Shown here piece after piece: positions 1 to 64,000 of a DNA stretch of 64,000 bases. The stretch comes from Odontesthes bonariensis (taxonomy: Eukaryota > Chordata > Actinopteri > Atheriniformes > Atherinopsidae): contig NC_134524.1 of assembly GCF_027942865.1 (NCBI RefSeq), forward strand, positions 24,893,536 to 24,957,535. The letters run 5' to 3'. The notes beneath the pieces were generated by a model. That model was not told the origin of the DNA. It searched no databases and saw nothing but the letters and a program-made list of their open reading frames with translations. Both the position numbers and the translations under genes were made by a program. How positions within the stretch are numbered: position 1 is the stretch's first letter; each line of letters opens with the position of its first letter.

Positions 1-1
1 C

Positions 2-225
2 CGGGCCCGTCCCACTGGGAGGAGGCCCCGGGGAAGACCCAGGACACGTTGGAGAGACTATGTTTCTCGGCTGGCCTGGGAACGCCTCGGGGTCCCCCCG
101 GAAGAGCTGGAGGAAGTGGCCGGGGACAGGGACGTCTGGGTCTCTCTGCTTAGGCTGCTGCCCCCGCGACCCGATCCCCGGACCAGCGGAAGATAATGGA
201 TAATGGATGGATGGATGGATGGATG
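2..225 (+). mobile_element. 3' end of a non-LTR retrotransposon (L2/CR1-like LINE) with (ATGG)n tail
   Basis: The frame beginning at base 2 reads Arg/Pro-rich sequence, then TRWRDYVSRLAWERLGVPPE, and stops at TAA 194-196. The same protein end is encoded on the minus strand at 10120-10762, where more of the reverse transcriptase C-terminus is visible, so this is the C-terminus of a LINE ORF2. It is followed directly by a GGAT/ATGG tetranucleotide run (197-225), the usual 3' tail of fish L2-like LINEs. The 5' part lies outside the window. The exact clade is an inference. Confidence 0.8.
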
Positions 226-614
226 CAGTGCTTAATTTGTAAAGTGGGAGGTCCCGGAGCGGAGAGGATGAGTGGCTCCGGTGTGGAAAAAAAGCGTGCG
301 GGGGGGCCCTTTCGAGCAACCCTGTGCACCACACCGAAAATAATCTGGGCATGTATTGTAGGCCTAATAACGATTGTCACATCAAATCCGGCGCCGCTTT
401 ACAAGCTCTCTGGCTAACTGTCCAATAGAACGGAAGTGTGCACCCTCCTTTTCCGTAATATAGATATTTTCAGTATCTCGTTATTTTTTTAAAAATAAAT
501 ATTGTTTGTCAAGAGAGGTGGCAGATCGCGGATGACGGCTATAAATAGCTGGCGGAGTCAACGTCCGAGGTTCCGGAGCACGCTCCGGCTTGCTCCCCCT
601 CAAATTAAGCCCTG
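226..614. mobile_element. Non-autonomous hAT-like element (MITE) inserted in the LINE tail
   Basis: The ends are imperfect inverted repeats, CAGTGCTTAATTTG (226-239) and CAAATTAAGCCCTG (601-614). They are flanked by an 8-bp direct repeat GATGGATG (218-225 and 615-622). CAG-type ends plus an 8-bp target duplication are hAT hallmarks. The 389-bp body has no coding capacity. Because the target is itself a GATG repeat, the duplication is weaker evidence than it would be in unique sequence. Confidence 0.7.
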
Positions 615-622
615 GATGGATG

Positions 623-1436
623 GATGAAATGGGTACAGCGCCACCTATTGTATCGGGGAATGACATGCTTTGTGCCTCTGATCCGATTCATTCACCGCCA
701 TATATCCATGGATAATTACCCTTGCTCAACTCATTCTTATTGTAATTTAGCCAATAATCCGACCCTTTCAGTGCCATGTTACCCCACTGAGTGTAACAAA
801 AGACACAATATATACTGTACGTCTATAGTACAAATGACAGTATCATTTTACTGTGGCTATCATGCAGTTTACGTCTGCTGTGTTAATTGGTGTGATGCAC
901 ACTTGCTCCACAAATTAGCTCACGGAGGAACATAAACATTTTCATCTGTACAAATCTTTCATAAACATCTTTAAATTTTTTCTTATTAAATAACGTCTAT
1001 TAAATAAAACCATGTGCAAAATACCCGTTGCGCGTGTTTCTTATTTGCAGGTGTGGAACTATGTGTGAGTGTAATGATTACGAGCAGCACACTTGACTGC
1101 CTGCAAGACAAAGGCAGGGGCAAAGAACACCCGCAGTCTGTAAGAGTGGCGGCTTTTCGATTTTCTTAAACATCAATAAACACACGAACATGATCCTTCA
1201 ACTCACTCTTAGCATATGTACGCACAACTGAAAGCATAAAGAACTTAAAACCACCAACTTTGTGAAAACAGACAGAGTGAAAGAACAATGAAGACACGGA
1301 GTGATGCCCGCGCCGTCCAAGTTGCGTCTGGAGAGTGGTCTCACTCATGAGACCCACTGACATATATTTGTCTATGCTGAGACCACCCAAATGGCAACAG
1401 TTCCGGTCTCGAAGCTCCCACTTACTAATTTTCCTC
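623..1436. other. Unassigned AT-rich interval
   Basis: No conserved protein, terminal repeat or RNA gene is recognisable here. The short open frames have no domain signature or splice context I can support. Confidence 0.5.
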
Positions 1437-1592
1437 TTAAAGCTGCAGTAGGCAAGTTTTCAAAATAGGGCTCGGGCACACGCGTTGCATTCTGGGATAT
1501 GGTCGCCATATTGGAGGCTCAATCTCGTAAACAAACCCTGAGGCAAGACGGAGATCAAGGACCAAACAGTGAGAGAAAAGTGAGAGAAAAGC

Positions 1593-1823
1593 ATGTTAAA
1601 ATCGAAGAAAGGATGTGGGATATACCGGGATACATTACAGAAAGAAGCCAGAGATCGGTACATACAGAAGATTGGCGTTATAAACGGACTGGACCCTTAT
1701 GAAATACCGAGCAAGGAATGGATTGTCGACGAAGATTTACTGCCTAAGTTCACCCTTTCGGACATAATTGCGTATATAGTATGTGGTGTCAGTGCTTATA
1801 CTTTGCAACAGTTTCAATTCTAA
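1593..1823 (+). pseudogene. Decayed N-terminus resembling fish SWIM/YqaJ transposon-associated protein
   Basis: A 76-residue frame contains the pattern ARDRYIQKIGVINGLDPYEI, then EWIVDEDLLPKFTLSDIIAY. From memory this matches the leader segment (G-x-DPYE, W, LP-x-x-T-x-x-D-I-x-x-Y) of repetitive fish proteins that continue into SWIM zinc-finger and YqaJ-type nuclease domains. Here the frame stops at 1824 with no nuclease, so it is a remnant. It lies just inside the left end of the TTAA element and points inward, as expected of a transposon gene. The family match is recall-based. Confidence 0.5.
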
Positions 1824-2258
1824 TGACACTTTACACTTTTGTCATGTTACTCTACTTGTAAATAAATAATGAAACACACACACTTGGCTGTATCTCAAAG
1901 CATATTTATTTCAGACGACTTCAAATTTGCACAACACTCCTGCTAATGGTGGTCAGAGTACAACATACAGACACAATCTTGTCAAAGAATGTTTTGTCTT
2001 CACCTTCGCATGGCAAAACTATGTTGATAGATACTTTTGCTGACAAAAAGGTGTATTGTTTCTGACAGTTCCAATCGCTCTTTCCATGTGAATTTGGAGA
2101 TGGGCAATTTTCCTTGTATTTTCCACATTAAATTAAGATTAAGATCAGATTTATTGTCATGTATACATGCATACACACGAAATTTGTCCTCCGCTTTTAA
2201 CCCATTGAGACATCCCTTGCTTCCAACTGACAGTGTCCTCTTGTGAAGGCGGGGATCT

Positions 2259-2543
2259 TTACCTCAGCACACAAAAGTCCCAGCACACAAAAGTCTGTAA
2301 CTTACCAGAATGAAAATGCAGAGAACACACTCTCATCGACACCGGGATTGAGTGGAAAGTTATGCTTGGTCGTCTTACAGCAGCGATCCATGCTAGTCGA
2401 CGACGCTTTGTTATCTCGGACACTTGGTCTCCGTGGGTGCGCCTCCAAGCAGGAAACCGGTAAAAAAGATAAACCATTTACGATTTCCCCCCCATTCCTG
2501 TCACAGCTTACGCTATTGCACCCCACGACACAGCAACGTGCGA
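2259..2543 (-). pseudogene. THAP-domain gene fragment with a frameshift
   Basis: Minus-strand reading starts at ATG 2543 with VARCCVVGCNSVS, the first Cys pair of a THAP (C2CH) zinc finger, and reaches NGLSF. A run of T residues then shifts the frame. The neighbouring frame continues FYRFPAWRR, then RRRLAWIAAVRR, and ends with VCSLHF, which supplies the later Cys and His of the finger. Order and spacing fit a THAP DNA-binding domain of transposon type. Removing one T from the run would restore a single frame, so this is a decayed domain. It converges with the plus-strand ORF in the same TTAA element. Confidence 0.7.
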
Positions 2544-3101
2544 CCATAGTGGCAAAGACAATAAGTAAAATAGATAAACCAACGAAGAAAGTTCCGAGAC
2601 CAGGCGGGAGTACGTCTGCGCGCAGTGCAAAACAATGTAAACAAAGCAGTTCTGAGCCTCCAGTATGGCCGCCGCTCACGTAGTGACGTCACGTGCCCGA
2701 GCCCTATTGCGAGTCTAAAGTCGGAAAATTCGAACTGATACAACTTTCAGGTCCCTCCCCCAACCTCTAACAAGCTCCGAATCGCCCCCCAAACCCCTCC
2801 CCCTCTGTGGACGAGGTTGTGCACGTGAGTTCACACCAGTGTGAGCGCACACAAGCTGGGGCAGACTCACGCTCAGCAGCGTGTGCACAAGCTGTGATTG
2901 ACAGGTAGGATTCCTCCACCCTAACTTGATTGGTTAAAAACAGCCGGGAGCGCTCGGTTTTTGCAAGCATGATTACAGGCTTCAGAGGGAGCTACAGATT
3001 TCGTTATTTTTCCTAAACAGCCTATTTAATATTCTACTTCCAGAATCCCATGACAGTTCAAGCTAATATGACTAAAAAAAAGTTGCCTACTGCCGCTTTA
3101 A

Positions 3102-3639
3102 TGCCACAGACAGTATATATGAAAAATAAGATTTGCATATCACAGATATTCACATTCAGTCCGTAAAAATGAACAGAAAGATTCAATTCCTTTTACAATG
3201 AGATTAAATTCAAATGAATCTGGTGACACATTCTTGGGTTCACAACAGTAGGAAATTCATTTAAGTGCTGGGCAGTGAAATGGACTTCACGCTGTGCTTT
3301 TTTTTAAACTTCATTTCTGTGTGCCCGCTTCCTTTATTGTATCTGAGTCACAGACCAGGGCGGAAAGCTGTGGTTTCTACGGAGATCACGTCAGTTTGAG
3401 CCTAGGTGAGAGTATACTTGCTGGCATTTTTGAAAAGCTTCCTTTAACATTTCAAGTTTGGACAGACTAACATAATAATTCAAACATTTTTTTCTAATAT
3501 CTTCTAAGTGTACTTACTAGGTCTTCCTCCCACGCTAAAGTTAGTCATGGAGCCACATACACAAACCATGCGTATGGAAAAAGAAGCCACATTATTTACA
3601 ATAAACCAAAACAGGCAATTTCATGGAGCATCTCATAGG
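3102..3639. other. Unassigned intergenic sequence
   Basis: No gene, terminal repeat or known repeat is recognised. The interval is AT-rich with short A and T runs. Confidence 0.45.
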
Positions 3640-4015
3640 TGCAGGGCTGCATGGTGGTGTCATGGTTAGCACCGTCGCCTCAAAGCAAGAAGCTTCCTGG
3701 TTTTAACCCCTGGCTGGGGCCTTTTAACTCCCCTGCGGAGTTTGCATGCTCTCCCTGTGTATGTGTGGGCTCTCTCCGGGTACTCCAGCTTCCTCCCACC
3801 GTCCAAAAAGATGCATGTTCTATGTTAACTGGTTATTCTAAATTGTCCCGAGGAGTGAGTGTGAGCATGCATGGTTGTTTGTCTCTGTGTGACCCTGTGA
3901 TGGACTGCTGACCTGTCCAAAGTGTACCCCACCTCTCGCCCAGTGGCAGCTGGGACAGGCTCCAGCCTATTCTGAATTGGATTAAGCGAGCATAGGAAGC
4001 GGATGGATGGATGTG
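3640..4015 (+). mobile_element. Dispersed teleost repeat of SINE-like / LINE-tail type ending in (GGATG)n
   Basis: The segment reads gcatggtggtgtcatggtta, then a 'gcctcaaagcaagaagcttcc' block (21 bases with one split), 'tctccgggtactccagcttc', 'gtgtgaccctgtgatggact', 'ggacaggctccagcct' and a terminal ggatggatggatg. This block order is typical of a very common fish interspersed repeat. A second, truncated copy of its middle part is at 28137-28245. It has no protein frame. Confidence 0.7.
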
Positions 4016-4819
4016 GGTGCTACAGATAACTGCAGCAGTGAATCATGCATAATGTAGAAGACATCTCCAATGAGACATTAAAAATGGGAATCAATATTTT
4101 GAGTTCGTTCTGGATTTTTAGGAACAAGACTTTCACAGAGCTGTTTAAAAAAAAAACATCAAACATACCACGATCCATTAGTACATCTGTGTCTCCCTCC
4201 TGATCATCTCCATAGACTGTATGTGGTGTTGGTTGCGAATTCATCTGCTGACAAACAAAGAACAGGATATGTTGGTCCTCTGCTGCAGCCCTGATTTGTG
4301 TGAGTTGACAGATGTTTTGGCCACTGGTTTCTAATCTGACCGCTACTTTTTAGCTCTGCAGGGTCCTTTGCTCAGGACTTACATAGTTGATTTGCTTGCT
4401 TGGTTTTTTTTAATTCAGCTATTTTTGTTCTGTTCATGGTTAAAGAAATAAATTGGATTTCCTTTTTCTCTGCTTCACTGATTAGTGTCTCAGTTGTGGA
4501 TTTGTCTTTTCTTTCATGATTCCACTGATTAAGCTTTGGTGGACAACCAGAGAAGAGAACCGTGTGTGTGTGTGTGTGTGTGTACCGTACAATTCTGCCT
4601 TTGTGCATACGCAGTTTTGGTCATGAATCTGCACGGTTTTATGCATCTGATCAATGCAGTTCCACATTTCCATCAGGAAATTAAAGCTACAACCTCTGTC
4701 TCTGTAAAGTGCCGTGAGACACCTCACATCCTGCGTTATTAACACTCTCAGAGCAGAGTCATGCAAAAGCCTCCCTTCAGTGGCAGTTCAGTCTGCCAGT
4801 CGACCACCAGCCGTGCAGC
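4016..4819. other. 5' flank of the Fc-receptor-like gene
   Basis: No coding sequence is recognised. A (TG)n microsatellite lies at 4562-4584. The last 60 bases before the start codon at 4820 form the presumptive 5' UTR. No TATA box can be assigned with confidence. Confidence 0.45.
4562..4584. repeat. (TG)n microsatellite
   Basis: About eleven uninterrupted GT dinucleotides lie upstream of the Ig receptor gene. Length polymorphism would be expected. Confidence 0.9.
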
Positions 4820-7800
4820 ATGGAGATCACAGCACTCTGCACTATTTTTGGTGAGTTCCAGATGTGTTCAATTTCCCAACAGGTAAGCCGAATCTGTATT
4901 GGATTCTGACTTATAAACAGAAGACTTTTAGAAAGTAAAGTCTACTGAAGTAGACTGCGATGTGGGGGGACGTTTGTTTTTGCATCATTCAGAACCGAAA
5001 AAGGAAGTATTTTTCTGTATTCGACATAAATTTATTCTTAAACACCTTTCAAGGTTAGTAATTAAAAGACCACTCGTAGTAGTTCTACTAAATAATGCCT
5101 GCACACTTACCTGGGACATTTTGTATTGTGTAAATCATCGTATGAAGCCATTAAAAGTGCTGTTACCTCAAAGCCTGTTGGTAGTTGGTTACATTTTTGT
5201 CTTTTATTATAATTTTTTAGCACTGACAGCATCCATTTTAGGTTTTTAATGACATATTTTTCATCTTTCTGCTCACACAACACAGATAAAAGAGCCAACG
5301 CTCTCAGGGAAAGGAAACCACATGGATCAGTTAAAAGCAGTTTTGTTCAACAACAAAGCAGACGCTTGTCTTTTTAAATGAAAACTCTTTGGCTACACAT
5401 GTACCTAGAAGGTTTTCTTGGGTATTCTTCATAACTTGCATGATGCAGAGGTACATTTGTTGAGGCGGAAGGTGTCACTTTCGATTTTACAACACAAGCA
5501 CACAATTAGCAAGGCTAGCGAACATGGTGAAAACACAGTTCTCTTCATTTGTTTCAGGCTCTCTCAGAATGCTTCCCAACAGATCTCAGTTCTTTCTCTA
5601 TGAGTCAGTTGCACTGAGCTGTGCAGACCAAACAAACTCCTCTGGTTGGAGAGTGAAGAGAAACACATCCACAAACAAAAACGAAGAGTGTTCAATAACT
5701 TGGGGGAAAAGAAATGAAACGCACTGCTTCATTCTGGACCTTTACCAAGTAGACAGTGGAGTGTACTGGTGTGAGTCTGGAGCCGGAGCGTGCAGCGACG
5801 CCATCAACATTTCTTTGACTGGTGGGTTCAAACAAATACCGAGAACAACCATTAAAATTTTAATAAGTACTGAACGAGTGTCTGTGAAGGAGAAACACAT
5901 GTGAATCACTTACTAAAACCTCGATAGGTCAAAAATGCATGATAGAGGTGTGGGCCATTTGCCTGTGAATAAAGTTGGGAAATTAAAAGTATAACAAAAA
6001 TGTTCTTGTGATCTTTCCACCCTGCTATCGCTCAGGTGGTTCCGTGATCCTGGAGAGTCCTGCTCTCCCTTTGTGGGAGGGCGAAGCTGTGACTCTGCGC
6101 TGCACGAATAAAGATTCCCCCTCCTCCAACCTCACAGCTGAATTTTATAAAGATGGCCTCCTTATCGGGAGCAGCTCTACAGGAACAATGACCATCTTTG
6201 GTGTCTCCACGTCTGATGAAGGCCTTTACAAGTGTAGCATTAGCGGAGCTGGAGAGTCACCAGACAGCTGGCTGTTTGTTCGAGGTGAGTTGAGTATCAG
6301 AATGTTAAAAAAAGAAAGAAGATAGTGCTGAATACCAGGAGATGCAGACTGATAAGTTACATGTGTTTGTTTTGTGGGCAGCCAGTTGCAATTTCAGGGC
6401 TGTTGTTTTTTGCATTGAAGACAAACTATGATTTCCCCTATTTGCTGTGTTGAAGGTGAGCAACATGAAACACTACGCCCCCATCTCGCACATGTCTTAC
6501 TTCCTGTGGTTGGCTTTTGCCTCTCACTTGGCTCGGTGTTGCTGCTGTGCTTCCGGAAGAACCTTAAAGGTTAGAGTTTGTTTCTTTTTAGATAAATTAA
6601 ATAACATTTTATACATATTACACCACAGACACAAAAACTTTTCACAGAACATTTAAAAAAAATACAGCATTTAAAAAAACAAACAAAAAAAACTAGATTT
6701 TCCAAAGTTTGGACAACATTTGACAAGATGAAATTCTATTTTAAAAAAGAATAAAGTAAACCAAAAGGACAGTACAACTTCTATACAAGAACCCAAGTCC
6801 GTGCCACCAATAGGTTAGATGTCATTGTTTAGTTTCTTGTGCAGACTACTCTCATCAGTCCCCTTAAACTAAGAACACTTATGTCCGTGAGCTGACCACG
6901 TACTATAGCATCCATTTTGGAAGTTAAGGGAAATGGCAGAAAGGACCAATCCCTGCTTTTTTTTTCATTTATTCCATTTTTCCACGAAAGAAAGAATTAA
7001 TCAAAATGTTGTGAGGTAATACTGGGGAAGAAACAAGCCCTTTACCTTACACTTGTATTCCCTAAGAATGTTCTGAGGGTAGCTAACGTTCGTAAGAAAA
7101 AGAATAGTCTGAAAAACTGAGATGAAAATTCACTGGCGTCTTTTAAAACTTTGATGTTTTCGTCTTTTTACCTCCATAGGTTTACCCATTTTTTACTATA
7201 GTCTCACCGAGCAAGTCCCATTTTTGCTCTCAGAAAAGATGATGGCAACATTTATGTTGGAATGTTCCCAACATGATTGTATCACATTGGACAGAGTTTC
7301 CAACTGAACACTCTTGCTGCTAATCTCCACTTTTCTTCCTCTATGTGCAACGTTGGAGTTTCACATTATTAAGTTAGATGGAAGCATCTGTGGATATAAA
7401 TGGAAGCAAATGGGCAACAACAGTGCTCAGTCACGCTGTGGCATTAAAAACCTTGACTGTCGTTACACTGTAATGATTACAGGGCCCAAATTTTGACCAA
7501 AAAAAAAACCTATGACATGAAACCACCAGCAGCAAACCACTTTTCCGACAGATGGTAAAGAGTATGTTGAAACATTAAATGACGCCCATGACCTGCATGC
7601 ACAGGATTTTATGCAATGCCCTACTGCCACATTGCAATGGATAACAGTACATATGTTCCTAATTAAGTGCTCAGCGTGCATAAATACCAAGTCAGCGATG
7701 AATCACCCACTAATCCAATGTTAATCCTGTTCTAAAGTGTATATTTATTTCCATTCAGTTTTTTTTTTATTGTTGTATTTAGCCTAAAATATAGGTATAT

Positions 7801-10800
7801 ACCAGCTGGTGGTTTACTGTGAAAAAATATTCCTCTGCAGCAGTGGTGTAGTCTACCTTTTTGAGGTGGGTATACTGTATAGTTGGCCAGTCATAGGCCC
7901 GTGGTACCAAACTAGGGGTCGGGACCCCTCGGGACCAATAGTAGCCCCTTAATGCACGCCGTACCTCCAGTGGCGCGCTGTAATAGTCATTGAAAAGTTA
8001 AGTACCATAGTACTACAATACTATGACATAACACAGGGCTTTTAATAATGCACTACGACTTGGTCATTGCCATTCTGGTAACAGCACATTTATAATGCTG
8101 TCTTAACGTGTTAAGGGACAAACATGTTTGTGGGGTCGCAGCTTTGCACTTACCTGCCCCTTGCATGCTTGAGGAACAGCATAAACTCACTTTGATTGTG
8201 TGGACTGTGTGCTGTGTATCTCAGTGGCAATGGGACTCCCTGTGACACTTAATCTTTGTACTCATCCCTCATAGAGCGAGGCCTAACAGAGTGATTGTTT
8301 TAAAGCAGCAGATCACCATCACATCTTGAGAGAGCTTGTTATATATATACATACACAAGGGCTGTCAGAATTAATTAATTGTAATATATATATATGTGTA
8401 TTACATTCGTTTATATATGTAATATACATAAAAAAAATATATATATACACACATCCATTTTAGTTTTCCACCTTCCACTCCTATAGGGGGCGCTGTTGTA
8501 CGTTAGAGAATCACCGCTTTCAACTAATACAAAGAAGAAGAGTTTCTATGGGACGTTATTGTCGAAACACTGATAGTGAATCCCTGGGAGATTGACTGAC
8601 TGCCGCAATTTCCGAATGAATACTATTCTGAAGTGTTGTCGTTGTATTGTTAAATTATAACAAGGCTTCCATGAGAAGTGGTAGTTGATGAAACGTGGCT
8701 GTGCTATTCTAAAAATTGAAAAACGAATTTTAAGTGGGTACACGGAGCATTTTAGGTAGGTATACGGAAATCCCCCCAAAAAAGAGGTGGGTATACGCCG
8801 TATACCTGCGTTCAACGTAGACTACACCACTGCTCTGCAGGTAAAGCCAACTGTGATGTAACCTACACTGATGTCACCATCACACAGGGAGTGCAGCCAA
8901 AGAGTGATGCAGGTAAACACAGCTGGAGTCATCATCAGCAGATATAAAGGACATTAAATATCAGTGGCAGCAGAGATTTTGTACAGTTTACACAACAGCG
9001 TCAGTGGTAGTACTCCGAGTGTAAGTTTACCTTTGTGAACATCATGTGTCAGACTATCCCTCTTAGGTGTGTAAAATTCCAACCTCTCACAGGTTTTATG
9101 CTCGCATCACTGAGTCACCACTAAGGTGGTGAATTAAACAGTTGGTCCACTGGTATGAACTTAAAGCACAACTTTCAGGTGAGCAACCCCCAGTGACTTA
9201 AAGCGTAGGAACATGTTGGTGTTACAAATACATTTCGAGCAGTTTTATTATCATTAGTGTTTACTTAAAAAAAAGAAAGAAAAACACATACACCATGACA
9301 GTTGTGTACCCATGACAAGGGGGAGCAGCCAAGCTAGGGCAAGTTTAATGAGAAGAAAGATGGCTCCACACAGGAGTTTTGATGTTGAAGAGATAGAAAA
9401 TGTAATTGCAAAATCACATGACAGACGACAGTCTTGTATTCATGAACCTAACAGACCTAAACCTAACCTTGTACAGAGAAGTTAAATAGTACTGTGAAGA
9501 GAGCCGGTGGAGAACTGAGCTGGTGTGCTGCTGAGTTAGCAACATTCGCTAACATTTGCTAATGTTGTCTTGGCAGCACTGTGAGGTTTGCCGTCACATA
9601 TCTAAGTCTGACAAAGGTAAAGCTGGTCATTTACCACTGGAGTGTTAGACATAACACTAAACCAAAGCTTATGCCCATGGATCAGCTGATGGGCTGTAAG
9701 TCATGTTACAGAACAACGCCGCGCCCACAGAGACATTCCATGGAAACACAGGACTGCCACAGAAAAAAATAGAAATAAAACCAAGAGTGGAAATATGAAG
9801 ATTAATGACAAAATAATAACAATTAGAACAGGTAGACTCTGTTGACACACTGGTGAGGGCCTGGTGGCCGAGTCCTGGGTTATGGGGCATCTGGGTCTAC
9901 ATCAGAAAAACTGTGAACGGTGTGTCTTAAAAGGTTAAAGTCAGCCTTACATGTGGCAGAATAGATATAAGAGAACAAGAGAAAAGAAAAAACGATTCTT
10001 GTAGACCTAGACAGTCATGGAATGTCAGCTTCAAAGTTCAGTTCAATTCAATTAAATTCAATTAACTTTTATTTATATAGCGGCAAATACAACAAATGTC
10101 ATCTCAAGGCACTTAGATATCCATCCATCCATCCATTATCTGCCGCTTGTCCGGGGATCGGGTCGCGGGGGCAGCAGCCTAAGCACAGAAACCCAGGCGT
10201 CCCTGTCCCCGGCCACTTCCTATAGCTCTTCTGGGGGGACCCCGAGGCGTTCCCAGGCCAGCCCAGAAACATAGTCTCTCCAACGTGTCCCGGGTCTTCC
10301 CCGGGGCCTCCTCCCAGTGGGACGGGCCCGGAACACCTCACCAGGGAGGCGTCCAGGAGGCATCCTAACCAGATGCCCGAGCCACCTCATCTGACTCCTC
10401 TCGATGCGGAGGAGCAGCGGTTCTACTCCGAGCCCCTCCCGGATGACCGAGCTTCTCACCCTATCTCTAAGGGAGAGCCCAGACACCCTGCGGAGGAAAC
10501 TCATTTCGGCCGCTTGTATTCGCGATCTCATTCTTTCGGTCACTACCCACAGCTCGTGGCCATAGGTGAGGGTAGGAACATAGATTGACCGGTACATCTT
10601 CTTCACCACGACGGGCCGGTGCAGAGCCCGCATCACTGCAGACGCCGCACCGATCTGCCTGTCAATCTCCTGCTCCCTTCGTCCCTCACTCGTGAACAAG
10701 ACCCCGAGATACTTCTCCACTTGGGGAACGATCTCATTCCCGACCCGGAGAGGGCATTCCACCACTTAGATAATAAAGTCCAATTCAAGCCAATTGGAAT

Positions 10801-13800
10801 TCAATTAATTGTAATCATAATTATTCATAAAATAATCCAATTCGTTCATAAAGAGCCAATTCAAAAACAATTTCCTAGCCAAGGAAACCAACAGATTGCA
10901 CTGAAACTTTTTTTTTTTTTTTTTCCGGTCCAATCTCCCATCCTGAGCGTGCCTGAGGCGACTGTGGAGAGAAACGACTCCCTTTTAACAGGAAGAAACC
11001 TCTGGGGGCAGCACTGTAACACCATTCAAAGGATATCTGTTGGAACAGGGAAACACGAGTTAATGACCACAATAATATCACATATACATAAAGAGAGTAA
11101 AGTGAGGAAAGGTGTGACAGATGAGGCCCCCCAGCAGTCTGGGCCTTTAGCAGCTTAACTATGGGATGTTTCAGGATTACCTGAGCCATCCCTAACTATA
11201 AGCTTTATCAAAAAGGAAAGTTTTAAGCCTGGTCTTAAAAGTGGAAAGGGTGTCTGCTTCCCGGACATTTACTGGCAGCTTATTCCACAAGAGAGGTTCC
11301 TGTTAACTGAAGGCTCTGCCTCCCATTCTACTTTTAGAAACTCTGGGAACCTCAAGTAAACCTGCAGTTTGAGGACAATAGCGTAGCCAATGGTGCTATG
11401 GAGATATGCGAATCATATAATATATGGCTTCGGAAGAAATGTCTTTATGAAAATAATTATCCTTTTTTGTACAGTAGTACTGTATTGATTCAATTCAATT
11501 CAATTAATTTTTATTTATATAGCGCCAAATACAACAAATGTCATCTCAAGGCACTTAGATAGTAAGTCCAATTCAAGCCAATTGGAATTCAATTAATTAA
11601 TAATAATCATAATTCATAAAATAATCCAATTCGTTCATATAGAGCCAATTCAAAAACAATTTCCTAGCTAAGAAAACCAACAGATTGCACTGAAAACTTT
11701 TTGTTTTTCGGTCCAATCTCCCGGCCTGAGCGGCGTGCCTGAGGCGACTGTGGAGAGAAACGACTCCCTTTTAACAGGAAGAAACCTCTGGCAGAACCAG
11801 ACTCAGGAAGGGTGGCCATCCGCCTCGACCAGCTGGGGTTTGAGAAGACAAAAAGGGGGGGAGGGGGGAGGGGGGGAAGGGGGCCGTGGCGGCGGCGGCG
11901 GCACTGTAACACCATTCAAAGGATATCTGTTGGAACAGGGAAACACGAGTTAATGACCACAATAATGTCACATATACATAAAGAGAGTAAAGTGAGGAAA
12001 GGTGTGACAGATGAGGCCCCCCAGCAGTCTAGGCCTATAGCAGCTTAACTATGGGATGTTTCAGGATTACCTGAGCCATCCCTATTCAAGGTAAACACAA
12101 GAAACTTGTGCTAACGAAAAAATAAATAAATAAATAAATAAATAAAGGACCAGACTCAGTGAGTAATTCCCTATACTCCCTATATAGATCCATATATAGA
12201 ACCATCTTTTACAGCCACAAGCTACCTCAGCCTCTCACCAACTGCACACCAGTCACAGCGGGGTGGGGATGCAAACCCTGGTTCGGGTAGGGGGAGAAAT
12301 AAAAGAGGTAAGATAAGCGGGAATGGGATTCAAACCCTGGTTCGGGTAGGGGGTAATGAAAGTATAGAAGGTGCCAGAGGTGGAGGCAGGACAAGACACA
12401 CTAGCAGATTCAGCAGACAAACTCACCTAAACAGTCCTATAATCACTAAAAATACCAGCAAAAACAAAGCCATACAACTCACTCTCACCAACTGCACACC
12501 AGTCACAGCGGGGTGGGGATGCAAACCCTGGTTCGGGTAGGGGGAGAAATAAAAGAGGTAAGATAAGCGGGAATGGGATTCAAACCCTGGTTCGGGTAGG
12601 GGGTAATGAAAGTATAGAAGGTGCCAGAGGTGGAGGCAGAACAAGACACACTAGCAGACACACTATCAGATTCAACAGACCTAACTATAAGCTTTATAAA
12701 AAAGGAAAGCTTTAAGCCTGGTCTTAAAAGTGGAAAGGGTGTCTGCTTCCCGGACATTTACTGGCAGCTTATTCCACAATAGAGGGGCCTGATAACTGAA
12801 GGCTCTGCCTCCCATTCTACTTTTAGAAACTCTGGGAACCTCAAGTAAACCTGCAGTTTGGGAACGAAGTGCTCTGTTAGGAAAATATCTTACAATGAGA
12901 TCTTTAAGATATGATGGAGCTCGGTCATTAAGAGCTTTATATGTAAGGAGAAGAATCTTAAATTCTATTCTGAATTTAACAGGGAGCCAATGAAGAGAAG
13001 CTAAAACTGGAGAAATATGATCTCTCCTGTTAGTTCTCATCAGAACTCTGACTGCAGCATTTTGGATCAACTGAAGGCTTTTCAGAGAATATGTGGGACA
13101 GCCCAATAATAAAGAATTACAGTAGTCCAATCTTTAAGTAACAAATGCATGGACTAGTTTTTCTGCATCACTCTGAGACAAGATGTTCCTGATTTTAACA
13201 ATATTACGAAGGTGAAAGAAGGCAGTCCTAGAAACCTGTTTTATATGTTTTATGTGCTGTTGATCGCTGGACCAGTTAGTGGAGTCATGCTTATTGTTCT
13301 TCTTTTGCTGTTTTGCTACAGACGGGCCAAAAGTGAGACCTTCTTCTTCTGATATTTGATGTTTCATCGTTCAAATATGGCAACAAGCTAGGTTTTTATT
13401 CACCGGTGCAACAATCTGAGGCGATCTTTTTGGAATGCCTGAAAAAGAAATGGGAATCAGACATGTTTCCATTGACCCGTTGAAAAAACAGAAAAACTGG
13501 GCGGGTGTTGCCCATAGTTGTAATTCAATAGAAGAAATAGTTGATTTTTTTTACTATTCATTTTTTACTTTTTTCTATCTTGTTCAACCCCAATTATAGC
13601 TGCTCCCAACTTTTCTTCACTGGTTGATGAAAGTGCAACGCTCCGACTGATGGTTCAAACGTTTTATTACATGAATTTTCTGTCTTGCAAACGCCCAAGA
13701 CCACCGCGAACACTGAAATAAAATACACGGTGGCAAATATACATTAGTGAAACCGTCATGTTCCTATCTATGAATTGCTTAACTGAAATGTGTTACATAA

Positions 13801-16800
13801 AATATTAATGCTCTCAAAAAACATAATTTACACACACACAAACACAAGAATGTTTCTCTCAATTGTCCATACCGTGTGCCCCTCCAACCAGAAGGTTAGG
13901 AGTTGCTTGAAGTCTATTTCTTCATATTACACAGTCCTTTGTCTTTTCATATACCGCTTGCACACACCGACTGAGTATGAAACGAAACTCACCTTTTTCT
14001 ATCAAGTGTATCACGTGACCAAGTGATGACCTAACTGCTGACTTGGTTAAGTGACGTTAATAATTAAACAATTTTCCCAAAGTATGCACATAATAATCAA
14101 AAATATACAAAATATTAAATGGATATTACAAGTAAAATAAATAAATTCACGCAAAAAAAAAGCTTATGTTTCAGCATTCGCTACACCAATTCCAAAAAAA
14201 GTTGGGATGTAAAATGTTAATAAAAACTGAATGTGCTGATTTGCAAATCTTAGAAACCATCACTTTTTTGCACAATTGAACCTGGAAAACTTGGCTTATC
14301 TTAAATTTAATAGCAACAACAAGTCTCACATAAGTTGGGACAGGGTCCTGTTTACCACCCTCTTCTTTTAACAGCAGTCTATAAACAGCTGGGAACTGAG
14401 GTCCAGTTACTGGACCTTTGTGCAGGGACATTGTCCCATCTTTATCTGCAGTATGATTCTAGCTGCTCAACAGTTCTAGGTCTTCTTTGTTGTATTTTGG
14501 ATTTCATAAGGAGCAATGTCTTTAATTGGTGAAACATCTGGCAGGTCAGTCCAGCACCTGGACTCCTTTTCTATAAAGCCATGTTGTTTTAATAGATGCA
14601 GTATGTGGTTTTGCATTGTCTTGTTGAAATATGCAAAGGCCTCCCTGAAAAAGACAACATCTGGAGGGAAGAATGTATTGCTCTAAAAGCTTTCAGCATC
14701 GATGGTACCTTTCCAGTTTTCTGGATCATGTGCTTTGCAATACAAAGCTTTAATCTGCCTTTGTGGATGGCACGGTGAACTGTGTTCCCGGACAGTGATT
14801 TCTGAGCCCATGCAGTGATTTCCATGACAGAATCATGTCTGTTTTTAATGCCGTGCTGCCTGAAAGCCTGAAGATCACGGCCATCCAACATCAGTTTTCC
14901 CTTGCACGCAGATTGTCTGAACCTTTTGACATGTTGCTGCCATTAAACTCAAGATAAGCTAATATCTTTCACAAAAGGTGAAAACCTCCCATTTTCAACA
15001 CTTGTTATCTTTTCTATTATCCATCATGATTAAAATTCCATGTCCAATACAAAACCATGCGGCAATATATCTTTTTTCTTTTCTTTTTTTCTTCATGAAA
15101 AAGGTTCTGTTACAGATGAGACGGCTGACCTGGCTGAAAGTCAACAGCACGTATACTCTTCTCTCCTCCACGGTCAGTCTTTCATAACTATTTAAAGATA
15201 TATTTTCTAATCACACGATCGGGAAATATTTGTCATCCATTATGTTCGGAGCTCCAAGACTTCTCCTTGCTTCTGTTGCAGTTTTCACACAGTGGAACTT
15301 GTTAAGTTTAAATTCTTTTAACAGTCATGAGTTGACTTAATGATGTGGTTTTTGGTAACTGTTTCCTGATTTTTTTTTTTTTACTGACCTTTAGGAGACC
15401 TTTGTGTCTATGAAACCATCGGGGGGTCTGAAATCACTGGAAACGGTACAACTTTGATTAGCATAAAACTCATGGAAGCAACATAATGATTCAGTTACTG
15501 ACTAAAGTTATTATTATTATTATTATTTCAGGTCAACGGGAAAATGATTACGTTAATGTCACATCTCTGATTCACCCTAAAAAGCAGAGTGAGTACACGG
15601 AATAGAGGGTGATAGATTGATGCAAAGATTGGAGATGAAAACACTAAATGATCACTTTAACAGGGACACATGATGATCCAGATGAGGGGAGCTCCGACTA
15701 CAAGAATGTAAATCCAGATTCAACAACAGGTATTAAATCTTAGCAGGAGCTTTATCTTCTTCTCTTCAGCCTTTTTATGTACTAATTAGGGCTGGGCGAG
15801 TTAACTCGTTATTATTGCGTTAACTCGTTAATTATTTAATGCCGATAAATATTTTATCGGGCATTAACGCAGTTTTTTTATTTTATTTTATTTTATTTTT
15901 TGGGGGGGGCTTTTGTGCCTTTAATGGATAGGAAAGTTCAGAGAGACAGGAAGCAGGGAGCAGAGAGAGGGGGAACGACATGCAACACAGGGCTGTCCGA
16001 TGCGGGACTCGAACCGGGGCCAGCTGCAGCGAGGACTATAGCCTCTGTACATGGGGCGCCTGCTCAACCCACTGATGATCCCCACGGACCATCCCTGTTT
16101 TATTATTTATTTTATTATCATAAAAGTCTGTTGCTCACAGGCTTTTATTTTGTAAAAGTCTGTTGCTGTCTGCTGCGGAACCGGAAAAGAAAGTAATCGG
16201 TGGATCCACCAAACATGGAGAAGGGTACGGAACTTTTACTCGGCCATTTTTATTTTAAAGTTCTTCCAGACGGCGGAGTCGACAGAACCAAAGCCATCTG
16301 TGAACACTGCCAAGTTGTCTTCTCACCGTAGTAGTTCCAGTCTAAAATATCACTTAAAGGCAAAACACACAACTGATAGCAGCAAGTCATTCAGGGAAAC
16401 AGACAGTGGAGCGAGGCTTCTACATAAAAACTACATAAAGATGCTGATGTTAAAAGTGTGTTTGCACAACAAATGTTATGGCACTTTCATTCACATGGCA
16501 GTACATTTAAAATAAAACTAAATGCTAAAAGCTATACACTACTTTTGAATTCATTTTTGGATTTTGCGTACAAATGCGATTAATCGTGATAAATCAGGGA
16601 AATCATGTGATTAATTAGATTAAAAAATTTAAATCGTTGCCCAGCCCTAGTACTAATCCATTAAAAAATCACAACATGATTGTTCACCTGCTTTACTTAA
16701 GGTCCTAATTAGCCCTGCTATAAAAAGGATCACTTTTAAGCTTATCCTGTATTTTTAAAATATCTATTTTCCATAAAGACAGCACTTAATATGAACATAA

Positions 16801-17968
16801 ACAAAATGTATAGTTCCAAATGATGTAGCCTACAGTGCAATGTCAGATGGCGTCTGATTGTACCGTGTAAAGATGAACCAGTTCAAATCTGGACTGAATT
16901 TTAACATTAAAAAGATTCTTAAAAACTATATAGGAACCTTGAATTGAATAAAATGTGCCAGAAACCAACAATGGCCCGATATTACCATTAAGATCCATTT
17001 GATACAGATCCTACACGGAGTCAAAGACTTAACACCGTGTCAGCCGGCCTGCTGAATGTCTGGCTTAGATCTAGTGGGGAAAGCAGAACATACACGTGGC
17101 AAAGCCTTTTGAGTTTACCTGGTGCGGCCGTTATGGTGAATCCCTGAACACTAACACAGCCAGCAGCAACAACATTAAGACTAAGGTATTTATAGCATCC
17201 GCCATCCAGTTGGTTGCTAAAGATTTACTATGTTTACAGTGCGGGTGGCTACTTTTATCAAAGGAAATATCTGGCGAAACAACTATCAAATGCATTTTTT
17301 TCCTGTGCTCTGAATTACCAAAAGTACTTATCAGACAAAAACCATCTGAAGGTAGTAAAACTGCCAAAATGAGAGAAAAATGACTGACTTGCAGTCCTTT
17401 ACAATAGAAAAGGAATACCCGTGTTAAAGAAATCAGAGTGGATCTCATCAAACTGAGTCACACCAAACCCCTGAATCATATTTACTTTCCCCTTGCAGAA
17501 AGATATGTATTAAACAGTTTTAGAATGAAGATTTACACACCGTTACATCTTACATTCCAATAAAGAGAGATCCACTGAAGGGATGGATTTATTGGGCGAT
17601 TAGACTTCATTATCTCAGTGGATTTGGGTGGCATGGCCCGAGGAGGGGGAATAGGATGAGTGGAGTTAGGAGACCTTTGTTGCACAAAAGTCAGCCCGGT
17701 GGGAGAATGACAGAACACAGGAACGTTTTTGACAATGCGGATCAAACTTGGCTCAACGGGTAAGCGGGCAAGAGGACCGTTGGACCTGAGCTGCGATGAC
17801 AGAATTAAGAGTGAAGTGAGTTTCACATCATGGGAAAAACAGAAGTGAGAAAGCAGGATGTTATAGCCCAAACACCAGAGAATGACAGAAACTGCGCGGG
17901 AACACATCCTCTTTATCATCTAATGCATGCAATAAGTGTCATGTTGTGATTTCGTTTCAGGTCCATAA
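4820..17968 (+). CDS. Fc-receptor-like immunoglobulin-superfamily receptor, 11 exons, 329 aa
   Basis: Spliced exons: 4820-4850, 5221-5241, 5558-5821, 6036-6284, 6456-6569, 8841-8912, 15116-15172, 15395-15445, 15532-15588, 15664-15729, 17961-17968. All joints are GT-AG and phase 1, and the total is 990 nt including the TAA. The signal peptide begins MEITALCTIFALTASILG and is split by a 21-bp mini-exon, a known hallmark of FcR-family genes. Ig domain 1 spans residues 18-105 (Cys39-Cys89, YWC) and Ig domain 2 spans 106-188 (Cys128-Cys172, YKC). Asn-X-Ser/Thr sites occur at 25, 44, 53, 70, 101 and 137. One membrane span lies at about 199-221. The tail has Tyr235 (VTYTDV, ITIM), Tyr264/Tyr275 (YSSL-x7-YETI, ITAM spacing), Tyr293 (YVNV) and Tyr318 (SDYKNV, ITIM; YxN). 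The likely role is a leukocyte surface receptor signalling through SH2 proteins. The ligand is unknown. The exon model is assembled by eye and internal alternative exons could be missed. Confidence 0.88.
7841..8832. mobile_element. hAT element abutting the exon-6 splice acceptor of the Ig receptor
   Basis: The inverted ends are CAGTGGTGTAGTCTAC (7841-7856) and GTAGACTACACCACTG (8817-8832), perfect over 16 bp. The 8-bp target duplication is CTCTGCAG at 7833-7840 and 8833-8840. The right-hand copy is the 3' splice site of exon 6. The 992-bp body holds AT-rich microsatellite (about 8340-8460) and repeats 'gaggtgggtata' near both ends. No transposase frame survives, so it is non-autonomous. Confidence 0.9.
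8913..10038. other. Intron sequence of the Ig receptor
   Basis: No additional exon with matching phase-1 splice sites or an Ig/ITIM-like peptide was recognised. No terminal repeats were found. Confidence 0.4.
10039..11390 (-). mobile_element. LINE 3' end, copy A (minus strand), interrupted by another LINE
   Basis: Read on the minus strand, this is the C-terminal coding end and 3' UTR of the same LINE family as 11486-13367. Shared landmarks are 'ttatttatatagcg', 'aacaaatgtcatctcaaggc', 'gaggcgactgtggagagaaa' and 'gtcttaaaagtggaaagggt'. The 3' UTR is interrupted at 10120-10762 by a second LINE. The copy is truncated on its 5' side near 11390, in the segment that codes for the QTAGLLEVP region in copy B. 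Confidence 0.75.
10120..10762 (-). mobile_element. LINE inserted into LINE; reverse transcriptase C-terminus with nonsense mutation
   Basis: The minus frame encodes VGNEIVPQVEKYLGVLFTSE, YGHELWVVTERMRSRIQAAE, then RPTGRRPRGRPGTRWRDYV, typical of the post-YADD reverse transcriptase and C-terminal region of fish L2/CR1-like LINEs. The frame stops at TAG after PEEL, where the related copy at 2-196 continues EELEEVAGD, so this copy is broken. Its 3' tail is (ATGG)n, seen as 'atccatccatccatt' at 10120. A 10-bp duplication CACTTAGATA flanks it (10110-10119 and 10763-10772). It is 5'-truncated. Confidence 0.85.
12113..12147. repeat. (AAAT)n microsatellite
   Basis: Repeated aaataaataaat lies within the LINE 3' region. 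Confidence 0.85.
12233..12660. repeat. Direct duplication of a ~180-bp block (period ~249 bp)
   Basis: The block beginning 'tctcaccaactgcacaccag' occurs at 12233 and again at 12482, nearly identical through 'acaagacacactagcaga'. Within each copy 'aaccctggttcgggtagggg' occurs twice, so there is a second level of repetition. It lies inside the LINE copy B 3' region and has no coding potential. Confidence 0.85.
13371..14174. other. Intron sequence without recognised element
   Basis: AT-rich intron of the Ig receptor. No exon or terminal repeat is supported. Confidence 0.4.
14175..15005 (-). mobile_element. Decayed DNA-transposon relic of the 'CCAATTCCAAAAAAGTTGGG' type
   Basis: The left edge reads caattccaaaaaaagttggg and later 'gctgatttgcaaatct'. 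The right part reads 'gacatgttgctgccattaaa'. These are the two ends of a widespread fish repeat as I remember it. A minus frame (14891-14589) reads RHDSVMEITAWAQKSLSGN and TVHRAIHKGRLKL, resembling a transposase helix-turn-helix region, but it is short and broken. The right end is truncated. I do not assign a superfamily. Confidence 0.5.
15787..16649 (+). mobile_element. hAT element with broken BED-zinc-finger ORF (ZBED type)
   Basis: The ends are TAGGGCTGGGC (15787-15797) and GCCCAGCCCTA (16639-16649). The 8-bp target duplication is GTACTAAT (15779-15786 and 16650-16657). From ATG 16214 the plus strand reads EKGTELLLG, FYFKVLPDGGVDRTKAICEH, then CQVVFS, and after a frameshift SSSSLKYHLKAKH. 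Together these give the C-x2-C...H-x4-H of a BED finger, as in ZBED/hAT transposases. The catalytic part of the transposase is deleted. A SINE-like repeat is nested inside. Confidence 0.85.
15890..16095 (-). mobile_element. SINE-like repeat nested in the hAT element
   Basis: Plus-strand landmarks are 'gcctttaatggataggaaag', 'gagagacaggaagcagggag', 'gacatgcaacacagggctg' and 'gcgggactcgaacc'. Reverse-complemented, the last contains GGTTCGAGTCCCGC, a tRNA-type B-box, so the element probably points to the minus strand. The pattern is a common teleost short repeat. It is bounded by T-rich/TTTTA-rich sequence on both sides. Confidence 0.6.
16658..17960. other. Last intron of the Ig receptor
   Basis: No supported exon or element is seen. 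It ends with the acceptor 'ttcgtttcag' at 17951-17960, after which GT CCA TAA completes the reading frame. Confidence 0.4.
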
Positions 17969-18195
17969 AGAAGTCACTCATCTACAAAACAAGGGGAAGC
18001 ACTGCTGATAACATGAGAAATGGCTCTCATGGTTGGGCTTGCAGACACCAATAAACAAACCTCGAACCGAAAGATAGCCAATACTCACTGACGTGAAAGG
18101 ACAATCACAAGATACCATGCTGAATGCTCAGTGGAGAGGACCTGATGACAGCTCCTTTTTCTAACTGCTGCTCACACTCAGTGTTCCCTGCAGAG

Positions 18196-19290
18196 AACTT
18201 ATATGAACCTATATGCTGACGACACCATTTTGTATTCAGTGGGCCCTTCTCTCCACTCAGCGGCAGCCACACTTCAACTTAGTCTCACCTCTGTTGAACA
18301 GCATTTCCATAGTCTCCACCTTCTCCTCAATACCACAAAAACCAAATGTATTATCTTCAACCGGAAATGCACTTCCCCTTCTGCCCCAAAAATCCTCTGT
18401 GCTGGCGGCTCTGAGCTGGAGTTTGTGTCCTCTTATAAATACCTTGGCCTCTGGTTGGACTCCTCCTTCTCTTTCACCACCCACATCAAGCACCTACAGT
18501 CTAAAGTCAAAGCTCGCCTGAGCTTCCTTTACAGAAACAAGGCCTCATTCACCCGTGCAGCCAAACACAAACTTGTAAAAATGACCATTCTGCCCATCCT
18601 CGACTACGGTGACACCATCTATAGAGCAGCTTCCCACTCCACTCTTAGCAAACTGGACCCCCTCCATCACTCCGCCATCCGTTTTGCCACTGGAGCTCCA
18701 TTCACAACTCACCACTGCGACTTATATAAGTTGGTTGATTGGACATCACTTCACACCAGACGGCTTCACCACTGGTTTATTCTCATCTACAAATCCATTC
18801 TTGGCATTACACCTCGCTACCTCTCGTCCCTTCAGCACATTTCCCAGCCTGCCCGTAACTTAAGATCCAATGCCTTCCTCAATTTATCTATTCCCAAAGC
18901 CCGGACTGTCTTTGGACGTAGTGCCTTCTGTTTTGCTGCAGCATACGACTGGAAAGCACTTCAACACACCCTGAAACTGTCTGTCCTCACCCCAATCTCT
19001 GTCTTCAAAACAAACCTGCTCCAAGCCACAGTTGATTCCTGCACTTGTTAATATGCCCTCCTGCCATACTGTTTACTGTTTGTCTGTATTTTGTTTTGTA
19101 CTGTATTTATTTATTTTATTATTTTTATTGATTTCTTTTGTTGTGTATTTTATATAACCCTATTCTTTTAACTGTTAGCTCCTCCTCCCCCTTCCCTTTA
19201 TCGAGCCTCTGCTCGTTTAGGCTGCTATTGAAAATAAGAATTTTTGTTCTTAATTGCTTGCCTGGTTAAAAAAAAACAAAAAAAAACAAA
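18196..19290 (+). mobile_element. 5'-truncated LINE with reverse transcriptase YADD and C-terminus
   Basis: The frame at 18203-19051 starts NLYADDTILYSVGPSLHSA, the catalytic YADD box. It continues with SSYKYLGLWLDSSFSFTTHI, KLVKMTILPILDYGDTIY and LKLSVLTPISVFKTNLLQA, the usual thumb and C-terminal landmarks, and stops at TAA 19049-19051. Everything N-terminal to YADD is missing. The tail ends 'aataagaatttttgttctt' and 'ttgcctggttaaaa' plus an A-rich run, a LINE 3' end. It lies in what would be the 3' UTR or 3' flank of the Ig receptor gene, same strand. Confidence 0.85.
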
Positions 19291-19606
19291 CTTGATGTGG
19301 TCTTTACTGCTTTGCAAAGCAGAGTCCTGACAGAGCAGTAACAGCAACACAGTCTGGACTGATCAGACTTCATGACAGAAACAATAAGAGATGGAAAGCT
19401 GATGTCTTTGGTGTTTGATGTTTTCTTTATGGCATTTTTTTAAATGTATGTGATAGAATGTTGAGTTTCACAAGTGATTTTTTTTTAATGCATGTATGTA
19501 TTGATGCATAGTTTGGTATGGTTATATCTTTCTTCCCATATTAAATGATACATTTTATTTATATCCTGTTGTTAATCATGAGCATTAGCATCAACTTAAC
19601 AAGTGT
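19291..19606. other. 3' flank of the Ig receptor
   Basis: No coding sequence is recognised. This could be displaced 3' UTR of the receptor gene after the LINE insertion. No polyadenylation signal is assigned. Confidence 0.35.
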
Positions 19607-19925
19607 GGTGGACTTGGCAAAGACTAAGGAACTGCTGGTGGACCTGAGGAGGACCAGGGCTCCAGTGACCCCTGTCTCTATCTGCGGGGTCAACACCGGT
19701 GGACCCGGTGGAGGAATATAAGTACCTAGGGGTGTACTTGGACAATAAACTGGACTGGACTAAAAATACTGACGCCCTCTACAGGAAGGGCCAGTTGACC
19801 CCACAAATTTGGGTCATTTTTCATTTTTGTGACTCGTTATATTTAATCTTGTAATTTGTGCACTGGAGCGCTGTGGCGAAAGAATTTCCCGCAAGGGATG
19901 GATAAAATATATTCAATTCAATCAA
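19607..19925 (+). mobile_element. Internally deleted LINE remnant (L2-like)
   Basis: The plus strand reads KELLVDLRRTRAPVTPVSI, then after a small break DPVEEYKYLGVYLDNKLDW and TDALYRKGQ. This is the conserved EEYKYLGV...LDW...NT(D/E)ALYKKGQ segment of fish L2-like reverse transcriptases. It then jumps to a 3' end 'gaatttcccgcaagggatgg' and 'ataaaatatattcaattc'. The coding segment between KGQ and the 3' end is missing. Confidence 0.75.
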
Positions 19926-20809
19926 GGGTCACAGACATACCCAGTGGGGGTGCGGTTTACTTGTCAGAGTTGGTTTTAAACACATTTGATGTAGTGTCTA
20001 CGGCCATTGTTGGTGAATGGTGAAAAACAAACTGGAAGTTAGAGAGCCACCAGCAGGCTGACATGAGGTCTGAGATAAATGTGTCATGGCCTGAATGGAT
20101 GCGTATTCATTCATGTGTCTGTCACTGACAGTGGTGCACATTACCATCTAGTGGCTAAAATGGGTATTACATAAACAACCACCTTTTATTTTATTTTTAT
20201 GAGCCTGACGTTTTTTCTCTCCCTAAAACGTGATTTATATTTTTATATAAAAATTGGCACCTGTCACAGAAAAAAACATCATGGGTCAGTTTTGCTCTTG
20301 GACCATCAGTGTCTGCTCCAAGTTGGTGGGATCATTCTGTGGAACAGATGCTCTGAGAGCGCTATCAGACTGGCTATTAGAATTACTCTGTTCTTCAGTG
20401 TTTCTACTACATAAGAAGTATCAAAATTCACCGTCTAGGAGGCATCTGAGGGTGATTGAATGTAGGAAAAACAAGTAAAGAAAAAAATATTTTACTTCCC
20501 ATTACGCCTAAAGACTGCTTTAGGGTGACTCCGACCCCCTAATTATATTTGTTTGATCCTAATACTACTGTTAGAGCCATTTGTTCATGTGTGCATTTGT
20601 GTTTATTGTAGTACCTGAAGGCCACAGTAGGCGGCGCTCTGTACTGTGGGGTGCATGAAGTGTTAAATAGAGCTTCAGGTAATTAGTCGGCAGGTGTGCT
20701 GGAAGCGCGCAGTTTTTGACCGCCTCCGCCGCTGTTGTTTGGTTATTTTGTTGTGGCAAACATGTGAGCCTTTTGGTTTGATTTTGCATTCAAGTTATAG
20801 TTAATACAA
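19926..20809. other. Unassigned intergenic sequence
   Basis: Short open frames only, with no recognised domain. Confidence 0.4.
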
Positions 20810-20836
20810 GTGTGTGTGTGTGTGTGTGTGTGTGTA
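20810..20836. repeat. (GT)n microsatellite
   Basis: About thirteen GT repeats. Confidence 0.9.
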
Positions 20837-21045
20837 TAGTTCGGCAAAGGTTGCTTGTTTGGTAAAAGCGCAAGACAATGAATAAATGGTGGAGACTGCA
20901 TACGACACTCATGTTTTTCATTCATTCATTTGGACCCGGAAGACGACGCGTCAACTAGTAGTAGATGCGTCTCCAGCTCGGAAGCAGACCACGAAGAGGA
21001 GAACAAGAGAAAGCTCTATACTTACTGACACGCCTGTGAAACAAC

Positions 21046-22142
21046 TAGGCCGTAAGGTGAACCTCGAAAACTCCTTCAGAACACCAGGCTTGTTCCACGC
21101 TCTCCGAACCAAACACGCTTCAGCTCATAAAAAGAATGAGTTATGTTGAGGTTTAAAAAAAAGTTTCGCCGCTCGGAACACAGTACTTTTTTAGTTCGCA
21201 ACGTTTAAAGGAATAACTAGTGGCTGGCAAGGCGTATGTACATATTCGGCAGGCGTAATAATAGTTTGGCTCACGAGAGGTGCCACGGTTGAGACGTCAT
21301 CAGAATGGATGAATCGGATAGCTGGTACCTTGGTAATGTCCATTATGCGTGTTCTGTTGCCCGTCCCTGTGAAAAAGTACAAGCTGCATGGCAAATCTTT
21401 CTGCAGACTCACAGCAATGACTGCTACATCAGTGTCAGGGCTCTTAATAATGACAGTCTTATGTTCCTGTGCAGCATGTTGTACGTGCAAAAACACCAGT
21501 GTCACATTCTTCGTGGTCACACTGCAGATCTTCCACAGCATGAACAGACTGCACACCTTCCAGTACAGTCACACAGTGACATTGTTGTTGATGTGCTATG
21601 TACAAGCTGAGGTTTCTTCCCACTGCTGTAAGATCAGCATGTGGCCACGCATCGTATAAGAACTCAGCAAGTGCTTCTTTATTTGTTCCTTCTGATTCCT
21701 TCCATTCCACCTTGTGCAGGTGAAATTCTGTGTTTCCTCATGCTTAACAGAAGATATGTGCGTGTAACAAATCTTTCGGTCGAAATTTTGTCTTCTTCGG
21801 TACTGCTGGATGATCGCACTGCTACTGCGGTGCTGTTTATTTTTACCAGCTCAGCTGACATACCAGCTATCCGATTCGTCCATTCTGATGACGTCTCAAC
21901 CGTGGCACCTCTCGTGAGCCAAACTATTATTACGCCTGCCGAATATGTACATACGCCTTGCCAGGCACTAGTTATTCCTTTAAATGTTGCGAACTAAAAA
22001 AGTACTGTGTTCTGAGCGGCGAAACTTTTTTTTAAACCTCAACATAACTCAATCTTTTTATGAGCTGAAGCGTGTTTGGTACGGAGAGCGTGGAACAAGC
22101 CTGGTGTTCTGAAGGAGTTTTCGAGGTTCACCTTACGGCCTA
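21046..22142. mobile_element. DNA element with ~285-bp inverted arms
   Basis: The left arm, 21046 to about 21330, starts TAGGCCGTAAGGTGAACC. The right arm, about 21858-22142, ends GGTTCACCTTACGGCCTA. The arms match almost base for base, with only scattered differences (for example ccgaacc/ccgtacc, gctcgg/gctcag). The low divergence implies a fairly recent insertion. The interior carries a broken minus-strand ORF. The target duplication is unclear, possibly TA. A diverged extra copy of the right terminal region follows, ending at 22398-22415. Confidence 0.8.
21315..21710 (-). pseudogene. Broken ORF with PIN-like 'EECDT...SPDTDV' motifs
   Basis: Two overlapping minus frames together read DHEECDTGVF, then HVQHAAQEHKTVIIKSPDTD, VAVIAVSLQ and LYFFTGTGNRTRIMDI. 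From memory this resembles the E-A-D-T...SPDTDV...TGTGNK-R pattern of a family of repetitive fish and invertebrate proteins that looks like a PIN-type nuclease core. A frameshift separates the first acidic motif from the second. The ORF fills the spacer between the inverted arms and runs into the arm. The nuclease interpretation is inference. Confidence 0.5.
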
Positions 22143-22752
22143 CAGGCAGGTTGTCATTTTTCCAGTTTGTTGTCGTAAATCGGCAACGTGATTGGTCTAG
22201 CGCGGTCACGTGGTGTCTTGTGACGTCAAAATCGTCATTCAGCCCTGAGGATTTCTTCAGAAAACGTCTCGGTTTAAAAAAAGTACAGGATTCTGTGACG
22301 CGTAACTTTTTTTATAAGTGCAAAATAACTTGGTCATTTTTATCAGCTAACGGGCATGTAGTTCGGAGAGCACGGAGCGAGCCCAAACGAAAACAGGGTT
22401 CACCTTACGGCCTATTACCATCATTAAAATTGCACTAATGAAGCTGCACTGTTGTTGCTCTGTATATTGGATACTGTGTATTGTTGTACACACCTTGTAC
22501 ATTTTATATTCATATATTCATATATTTTTATTCTTTATTTTTTATTATTATATCCTATGTTACATGTTTGTACCTTACGCCACAGCAAATTCCTAGTTAG
22601 TGAACACTGTTCAGCCCAGATGGTTTGTGGCCTGCTGTCTCTTGCAGTCTAATTTCTTTTAGTAACTTTGGTTTCCTTTGAGCCAAAGTTTGTATCAGGT
22701 ACCATAACAGGGACGAACAGTTTTTCTATTGGTTTGGGATGAAAAAAGCTAT
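22143..22752. other. Flank with a second terminal-like block
   Basis: 22260-22415 repeats, in diverged form, the order of landmarks of the inverted-arm element's right end ('aaaacgtctcgg', 'cataact...aataactt', 'ttcggagagc', 'ggttcaccttacggccta'). Nothing else is recognised up to 22752. Confidence 0.5.
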
Positions 22753-23630
22753 TTAAAGGGGAACTCCGGGGCATTTGAAGTGCAAATCTGCGCTCCCTGT
22801 GTGGAGATAGCGCTGTTTGCGCAGCCTGTAATGCTAGCCAAATACGTGGTGGCTAAGGGGCAAATTCTAAACCTTCCACGTAAAACAACAACTTGCACAC
22901 TGCAGAAACGTCACACCACTTTATAAACCATCCGACAATAAAGTCACAAGCCTTACCATCAAAACCATATGCATGGTTCTCACATTACTGGCATGGGGAC
23001 GTTACAAAACAACTTTATAAACAGCATGTAACTCACCGGCTGGTTGTAGGCTCGCGCAAGTGAAAGCCCAAAAGAGTCAATGGACGATACTCCCATATAC
23101 AAAACAATTATCTTCTCTAGAAAAACTGCGTTCAAGTAATTAAAACATTACAACAATATTACTGGGCATGTATTGTTGTAATGTTTTAAATACTTGAACG
23201 CAGTTTTTTTCTAGAGAATATAATTGTTTTGTATATGGGATTATCGTCCATTGACTCTTTTGGGCTTTCACATGCGCGAGCATACCGACAACCGGTAAGT
23301 GACATGCTGTTTATAAAGTTGTTTTGTAACGTCCCCATGCCAGTAATGTGAGAACCATGCATATGGTTTTGATGGTAAGGCTTGTGACTTTATTGTCGGA
23401 TGGTTTATAAAGTGGTGTGATGTTTCTGCAGTGTGCAAGTTGTTGTTTTACGTGGAAGGTTTAGCACTTGCCCCTTAGCCACCACGTATTTGGCTAGCAT
23501 GACAGGCAGCGCAAACAGCGCAATCGCCGCACAGGGAGCGCCGATTTGCACCAGCCTGTGTCCTACTGTCAGTATTTGACAACCTCTAGCAATGGGATTG
23601 CGCTTCAAATGCCCCGGAGTTCCCCTTTAA
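22753..23630. mobile_element. Fold-back element (878 bp, ~400-bp arms) with TTAA ends
   Basis: The ends are TTAAAGGGGAACTCCGGGGC and GCCCCGGAGTTCCCCTTTAA. The two halves are inverted copies along nearly their whole length, for example 'catatgcatggttctcacat' at about 22969 and its complement at about 23345, or 'ttgcacactgcagaaac' and 'gtttctgcagtgtgcaa'. The palindrome centre is near 23165. The TTAA at each edge is consistent with a TTAA-targeting transposase acting in trans. There is no real ORF; the mirrored short frames are palindrome shadows. Confidence 0.88.
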
Positions 23631-23689
23631 ACACTTTTTGAGATTTGATTATATTACAAATTTTTACCAAGATTTTGAAAACTGTTTAA

Positions 23690-24465
23690 GGACTTGACTT
23701 GGAAAAAATGGCGGTGTGTGATTCCAGGAGGTGAAGCGTAAAGTTTTTTTTATGTCAACGGTGAAGTTCAGATTATTCCAAAGAGGTGGGTGATGGAGAA
23801 GGAGTCGCTGTGGACTTGGAAATGACTAAAGATTCCCACCAGGCTGAAGGAGTTGATGTTATGGAAATGTTTAGAAAACACTGATGCTGCCTCAAATTTT
23901 GACTGATGAAAGGGAAGGTCTGATAATTTCATGTTTTTCCATCCTTCTTGTTCTGCATCGAGCCAAATTGAAGCAGAAGTCGAATGATTGAGCTGAGAGA
24001 GTCAAATTGATTTGCCAGGTGGCGGAATTCAAAGTTTGGTGCTTCTGATCCACCTAGAAAATTAGCTTTTTGGAATGTGGAAAGTTTTATGTGGCCGGTC
24101 TCATTTTTCCAACTCTTTCAGCCTGGAGGACATATTGATACCTATAAATTTAATAATACATGCTTGAAGGTGAGAAGGCAATACCAGGGCTGACACATCC
24201 CTATCATTCATGCAAAGGGGCCAGACAATAGATTATGACCAGTTTATTGAGTAGTTAAAAAATTCTAAAGGTTTAGGATCTTAAACTATTCTTGAAATGA
24301 TGCATTGTGGGTTCTGAAGAATGAGTAACACCTTATCTGCATAAAGAATTATTGTTTGTTCAGCAGTGGCTGTTTGAAGAAAATACTATTTTATCTTATG
24401 GCGGCTGCTAATGCCTTGATGAATAAGGAAAACAGGCATGAGAAAAGAGGACAAAAAAAATTATA
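23690..24465 (-). mobile_element. Old L1-like LINE fragment, heavily mutated
   Basis: Read on the minus strand with stops ignored, one finds SLFIKALAAAIR (the LAAAIRQN landmark of fish L1 reverse transcriptase), then LYADKV in the place of LYADDV. Later come FNYSINWSKS-like sequence and WKNMKLSDLPFISQNLRQ. This order fits the L1 RT palm and post-palm region. Multiple stops and frameshifts show it is ancient. The catalytic Asp pair is altered. Confidence 0.55.
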
Positions 24466-24885
24466 AAATAAATACATTATAAAATATAAATGACATATTT
24501 ATATATACAGTATATATATATATATAATGTTTCTTTATATCTCCTTCTCAACTGCTCTGACCAATCAGCCTGTCATAGTCGGCCTGTGGACAGAAAACAG
24601 TTTTTGTGTGCGTCTCTTTGAAGGACTAACAGGCCGCTTCTTCCCCACTGCAGTCACCTTACTGAACCACTGAAAAACACTGGAAGTGTTGATTTTTTTT
24701 TTTTTTTTTTAAATCATTTTTTGTCAGGGATGACATCTGTTAACAACCGATGTGTCGCTCAGCCAGCAGGTTCTTCCACACACTGCAAAGGGGGGAAAAA
24801 AGAAGAAATATTTAACAGTCCTAAAATAATAATGACATGAGATAAATACATCAAATAAAAAAATTTGAGCCTTTTGACACACTTC

Positions 24886-25907
24886 TTATTTTCGACACTT
24901 TAACGCCATGTATAAGTATCCTCCGACTCCAACTCCGGCGATCAGCAAGACACAGAAAACCACGAGTGGAATGAGTCCGTTCCAACGGGATAAGGAATCT
25001 AACAAGACGACAAAGAATAAAACAAAATAATTAGGTCTGCTGTAAGTGGAATATTACAGTCCCACAACTTTAATGGGATTCAAGGGCAAGTGTGACAAAA
25101 ATACAGGCACTGGCACAAACTTCCAAAGCAGGGTATCAGTGGTTTGACTGGGTTACATACAGTATGTGGGAGAGAGAGCTTACATCAGCAGTACGTTGCA
25201 ATTCCTGTAACCGAGGCCACTGTCAGTAAGATACAATTACACTGCACTTTATTTCTATCTTATGTTAACATTGGGTGAAAACAGAACAGCAATGACAATA
25301 AAAAAGGGTTGACGGTAATGTTCTAACAACTTGGGCTATGTTTCCTCACCGTTAACATCCGTCCCTTCTGCTGGATCAGGAGTTTGGAGATTGTCAGAAC
25401 GGAGTGGCGTCTCCGTCGTCCCACTTTTAGCTGAGTTAGGGTCCGGGATAACAGAGCGTTTTAATCATTTAACCCAGTCAGAGGGGGCACTCATTATACA
25501 GACCACAAGCAGCAATCAGTTGAACTCACCGACGGTTAGATGAACAATCGAAGACCGTGTTCTGCCCTTCAACTTTGGGATGAAACATTTGTATCGGCCT
25601 TCATCTGCGGCCGTCACGTTTGTTATTTTCAGCGCTACGTTGCCTTGCGTCATGCCATCTGCGGACAGCGTCGTCCTCCCGATGTACGAGGGGATCTTCA
25701 TGTCCAGGACTTCGCGATTGTGCCTGTAAAGGTGTACGTAGACAACTCTGCCCGGCCGATCGTTGGGGTCGGGCCTCAGGTCGGGCTTTGACCACTCCAC
25801 CGTCAGGTCCACCGTGTTAAACGTAGGCTCCACATGACACGGAAGGATGACATCATCTCCAGGAGAAGCCACAACTGGCCGAAGCGGTCCAATCACCTGA
25901 TACTGAC
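24886..25907 (-). CDS. Butyrophilin/MOG-like IgV membrane protein (three 3' exons)
   Basis: Minus-strand exons are IgV 25907-25530 (378 nt), stalk 25430-25350 (81 nt) and membrane/tail 24998-24886 with stop TAA at 24888-24886. All joints are phase 1 with GT-AG. The IgV exon reads GQYQVIGPLRPVVASPGDDV, the first Cys in ILPCHVEP, WSKPDLRP, REVLDMKIPSYIGRTTL, and DEGRYKCFIPKL with the second Cys. These are standard butyrophilin/MOG-type landmarks. The stalk is Thr/Pro/Asp-rich. The last exon is WNGLIPLVVFCVLLIAGVGV, a membrane span, then a short basic tail ending KCRK. There is no B30.2/SPRY domain. The signal-peptide exon must lie above 25907 and was not found, so the 5' end is incomplete. It is probably a cell-surface co-signalling-type molecule. 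Confidence 0.8.
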
Positions 25908-26397
25908 CTGAGAAAGAAAGAAAGAAAGCAGGAACTGTTAATATTGATAAGACAAGCTATACATGCAAACTCAAGCAATAATGGCATTAAAAAGATTCTA
26001 AATAAATGACAGCTTTAAAATAGGCAAATCGTTTTTGACACATTTGAACCCATTTAGGGATGGAGCAAACGATTACAGAGCTAGAGTTTCCAGCCCAGTA
26101 GCATGGCGAGATGAGGGATGCAATGTGTGTGGATGTGATTCCTTCTTCGAACAAACAACTTTATTCTCATCAAAAATGGATCCAGCCCAGGATCATTTCA
26201 CATAAAAACTCACTCTGTTTGAAGTATATTTATTTAAAGTGCTTAACAAATTTAGAGCGCATTTAGGCCCAGTACAACGAGCTTCGGCGAGGAAAGTGTT
26301 AAAAAGGCCTCCGATGACACAGCAGTGAGGTTTAACTGATCTGCAGCTTTTTCTTTTGCCCCATCAGGTCAAGCCTTGCACAAGTTCTGGAAAACGA
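25908..26397. other. Presumptive first-intron sequence of the butyrophilin-like gene
   Basis: No signal-peptide exon is identified. The acceptor tract 'tttctttctttctttctcag' (minus strand) immediately precedes the IgV exon. Confidence 0.4.
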
Positions 26398-27794
26398 TTA
26401 AAGGGACACTCCACCCATTTGCATTAGGCTTTGCATTGTTAGAAACCCAGTCATACTTTTGAATGGTCATGCAACACTCTCATTTCCCCCTGAAACGGGA
26501 GAAATCCGTATTCACCTCTTTACACTTCCTCATACAATGACGCAAAATGACGATTTTTACGTCATTGTAGGAGGAAGTGTAAGAGGGGTGGATTTCTGTT
26601 GAGACTACAAGCCTAGTTCCCACCCTTCAACACCGCCCATAGGGGGTTGGACCTAATGCGCTAACAGACCTATCACAGATCAGTGCCAGTGCTTTAGACT
26701 GGCAGAGAGCTGCAGCTAACATATATATATATCTATATAGATTTCTTTCTGTAAAGTAAGTTTGTTTTCTTTGTTACTATGTCAAGGAGTACTCTTGCTA
26801 ACACGCTAACGTGGCATGTTCATTGCACAAATAGCTTGCAGTTATGCAAGCTACTGTGGCACGCTAGGCTCAAATGCCATCACTCACTTTGTGATCAATG
26901 TTTTGTCTAGACAATTTCATCTAACAGCCTACCGGCACTTTCTTGAGTGGGTCCTGCAAGGAGAGAGATTGGGCAGAGGGCGTCGTGTCGTGCAGGCTAT
27001 CCGCCAGAACTACCCAGCTCCAGACGGCCAGTACTGCGGGCACCTCAGGAGGAGCTATAGTTTCCTTGTTTTATATTCATTCAACAGTTGTATTGTTTGT
27101 ATAGTTATTTAATTAAATGGTTAAAATGTACGTTGTTGTGGTTCTTTCTTAGTAATGTTGCTCCAAGTGTATTCGAGTTATTGAACGACCAACATTTCAG
27201 AACTGGAACTACCTAGCTACTGTTACCTCAGATGACAAAACGACAGAATTGTGATCATAGCCTACCTATAATTACTATAAATTATGAAGCATTACAAGTA
27301 TACATTGCATTATAAGTTTGTTGCAAATCAGTTACCTCCTTCCAAGTTTATGATGCTATTCTAAACTTTGTTGAAGGCAGACAGGAGAGAAGGAGTGACA
27401 TTTTGTTTTTTAATTCACAAAATAAGAATTGTCATGAACATAAAGACACACAAACAACATTATCCACACTATAAAAAAAAGAGGTATTCACCCTGTGATT
27501 GAGTATACAGTAAGGTGCTCGATGGAAGTGCAAACAGGTAAGGCAGTGACATGATTTCCAGGTAGCGTAGAGTCGGGTGGCGCTAGTACACTCTCGGGGG
27601 AGTGGCCTGCGGATCTTGAGCATTGCAATGCATTATGGGGATTGTTGTCTTTAATCCACAAGCACAAAAAAGTCATTTTCTGCCTTTTCTCGGTCAAGAA
27701 GGCACCAAATTAGAAATTTATGCTACTATTCTACTACATATATGGCCCACTTTCAATACATATTCATGTCTCCACTGGTGGAATGTTCCTTTAA
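26398..27794. mobile_element. TTAA-flanked DNA transposon with P2X7-like domain remnant
   Basis: The ends are TTAAAGGGACACTCCACC (left) and GGTGGAATGTTCCTTTAA (right), matching as inverted repeats at 15 of 18 positions, with TTAA outermost. An internal stem-loop lies at about 26524-26577. The plus-strand frame at 26816-27112 carries a P2X7-tail-like segment. The architecture parallels the element at 1437-3101, and both fit Kolobok-type elements. Confidence 0.7.
26816..27112 (+). pseudogene. P2X7-C-terminal-like domain fragment in a transposon
   Basis: The frame reads TAYRHFLEWVLQGERLGRG, then RRVVQAIRQNYPAPDGQYCG. The order YRxFxxW...LGRGxRRVV...IRxxYPxPDGxYxG is what I associate with the cytoplasmic P2X7-like zinc domain found in many fish repeat proteins, often next to THAP domains. 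The upstream half of the domain with its Cys cluster is not evident, so this is a fragment. The family call is from recall. Confidence 0.5.
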
Positions 27795-28136
27795 GCCCGA
27801 AAAGCTTAATCAGCAATGAGTAGCAGAAACAGATGCCCAGACTTGTTTTTCCTCCATCTCACACAGACAACATAAGAGTCTTTACAACATGTTATTGCTA
27901 ACTGCCCGATTAAGCAGAAACTGGATGGAATATTTTGTTCCAATTATTTATGAAGCAAAGGTCTTTGTTCCTGGTGGTGACCATTTGCTGCTTCTGTGGA
28001 CAAATCAGTAGAAAAGAACCTTTCCAACCTTTTATACATGAAAAAAAATAATCAAATAATTTAGCATATTGTTATCTGAAAAATTTCTTTGTAGAAGTAT
28101 TTTCAGTGTCTACAGTTTGAATGTTAAATGTTCTCT
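27795..28136. other. Unassigned sequence
   Basis: No feature is recognised. Confidence 0.4.
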
Positions 28137-28245
28137 CCGGGTACTCCGGCTTCCTCCCACCCCCCGAAAAATACGTATGTTAGGTCAATTGGTGACGCGA
28201 AATTGTAGGTGTAGGCGTGAGTGTGAGCGCCCCAGCCACTGGGGA
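28137..28245 (+). mobile_element. Truncated SINE-like teleost repeat
   Basis: It begins ctccgggtactccggcttcc and continues 'tgttaggtcaattggtgac', 'gcgtgagtgtgagc'. This is the middle portion of the repeat at 3640-4015. Both ends are missing. Confidence 0.65.
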
Positions 28246-28254
28246 GCACGAGCC

Positions 28255-28375
28255 AGTGCATTTCTACTGCCGGTGTTATGCCGAAAAGTGCATGCCTGCC
28301 GAGAAATGCATCCCCATTCGCAGGCAGGGGATGCATATTTCGAGAGACCTTTGCCGAAAAATGCATCCCCTGCTG
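28255..28375. repeat. Short interspersed direct and inverted motif cluster
   Basis: The motif tgccgaaaa(g/a)tgcat recurs at about 28277, 28297 (variant) and 28352. An inverted version, 'gcaggggatgcatatttcg', lies at about 28324. The central part can fold into a stem (ATGCATCCCC / GGGGATGCAT). Confidence 0.65.
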
Positions 28376-29201
28376 GTCCCCTGCTTTAAAGAGAGTCTGG
28401 AATGGAATGATATAACTACATTAGAATTTGTTTACCTGATTAGGTAACAGATGCAGATGCGAATTTCAACAAGTCCAAAATTGTCTCTAAAATTAAATTA
28501 AAATAGTCAAATTTCATAGTTCTTGGTTCATTTTTGGATTATTTTATCTGGGCTACACGGAGTAAAGATTGATATTCATAGAACCAAACCACGTCTGGTT
28601 TGTTCATGAACTCATTGTTGAGTTTTCACACCCCGTTATGTTTTCAGAAAAAACTTTAGTTTTTTATACGGAAGAAGTAATCAGTTTGTATACTACATTC
28701 TTAATGAAGGCTTTCACTTTTTTAATAACTCACTTAGATTTCAACATTTTGGCACCAAAACACTTCTGGTGCTTTTATTGATTTTATTTTATTTGATTGA
28801 TTTTCACACATTCATTCAAATATAAAAAAAAAAATACACCGTAAAACACAACAAATTTAAAAAAAGGAATGTGTGCTGGAGATGTCAGAAACCCTTGTGG
28901 GCATATAAGGAAACCTCATGTGGTCATTAAAACCCAATGATAACAATTGTAATAGAAAATATTTACAGGTTAAAACTCAACTTCATGAAAAATATAAAAC
29001 AATAATTAAATACAACTCAATTACTTGAAAATAAGTATCTAACAATAGATAATCTGTTTGCACTGAAAACTTCTCGAGAAACGTTATTTCATTGCACTGT
29101 GTACTGTGTATATGGCTGGAATGACAATAAACCCTCTTGAATCTTGAATAAAGACAAATGACAGATCAAGACTCACAATGTTAAATTGAGGGTGTTATTC
29201 A
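28376..29201. other. Unassigned AT-rich sequence
   Basis: Near 29095-29155, 'tggaatgacaataaaccctc' followed by 'ttgaatcttgaa' resembles the 3' terminus of a fish LINE. Otherwise nothing is recognised. Confidence 0.4.
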
Positions 29202-29210
29202 GGAAAGCAG

Positions 29211-30333
29211 TAGCCTAGCAAGCCAGACCCGTACAGCAAAAAGCTGTACCACAGCCATTATAACGAACAGCCTTGCCACTCTCTATTAAGCCCCATTGTA
29301 CTGGCTTTTTGGCTGCAGTTCCACCAGAATTCCACTGGGGGCGTCGGTGGAGACCAGAATGAATGGGGCCCAATGGAGCCAGATGCTACAAATGGTCAGT
29401 TTCACATAAGTCTCCTCAAGAGCACTCAGATTTGAATGTAGTTTCTGAGAGCTCAACATGGGTTTCAAGTCAAAAATCTACTGAACGAGTACATATATCC
29501 CTTTGATTTCTTACAGGTTGGCTTCTTGTTGTCCACAACGCGCTAGCATTGTGCTAATGACAGCTGGTCGACCAGCTATGTATGACGTCATATACACTTC
29601 AAATCCTTTTTTTCAGCAAATGAGTGGCTCTAAAAATCTAAAACTCAGCCATGGGTATTTTCTAAACACCCTCTTTCGAAAACAACATTCGAATTACTAG
29701 AGAAAAAATTATATCTTGAGATAAGGGCACGATAGGGCGTATAGCTCCATAGGACTCCATTCATTCTGGTCTCCAAAATAGAGCGCCCCACGTGGAAAGA
29801 GGGTGGAACTGCAACCAAAATCGCCTCGTTGGAAACCGGAAATGCACCGTCTGTCCTATTATAGAATCTGTGGCTGTACAGGGGTCTAGTGACGCTGGAT
29901 AGTAGTGTGGGCGGGATAAACGGCTGTCTGTCAAGTTCAACGCCACGCAATAGGATGGCGCAACAACCAATCCTAGTCAACGCGACGGAATGGTTTGTAG
30001 TCTATGGCCTGAAAAGCTGATTTCTCTTAAGCTCTAAACTCTGTAAATATATAACTTTAGCAACATTTGAAACATTTTCAGGCGAGAAAGTAGTCGTTTA
30101 GACCCCCAAGGTGTTGAAAATCTGACAAAATACCGGCTATTTACAATTTTGTTCCCACGAATTCAGCGCTACTAAAGCTAGCCGCAGTGAGCAACGCACT
30201 TCCGGTTTTGCCGTTTTGACTGCTCTCGTCCCGTTAACGGAATTTGACCGTTCAAATGCCTTACCGGAGAGTTTTGTCAGCTCTCAGAGCTGACGAATTT
30301 GCGGCCGCTTGGGGCGTCTAGATTTCTAGGCTA
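29211..30333. mobile_element. DNA element with 9-bp target duplication
   Basis: A perfect 9-bp direct repeat GGAAAGCAG (29202-29210 and 30334-30342) flanks a 1,123-bp segment. Its ends are TAGCCTAG and CTAGGCTA, with more degenerate inverted similarity inside. An internal palindrome 'tctagatttctagg' lies near the right end. Within it, two inverted-related blocks ('agaccagaatgaatgg' at about 29350 and 'ccattcattctggtct' at about 29758) indicate a further inverted repeat. A 9-bp duplication suggests a Mutator-like or related superfamily. No transposase is seen. Confidence 0.7.
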
Positions 30334-30342
30334 GGAAAGCAG

Positions 30343-30726
30343 AAAAATAAGAATAAAAGCTAAATTATAATATAATTAACTGCCATCATTTAAGCTATTT
30401 ATCCACTGAGCACAGTTTTTCTTGTCGTTGCTGTCTTTATACAGGTAACTACATAATTATTACTCTTTATTTTCTGTGCTGCCCCCTGTTTGTACGAGGA
30501 GGAACAAGTATCGATACGATGATGTCATTATGAAGCCATTTTGAAACAGCTGCTGTAGTATAACAGTTACAGGGAGATTGCGCTTTTGAACAGCCATAGT
30601 TTCGATGGTTAATTGGTTGCACTGAAATATCCTAAAGTCGAGAGAGACTTTCTTGGAGAAAAGCCGGAAAATACTCTACAATTTCTCAAAAAATATACTT
30701 TTTTTTTTTTATAATTGCTTTTACAG
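30343..30726. other. Sequence upstream of the Ulp1-like exons
   Basis: No preceding coding exon is recognised, although the protease domain should start further upstream. The acceptor of the first supported exon is at 30725-30726. Confidence 0.4.
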
Positions 30727-32710
30727 CTTAACTTTGACAACTATGATGGAATCATAGGATTCATGAATGTTGCAAACAACCACTGGAAATTCCTGGTAAG
30801 AACCTTAATGAACATATTACAAAATGTATACTGAAACTGAATTAAAGTAATGATATGACATTCTAATGTGTAAGTGTAATTTCTCCTTGTAGTATCTGAA
30901 CAAGTTGAACCAAAACGTGTTTGTCATGGATCCCTTGGGTAAAGCTGAGGACAAAGAGTCAGACGTTGCTGCAAAATGGTTTTGGTAGGTTCCGCCAATA
31001 ATAATGTATAAATGTATAAATGCATCTTCATCAATTTTGTATTTCTTATTTAACATTAAGAATTTGGTAATTATCTGTGTAGACCACTTTTTTTGAATAC
31101 TTTCTTATGATATATTATATTTTATTTTTTTAGGTATGCTCTCATTGAACTATAAATGCAATCAGGATAAAATATGTTTTGAATCTATCAACCATTACTA
31201 CAGCCAGTTCTTCAGAATGCGGCAGAACCGCTATCAGAAGACTGATTGGGTAAATGTGAAGTGGCAGGGAGCCAGAATCAACCACATCATTCAAAAAGAT
31301 GGTTGCAACTGTGGTGTTTTCGTCATGAAAGTAAGGTCTTCATCCCCAGATCTGTTCTTTGAATATGAAAACAATTGTTTGTTTTAGCTTGTTTGTTGTA
31401 GAAACATAACTGTTATGGGGTTGTGCTTAGTGCAGAACACAGACAAGGAAAATGGATGACGTTGAACTTATGAAATAATTCATTGTTAGAACAAATACGG
31501 GCAGTGAAGTGGAAATGGCTGGCAGAGGCTGTAGTGGGGGGGACACCAAAATTGTGTCTAGGCAAGCAGGGGTACTTGAGTGGCAGATGTCGGGCTCGAC
31601 CTCGGAGCATCAAAACGATAGAATGAGCAAGGCAGAACATGACCTTTGAGAAACTATCAAACTGATTTAAGCCTGAGGGTTTACCACTAAGGCTGAAACC
31701 ACAATTTGACGATGAGTGCACCGAGAGTCAGGGTTGGTAAACTGAGCATGACGATTGATAGGAACCCACTCACACAAAACAGGGACAGGACACACAAGGA
31801 AGTTAAAAGGGAAACATGGAAGGACACATGGAAGAGGCAGAAACGACATCATAATGCAGACATCCTTAATTTTGTCACCTGAAAGTGTCTACTTTGTATT
31901 TCGATGATAAAACAGATGGCCACAGACGTGGTGGAGGCTTTTCCTGTTGTCCCCCAGGAAATAGAAATAGCCACATCACGAAAGGACTTAAAAGACTTGA
32001 GGATCACCATGGCAAAAACAATACTGCAGTGCTCTGGTTTGTTGAATGAAGGATGATAACAACAACTTGTACCGTAGAGTAACTCCCTAAAAGAAACAGT
32101 TATATTAATATTAGTCTTAGTAATAATCCATTTAATTTGATTTGTTACACTATCCACCAATATGAAGGGAGCAGGATCAATGACATGTGATAGGGAGTTG
32201 GCTTGGCATCTATGTCTTGTGCAGTCAGTGGTATCTACTTCTGTGGATATCATTTTACTTGGCTAGACATGTATATTTGTGTTGATATCCATTATTGACC
32301 CCACCTTTAATCTACAGTGAACGTATAATTTGTAAAATCCCTATATTTTAGTCTTCAGTGAAACAGACCATTGCTCCAGTTGTGCCAGGGAGAATCCCAC
32401 TGAACAGAAAGGAAACACAAAATGGATAATTTATCAATTTAATATTAAGTTCAGTTAGACTTTTTAAGATGCAGATTAGCACTGTAAAATTGCCCCTGCA
32501 ATGGGTACAGTTTTGATAAAACGTATGATATCACATATACAATTAGCAGTTTGCTGGAAAGCCTGATCCAATGATGTTCAAAATGTATTTCAGATTGAAT
32601 GCACTAAATGCAGGAGGTGGTACCATCTGACCTGCGATGACATGTCAGATGAAGATTGGGAGAAGGAAAAAGAGGGAGTCACATCAACATGGAACTGTGG
32701 CCTTTGCTGA
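30727..32710 (+). CDS. Ulp1-type (C48) cysteine protease with C-terminal PHD-like finger, 3' exons
   Basis: Exons are 30727-30795, 30893-30984, 31204-31330, 31916-32036, 32352-32425 and 32594-32710, with reading frame maintained across all of them. The first carries NVANNHWKF (catalytic His). The second carries VFVMDPLG (catalytic Asp). The third carries the HIIQKDGCNCGVFVMK segment (Gln and catalytic Cys). These make the His-Asp-Gln-Cys order of SUMO-protease-like C48 enzymes. The fourth exon is helical (MATDVVEAFPVVPQEIEI). Exons five and six give C-x2-C, C-x2-C, H-x2-C, C-x2-C, a PHD-type Cys4-His-Cys3 set, ending NCGLC and TGA. The start is not found. The joint at 32425/32426 has AT instead of GT, so the last two exons may not splice normally. 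A host gene and a domesticated or transposon-borne Ulp1 (as in KDZ elements) are both possible. Confidence 0.72.
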
Positions 32711-32791
32711 TTTCACATATAAGGTGGCTACGTCATGTAAGTAACTTTGAATGTGTCTCTTATGTGTGTAATCTAAAAAAAACATTGTAAA

Positions 32792-35700
32792 ATATAGCTG
32801 CAAGCAGCGATGTGGGGGTCCTAGCAGAATGGCACAATAGGGAAGGCTTGGGCTGCTCAGGAAGGCGTCGTGAGTCCATGCACCAAGTTTGGCATCAATA
32901 CATCAATGCATCACAGAGATACGGCAAAATGTCCCATTTGCGCGTCGGCATGGAGTTTGATTGGCTGCCGCGGTTACACGGAAGTTAAATAAAAAAATCC
33001 ACATAATAACTTATGTGCGGCGTGGTCAGAAGATTCTATGTGCCAAGTCCCGTGGAGATTGGACAATCTTAGTGGCCTGAAATGCATTTTGAAGGTTTTT
33101 GATTAAATTCAAAATGGCGGCAAATCCATGATGGCGCAGATGACGTCATTAAGTGTGTTGACCTCGTCCTTATCCAGGGATTCTACTGGTACCTCATTTG
33201 TGACATTTGGACCAAGGGGTCCAAAGATATGAGCAAAAATGCATTTTTGCTACTTATAGCGCCATCTATAGGCCGAACGTCACCAAACTTCTTGGGCCTC
33301 TTACCTTAGCAGTCTTGAGTCTGTGTCATAAGTTTGACGTCATGATATCAAATGGTTGCCAAGATATGACCTCACTTCCGGTTTGGGGGCGTCAACCTCG
33401 AGTTTGATTGGCTTTTATGAAAAAATGGAAGCCTAATTAAAAATTCCACACGATAACTTTTGTGCGGCTTGGTCTTAAGAGTCTATGTGCCAAGTTTCGT
33501 GAAGATTTGACAATCTGTGTGACCTGAAATGCTTTTTTAAGCTTTTTGATAAAATTCAAAATGGCGGAAAATCTAAGTATACGCAAATTGACGTCATAGG
33601 GTGCGTTGGTCTCGTCATGATCCAAGGATTCCAATGATGTCTTGTTTGTAAAATTTGGGCCAAGTATTCAAAAGTTATTAGGCTGAATGCACTTTGAACT
33701 TTGGCGTGTTGGTGGCGCTAGAGAGTAAGCTTTTGGGCCATGAAAATTCTTGAGTTTTATTTTGGAGCTTGGCTAATTAAGTGTGCCAAATTTCACAACT
33801 TTTTACCATAGCGTTCATGGGGCTGCCATAGACTTCAATTGCAGCGGAAAGTAGAGAAAATATAGCTGCAAGCAGCAATGTGGGGGCCTAGCATATTGGC
33901 ACAATAGGGAAGGCTTGGGCTGCTCAGGAATGCGTCTTGAGTCCATGCAGCAAGTTTGGCCTCGATACATCAATGGATCGCAGAGATTTGGCCAAATGTC
34001 ACGTTTGCGTGTCGGCGTAGAGTTTGATTGGCTGTCACGGGCAAACGGAAGTGAAATGAGAAAATCCACCTGATAACTTATGTGTGGCTTAGTCTGAAGA
34101 TTCTATGTGCCAAGTCCCGTCGGGATTGGACAATAGGCGTGGCCTTAAATGTGTTTTGAATGTTTTCGATTAAATTCAAAATGGCGGACAATCCAAGATG
34201 GCGCAGATGACGTCATGAGGTGCAATATCCCCGACTTTATCGAGTGATTCCATTGGTACCTCATGTGTGACATTTGGACCAAAGAGTCCAAAGATATAAG
34301 CAAAAAGACATTTTGGCTACATATAGCGCCACCTATTGGCCAAACGTCACCAAACTTCTTGGGCCTCTTACCTTAGCGGTCTTGAGTCTGTGTAAGAAGT
34401 TTGACGTCATAACATCAAATGGTTGCCACGATATGACCTCACTTCCGGTTTGGCGGCGTCAACCTCGATTTTGATTGGCTTTTATTGAAAATCGGAAGCC
34501 TAATTAAAAATTCCACACGATAACTTTTGTGCGGCTTGATCTTAAGAGTCTATGTGCCAAGTTTCGTGAAGATTTGACAATCTGTGTGACCTGAAATGCT
34601 TTTTTAAGTTTTTTGATAAAATTTAAAATGGCGGAAAATCTAAGTATACGCAAATTGACGTCATAGGGTGCGTTGGACTCGTCATGATCCAAGGATTCCA
34701 ACGATGCCTTGTTTGTGAAATTTGGACCAAGTATTCAAAAGTTATTAGGCTGAATGCACTTTGAACTTTGACGTGTTGGTGGCGCTAGAGAGTAAGCTCT
34801 TGGGGCATGAAATTTCTTGACTTTGGCTTTGGCACTTGGCTGATTACGTGTGCCAAATTTCACAACTTTTTACCATAGCGTTCATGGGGCTGCCATAGAC
34901 TTCAATTGCAGCGGAAAGTAGATCGATAATAATAATAATAGGAAAAGCTACTAACACAATGGGTGCCTTCGCAGCTTCGCTGCTAGGCCCCCAAATATAG
35001 CTGCAAGCAGCAATGTGGGGGTCCTAGCAGAATGGCCCAATAGGCAAGGTTTGGGCTGCTCAGGAAGGGGTCGTGAGTCCATGCACCAAGTTTGGCATCA
35101 ATACATCAATGCATCATAGAGATACGGCCAAATGTCCCGTTTGCGTGTCGGCGTAGAGTTTGATTGGCTGCCGCGGTTAAACGGATTTGAAATAAAAAAA
35201 ATCCACATGTTAACTTATGTGCGGCTTGATCTGAAGATTCTATGTGCCAAGTCTCGTGGAGATTGGACAATCTTAGTGGCCTGAAATGCGTTTTGAAGGT
35301 TTTTGATTCAATTCAAAATGGCGGACAATCCAAGATGGCGCTGATGACGTCATGAGATGCATTATCCCCGTCCTTATCCAGGGATTCTACTGGTACCTCA
35401 TTTGTGAAATGTGGACCAAGGGGTCCAAAGATATGAGCAATAATGCATTTTTGCTGCTTATAGCGCCACCTATTGGCCAAATGTCATCAACCTTCTTCGG
35501 CCACTTCCCTTAACGGTCTTGAGTCTGTGTTACAAGAATGACGTCATAACATCAAATGGTTGCCAAGATATGGCCTCACTTCCGGTTTGGGGGCGTCAAC
35601 CTTGAGTTTGATTGGATTTTATGGAGAAACGGAAGCCTAATTAAAAATTCCCTTGGATAACTTTTGTGCGGCTTGGTCTTAAGAGTCTATGTGCCAAGTT

Positions 35701-38700
35701 TCGTGATAATTGGACAATCTGTGTGACCTGAAATGCTTTTTTAAGCTTTTTGATCAAATTCAAAATGGCGGAAAATCTAAGTATACGCAAATTGACGTCA
35801 TAGGGTGCGTTGGACTCGTCATGATCCAAGGATTCCAACGATGCTTCATTTGTGAAATTTGGACCATGTAGTCCAAAGTTATTAGGCTGAATGCACTTTG
35901 AACTTTGGCGTGTTGGTGGCGCTAGAGAGTAAGCTCTTGGGCCATGAAAATTCTTGAGTTTGTGATTGGCACTTGGCTAATTACGTGTGCCAAATTTCAC
36001 AACTTTTTACCATAGCGTTCATGGGGCTGCCATAGACTTACATTGCAGCAGAAACTGAACAATAATAATAATAATAGGAATAGCTACTAACTCAATGGGT
36101 TCCTGCAGCTTCGCTGCTAGGACCCCCAAATATAGCTGCAAGCAGCGATGTGGGGGTCCTAGCAGGACGCCACAATAGGCAAGGCTTGGGCTGCTCAGGA
36201 AGGCTTCGTGAGTTCATGCACCAAGTTTGGCATCGATACATCAATAAATGGCAAAGATATGGCCTAACGTCTTGTTTGCGCGTGGGCGTGGAGTTTGCTT
36301 GGCTGCCACATGCAAATGAAAGTAAAATGAAAAAATCCACACAATAACTTTTTTGGGGCTTTGTCTGAAGATTCTATGTGTCAAGTCCCGTCGAGATTGG
36401 ACAATCTGCGTGGCCTGAAATGCTTTTTGTAGGTTTTCAATCAAATTAAAAATGGCGGATTATCCAATATGGTGCAGATAACGTCATGAGGTGCGTTGAC
36501 CTCGACTGCATCCAGGGATTCAACTGGTTCCTCATTTGTGAAATTTGGATCAAGTAGTCCAAAGTTATGCATTTGGATGCACTTTGAACTTTGACGTGTT
36601 GGTGGCGCTAGTGAGTAAGCACTTGGGCCATGAAATTTCTTGACTTTGGCTTTGGCACTTGGCTGATTACGTTTGCCAAATTTCACAACTTTCTCGCATT
36701 GCGTTAATTGGCTGCCATAGATAGCGCCACCTATAAGCCAAATGTCACCCAACCTCTTGTGCCTCTTACAGTAGGGGTCTTGAGTCTGTGTTAGAAGTTT
36801 GATGTCATAACACCAAATGGTTTCGAAGATAAGGCCTCACTTCCGCTTCGGCGGAGTCAACCTCGAGTTTGATTGGCTTTTATGGAAAATCGGAATACTA
36901 ATTAAGAAATTCCACACAATAACTTTTGTAAGGCTTGGTCTGAAGATTCTATGTGCCAAGTTTCGTGGAGATCGGACAATCTGCGTGGCATGAAATGCTT
37001 TTTTAAGCTTTTTGATTAAATTCAAAATGGCGGACATTGTAGACATAGGCCAATGACGTCATAGGTTGCGTTGGACTCGACATGATCCAAGGATTCGAAG
37101 AATGCCTCATTTGTGAAATTTGGACCAAGTCGTCCAAAGTTATGCATTTGGATGCACTTTGAACTTTGATGTGTTGGTGGCGCTAGTGAGTAAGCACTTG
37201 GGCCATGAAATTTCTTGACTTTGGCTTTGGCACTTGGCTGATTACGTTTGCCAAATTTCACAACTTTCTCGCAGTGCGTTCATGGGGCTAACATAGATAG
37301 CGCCACCTATAGGCCAAACGTCACCAAACTTCTTGTGCCTCTTACAGTAGGGGTCTTGAGTGTGTGTTAGAAGTTTGATGTCATAACATAAAATGGTTGC
37401 CAAGATATGGCCTCACTTCCGCTTTGGCGGCGTTAACCTCGAGTTTGATTGGCTTTTATGGAAAATCGGAATACTAATTAAGAAATTCCACACAATAACT
37501 TTTGTGCGGCTTGATCTGAAGATTCTATGTGCCAAGTTTCGTGGAAATCAGACAATCTGCATGGCCTGAAATGCTTTTTTATGCTTTTTGATTAAATTCA
37601 AAATGGCGGAAATTGTAGTAATAGGCCAATGACGTCATAGGACGATTTAGACTAGACATGATCCAAGGATTTCAATGATGTCTCAGTTGTGAAATTTGGA
37701 CCAATAAGTCCAAAGATATGAGCAAAAATGCATTTCTGCTGCATATAGCGCCACCTATAGGCCAGACGTCACCAAACTTCTTGGGCCTCTTACAATAGGG
37801 CTCTTGAGTCTTTTATCGAAGTTTGACGTCATAACATCAAATGGTTGCCAAGATATGGCCTCACTTCCGCTTTGGCGGCGTCTACCTTGAGTTTGATTGG
37901 CTTTTATGCAAATTCAAAAGCCTAATTAAAAATTCCACATGATAACTTTTGTGCGGCTTGGTCTGAAGATTCTATGTGCCAAGTTTCGTGGAGATCGGAC
38001 AATCTGCGTGGCCTGAAATGCTTTTTTAAGCTTTTTGATTAAATTCAAAATGGCGGACATTGTAGGCATTGGCCAATGATGTCATTGGGTGCGTTGGACT
38101 CGTGATGATCCAAGGATTCCAGCAATACCTTATTTGTGAAATTTGGACCAAGTAGTCCAAAGTTATGCATTTAGATGCACTTTGAACTTTGACGTGTTGG
38201 TGGCGCTAGTGAGTAAGCACTTGGGCAATGAAATTTCTTGACTTTGCTTTTGGCACTTGGCTGATTACGTGTGCCAAATTTCACAACTTTCCCGCAATGC
38301 GTTAATGGGGCTGCCATAGACTTCAATTGCAGCGGAAAGTAGATCAATAATAATAGGAATACCTACTAACACAATGGGGTTCCTGCAGCTTTGCTGCTAG
38401 GACCCCCAAATATAGCTGCAAGCAGCGATGTGGGGGTCCTAGCAGGACCTCACAATAGGCAAGGCTTGGGCTGCTCAGGAAGGCGTTTTGAGTTTATGCA
38501 CCAAGTTTGGCATCGATACATCAATAAATGGCAAAGATATGGCCTAACGTCTTGTTTGCGCGTGGGCGTGGAGTTTCTGCTGCATTTGGTGCCACCTATA
38601 GGCCAGACGTCACCAAACTTATTGTGCTTCTTACCGTAGTGGTAATGAATCTGTGTTAGAAGTTTGACGTCATAACATCAAATGGTTGCCAAGATATGTC

Positions 38701-41700
38701 CTCACTTCCGCTTCGGCGGAGTCAACCTCGAGTTTGATTAGCTTTTATGGAAAATCGGAAGCCTAATTAAAAATTCCACACAATAACTTTTATCCGGCAT
38801 GGTCTAAAAATTCTATGTGCCAAGTTTCGTGGAGATCGGGCAATCTGCGTGGCCTGAAATGCTCTTTTAAGCTTTTTAATTAAATTCAAAATGGCGGAAA
38901 TTGTAGGAATAGGCAATTGACGTCATAGGTTGCGTTGGACTTGACATGATCCAAGGGTTCCAATGATGCCTCATTTGTGAAATTTGGACCAAGTAGTCCA
39001 AAGTTATGCATGTGGATGCACTTTGAACTTTGACGTGTTGGTGGCGCTAGTGAGTAAGCACTTGGGCCATGAAATTTCTTGACTTTGGCTTTGGCACTTG
39101 GCTGATTACGTGTGCCAAATTTCACAACTTTCTCGCAGTGCGTTCATGGGGCTAACATAGATAGCGCCACCTATAGGCCAGACGTCACCAAACTTCTTGT
39201 GTCTCTTACTGGAGGGGTCTTGAGTGTGTGTTAGAAGTTTGACGTTATAACATCAAATTGTTTCCAAGATATGGCCTCACTTCCGCTTTGGCGGCGTCAA
39301 CCTCGAGTTTGATTGGCTTTTATGGAAAATCGGAATACTAATTAAGAAATTCCACACGATAACTTTTGTGAGGCTTGATCTGAAGATTCTATGTGCCAAG
39401 TTTCGTGGAGATCAGACAATCTGCGTGGCCTGAAATGCTTTTTTATGCTTTTTGATTAAATTCAATATGGCGGAAATTGTAGTAATAGGCCAATGACGTC
39501 ATAGGACGCGTTAGACTAGTCATGATCCAAGGATTCCAATGATGTCTCATTTGTGAAATTTGGACCAATAAGTTTAAAGATATGAGCAAAAATGCATTTC
39601 TGCTACATATAGCGCCACCTATAGTCCAGACGTCACCAAACTTCTTGGGCCTCTTACAATAGGGCTCTTGAGTATTTGTTCGAAGTTTGACGTCATAACA
39701 TCAAATGGTTGCCAAGATATGGCCTCACTTCCGCTTTGGCGGCGTCTACCTTAAGTTTGATTGGCTTTTATGCAAATTCAAAAGCCTAATTTAAAATTCC
39801 ACATGATAACTTTTGTGCGGCTTGGTCTGAAGATTCTATGTGCCAAATTTCGTGGACATCGGACAATCTGCGTGGCCTGAAATGCTTTTTTAAGCTTTTT
39901 GATTAAATTCAAAATGGCGGACATTGTAGACATAGGCCAATGACGTCATTGGGTGCGTTAGACTCGTCATGATCCAACAATTCCAGCAATACCTCATTTG
40001 TGAAATTTGGACCAAGTAGTCCAAAGTTATGCATTTAGATGCACTTTGAACTTTGACGTGTTGGTGGCGCTAGTGAGTAAGCACTTGGGCCATGAAATTT
40101 CTTGACTTTGCTTTTGGCACTTGGCTGATTACGTGTGCCAAATTTCACAACTTTCCCGCAATGCGTTAATGGGGCTGCCATAGACTTCAATTGCAGCGGA
40201 AAGTAGAAGAATAGGAATAAATATAGCTGCAAGCAGCAATGTGGGGGTCCTAGCAGAATGGCCCAATAGGCAAGGCTTGGGCTGCTCAGGAAGGCGTCGT
40301 GAGTCCATGCACCAAGTTTGGCATCGATACATCAATGCATCGCAGAGATACGGCCAAATGTCCCATTTGCGCGTCGGCATGGAGTTTGATTGGCTGCCGC
40401 GGTTACACGGAAGTTAAATAAAAAAATCCACATAATTACTTATGTGCGGCTTGGTCTGAAGATTCTATGTGCCAAGTCTCGTGGAGATTGGACAATCTTA
40501 GTGGCCTGAAATGCGTTTTGAAGGTTTTTGATTGAATTCAAAATGGCGGACAATCCAAGATGGCGCAAATGACGTCATTAAGTGTGTTGACCTCGACCTT
40601 ATCCAGGGATTCTATTGATACCTCATTTGTGAAATTTGGACCAAGGGGTCCAAAGATATGAGCAAAAATGCATTTCTGCTACATATAGCGCCACCTATAG
40701 GCCGAACGTCACCAAACTTCTTGGGCCTCTTACCTTAGCAGTCTTGAGTCTGTGTGATAAGTTTGACGTCATGATATCAAATGGTTGCCAAGATATGACC
40801 TCATTTCCGGTTTGGGGGCGTCAACCTCAAGTTTGATTGGCTTTTAAGGAAAAATGGAAGCCTAATTAAAAATTCCACACGATAACTTTTGTGCGGCTTG
40901 GTCTTAAGAGTCTATGTGCCAAGTTTCGTGATACTTGGACAATCTCTGTGACCTGAAATGCTTTTTTAAGCTTTTTGATAAAATTCAAAATGGCGGAAAA
41001 TCTAAGTATACGCAAATTGACGTCATAGGGTGCGTTGGACTCGTCATGATCCAAGGATTCCAACGATGTCTCATTTGTGAAATTTGGACCAAGTAGTCCA
41101 AAGTTATTAGGCTGAATGCACTTTGAACTTTGGCGTGTTGGTGGCGCTAGAGAGTAAGCTTTTGGGGCATGAAAATTCTTGATATTGGCTTTGGCACTTA
41201 GCTGATTACGTGTGCCAAATTTCACAACTTTTTACCATAGCGTTCATGGGGCTGCCATAGACTTCAATTGCAGCAGAAACGGATTAATAATAATAGGAAA
41301 AGCTACTAACTCAATGGGTTCCTGCAGCTTCGCTGCTAGGACCCCCAAATATAGCTGCAAGCAGCGATGTGGGGGTCCTAGCAATATGGCCTAATAGGGA
41401 AGGCTTGGGCCGCTCAGGAAGGGGTCGTGAGTCCATGCACCAAGTTTGGCATCAATACATCAATGCATCGCAGAGATACGGCCAAATGTCCCGTTTGCGT
41501 GTCAGCATAGAGTTTGATTGGCTGCCGCGGTTAAACGGCTTTGAAATAAAAAAATCCACATATCAACTTATGTGCGGCTTGGTCTGAAGAATCTATGTGC
41601 CAAGTCCCGTGGAGATCGGACAATGTCAGTGGCCTGAAATGCCTTTTTAAGGTTTTCGATTAAATTAAAAATGGCGGACAATCCAAGATGGCGCAGATGA

Positions 41701-43180
41701 CGTCATGATTTTCGTTGGCCTCGACTGCATCCAGGGATTCCATTGGTACCTCATTTGTGAAATTTGGCCAAAGGGGTCCAAAGATATGAGCAAAAATGCA
41801 TTTTAGCTACATATAGCGCCACCTATAGGCCAAACGTCACCAAACTTGTTGGGCATCTTACCTTTGCAGTCTTGAGTCTTTGTTATAAGTTTGACGTCAT
41901 AACATCAAATGGTTGCCAAGATATGACCTCACTTCCGGTTTGATGGCGTCAACCTCAAGTTTGATTGACTTTTACAAAATATCGGAAGCCTAATTCAAAA
42001 TTCCACTGAATAACTTATGTGCGGCTTGGTCTTAAGAGTCTATGTGCCAAGTTTCGTGAAGATTTGACAATCTGTGTGACCTGAAATGCTTTTTTAAGGT
42101 TTTTGATCAAATTCAAAATGGCGGAAAATCTAGGCATACGCAAATTGACGTCATAGGGTGCGTTGGACTCGTCATGATCCAAGGATTCCAACGATGCCTC
42201 ATTTGTGAAATTTGGACCAAGTAGTCTAAAGTTATTAGGCTGAATGCACTTTGAACTTTGGCGTGTTGGTGGCGCTAGAGAGTAAGGTCTTGGGCCATGA
42301 AATTTCTTGACTTTGGCTTTGGCACTTGGCTGATTACGTGTGCCAAATTTCACAACTTTTTACCATAGCGTTCATGGGGCTGCCATAGACTTCAATTGCA
42401 GCGGAAAGTAGAGGAATAAATATAGCTGCAAGCAGCGATGTGGGGGTCCTAGCAGGACGCCGCAATAGGCAAGGCTTGGGCTGCTCAGGAAGGCGTCGTG
42501 AGTTCATGCACCAAGTTTGGCATCGATACATCAATAAATGGCAAAGATATGGCCTAACGTCTTGTTTGCGCGTGGGCGTGGAGTTTCTGCTGCATATAGC
42601 GCCACCTACAGGCCAGACGTCACCAAACTCCTTGTGCTTCTTACCATAGTGGTAATGAGTCTGTGTTAGAAGTTTGACGTCATAACATCAAATGGTTGCC
42701 AAGATATGTCCTCACTTCCGCTTCGGCGGAGTCAACCTCAAGTTTGATTGGATTTTATGGAAAATTGGAAGCCTAATCAAAAATTCCACATGATAACTTT
42801 TGTGCGGCTTGATCTGAAGATTCTATGTGCCAAGTTTCGTGGAGATCGGACAATCTGCGTGTTCTGAAATGCTTTTTTAAGCTTTTTGATTACATTCAAA
42901 ATGGCGGAAATTGTAGGCATATGCCAATGACGTCATAGGGTGCGTTAGAGTAGACATGATCCAAGGATTCCAGCAATACCTCATTTGCGATATTTGGACC
43001 AAGTATTCCAAAGTTATGCATTTGGATGCACTTTGAACTTTGACGTGTTGGTGGCGCTAGAGTACACTCTTGGGGCATGAAATTTCTTGGCTTTGGCACT
43101 CTGCTGATTATGTGTGGCAAATTTCACAACTTTCCCGCATTGTATTAATGGGGATGCCATAGATTGCAGTGGAAAGTAGA
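32792..43180. repeat. Head-to-tail array of ~1.1-kb non-coding repeat units
   Basis: Units starting ATATAGCTGCAAGCAGC begin near 32792, 33859, 34995, 36129, 38409, 40220, 41349 and 42419, with spacings of roughly 1.07-1.14 kb except two enlarged units of 2.28 and 1.81 kb. The enlarged units contain extra copies of an inner 450-575-bp module ('gcgccacctatagg' through 'gccaaatttcacaact'). Intact units end with (AAT)n and 'gcagcttcgctgctagg' plus ACCCCC. Conserved inner blocks include 'aaaatggcgga', 'tgtgccaagtttcgtg' and many TGACGTCA palindromes. The open frames in it recur in every unit with no family signature and are shadows of the repeat. The last unit is truncated at 43180. The biological class is not known to me. 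Confidence 0.9.
36107..36165. other. Hairpin-forming unit junction (best example)
   Basis: The end of one unit and the start of the next give CTGCTAGGACCCCCA, then AATATA, then an inner hairpin GCTGC-AA-GCAGC, then GATG, then TGGGGGTCCTAGCAG. The outer arms pair over 15 bp without mismatch. The same layout recurs at about 38395-38445 and 41334-41384. Confidence 0.85.
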
Positions 43181-43189
43181 ACACTAATC

Positions 43190-43447
43190 ACATACAAGAT
43201 GATAGTTTTCAGTTCAAATAATTTATTTATACAAACTTGCAAAGCACACGCTGTCTTCAAACAGTCAACACAAAATAGTATTTAAAAAAAAAATACTTAT
43301 AACCACAAACACCTTTAGTCGTCGCTGTTCAGATCCGAGCAAAGCACCGATGTTGTCGGTGCCATGCAACACAGGACGATTTCCCCTCAAGGGATGTTAC
43401 TTACAGGTGTAATTGTTGCAAAATGATTCAAAAGGTGTCGGCATTGA
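43190..43447 (+). pseudogene. RPA-like gene fragment (zinc-ribbon segment), plus strand
   Basis: The sequence reads QIRAKHRCCRCHATQDDFPS, RDVTYRCNCCKMIQKVSA and then ends. It is the zinc-ribbon segment of the RPA-like gene whose intact copy is at 48044-49909. It is preceded by 'cacatacaagatgatagttt', which also borders other copies, so the fragment was joined to a 3'-flank piece. It is nearly identical to the start of the fragment at 54236. Confidence 0.75.
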
Positions 43448-43910
43448 TAAAGAAGTCATTTTAATTTCAACTGAAAACTATCATCTTGTATGTGATTCTT
43501 GTTATGGGTTTTCAATCTAATCTTGTCCACATAACCTGATTCTAAGGTTTTGATGGTAAAGTAGTTTGAAGGCAAAGGGTATTGAAGTAAGCTACACTAT
43601 GGTAGGCTGTGAGTCTTTACAAGACTTTCAGCAAGGTTCTGTTAATGTTACAATGTTAATGTTAAAGCGAGTCGTCTTGGTGGACTTGTTGCTGCACGCT
43701 TTGTGTCTGTCAGGCCTTTTTTTTTTTTTTAAATACTATTTTGTGTTGACCGTTTTTAAAAAGGTGTGTACATTGCAAGTTTGTGAATAAATTTTTTCAA
43801 ATAAAAACTATCATCTTGTATGTGATTCTTAATGGGTTCAATGTAATCTTTACCATTTTTGGTATTCTGATCACCCTGAACTGGGTTCTGTATGGAAACT
43901 ACAATTACAC
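43448..43910 (+). repeat. RPA-gene 3' flank, left member of an inverted pair
   Basis: This segment ('aactatcatcttgtatgtga', 'taacctgattctaaggtttt', 'gtagtttgaaggcaaagggt') is the reverse complement of 53690-54125 and resembles the plus-strand 3' flank of the intact gene at 50070-50245. A 40-bp scrap of the gene's C-terminal coding region ('cttgttgctgcacgcttt') is embedded at about 43680-43717. Confidence 0.8.
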
Positions 43911-44869
43911 CTGTAAGTCACATTCCTTGAGGGGAAGTCGTCCTTTGTTGCATGGCACCGATGACATCGGTGCTTTGCTCGGATCTGAACAGCGATGACT
44001 TCCCCTTGGAAGTTCACGTCGTCGGGTGTCAGCAGCTGCTGCAGATTCTGCGGCTCGTTCACGTTCTGGATTTCCTTTATGATGGAGGACGGAGGGGTGG
44101 TCAGTGTGACACGGCTGCTGAAGCAGCGAGTCGCCAGGTTGGTCACCTGGTAACTCTTACCCAAATGTACCAACTCAATTAGTCCTTCCCACACCGTCGG
44201 TTTGGCCCGTTGGGTCGCACACCTCCAGCTCCCGCTCACCACCTTTTATTTTGACGTTTTTTGGATGTGCCAACGTCCGGAAGGATTTTGACCTCTACAA
44301 CGTCGCTCTATAAAAAACAACAAAGCAAACCAAATAAGCACAACTTTGGCCTAAAGCTCTTAGTCTGAGCCAGTAAGTGTTGATTTTGCGTGACTACTGC
44401 ACTTACTTTCTGTTTTTTCCCGCAAGCCAACACCTCAGCAAGTGTTGAGACTTTGCTGTGACGCTGCCTTCAGGGAAATGCAGCTTCAACCACCGTGTGA
44501 CTGCTGCTCTCAGAATAAATGATGTCGAATCCATTGGTCAGATTGGCCTATGTAGAGAAACAATTAGATTAACATTCATGTCACTAAAAACAAAATTTAA
44601 AAAAAAATAAATAAACCCTTGCCAAAACACTTACCCATGCTTTTACGCACAGACGTAAACCTCAAACACGTCTTAACCAACGACGCTCGAATGAAGTCGT
44701 CCCGTTTATCCAACTTGAAGCATACGAAGTGGTGGTACACCTGCCCAGATTGCATTGTGGCAGTGAACTACTGGGTATTCTTTTTGAGATTGAGTGACGA
44801 AACATCATGCATGTACCCAATGATATCTTCCTGGATTTCGAGCTTTGGCTTTTTTCTTGGCGTTGTCAT
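43905..44869 (-). pseudogene. RPA-like gene copy M1 (N-terminal part), minus strand
   Basis: Exon 1 (44869-44635) starts MTTPRKKPKLEIQEDIIGYM. It has a TAG stop where the sister copies have Tyr in QYFT. Exon 2 (about 44560 downward) lacks two bases in the QSDPN codons and has TGA in place of the Trp of FPWR. Exon 3 and its continuation remain readable as TVWEGLIELVHLGKSYQVTN, then HRCHRCHATKDDFPSR and YRCNC, after which the C-terminal half is absent. Several independent lesions make it a pseudogene. It lies head-to-head with the intact copy to its right. Confidence 0.85.
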
Positions 44870-45133
44870 GTCCCTTCTTAGCTTGAATTATAAAGGAAAT
44901 CAGGTTTAAATGTACATAATAAAGAAACAAAATTCCATGTGAATGAACAAAGAAGCTCTTACCTGCACTGCAGCCACATGTAAAGGTGAAAAAGGAATGT
45001 GTGCAGGGTAGTGCAGTCTTTAAATAAGGAGTTAACAGGTGAACTCAATTGGGTAAGTCAGGGAGCAATTAGCAATCGGAAGACATGTAGCCAAGGTGTT
45101 TTAAATTAAGAAGTAAGGACAACCTACCCAAGA

Positions 45134-46790
45134 GCTTATGTTTAAGGAACATATTCAGAAAATGATGGAAAAATGCAAAAAAGGTATAAACGTCCTGAAA
45201 TGTTTAGCAGGGTACAACTGGGGAGCTTCAGGAACGTCCCTTAAAAGAATTTACATCGCCTTGATTAAGTCAGTGTTTGATTATGGATGTATTGTATACA
45301 GATCAACATCAAAGACACAACTCAAAGAAATTGACAAAATGCAGGTGAAATGTATGAGAATATGTTGTGGGGCATTCAGAACCTCTCCTGTACCAGCGCT
45401 GCAAGTAGAGACAGGAGAAATGCCATTAAACCTCAGGCGCCTGAAATTGAGCATGGCTTATTGGGTCAATTTAAAAGGACATAGTGCATCACATCCTACT
45501 AAGGAAGTCCTTAATGACTGCTGGGAATATGGGAGAACTAAGATATGTAGCTTTGGCTGGGATGCTAACAGATTAGCAAGTCAGATGGAAATAGAGGATT
45601 TACCTTGTAGCAAGACTTTGCCTCTGGCAACAACCCCACCCTGGTTGTTTTGTTCCCCTAGAGTAATCATAGAAACTAAAGACAAGGTAGGGCAGTACCT
45701 AGAGTATAGTTGCTGTGATTCAGCAAAAATCTATACAGACGCATCCAAGGATTCTGAGGGGAAGACCGGAATTGGGGTGTATATTCCTGAGTATGAAATA
45801 AAAATCAAAAAACGAACAACTGATCATTTATCCATTTTTTCTGCCGAGATGGCAGCAATTATCATTGCATTACAATGGTTAGAAGAGGCTAGGCTCCCTA
45901 ACACTGTTATTTGCTCTGACTCTATGTCGTCACTCACAGCTATTCAAAATGGTGATTCAACATGCAGACAGGATCTATTGAATGAAGTTTATCAAATCAT
46001 GTTTACAATTAAAAAACAAGGAAGGACAGTGCAGTTTGTGTGGGTTCCCGCACATAAAGGTGTAGAAGGGAATGAGAAAGCAGACAAGCTTGCAAAAGAG
46101 GCAACAAAAGAAGAGGAGGTTCAAGTAAATATTCCACTCTGTAAGTCAGAGATCAAGGTAATAATCAAACAAAAAGTTAATACAATGTGGCAGTCTGAGT
46201 GGGATAAGGAGAGGAAGGGCAGACATTTATATAATTTACAACAAGGAATATCAAGGAAAAGAAACAGTGAGATAAATAGACAGGAGGAGGTGTGGTTTTA
46301 CAGAATGCGAATAGGTCACACTGGTCTGAATAGTAATCTATTTATCATAAACATCCATCTGGAAATTGTGAGTTATGTGGAGTCAGAGAGGACGTAGAAC
46401 ATGTTCTGTTAAGATGTGAAAGGTTCTTGAGTCAAAGAGAAAAACTGAAAAGGGCAGTTAGTGCAGTAAAGAAGGTTTTCTCCTTGGAAACATTATTGGG
46501 TGAGCCCAGGTCAGGAAGTATCACGAGTTCCATGATATCCTTTATCAAAGAGACACAGTTAGCAAACAGGATTTAGAATTATAGTTTTGTTTTGATTATT
46601 TTATTTTATTTTATTTATTTATTTATTTGGTTTCTTATATATTATTTTATTTTATTATTTTTTTTTAGTATTTATTTATTTTATTAAGTTTTCTTTGAAT
46701 TACCCAATGAACTGCACCTCAGTCCAGTAGATGGCGGTAATACACCTAGTATGTAAACTGCCATAAAACATAACAGAAGAAGAAGAAGAG
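45134..46790 (+). mobile_element. 5'-truncated LINE with RNase H domain
   Basis: A perfect 11-bp duplication CCTACCCAAGA (45123-45133 and 46791-46801) flanks it. The frame at 45138-46397 holds the reverse transcriptase thumb (LKRIYIALIKSVFDYGCIVY), then an RNase H domain with IYTDAS, SAEMAA, CSDSMSS and NEKADK supplying the D-E-D-D set. Near 46340 the frame shifts; the neighbouring frame continues HPSGNCELCGVREDVEHVLL, then RCERF, the Cys-rich LINE end, to a stop at about 46575. The 3' UTR is AT-rich and ends 'ccagtagatggcggtaatac' and (GAA)n. RNase H plus this 3' end suggests an I/Nimb-type LINE. It split the shared promoter region between the M1 and intact RPA-like copies. Confidence 0.88.
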
Positions 46791-46960
46791 CCTACCCAAG
46801 ATGTTTTTATTTTTAATTTACTTTCTATATACCCAAGGGGTTTGTGTTGTTTATTTTATTTTACCACCTGCGTACCCAAGGGGTTTGTTTAATTTTTATT
46901 TTACTGTCTGTATACCCAAGGTGTTTGTTTTGTTTTTACTTTATTTTATTTATTTATTAT
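46790..46960. repeat. Short tandem repeat of 'tacccaaggggtttgt' units
   Basis: Three to four variants of acccaag(g/a)(g/t)gtttgt, followed by T-rich filler, recur with a spacing of about 45-55 bp. The LINE target site CCTACCCAAGA belongs to this repeat. Confidence 0.7.
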
Positions 46961-47915
46961 TACTTCTACTCTTTATGCTGGATGTGCCCTCACATTGCTG
47001 TTGATATAGAAAATTCAATAAAAATATTTTTGAAAGAAAGAAATAAGGACAACCTTTGGTGCGCAAAAAGTCACTTAAGAGGTTCTAAGAACAGCGCTGA
47101 TTGAAATTGAAGGAATTCTTTATTTAAAACACCTTGGCTACATGTCTTCCAATATTGAACACAACTGATTTTCTCATTCCACTAATAAGCTATTGTTAAT
47201 TGCTACCTGACTTACCCAATTGAGTTCACCTTTTCACTCCTTATTTAATGACTGTTTTGTTTTTACTTTATTTTATTTATTTAGTATTACTTCTACTCTT
47301 TATGCTGGATGTGCCCTCACATTGCTGTTGATATAGAAAATTCAATAAAAATATTTTTGAAAGAAAGAAATAAGGACAACCTTTGGTGCGCAAAAAGTCA
47401 CTTAAGAGGTTCTAAGAACAGTGCTGATTGAAATTGAAGGAATTCTTCATTTAAAACACCTTGGCTACATGTCTTCCAATATTGAACACAATTGATTTTC
47501 TCATTCCACTAATAAGCTATTGTTAATTGCTACCTGACTTACCCAATTGAGTTCACCTTTTCACTCCTTATTTAATGACTGTTTTGTTTTTACTTTATTT
47601 TATTTATTTATTATTACTTCTACTCTTTATGCTGGATGTGCCCTCACATTGCTGTTGATATAGAAAATTCAATAAAAATATTTTTGAAAGAAAGAAATAA
47701 GGACAACCTTTGGTGCGCAAAAAGTCACTTAAGAGGTTCTAAGAACAGCGCTGATTGAAATTGAAGGAATTCTTTATTTAAAACACCTTGGCTACATGTC
47801 TTCCAATATTGAACACAACTGATTTTCTCATTCCACTAATAAGCTATTGTTAATTGCCACCTGACTTACCCAATTGAGTTCACCTTTTCACTCCTTATTT
47901 AATGACTGAACTACC
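46932..47915. repeat. Three tandem copies of a 327-bp promoter-region repeat
   Basis: 'ggacaacctttggtgcgc' starts at 47047, 47374 and 47701, an exact 327-bp period. Each unit has a LINE-like tail ('cacattgctgttgatataga', 'ttcaataaaaatatttttga') followed by the RPA-gene upstream segment ('acaccttggctacatgtctt' ... 'cccaattgagttcacctttt', 'ctccttattta'). Copies are nearly identical, implying recent amplification just upstream of the intact gene. Confidence 0.9.
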
Positions 47916-48043
47916 CTTCACACATTCCCTTTTCAACTTTACATGTAAGAGCTTCTTTGTTCATTCACATTGAATCTTGTTCCTTTACTATGTACATTTA
48001 AACCTGATTTCCTTTCTAATTTAAGGTAAAGCAAAAAAAGGGT
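47890..48043 (+). promoter_or_regulatory. Presumptive core promoter and 5' UTR intron of the RPA-like gene
   Basis: 'ctccttatttaatgactg' is a TATA-like box; the sister copy has ctccttatttaaagagtg. It is followed by 'gtaagagcttctttgttc', a splice-donor-like site, and 'cctttctaatttaag', an acceptor-like site just before the start codon region. The same arrangement is conserved upstream of each copy, so I infer a 5' UTR intron. The transcription start itself is not visible. Confidence 0.5.
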
Positions 48044-49909
48044 ATGGCAACGCCAAGCAAAAAACTTAAGCTCGCAAACGAAGACCACATCATTGGTTAT
48101 CTTCAACATGTGTCATCAATTCAAATTTCCAAGAAGAACCACCAATATTTTACAGGGAAACTGCAATGTGGGCAGGTGTACCACCACTTTGTGTGTTTCA
48201 AACTAAGTATTAGGGAGGACTTCAGTCGAGCCTCATTGGCAAAAACCTGTTTAAGGTTCACATCTGTGCGTAAAACCATAAGTAAGTGTTTTGGCAAGGT
48301 TTATTTTTTTTAATTGTTTTTAGCGACATAAAGATAAATCTAATATTTTCTCTACATAGGCCAAACTGACCCCGACAGTTTTGATGTCATGTATACTGAC
48401 AGCAGCAGTCATACTGTTGTTGAAGCTCCCTTTCCGTGGCGGCAGTTCAAGACCAAGGTGTCCACACTGGCTGAGGTTTTGGCTTTTGGCAAAAACCAAG
48501 TGGTAAGTGAAGCAGTCACGCAAAAGAAACACTTACTGGCTCAGACTAAGAGGTTTAGGCCAATGTTGTGCTTATTTGGTTTGCTTTTTTTTTTCTTTTT
48601 TTTACAGGTAGATGTTGTGGAGGTAAAAGTCCTGCCACAAGCTGGCGTTTCCAAAAATGTCACAATCAACGATGTGGAGCGGGAGCTGCAGGAGTATGAA
48701 GTGTGTGACCCAACAGGCCAAACCTCATTGACCGTATGGGAAGGACTGATTCAATCAGTACAATTAGGAAGAAGTTACCAGGTAATAGGGGTGGGACGGT
48801 ATGCTTTTGTCACGATTTGATTTGTATCATGATTCTTGATAATTGCGATTCGATATAATCAGTAATTGCAATTTTCTTCCTCCTTTAAAAAAACAAACAT
48901 GTTGAATCATACACTTCTAGAATGAATGTCGTTCCCATAAATAATGCACATCAGTCTGTCTGTCAGTCCAGCAGCTGGCATTTATTTCAACTGAGACAAA
49001 AAGAGGCATTTTTTAAAGTTTACAGTTACAAAATTAATTGAAATGTCCACACAGCACAAATGTGGGCTAGTTTTAACATAACTTAATGTGATGAAGTGAT
49101 GAAGTTTATCTGGACATGGATATGATGTAATATAATTGATAAAGCTTCCCTTGGCGTTGCAAATGTGTTTAGCATAAACGGTATTCAGATTACAATTCTG
49201 CTGCCATAATGCTGGACAGGACAAGGGTAAAGAAATAAAAAATATCGATTCAGGGGAGAAAAATTGCTTTTGAAAATCACGATATGTACATGAATTTCTT
49301 TTTTTCGCCCACCCCTACCAGGTAACGAACCTAAGAACACGCTGCTTTGCCACCCGGACCACACTCACCACCACTCTGTCCTCAAAGATTGAAGCCATTG
49401 CGGCTGTGAAGGAGCCGGCGACTCTGCAGCAGCTGACAACACCTGACGACGTGAACTTTGAAGGGGAAGTCGTCGCTATTCAAGTACGTGCTAAGCACCG
49501 ATGCCGCCGGTGCCATGCGCCACAGGACGACTTCCCCTCAAAGAGTACCATTTACCGCTGTACAGGATGTCATATGATGCAGAAGGTTTCGGCATATCCA
49601 GTCACTCATAGCGGTACACTAGAGATGCGTAGTAAGAAGGGGGACTCCTGCACCTTCCAGCTGTCGAACGGATCCATCAATGGATTTGTTGCACAACGCT
49701 TTGGGTCTATGACGGGCCTTGACATGGAGAAAATAGAGGAGGCACTCTTGTGTGCTGAAGAGGTACACGTCCGGGCAAATCAAAACGGCATGGCCCTTTC
49801 GCTGTCCCTTGTTCATAAAGAGCCAGATGTTAGTGGTCAAACTAAGCCATTGGAGGGCACATCAGCAGATATTGAAATTGCCATGTTTGAGAGGTCATTT
49901 GACCAATGA
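48044..49909 (+). CDS. RPA-like single-strand-DNA-binding (OB-fold/zinc-ribbon) protein, intact copy, 380 aa
   Basis: Exons are 48044-48281, 48360-48502, 48608-48781 and 49322-49909, 1,143 nt with stop TGA. The third intron is a transposon (see 48786-49317). The protein starts MATPSKKLKLANEDHIIGYL. Two beta-rich segments (residues about 1-127 and 128-240) look like consecutive OB folds; the second contains CDPTGQTSLTVWEGLIQSV, the 'x-D-x-T-G-x-x-x-x-x-x-W' style of RPA70 OB domains. Residues 246-268 carry C-x2-C (CRRC) and C-x2-C (CTGC), comparable to the zinc ribbon of RPA70 domain C. The C-terminus is acidic (DIEIAMFERSFDQ). The likely role is binding ssDNA. It is the only copy in the cluster without lesions. 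It could be a transposon-encoded RPA as in some Helitrons, or a host-like multigene family. Confidence 0.75.
48786..49317. mobile_element. hAT-like insertion acting as an intron
   Basis: The ends are TAGGGGTGGG (48786-48795) and CCCACCCCTA (49308-49317). The 8-bp target duplication is CCAGGTAA (48778-48785 and 49318-49325). There is no coding capacity. Both pseudogene copies (M1, M2) read straight through this point as SYQVTN without interruption, so the element inserted into an exon. The left duplication provides CAG|GTAA as donor. The T-rich right end plus 'cccctaccag' provides the acceptor, giving a 540-nt intron (48782-49321). Confidence 0.88.
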
Positions 49910-51650
49910 ATGACAATGACTAATTTTTGTTGAAGTATTTTATTTGAAGAAGCAGTTGTATTTCACGCTATTTTTATTTTGTTGTTTTTTTTTTTTTTTT
50001 TAAATACTATTTTTTGTTGACTAATTGACGGCGTGAACACTTTAAGTTTGTACATTTTTTTTTCAACTGAAAACTATCATCTTGTATATGATGTGGGTTT
50101 TCAATCTAATCTTGTCCACATAACCTGATTCTAAGGTTTTGATGGTAAAGTAGTTTGAAGGCAAAGGGTATTGAAGTAAGCTACACTATGGTAGGCTGTG
50201 AGTCTTTACAAGACTTTCAGCAAGGTTCTGTTAATGTTACAATGTGCCTAGTAAGTGTTCAACAAATGTGTTGCTCATGATTTGGCAAAATGCAGGCCAA
50301 CAGTCTTTGTAGGATGCAAGAGTCACTGTCTCAGCATACTTGTCATATTGTTGGAATATCTTTTATTTTTGGTTTTTGCCTGACTTTTTAGCATGTTGAA
50401 TTTGCTTGTTAAGTTCAGTACCTCTGAGAAATTACTTGTCTTTTTGAATGGAGTGTGCTGAAATTGCTATCAAGCTTTGTAATGTGCTACTGTGTCTTGT
50501 ATCAGACAGACTTGACTTTTCATTTAAAGTAATAGTCCAGTCTTAATGAAATTTCCTGTGATCATCTTAATAAATGGCTGTTTGACTTTTTCCAATCTGA
50601 AAACTTGTGCTGGTTGTCTCAACTCCCCATTTCAGGATAATTGATTCCGTGGCTCTTTGAAGCAGTAATATCCAATACTAGTGACAGGTCCGTCATGACA
50701 CGTGTCATTCAAAGAGCAAAACCCTGTCGTTCACGCAGAGCTATAGAGTAAATACTGTTGCGACACGCTTTGTCTCAGCTAGGGCTGTCACGTGGTTCAT
50801 GTAAGCCTCAATAGTTGTAAACATCACAGTGCTGTCAGTCAGTTTGAAAGGGACGGAGCACAAAAACGCTAACTTTGACATTTACGACGCAATTTTCGGT
50901 AAATATTGATCACTTCACTGACAATGTATTTTATCAACGTTTATCTTTCTTTGGAGCGGCAGAGACACATTTATCACCGTTTTAAATCGTAGAGGGTGCC
51001 CCTGCATGCTAGCAGAGGACAGGTAGGCTATACCTTGTCCTCTATACTTAAACATGCCAGTGAAGTTTACCTTCAGATCTACATCCTTCAACAGAGCATG
51101 ATATTGCCATCTGTTCCCAGGACCTACTCCTGTTGTCCCAAACACTCAATCTGTAGAAGATGTCATTCAGTCTGTCTGTTCTCTGGTGTCAGATGGAAAA
51201 TAAGTCAATGGCTGGGCTGAATAAATTAATTAAAGAAAAAAAAAAAGCTTTAAATGACTTGGAGGGAAATATGCTGTCGATGCTTTGAGTGAGACGGGAT
51301 GAATTGTTTTCTGTAAAAGACCTAATTCTGTATTTGTCATGTGAACTGAATATATGCACCTGTAACCCTGTTTATTGTGCTTCAAGTGCCAACTACTGTA
51401 AAATGAAATAAAAAGATTAATCTAAACTTTTTTCTGATTAAAACTATATTGATGACAAGTGTGTCAAATGTACAAAAATAGATTTAAACTTAACATATTT
51501 TAAAATGTCATCAAATGTAAAACAAGCCTTGATAAAGAAGTCATTTTACTGCTGTTGGGTAGCTTAATCTGCAACAATGAACTGTATTTGATTACATTTA
51601 AGGGTTTAGATATTGTAGAAATGTGCTGAAGTCTTGAACTGAGGGTTGAT
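49910..51650. other. 3' flank of the intact RPA-like gene
   Basis: It contains the shared 3'-flank block (50070-50245) and an AATAAA at about 50570 that could be the polyadenylation signal. No further gene is recognised. Confidence 0.45.
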
Positions 51651-51657
51651 CCATGGT

Positions 51658-52707
51658 AGTGTAGCAGCATAAATGGTATGCTGCCACTTTAAGCCAATTT
51701 CAGCGTCTGTATATAAGTACGTCTCCACCTGTCATGAGGCGATTTGCGTCATGACGTCTGCCTGCTCCTGGTGTTGCGGCTGTTCTCTGGTAAGCGTAGC
51801 TGTTTTCATTGTTTTAGTCGGCTTTAATAGTAGCCACTAATGTAAACTGGTGTGATGTCCGGGTTAGCCCTTCGTCTGCTGCACCTGCGGATTATCAGGA
51901 CCGATCCGTCCTTTGTGTGCGTTTTATGGCTGAAAGGTAAGGGCTAGGCTACCAACCGCCCGATATAAACAAAGGCTCATATAGTGTTCTGTTACAGCTA
52001 ACGGCTTGATCTTTATTTAGTGACCTGCTCAGATCGCGGTGCCATAACCTGCAAGTTTACAGCTACCTGATCTTCTGCTGACTTTCCACCTGGATGTCAC
52101 TGTCACTCTCTGCTGTTTTGGCTACAGGAAGATTAATTTAAGACCAACTTGGGTCTTCCTCTGTTGGCTGGGGCTTTGACTGTACCATTTTTAAATCGAA
52201 TTGACTGAATTTTTGTATTTTCTGTGACATCAATGTTTTATTCAGGCTGTTTTTGTTTATTTCTCCCAGGAACTGAGACTCCGTGTGGTGGCGGGGGTGA
52301 CCCCTGGTGGCGGTGTCTTGTCTTGTGTTTATTTTGTCGGAGCACCCTTTTTCTCGTTTCTTGTGGTTTCTTTGTAGTGTTTAGGGTGGTCCTGTTTTCT
52401 TCACTGGATGAAGAACCTGAAGGATATACCCCCTCACTGGTAAGCCTCAGTTTCCCCTGAAATTAAACATTGTTTGTTCAGCCCAAACCCTAGTGAACAA
52501 CCATCGAATGGTTTTATTTTTGTGATTTTAAAATCCTGGAACTTAAAAGAAATCTTTTAACTATTGACTTGTTTGGCAAACTAATAAATTTTGTTCTACT
52601 TGAATCTTGTCTCCTTCTTGTAGTAAGACGAACCTGTGTCCTTTTACCGATTTAATTTCCTGGAGTACAATTCCAGGTGGTGTTGTTGGTTTCCACTTCT
52701 CATTACA
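51658..52707 (+). other. Promoter-like or solo-LTR-like segment
   Basis: A TATA-like 'tctgtatataagtacg' at about 51710 is followed about 75 bases later by a donor-like 'ttctctggtaagcgtagc'. An AATAAA lies at about 52585 in 'ctaataaattttgttctact', with a downstream T/GT-rich stretch. The stretch can be bounded by TGTAGC...TTACA, resembling an LTR. No matching 5-bp duplication is evident and there is no internal coding region, so the LTR reading is weak. Confidence 0.3.
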
Positions 52708-52984
52708 AACTGACCATAGATTTAACATCTTGGACCATCATGGTTCCATAATTTTAAAGAAATGACCGTTTCACATTCATAGCCAATAAGAATGCGACTC
52801 CCGAGCTGCGGATTGGCCTTCCCTGACCTATAGCAATTACTATAAGGTACACGACAGTGACTCTACTTCAATGTACAACCTATAATGCTAAACTCCAATG
52901 GGCTTTGTAATGGTTAATATGGAACATCAGCTATATGAGCAATGTACTCTTTCTTCAATTGGACAAAGCCAGCACACTGGATGG

Positions 52985-53330
52985 CTCAAAGGAAGACATA
53001 TCTATGTGTAGATGGATAAATACTTTATTCATCCCAATTAGGGAAATTGTTTTGTTGGAGCAGCATACAGTAAAATATGACAAGCAAATAGAATAAAATA
53101 GTGAATAAACATTCGCTATATACAAATCTACAGTATGAATAGTTTTAGGAGAGACTTCAAGCCTATTGAGCTTGAAGTTCTCTTCCAGCCAGAGGGGAGG
53201 TGTTGTAGATGCGATGGCTGCTGGTAGGAAGGATTTCCTGAATCGTTCCTTGTGACAGAGCTGGATGAGCCTGTTGGAAAAGGAGCTCCGCTGTCCAACC
53301 AGCAGCAGTGTACAGGAATATACTTTACAG
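52985..53330 (-). mobile_element. LINE 3' fragment, minus strand
   Basis: The minus frame reads LLVGQRSSFSNRLIQLCHKE, then RFRKSFLPAAIAS, the C-terminal 'R-x-SFLP-x-AI' landmark of fish LINEs. The 3' end is seen on the plus strand as gatggataaatactttattc. Several frameshifts are present. It is 5'-truncated. Confidence 0.65.
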
Positions 53331-53689
53331 GAGTGATTCTCAGCCAACAGCGATGGGAATCTTTCAGCTGTTATGTAATCAATTAGAAATTTTCACTGGT
53401 CATGATTAATGTGCACATGAATTTTCCTATGTAGTGAGAGAGGAGATCCTCATGGAAATTAAAATGAACATGAGGCAAGGACTTCTGTGAATTTTGGGAC
53501 AGGCTTCAAATTATAAAGTGTATTTGATATGAATGATTAAACCCATATTTAATTTTTCATACAGGTTCTGGATGGTCCAAATGAAAATCTCAGATTACCT
53601 TTTTGAATTTTCAATGACCAAATAAAGTGTTTTAAAGACTCTGTACCTTCTTTAGAGTAATTCCATCCAGATGTGAGCAGTCCAATGTA

Positions 53690-54125
53690 GTTTCCATACA
53701 GAACCCAGTTCAGGGTGATCAGAATACCAAAAATGGTAAAGATTACATTGAAAACCCATTAAGAATCACATACAAGATGATAGTTTTTATTTGAAAAAAT
53801 TTATTCACAAACTTGCAATGTACACACCTTTTTAAAAACAGTCAACACAAAATAGTATTTAAAAAAAAAAAAAAAAAAAGGCCTGACAGACACAAAGCGT
53901 GCAGCAACAAGTCCACCAAGACAACTCGCTGTAACATTAACATTGTAACATTAACAGAACCTTGCTGAAAGTCTTGTAAAGACTCACAGCCTACCATAGT
54001 GTAGCTTACTTCAATACCCTTTGCCTTCAAACTACTTTACCATCAAAACCTTAGAATCAGGTTATGTGGACAAGATTAGATTGAAAACCCATAACAAGAA
54101 TCACATACAAGATGATAGTTTTCAG
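53690..54125 (-). repeat. RPA-gene 3' flank, right member of an inverted pair
   Basis: It is the reverse complement of 43448-43910 over nearly its full length, including the embedded coding scrap and the (T)n tract next to it, here an A-run at 53860-53880. Confidence 0.85.
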
Positions 54126-54235
54126 TTGAAATTATTTATACAAACTTGCAAAGCACACGCTGTCTTCAAACAGTCAACACAAAATAGTATTTAAAAAAAA
54201 AAAATACTTCTAACCACAAACCTTTAGTCGTCGCT

Positions 54236-54688
54236 GTTCAGATCTGAGCAAAGCACCGATGTTGTCGGTGCCATGCAACACAGGACGATTTCCCCTCAAG
54301 GGATGTTACTTACAGGTGTAATTGTTGCAAAATGATTCAAAAGGTGTCGGCATACCCTGTCATCTATAGTGGAACACTTGAAATGCACACAAAGCAGGGG
54401 GAAGACTGCACCTTACTTACAAATGCATGCGTTGGTCGACTTGTTGCTGCACGCTTTGGGTCTGTGACAGGCCTGCAAATGGAGGACGTAGAAGAGGCCC
54501 TCTTGTGTGCAGAAGGAGTCCATGTCCAGGCCAATTCTAATGGCATGGCGCTTTCACTGTCCCTGGCGAAAGCAGATGTTGCAAATCTGGAGGTTACCTC
54601 TGACACCGAGCCATCTGAGGGCACATCACTTGTGCACTCAGAAATTGAACAAGAAATATTAGCAGAGTGTTGGTTTGGAAGAATTTAG
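54236..54688 (+). pseudogene. RPA-like gene, C-terminal half, plus strand
   Basis: It reads CAG ATC TGA (in-frame stop where M1 has CGA), then AKHRCCRCHATQDDFPS, YRCNCCKMIQKVSAYPV, YSGTLEMHTKQGEDCTLLTN, GRLVAARFGSVTGLQMEDVE, EALLCAEGVHVQ and a Glu-rich end ending in TAG. It corresponds to residues about 239-380 of the intact copy. Its N-terminal half lies next to it on the opposite strand, so the gene was split by an inversion. The domain itself is otherwise open. Confidence 0.82.
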
Positions 54689-54760
54689 TGACGTGAGTAA
54701 AAGTTTTGTTTAAGTGTTTGCTTTTAACAGCAGTTGTATTTCAAGCTATTTAAAAAAAAA

Positions 54761-55625
54761 CTTCCCCTTCGAAGTTCACGTCGTCGGGTGTCAGCAGCTG
54801 CTGCAGATTCTGCGGCTCCTTCACGTTCTGGATTTCCTTTATGATGGAGGACGGAGGGTGTGACACGGCTGCTGAAACAGCGAGTCGCCAGGTTGGTCAC
54901 CTGGTAACTCTTACCCAAATGTACCAACTCAATTAGTCCTTCCCACACCGTCAGTGTGGTTTGGCCCGTTGGGTCGCACACCTCCAGCTCCCGCAGCACT
55001 ACACCTTTTATTTTGGATGTGCCAACGTCAGGAAGGATTTTTACCTCTACAACATCCACCTGTTTAAAAAAAAAAAAAAAAAAAAAAAAGCGCAAACCAA
55101 ATAAGCACAACTTTGGCATAAACCTAATAGTTTGAGCCAGTAAGTGTTGCTTTTGCGTGACTGCTGCACTTACTTTTTGGCATTTCCCACGAGCCAACAC
55201 CTCAGTAAGTGTGGACACCTTGCTTTTACGCTGCCTCCATGGAAATGCAGCTTCAACCATCGTGTGACCGCTGCTCTCAGAATAAATGATGTCGAATCCA
55301 TTGGGGTCAGATTGGCCTATGTAGAGAAACAATTAGATTAACATTCATGTTGCTAAAAACAATTTAAAAAAAAAGAACCTTCCCAAAACACTTACCCATG
55401 CTTTTACGCACAGACGTAAACCTCAAACACGTCTTAGCCAACGACGTTCGACTGAAGTCCTCCCGTTTATCCAACTTGAAGCATACGAAGTGGTGGTACA
55501 CCTGCCCAGATTCCACTGTGGCAGTGAAATACTGGGTATTCTTTTTGGATATTTTCAGTGAAGAAACATCATGGACGTAACCGATGATTTCTTCCTGGAT
55601 TTCGATCTTGGGTTGGCGTTGCCAT
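54761..55625 (-). pseudogene. RPA-like gene copy M2, N-terminal half, minus strand
   Basis: Exon 1 is 55625-55396, exon 2 55316-55174 (143 nt, same length as in the intact copy) and exon 3 from 55060 downward. Readable segments are EEIIGYVHDVSSL, QSDPNGFDIIYSESSGHT, VDVVEVKILPDVGTSKIK and TVWEGLIELVHLGKSYQVTN. The start region lacks about 11 bases and is out of frame. An 8-bp deletion after CFSSRVT shifts the frame again. The sequence breaks at GEV, after which DNA on the other side carries the C-terminal half in opposite orientation. Confidence 0.85.
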
Positions 55626-55739
55626 GTCCTTTTTTAGCTTTACCTTAAATTATAAAGGAAATCAGGTTTAAATGTACATAGAGAAACAAGATTCCATGTG
55701 AATGAACAAAGAAGCTCTTACCTGCACTGCAGCCACATG

Positions 55740-56185
55740 TAAAGGGTAGTGCAGTCTTTAAATAAGGAGTGAACAGGTGAACTCAATTGGGTAAGTCAGG
55801 GAGCAATTAGCAATCGGAAGACATGTAGCCAAGGTGTTTTAAATTAAGAAATAAGGACAACCTTTGGTGCGCAAATAGTCACTTAAGAGGTTCTAAGAAC
55901 AGCGCTGATTGAAATTGAAGGAATTCTTCATTTAAAACACCTTGGCTACATGTCTTCCGATATTGAACACAATTGATTTTCTCATTCCACTAATAAGCTA
56001 TTCTTAATTGCTACCTGACTTACCCAATTGAGTTCACCTGTTCACTCCTTATTTAAAGAGTGCACTACCCTGCACACATTCCCCTTTCAACTTTACATGC
56101 TAGTAAGAGCTTCTTCGTTCATTCACATGGAATCTTGTTTCTTTACTATATACACATTTAAACCTGATTTCCTTTATAATTGAAG
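55740..56185. promoter_or_regulatory. Palindromic divergent promoter between RPA-like copies
   Basis: 'tgaacaggtgaactcaattg' at about 55768 and its complement at about 56022 bound two inverted arms containing 'gacatgtagccaaggtgttt'. One arm has an extra block of about 45 bases ('aagctattcttaattgc' region). On the left the arm continues into copy M2 (minus). On the right it continues through 'ctccttatttaaagagtgc' and the 5' UTR intron to 'cctttataattgaag' at about 56185, where the expected coding exon is missing. Confidence 0.75.
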
Positions 56186-56189
56186 GTGT

Positions 56190-57182
56190 TCGGATTTAGA
56201 AGCTCGTACATGGGGAAAAGAAGAAAATAAAATAAAAAATGAGAAGACCCACACGGGTAGATTATCAGAGTTGAGACTGTGAATCCAGAGACATTTCAGG
56301 TGGTCTGTGGAGGTTGTATGCTTCGGTGTCTCAGATATGCATGTCCAGCATGACGAAGGCTGAGATTCAAAGTCTGGGCATTTTTTTGGGTGTCTTAAAC
56401 TTTTAATAGTTTAATTTTGATAAGATTTTGGCTCTGGAAAGCACAAGATTCTTTTAGAAAATGTTTGGCATTTTTGGATATTTAGGTTTGATGTTAGACC
56501 AAATGTTTTTTTTGTTTTAATAACCATTATCAGTATGTGTAATGAGTAATTCCAATGTAGAGTAAATTGTGTATTCTACTTTTGAGCAATATTGCCACCT
56601 ACTAGGGTGTCTTTGCTTTGCTGAAGTGTAATCTGTAGTCGGAGTATACAAAAAGCAATGTGGAAATATGGCAGTTAGCCTATGCCTACCTCATGTTTTA
56701 ATATCATAATGGAAGCACAATTTTTTTTTTTTTTTTTTTTTTAATAAAAAAAAAAAAATGTTTGGGGTTTTTGGATATTTGTTGCCTCTTAGGACAAATG
56801 TTTTTCTTTATTTTTAAATAATCAGTATGGGTAATGAGAGTAATTGCAATGTAGAGTAAATTGTAGTCAGTGGCCATCTAATGTGCACCAGGTTTGCGAT
56901 TTCACATATAACCTTTTGAATGTGTTACAGAGCTTGGTACTAATTACTTTTGTATGTTTTAGATACAGAGACAGCAAACCACTGTTTGTAAAGGTGAGTA
57001 AAGGTTATGCACTACGATGTTAATGTGGTAAAGTGCGTTTGTCTTAAATTTCTTTTCAAGTCGTTTATGAAAAATAAATAGAAAAATAGTATTCTAACTT
57101 GGAGTACTATTGCCAGCTACTAGTATGTCTTTGCTTTGCTGAAGTGTTATGTGCAGTCAGTATGTAAAAAGCAATGTACACC
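56190..57182. other. Upstream region of the Helitron-like gene, with diverged duplications
   Basis: Two blocks recur in diverged form: 'tttttggatattt' ... 'gtaatgag' ... 'caatgtagagtaaattgt' at about 56470 and 56765, and 'ttgccacctactagggtgtc' with 'tttgctttgctgaagtgt' at about 56590 and 57110. A possible non-coding exon lies at 56963-56992, between acceptor-like 'gtatgttttag' and donor-like GTGAGTAAAG. No protein is recognised. Confidence 0.45.
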
Positions 57183-57335
57183 ACGCTTAAGACGATCCAG
57201 ACTCTTTTCACGTGTCGTTCCACAATAGTGGAATGACCTACTGAGCACTACCAGAACAGGCCCTGAATATCTTCAAGAAACTCTTGAAGACCCAGCTCTT
57301 CAGAGAGCATCTCCTGTCCTAGCACTGACCTTGTA
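57183..57335 (+). mobile_element. LINE C-terminal remnant
   Basis: With stops ignored, the plus strand reads FKKLLKTQLFREHLL, a common C-terminal motif of fish LINE proteins, preceded by a degenerate 'R-S-x-L-F' block. It is short and broken. It ends about 60 bases before the start codon of the Helitron-like gene. Confidence 0.45.
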
Positions 57336-57394
57336 CTTCCCTCTATGCCCTCACCTCTATGCCCTCACCGTATTTGTACACTATCACCCTGCAG

Positions 57395-60300
57395 ATGGGA
57401 CGTTCCAAGAAATCGGCAGCTGCAAAAAAGAGACTGGCTGATCGCGGGCTCTCAGAGGTGATTTTTCACATGTCTAAAATATATCACTGATTGACAGGGT
57501 CTGGTGCAGAGAATAGTTGTGTTAACAGCACTAACTTGAGGAAAACAGGCAAATATGCAAAATAATTTACAAGTGACATTGCATTATTCGCTAAGAATTC
57601 CAATGTCAGTGCTATGCAATCTTTTACTTTTTTTTCAATTTTTTTTTTCTACAAAAAGCAGCACATGTAGCGCAGTGTAAAAACAGTAAGTCAGGTTGTG
57701 TATTGATTGTAGGAAAACGCGAATGAGATGTCGGAGGACGTGATGTATTATGTGCTTAAAAAAGAGCAAGAATTAAGTGTAAATGACATTATTGAATTTG
57801 TGTGTTGCAGGTGTGTTCCACCAAAAGAGCAGCGACAGGCACCCAGGATGACTTAGGGTCTCCTGGAAGCAAGGTTGGGCGTCCTTGCACCTATAAAGCC
57901 CAAACATTGCCTGAAAAGGTGCTAAATATACCTTTTGGAGAAAAGGTGCCAAATATGCCTGAAAAGGTTCAAAATATACCTTTTGGAGAAAAGGTGCCAA
58001 ATGTACTACCTGAAAAGGTGCCTAATAAACCTTTTGGAGAAAAGGTGCCAAATATGCCTGAAAAGGTGCTAAATATACCTTTTGGAGAAAAGGTGCCAAA
58101 TACTACTGAAAAGGCTCCAAGTATACCTTTTGGAGAAAAGGTGCCAACTATACCTCAAAAAGTGCCTGCAAAGGCTCACAAGAAACTTGCTGAAATACCT
58201 TGCTTTACAAAACTTGCTGAAATACCTTGCTTTACAAAACTTGCTGAAATACCTTGCTTGACAAAACTTGGCAAAAATATCTCAAACTCTCAAACTTCTT
58301 TCCAAACTGAATCTCCAAGCTCTCTCTCTCTTGACTGTGCTATCAAGCTATCCTCAAATGTTTCTTGCATGAATGAACCCAATGTTACTAATGAGTGTGT
58401 TACTTTGACTCAGCCTGACAATTTTCCAGAGAGGTCTTTCCTGACGGGCTCCTTTCATCAAGGTGATGTGCGATTTGGTAACGTGGGCAACAAGCAGTGC
58501 GGTGCCATCAGTCTGACAGCTGTTCTGAAATCCAAGGTAAAGAACATTTGGACCTGGGAAACTGGAGATCTGGATGATGTTTTGATAAAGGGAACTCTTT
58601 TGTATAAGTCCATGAGTGCACATGATCAAATCAGAGACCATGTTGAAGGAAGAGGTTACATTGCTGTGTCAGAATTGCCTCGGCAACACAGTGTGTGGAA
58701 TTGCAATTTTACATTAAGCTTTGGGGATTCTTACACTGGGTTTGTTTGTGTTGACAATTACGATCCTGCTTTATGTGATGTGGCTTTGCCTTTTGATGAA
58801 GCACTGCAGCGTGCACTGTTCACTCATGATGCTTGCTTGTTGACTATTTGTGGAAATACTTGGGCCATCGTGAATGGAGAGACCAGATTTGCCTTTGTTA
58901 ATTCACATGCAAACACCTGGGTTAATCACAAAGGTCAGAGGGTAAGTTGCGTTACATACTTTAGCTCTGCACAGTCACTGGTCAGCTTTGTGTATGATTT
59001 TGCACAATCGTTTGGAGTAAGCAACCCACGGTTTGAGGTAACAGGAGTTAGTGCTGTGGTAACCACAACTGGCAATGAACGGCGATCACAGAACGACACA
59101 TCCCATAGTAGCACGACTACGTTGAAACATGCAAAGGTACGTCAGCTGTACAGCGATGCGGTAACAGGCCCCAAAGGTTTGCACAAACATCAGACGGCTA
59201 CAAGTTGCTCAGTAACGTCAACTACTGTTCCAGGTAATGTAAACAACCAAACTGCGCCCACAAAGAGTGAATCGAACCCAAATACCAAACCTTTGTACAG
59301 CGATGTTTTGAGACGTGTTGTAAGTAATGTTTCACAGAAGCCTGCAAAGCCTGAATGTGTTCCTGAAACTCTGTTGGGTAAAGATGACACCAAGCTGACG
59401 GCTACAATCGATCGATCGGAGGCTGCACGTAATGGTACTGGACAAAACAAGGTAAATCGAAAAGACACTTCTGCAAAAAACACTAAACGTGCTCAAACAA
59501 AAGGCGATTTTGAACTGCACGAGACGACTTGTAAAACACACAGCGATGATGTAATTATCACTGACGCACATGTCCCAAAGCAGGCATTTAAACCTTTAAC
59601 TCGCAGTGATCAGGATACACTTTGCAAAACTGTTGGACTTTCTAATGAAAATGTTGAGTTAAAAGCAGCAACCAGTGTTGATGATATGGGCTGTCCTTGT
59701 AAGATACAAACCATTAAGCCAGATGGGAATTGCTTTTTCCGTAGTCTTGCCTTTAGCATTTGTCATAATGAAGAGAAGCACTTGAAAATTAGACGGGCTG
59801 TAACGAAACACCTCCAGAAATACAGCAATAACTTTGAGACTTATTTGAGAGATGAATATACATCTGTACAGGACTATGTAACCAAATCAAGGATATACTA
59901 CAGTGGTACCTGGGCAAAAGAGATCGACATATTTGTTGCTGCCGATTTATTCCAAACTACTATCTTCACCTTAAATGATGGGAGATGGAACATGCACAGA
60001 CCTACTGTACGTCCATGTATTCAGAACTGTATATATTTAAATCACACCGCCAATCATTATGAGGTTGTAACATGTGTCAAAAATCGAAATGCGCAGAGTC
60101 CTTGTGCCGGAACATGCCAGTCTATTGGTGAGGGAACGTTAAGACCCCAGCGGAAAAGAAAGTTCACTGAGTCAGAAACGAAAGCAGAAAAAGAACGTCT
60201 ACGATGCAGTGACATCAATGTCAAGAAGCGAAAAACTGAGAATGAAAAGAAGCAATATAACAAATATGAGTGCATTAGGAGTGCCAAACGTGAGACTTCT

Positions 60301-63300
60301 CTTGAACATTTTCATAAGAACAGCAAAAATTTTGAGTTTCGGAAAAAGAAATGTGATTATTTCAAGACAAACTATGGAACCGATGTGCAGTTCAAGGCAC
60401 GGAAACTTGCACAGCGTAAAGATAAATATGATTCTGATCCAAATTTTAAAGAATCAATGTGTGAATCCTCAAAAAACACTTATAAGACAAACATCGTGTT
60501 TCAACATAAAGTCCGTGATTATAGTCATAAGAAGTATAACAGCAACATCGTGTTTCAAAATAAAGTCCGTGATTATAGTCATAAGAAGTATAAGAGCAAC
60601 ATCGTGTTTCAAAATAAGGTCAACGAGAATAGCAAGAAGAAATATCATGAATGTGATGAAATTCGTGAAAATAAACTGAAGAGTAGCAGTGATACTTATG
60701 CAAATATGAAAAAGAAGCAACAAAACATTGATTTTGTCATCAGTCAGTTTCGTCAAGACGTAAGCCGTGGTCCTGAATATGTATGCTCTGTTTGTCATCG
60801 CTTACTTTTCAGGAAACAAGTGATTGAGTGTAAAAGATCTCATTATGAAAGCAGAAGACCAGAGGTTGCTGCACTGGCTAAGAGGTGTATAACATTGCAA
60901 TATTTACATGTTTGTGATACTGAATGTGGGCAAGAATGTCATTTGGCTGATAGTCCTTGTAGCAAATTATGGGTTTGCCATTCCTGTCATCGGAAAATGC
61001 TTGGAGGAAAACTACCAGAAGAGAGTGTCACCAACAACATGCATTTGGATGAAATTCCACCTGAGCTGAAATGTCTGAATTCTTTGGAGCAACATCTCAT
61101 TGCTCGTCACATTCCCTTCATGAAGCTGCTGTGTTTGCCACGAGGCCGCCAAAGAGCTTGCCATGGTCCATGTGTCTCTGTACCTGTTGATAACAGTAGC
61201 GTGACAAACATTCTTCCAAGGAATGAGTGTGATGACAAAATGATAAGAGTCAAACTCAAACGCAAGTTGACATACAAAGGTCATTATGAGTACATGTATG
61301 TCCACACTGATCGTGTAAGGAATGCACTGAGGTATTTGATGGCAAACAATAAGTGGTATGATGATGTCATTTTTAATGATGAATGGGTAAACACTCTGAA
61401 TGGAAGTGATCAATGTGAGGAAAATGCGGACACCCAACAGCTGCCAGCTAACAGTGATGATGAAAATAACAGTGATGATGAAAGTAAACATGAGCCAGAG
61501 CAAGCAGAGGAGGAACTGACCTACATTAAAGACCAGAGTGGCCTCTTGTCAGACACATCATTGCAACCTGTCAATCTGGGTTCAGAGATCATTGATCAGA
61601 ATTTCCAAGATGTACTGAGCGTGGCACCAGCTGAAGGCAACAGTCCAGTTCGTTTACTATCTGATAAAACCAACGAGGCCAAATGCTTTCCTGCTCTGTT
61701 TCCATTGGGTGGACCTACATTCCACGATGAAAGGGAATCAAAAATAACTCTGTCACGTTACCTGAACTGTCGCATTCTCAACGCTGATGGACGTTTTGGT
61801 CGCAACACAGACTACATATTTTATGCACAGTACATATCAGAAGTGCATCAAGTCATATCTGGTGTATCTGTGGCAATGCGCAAAGGTGGCGGCAAATCAT
61901 CTCTGAAAGAAGCATCAGACATGTTGTTGAACTCGGATTCACTAAGTAAAATATTCCGAAATGATGAAGGGTACAAGTTTTTGCGAGGAATTCGTGGAAC
62001 CCCACCTTACTGGATGGCAGTACAGAAAGATTTGTTCAGTATGATTCGACAACTGTCAATTCCAACGTTTTTCATAAGCATGTCAAGTGCTGATCTGAGA
62101 TGGCCTGAAATGCTTGCTTCTCTTTTGAGGTTGGAAGGAAAAGAAACACCTGTGGAGGATCTTGACTGGTCTCAAAAATGTGGGCTGATTGGAAGAAATC
62201 CAGTTACTGCAGCAAGAATGTTTGACTATCGATGGCATTGTTTTCTTCGTGACGTAATCCTGTCACCAGCTGAACCCATAGGCAAAATAAAGGACTACTT
62301 CTATCGAGTTGAATTCCAACAGCGTGGTTCTCCTCATGTTCACTGTTTGTTTTGGGTGGAAGATGCACCAAAGATTGATAAAGACAGTGATGCTGATGTG
62401 GTAAGTTTCATAGACAGATACATTTCCTGTGATATTCCACCAGAGTCTGATGCAGAGCTTCATGAGGTTGTGAGCAGCGTACAAAAACATAGCACAAAAC
62501 ACTCAAAAACGTGCCGTAAGAAAAATACAGTGTGCCGATTCAATTTCCCACGACCTCCATCAAGCCGTACTTTCATTACAAGAGCTGGGAACTCAGAGGA
62601 CCTGAATGGAAAAGATGAAAATACCAATGCCAATGCAATCATAAAGAAGGTGAAAACAGCGCTGGCCAATCCTGACCTGAGTTTTGATACAGCTGATGCT
62701 TTTTTTGAGTCTCTTGGGATACATCAAGGCCTGTTTGAGAGGGCATACAGCATATGTTCCAAAAAGAAAAGCATTGTCCATAAGCGGAATCCGTCTGATA
62801 TTTGGGTGAACCAGTACAATAAAGACTTACTGCGTGCTTGGCAAGGAAACATGGACATTCAGTATATCACCGACGCCTTTTCTGTTGTGGTCTATATACT
62901 GTCATACATCACAAAAGCGGAGCAAGAAATGGGTTTGCTGTTACAGCGTGCACAGAAGGAGGCGATGAATGGCAATCTTGATGCAAAAGCTGCGTTCAAA
63001 CAGCTCGGCAGCGTCTACCTGCACAACAGAGAAGTTTCAGCTCAAGAGGCAGTGTATCGTTTGACACGTATGCACTTGAAGGAATGTTCTCGTGATGTAC
63101 AGTTTATTCCTGTTGGCGAAAATCCTGTTAGAATGAGTTTGCCTTTGCATGTGCTCCAAGCTAGAGCTCAGCTCCAACAGTCTGATGATGACAGTAGCAT
63201 TTGGATGACTAATGTGGTGGAAAGATACAAAAGTAGACCCAGATCAGCAGAAATGGAGGAGTTATGCCTTGCCAGCTTTTGCTCTCAGTACAGAGTTCTT

Positions 63301-64000
63301 TCAAAGTCTGAGGTTTCACCACAAAGAGAATCACAGGACATAATACAACTCAACAACAACTGTGGCTTTATCAGAAAAAGGACCAGAACACAGTCTGCTG
63401 TTGTGAGGTATCCCAGGTTTTCACACACAAAAAATCCAGAAATGTACTTCCATTCATTGCTGCAGCTGTTTTTGCCTTATTATGAGGACTTCCACCTCAG
63501 ACCGCCTCAGTTTGAAACATACGAACAGTTCTACACAAGTGGCGCTGTGAAATGTGGCTCTGACATCCAGAAAGTGCAGTCAATTGTGGACTCCAACAAA
63601 GCTTTATTTGAAAAAGAAAGCGATGAGATTGACAAAGCCAAACAGTTGCTGGATAACGACATTGATTTAGAGGACGCTTGGGCTCAGATATGTCCGGAAA
63701 CAGAAAGCGAACGTCTCAGTTGTTTGGATATGAAACACAAAGCTGTAGATGATGAAGAAGGCAGTGATGATGTTGGTGATCTTATTCCTGACCTGACAGC
63801 AAATCCACAGACAACGTGCACTCTGGAAACTAATCACATGACAATGCCCCGAGATGCTGCACTAGGTTTATTGCGAACATTGAATGAAGAGCAGGCGGCA
63901 ATATTTTATGCTGTACGTCGGTGGTGTCTGCAGATACTCTTTGGACAGAATCCTGAACCGTTGCGATTGTTCATTACTGGTGGAGCAGGAACGGGCAAAT
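57395..64000 (+). CDS. Helitron/Helentron-like Rep-helicase polyprotein with two cysteine-protease domains (3' end outside window)
   Basis: Supported coding pieces are exon 1 57395-57457 (MGRSKKSAAAKKRLADRGLS), optional exon 57713-57778 (ENANEMSEDVMYYVLKKEQE) and a single open exon from 57811 to the window end (2,063 codons, no stop). Numbering from 57811: 16-17-aa repeats at about 40-120; a C76/herpes-tegument-USP-like domain at about 205-390 with GDVRFGNVGNKQC (Cys230) and NSH (His366); an OTU domain at about 630-760 with PDGNCFFRSL (Asp638, Cys641) and NHYEV (His749); a Lys-rich repeat region at about 790-970; a Cys/His cluster starting VCSVCHRL (about 990-1070); the Rep HUH nuclease QRGSPHVHCLFW (His1509, His1511) with the two-tyrosine motif YILSYITK (Tyr1695, Tyr1699, Lys1702); and GGAGTGK Walker A of a PIF1-type helicase ending at Lys2063. 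It presumably initiates rolling-circle transposition in the nucleus. The open frame and conserved catalytic residues suggest a recently active copy. Confidence 0.9.
57905..58262 (+). repeat. Coding minisatellites in the Helitron-like ORF
   Basis: 'ccttttggagaaaaggtgcc' begins at 57931, 57979, 58030, 58078 and 58126 (48-51-bp period, encoding PFGEKVPN plus a variable PEKVxNI part). It is followed by three 27-bp units encoding KLAEIPCFT (58186, 58213, 58240). All changes are in multiples of three, so the frame is kept. Confidence 0.88.
60490..60650 (+). repeat. 54-bp coding tandem repeat, Lys-rich
   Basis: 'aacatcgtgtttcaa' starts at 60490, 60544 and 60598 (54-bp period). Each unit encodes NIVFQNKVRDYSHKKYKS with small variations. 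It sits between the OTU domain and the zinc region and is predicted to be helical and basic. Confidence 0.88.

Follow-up and report, generated by a model that had tools for sequence, protein, structure and literature searches.

In maize, the hAT element Ds in shrunken2 (Giroux et al., 1994) is reportedly flanked by an 8-bp duplication and removed precisely by splicing. The locus described here likewise carries a hAT element with an 8-bp duplication, but removal by splicing, precise in Ds, is predicted here. Ds represents a modern mutant allele with spliced RNA, whereas the present insertion is natural, occurs in several gene copies and is known from DNA.

Transposon insertion at AGGT is presented as an intron-gain mechanism in a 2012 review (PMC3443670), whose table covers transposon events in Oryza, Drosophila, Oikopleura and Zea and, within that table, no vertebrate; the maize Ds case is among its references. 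As in this model, AGGT is duplicated at our locus, so that the target provides the two splice sites and the coding sequence stays as it was; unlike the cases tabulated there, several descendant copies and empty relatives are found within one genome. In teleosts, intron 3 of notothenioid slc26a2 was made by NTE-1, with gt-ag within putative repeats, according to a 2025 paper (PMC12357937). As here, an element with inverted ends gave a teleost gene an additional intron; unlike here, that element has 4-nt direct repeats and tgt..aca ends, which are not of hAT type, and lies in an ordinary host gene whose intron was later enlarged by a second element. Introners, as outlined in PMC9860276, are also DNA elements that serve as introns, with some families drawing both splice sites from the target, but they form families that seed many introns, whereas we observe one exonic event and no excess of AGGT. 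According to the same survey, species whose populations are expected to be small, among them vertebrates, lack such a pattern (PMC9860276). Elsewhere, repetitive elements are described in novel introns of fish receptor genes (2011; PMC3151243), a serpin study reports none in novel introns (PMC2746811), and the design of a human intron-gain survey was not aimed at transposon origin (PMC12124190).

Judged by titles and abstract openings, we recognised no vertebrate intron made by a hAT element, which is weak evidence of priority with subscription journals mostly outside the coverage. The mechanism is already published (AGGT model, maize Ds, teleost slc26a2) and the present case is a new, well-resolved example of it. 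Vertebrate cases in which the parent transposon is visible along with the empty site, the duplicated target and the copies descended from the event appear to be rare, slc26a2 being the nearest in the literature searched. The case permits a before/after comparison within one genome; it also suggests that intron gain takes no more than an ordinary hAT, one without a preference for AGGT. Our reading, to which we give a probability of about 0.78, is that a hAT insertion in coding sequence became a spliceable intron and was then duplicated with the gene.

Anatomy of the insertion and its element family

The window, i.e., the whole 64,000-nt stretch analysed, contains the gene copy g48 at 48044–49909 on the plus strand and two paralogues, with the following features.

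48044..48281, plus strand: exon 1, with ATG at 48044, an open frame and the donor GTAAGT
48282..48359, plus strand: intron 1, common to relatives
48360..48502, plus strand: exon 2
48503..48607, plus strand: intron 2, common to relatives
48608..48781, plus strand: exon 3, final codons TAC CAG
48778..48785, unstranded: left target-site duplication CCAGGTAA, source of the donor GTAA
48782..49321, plus strand: intron 3, new, 540 nt, phase 0 (GTAA + element + CCAG), presumed to be removed
48786..49317, unstranded: hAT-type element, non-autonomous, 532 bp, with 8-bp target-site duplication, inverted ends and dispersed copies
48786..48795, unstranded: left inverted end TAGGGGTGGG
49277-49280: candidate branch point TCAC, read by eye
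49295..49317, plus strand: pyrimidine-rich stretch 5' of the acceptor
49308..49317, unstranded: right inverted end CCCACCCCTA, which belongs to the pyrimidine tract
49318..49325, unstranded: right target-site duplication CCAGGTAA, source of the acceptor CCAG; restores exon 4
49322..49909, plus strand: exon 4, stop at 49907-49909, with codon-patterned change after the insertion
43187..45021, minus strand: paralogue A, broken, empty site
53940..55724, minus strand: paralogue B, broken, empty site

The two 8-bp copies of CCAGGTAA that flank the element are identical, and the element's ends are complementary at 10/10 bp. TA closes both the exon sequence ahead of the left copy and the right inverted end, which lengthens the direct repeat to TACCAGGTAA. 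Intron 3 has the borders of a spliceosomal intron, with GT..AG (CAG/GTAATA ... CCCTACCAG/GTAACG), a pyrimidine tract and a restored frame all present. Joining the four exons, with three introns out, yields an open frame of 380 aa; with the element retained, the frame stops 12 codons on (SYQ-VIGVGRYAFVTI, then stop), so that translation of exon 4 requires removal of the element. The earlier note had proposed a 532-bp element between two perfect target copies in a coding exon, a 540-nt removal that restores the pre-insertion codons in frame, and splice sites both supplied by the target duplication: all three hold up.

In our reading, a non-autonomous hAT entered a coding stretch of an SSB/OB-fold-like gene at CCAGGTAA, and the 8-bp duplication set CAG/GTAA at the left edge and CCAG/GTAA at the right. 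Since the duplication supplies both sites, the spliceosome could excise the element together with one copy of the duplication, which brings the original codons back together. The T- and C-rich right end would act as polypyrimidine tract, a putative role already suggested in that note and in agreement with the pyrimidine-rich stretch that precedes the acceptor. The intron-bearing gene would later have been duplicated, giving at least five copies.

Splice sites were scored with a matrix of base frequencies. The intron 3 acceptor (6.06) is the best between the element and exon 4, above that of intron 1 (4.92) and far below that of intron 2 (15.3). The intron 3 donor (2.94) ranks second in the stretch from exon 3 to where the element ends, and is weaker than the gene's other donors (3.67 and 5.59). 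The weak +5 of this donor, T in place of G, would suit partial splicing, a weaker form of our reading that overlaps with it, in which the element leaves a fraction of the transcripts, enough for residual function. A maize Ds allele is said to behave in this way, with the element spliced from only a fraction of transcripts and residual function. We hold partial splicing to be possible but on the unlikely side, as the junctions are unchanged in 4/4 two-ended copies and the acceptor is strong for its stretch, although neither gauges efficiency. The insertion, its duplication, the empty relatives, the common inheritance, the unaltered junctions, the intact frame and the codon pattern of later changes in exon 4 are seen directly, whereas splicing of transcripts at these sites, and its efficiency, are what we infer from the sequence.

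The genome-wide comparison was made on the assembly from which the window comes (945 Mb in 187 contigs); its size and an immunoglobulin V-set ORF in the window fit a vertebrate, probably a teleost. The element belongs to a dispersed family with at least 52 matching stretches (40 of 1716 candidates scored), and an exact left end of 17 nt is present at 238 places in the assembly. Of 44 element loci, 37 are flanked by an 8-bp duplication that is perfect (31 loci) or has a single mismatch. Fewer than 37 of these duplications are independent, because the present insertion accounts for four of the 44 loci, three were chosen for AGGT, and two further locus pairs share a duplication sequence. In these pairs, L030/L031 with CTACATTT and L029/L032 with CTGACTAC, the common duplication sequence may reflect segmental copying of a single insertion. 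Across 37 copies, the inverted ends show at most two mismatches over both ends, in a search that admitted up to two per end. The 8-bp duplications and the short inverted ends bear out the hAT type assigned earlier. hAT elements prefer targets of the nTnnnnAn type; the target sites of 37 copies have T at position 2 in 28 and A at position 7 in 24, the family motif being close to nTAnnTAn, and CCAGGTAA matches nTnnnnAn at position 7 only. A non-autonomous hAT fits both the duplication length and the target motif. The hAT dimerisation domain has at least 150 matches (150 of 2305 candidates scored), but no match among these could be linked to the element's ends, and the exact left-end pattern, the one pattern searched, was absent from viral contigs.

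AGGT lies within 8 nt before the exact left end, in the sense direction, in 6 of the 238 occurrences, three of which are the present insertion in other carriers (C17, C16a and C16b, described below), the window copy differing by one base in the searched left end. As a random 8-mer holds AGGT about 2% of the time (5/256), AGGT is not in excess. The other three sites have perfect duplications, and open frames across the empty site span only 56, 75 and 80 codons. Among the four independent AGGT sites examined, the present insertion is the only exonic case; a few more may exist, the counts covering exact left ends in the sense direction. The Introner-type label of the earlier note has to be dropped, since AGGT is not enriched before the exact left end and only one exonic event is seen; membership of an Introner family is rejected, and the element is best described as an ordinary hAT.

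Carriers, codon pattern and relatives

Five gene copies in the assembly carry the insertion, g48 and the following four.

C17, ~23.6-25.5 kb: same element, same codon
C16a, 38.345-38.347 Mb, minus strand: same element, same codon
C16b, 38.235-38.238 Mb: same element, same codon
C16c, 38.655 Mb: same element, same codon; left part of the element lost

The same 8-bp duplication flanks the element in C17, C16a and C16b, which, with the duplications at 37 of 44 element loci, goes beyond chance. The left junction is identical in 4/4 carriers that keep it and the right junction in 5/5, and the element interior has many indels among carriers. The frame is intact in g48 only. Exon 4 has lost 4 nt in C17 and, by a common deletion, 2 nt in the C16 copies, which are damaged elsewhere too; in C16b, exon 2 is interrupted by an insertion (L062), which by eye we take to resemble a tRNA-derived SINE. 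As a counterpoint to our reading, four of the five carriers are broken, so that only one intact product depends on splicing.

A branch codon model was applied to exon 4 of 11 of 13 copies (e_C18 and e_C1 were omitted as near-duplicates of e_C3), with gapped and stop codons treated as missing and the C16 copies fixed as one clade. On the two branches adjoining the carriers' ancestor, omega is 0.41 and omega = 1 is rejected (p = 0.0017); on the g48 tip, omega is 0.45 and omega = 1 is not rejected (p = 0.081); the joint test of these three branches, with omega of about 0.4, rejects omega = 1 (p = 0.0012). For exons 1–3 the values are 0.27 and 0.20. Against our reading, dead branches too have low values: in exon 4 their omega is 0.49, which does not differ from 1 (p = 0.165), and in exons 1–3 it is 0.41 (p = 0.026). 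Changes after the split of g48 and C17 were also counted by codon position (1/2/3), 10 ambiguous sites being dropped: on the g48 branch they fall as 8/7/24 over all exons (p = 0.0003) and 5/4/12 in exon 4 (p = 0.021), and on the branch of the broken C17 as 4/4/5 (p = 0.45), with no codon pattern. Stricter polarisation gives 4/6/15 for g48, 2/3/7 for exon 4 alone (p = 0.066), and 10/12/24 for exon 4 when g48 is pooled with the older branch (p = 0.006). Such a pattern is expected of translated DNA, and in exon 4 it therefore points to removal of the element; the apparent codon constraint after the insertion thus supports real splicing. Codon positions 1 and 2 have changed no more slowly than the insert, and it is therefore the codon pattern that carries the case, not a low rate of change.

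These substitutions in exon 4 speak against a reading in which the gene was merely disabled by the insertion, the open frames being undecayed leftovers and the splice-like junctions a by-product of an AGGT target. The g48 frame, free of stops and frameshifts although its element is 18 nt shorter than that of C17, also argues against it. Frameshifts or other damage in four of five carriers and the chance level of AGGT before the exact left end are on its side, and we judge it unlikely.

The exons of the family evolve fast. We compared window 48044–49909, C17, C16a–c, L049, L051, L052, L054, L056 and L057. Fixed differences between g48 plus C17 and the C16 copies amount to 41/294 at third, 22/308 at first and 20/310 at second positions, and to 55/532 in exon 4, against 6/460 in the element and 3/241 in introns 1 and 2 plus the 5' stretch. 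The element and the introns being similarly little diverged and exon 4 much more, the element has the history of an intron and not that of an exon. On the g48 branch, with 20 synonymous changes, third positions changed at 24/367 and first and second positions at 12/739, the element at 6/538, introns and 5' stretch at 2/299, and the first part of the 3' UTR, not fast, at 2/150; on the C17 branch, rates are alike across site classes. Coding branch lengths exceed non-coding ones 2- to 9-fold on the main clade-separating internal branches and 4-fold on g48, and are about equal to them on tips such as C17, C16a and e_C24b. In the live lineage, synonymous and third positions run about six times faster than the insert, the introns and neighbouring non-coding DNA. 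Fast exons are compatible with the main reading because the insert behaves like the introns; constraint consequently shows as codon pattern. CpG decay as their cause is unsupported, 12 of 79 polarised changes touching CG, and so is GC-biased conversion, the substitution spectrum being mixed. More speculatively, and rather doubtfully, a process confined to coding exons may act in this gene family, leaving introns untouched and exempting the hAT insert at once; selection for synonymous and protein change, or exon rewriting via an RNA intermediate, is an equally tentative candidate for it. If so, the evolutionary record would be a direct readout of the insert's splicing.

An element far less diverged than the exons, between g48/C17 and the C16 copies, could also mean that it entered one copy and spread to the others by gene conversion, the insertion being younger than the carriers' exon divergence. 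We find this quite improbable: introns 1 and 2 and the 5' stretch are equally little diverged, and the 51-nt stretch without fixed differences at the junction does not stand out, since the gene has two others of similar length (53 and 52 nt). A local conversion tract around the insert is not indicated by the lengths of such stretches. Spread by gene conversion would weaken the older-branch test and leave the g48 branch test unaffected.

Turning back to insertion followed by duplication with the gene, the site is empty in 8/8 relatives checked base by base, CCAGGTAA being present in three and CCAGGTGA in five, and none has an intron at this position. Splice sites derived from the duplication and an empty AGGT site in all eight relatives are what the AGGT model of intron gain describes. 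The contrary case named in the earlier note, a related copy with the intron and without the hAT, was sought and not found in these eight, and its statement that both sister copies in the window represent the empty-site state is correct: paralogues A and B lack the insertion and are damaged, A by stops and frameshifts, while pieces of exon 4 are inverted in each of the two. In the tree, all carriers, which share the insertion by inheritance, separate from all empty copies with a support of 100, the order of the C16 copies being weakly supported (39 and 56). A processed copy with a joined exon 3–4 junction would prove splicing; no same-lineage copy with this junction, empty or processed, occurs within three mismatches. 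An older intron into which the hAT landed, suggested by the gene's other introns being common to relatives, is rejected as most improbable, since 8/8 relatives lack an intron there and both intron ends lie within the 8-bp duplication.

The host gene and its repeat units

A Pfam search of the gene gave three weak matches, all below the cut-off, and a protein search with its product gave none at E <= 0.001 among 1698 candidates. A profile of the exon 3–4 proteins matches single-stranded DNA binding proteins (7wcg, E = 5e-5; SOSS B1 weaker), and the product is likely an OB-fold, SSB/RPA-like protein. Its AlphaFold model has a mean pLDDT of 36.8, too low for use.

The gene is multicopy, with 99 matching stretches in the assembly. 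Palindromic units of 7.3 kb on C18 and C3, 97–99% alike, hold it as divergent pairs, and 3.7-kb pieces on C1 are 96–99% alike. Because its copies lie in large repeat units, it is not an ordinary single-copy host gene. Much of window 32790-58452 aligns piecewise to 24.5 kb of C18 (12807000-12831500; L079, L050, L051, L078), a stretch that comprises ~1.07-kb tandem repeats, a palindromic SSB-like gene pair and shared right flanks; similar cores are also present on C3 and C1. The 3' flank at 50089-50245 is 99% identical to 43500-43656 and 53940-54096, the coding exons of those copies being only ~75% identical. An RNase H/reverse-transcriptase-like ORF of 419 aa lies between paralogue A and g48 (window 45138-46397), and an immunoglobulin V-set ORF, perhaps butyrophilin-like, occupies window 25519-25896 on the minus strand (Pfam V-set, E = 2.3e-10).
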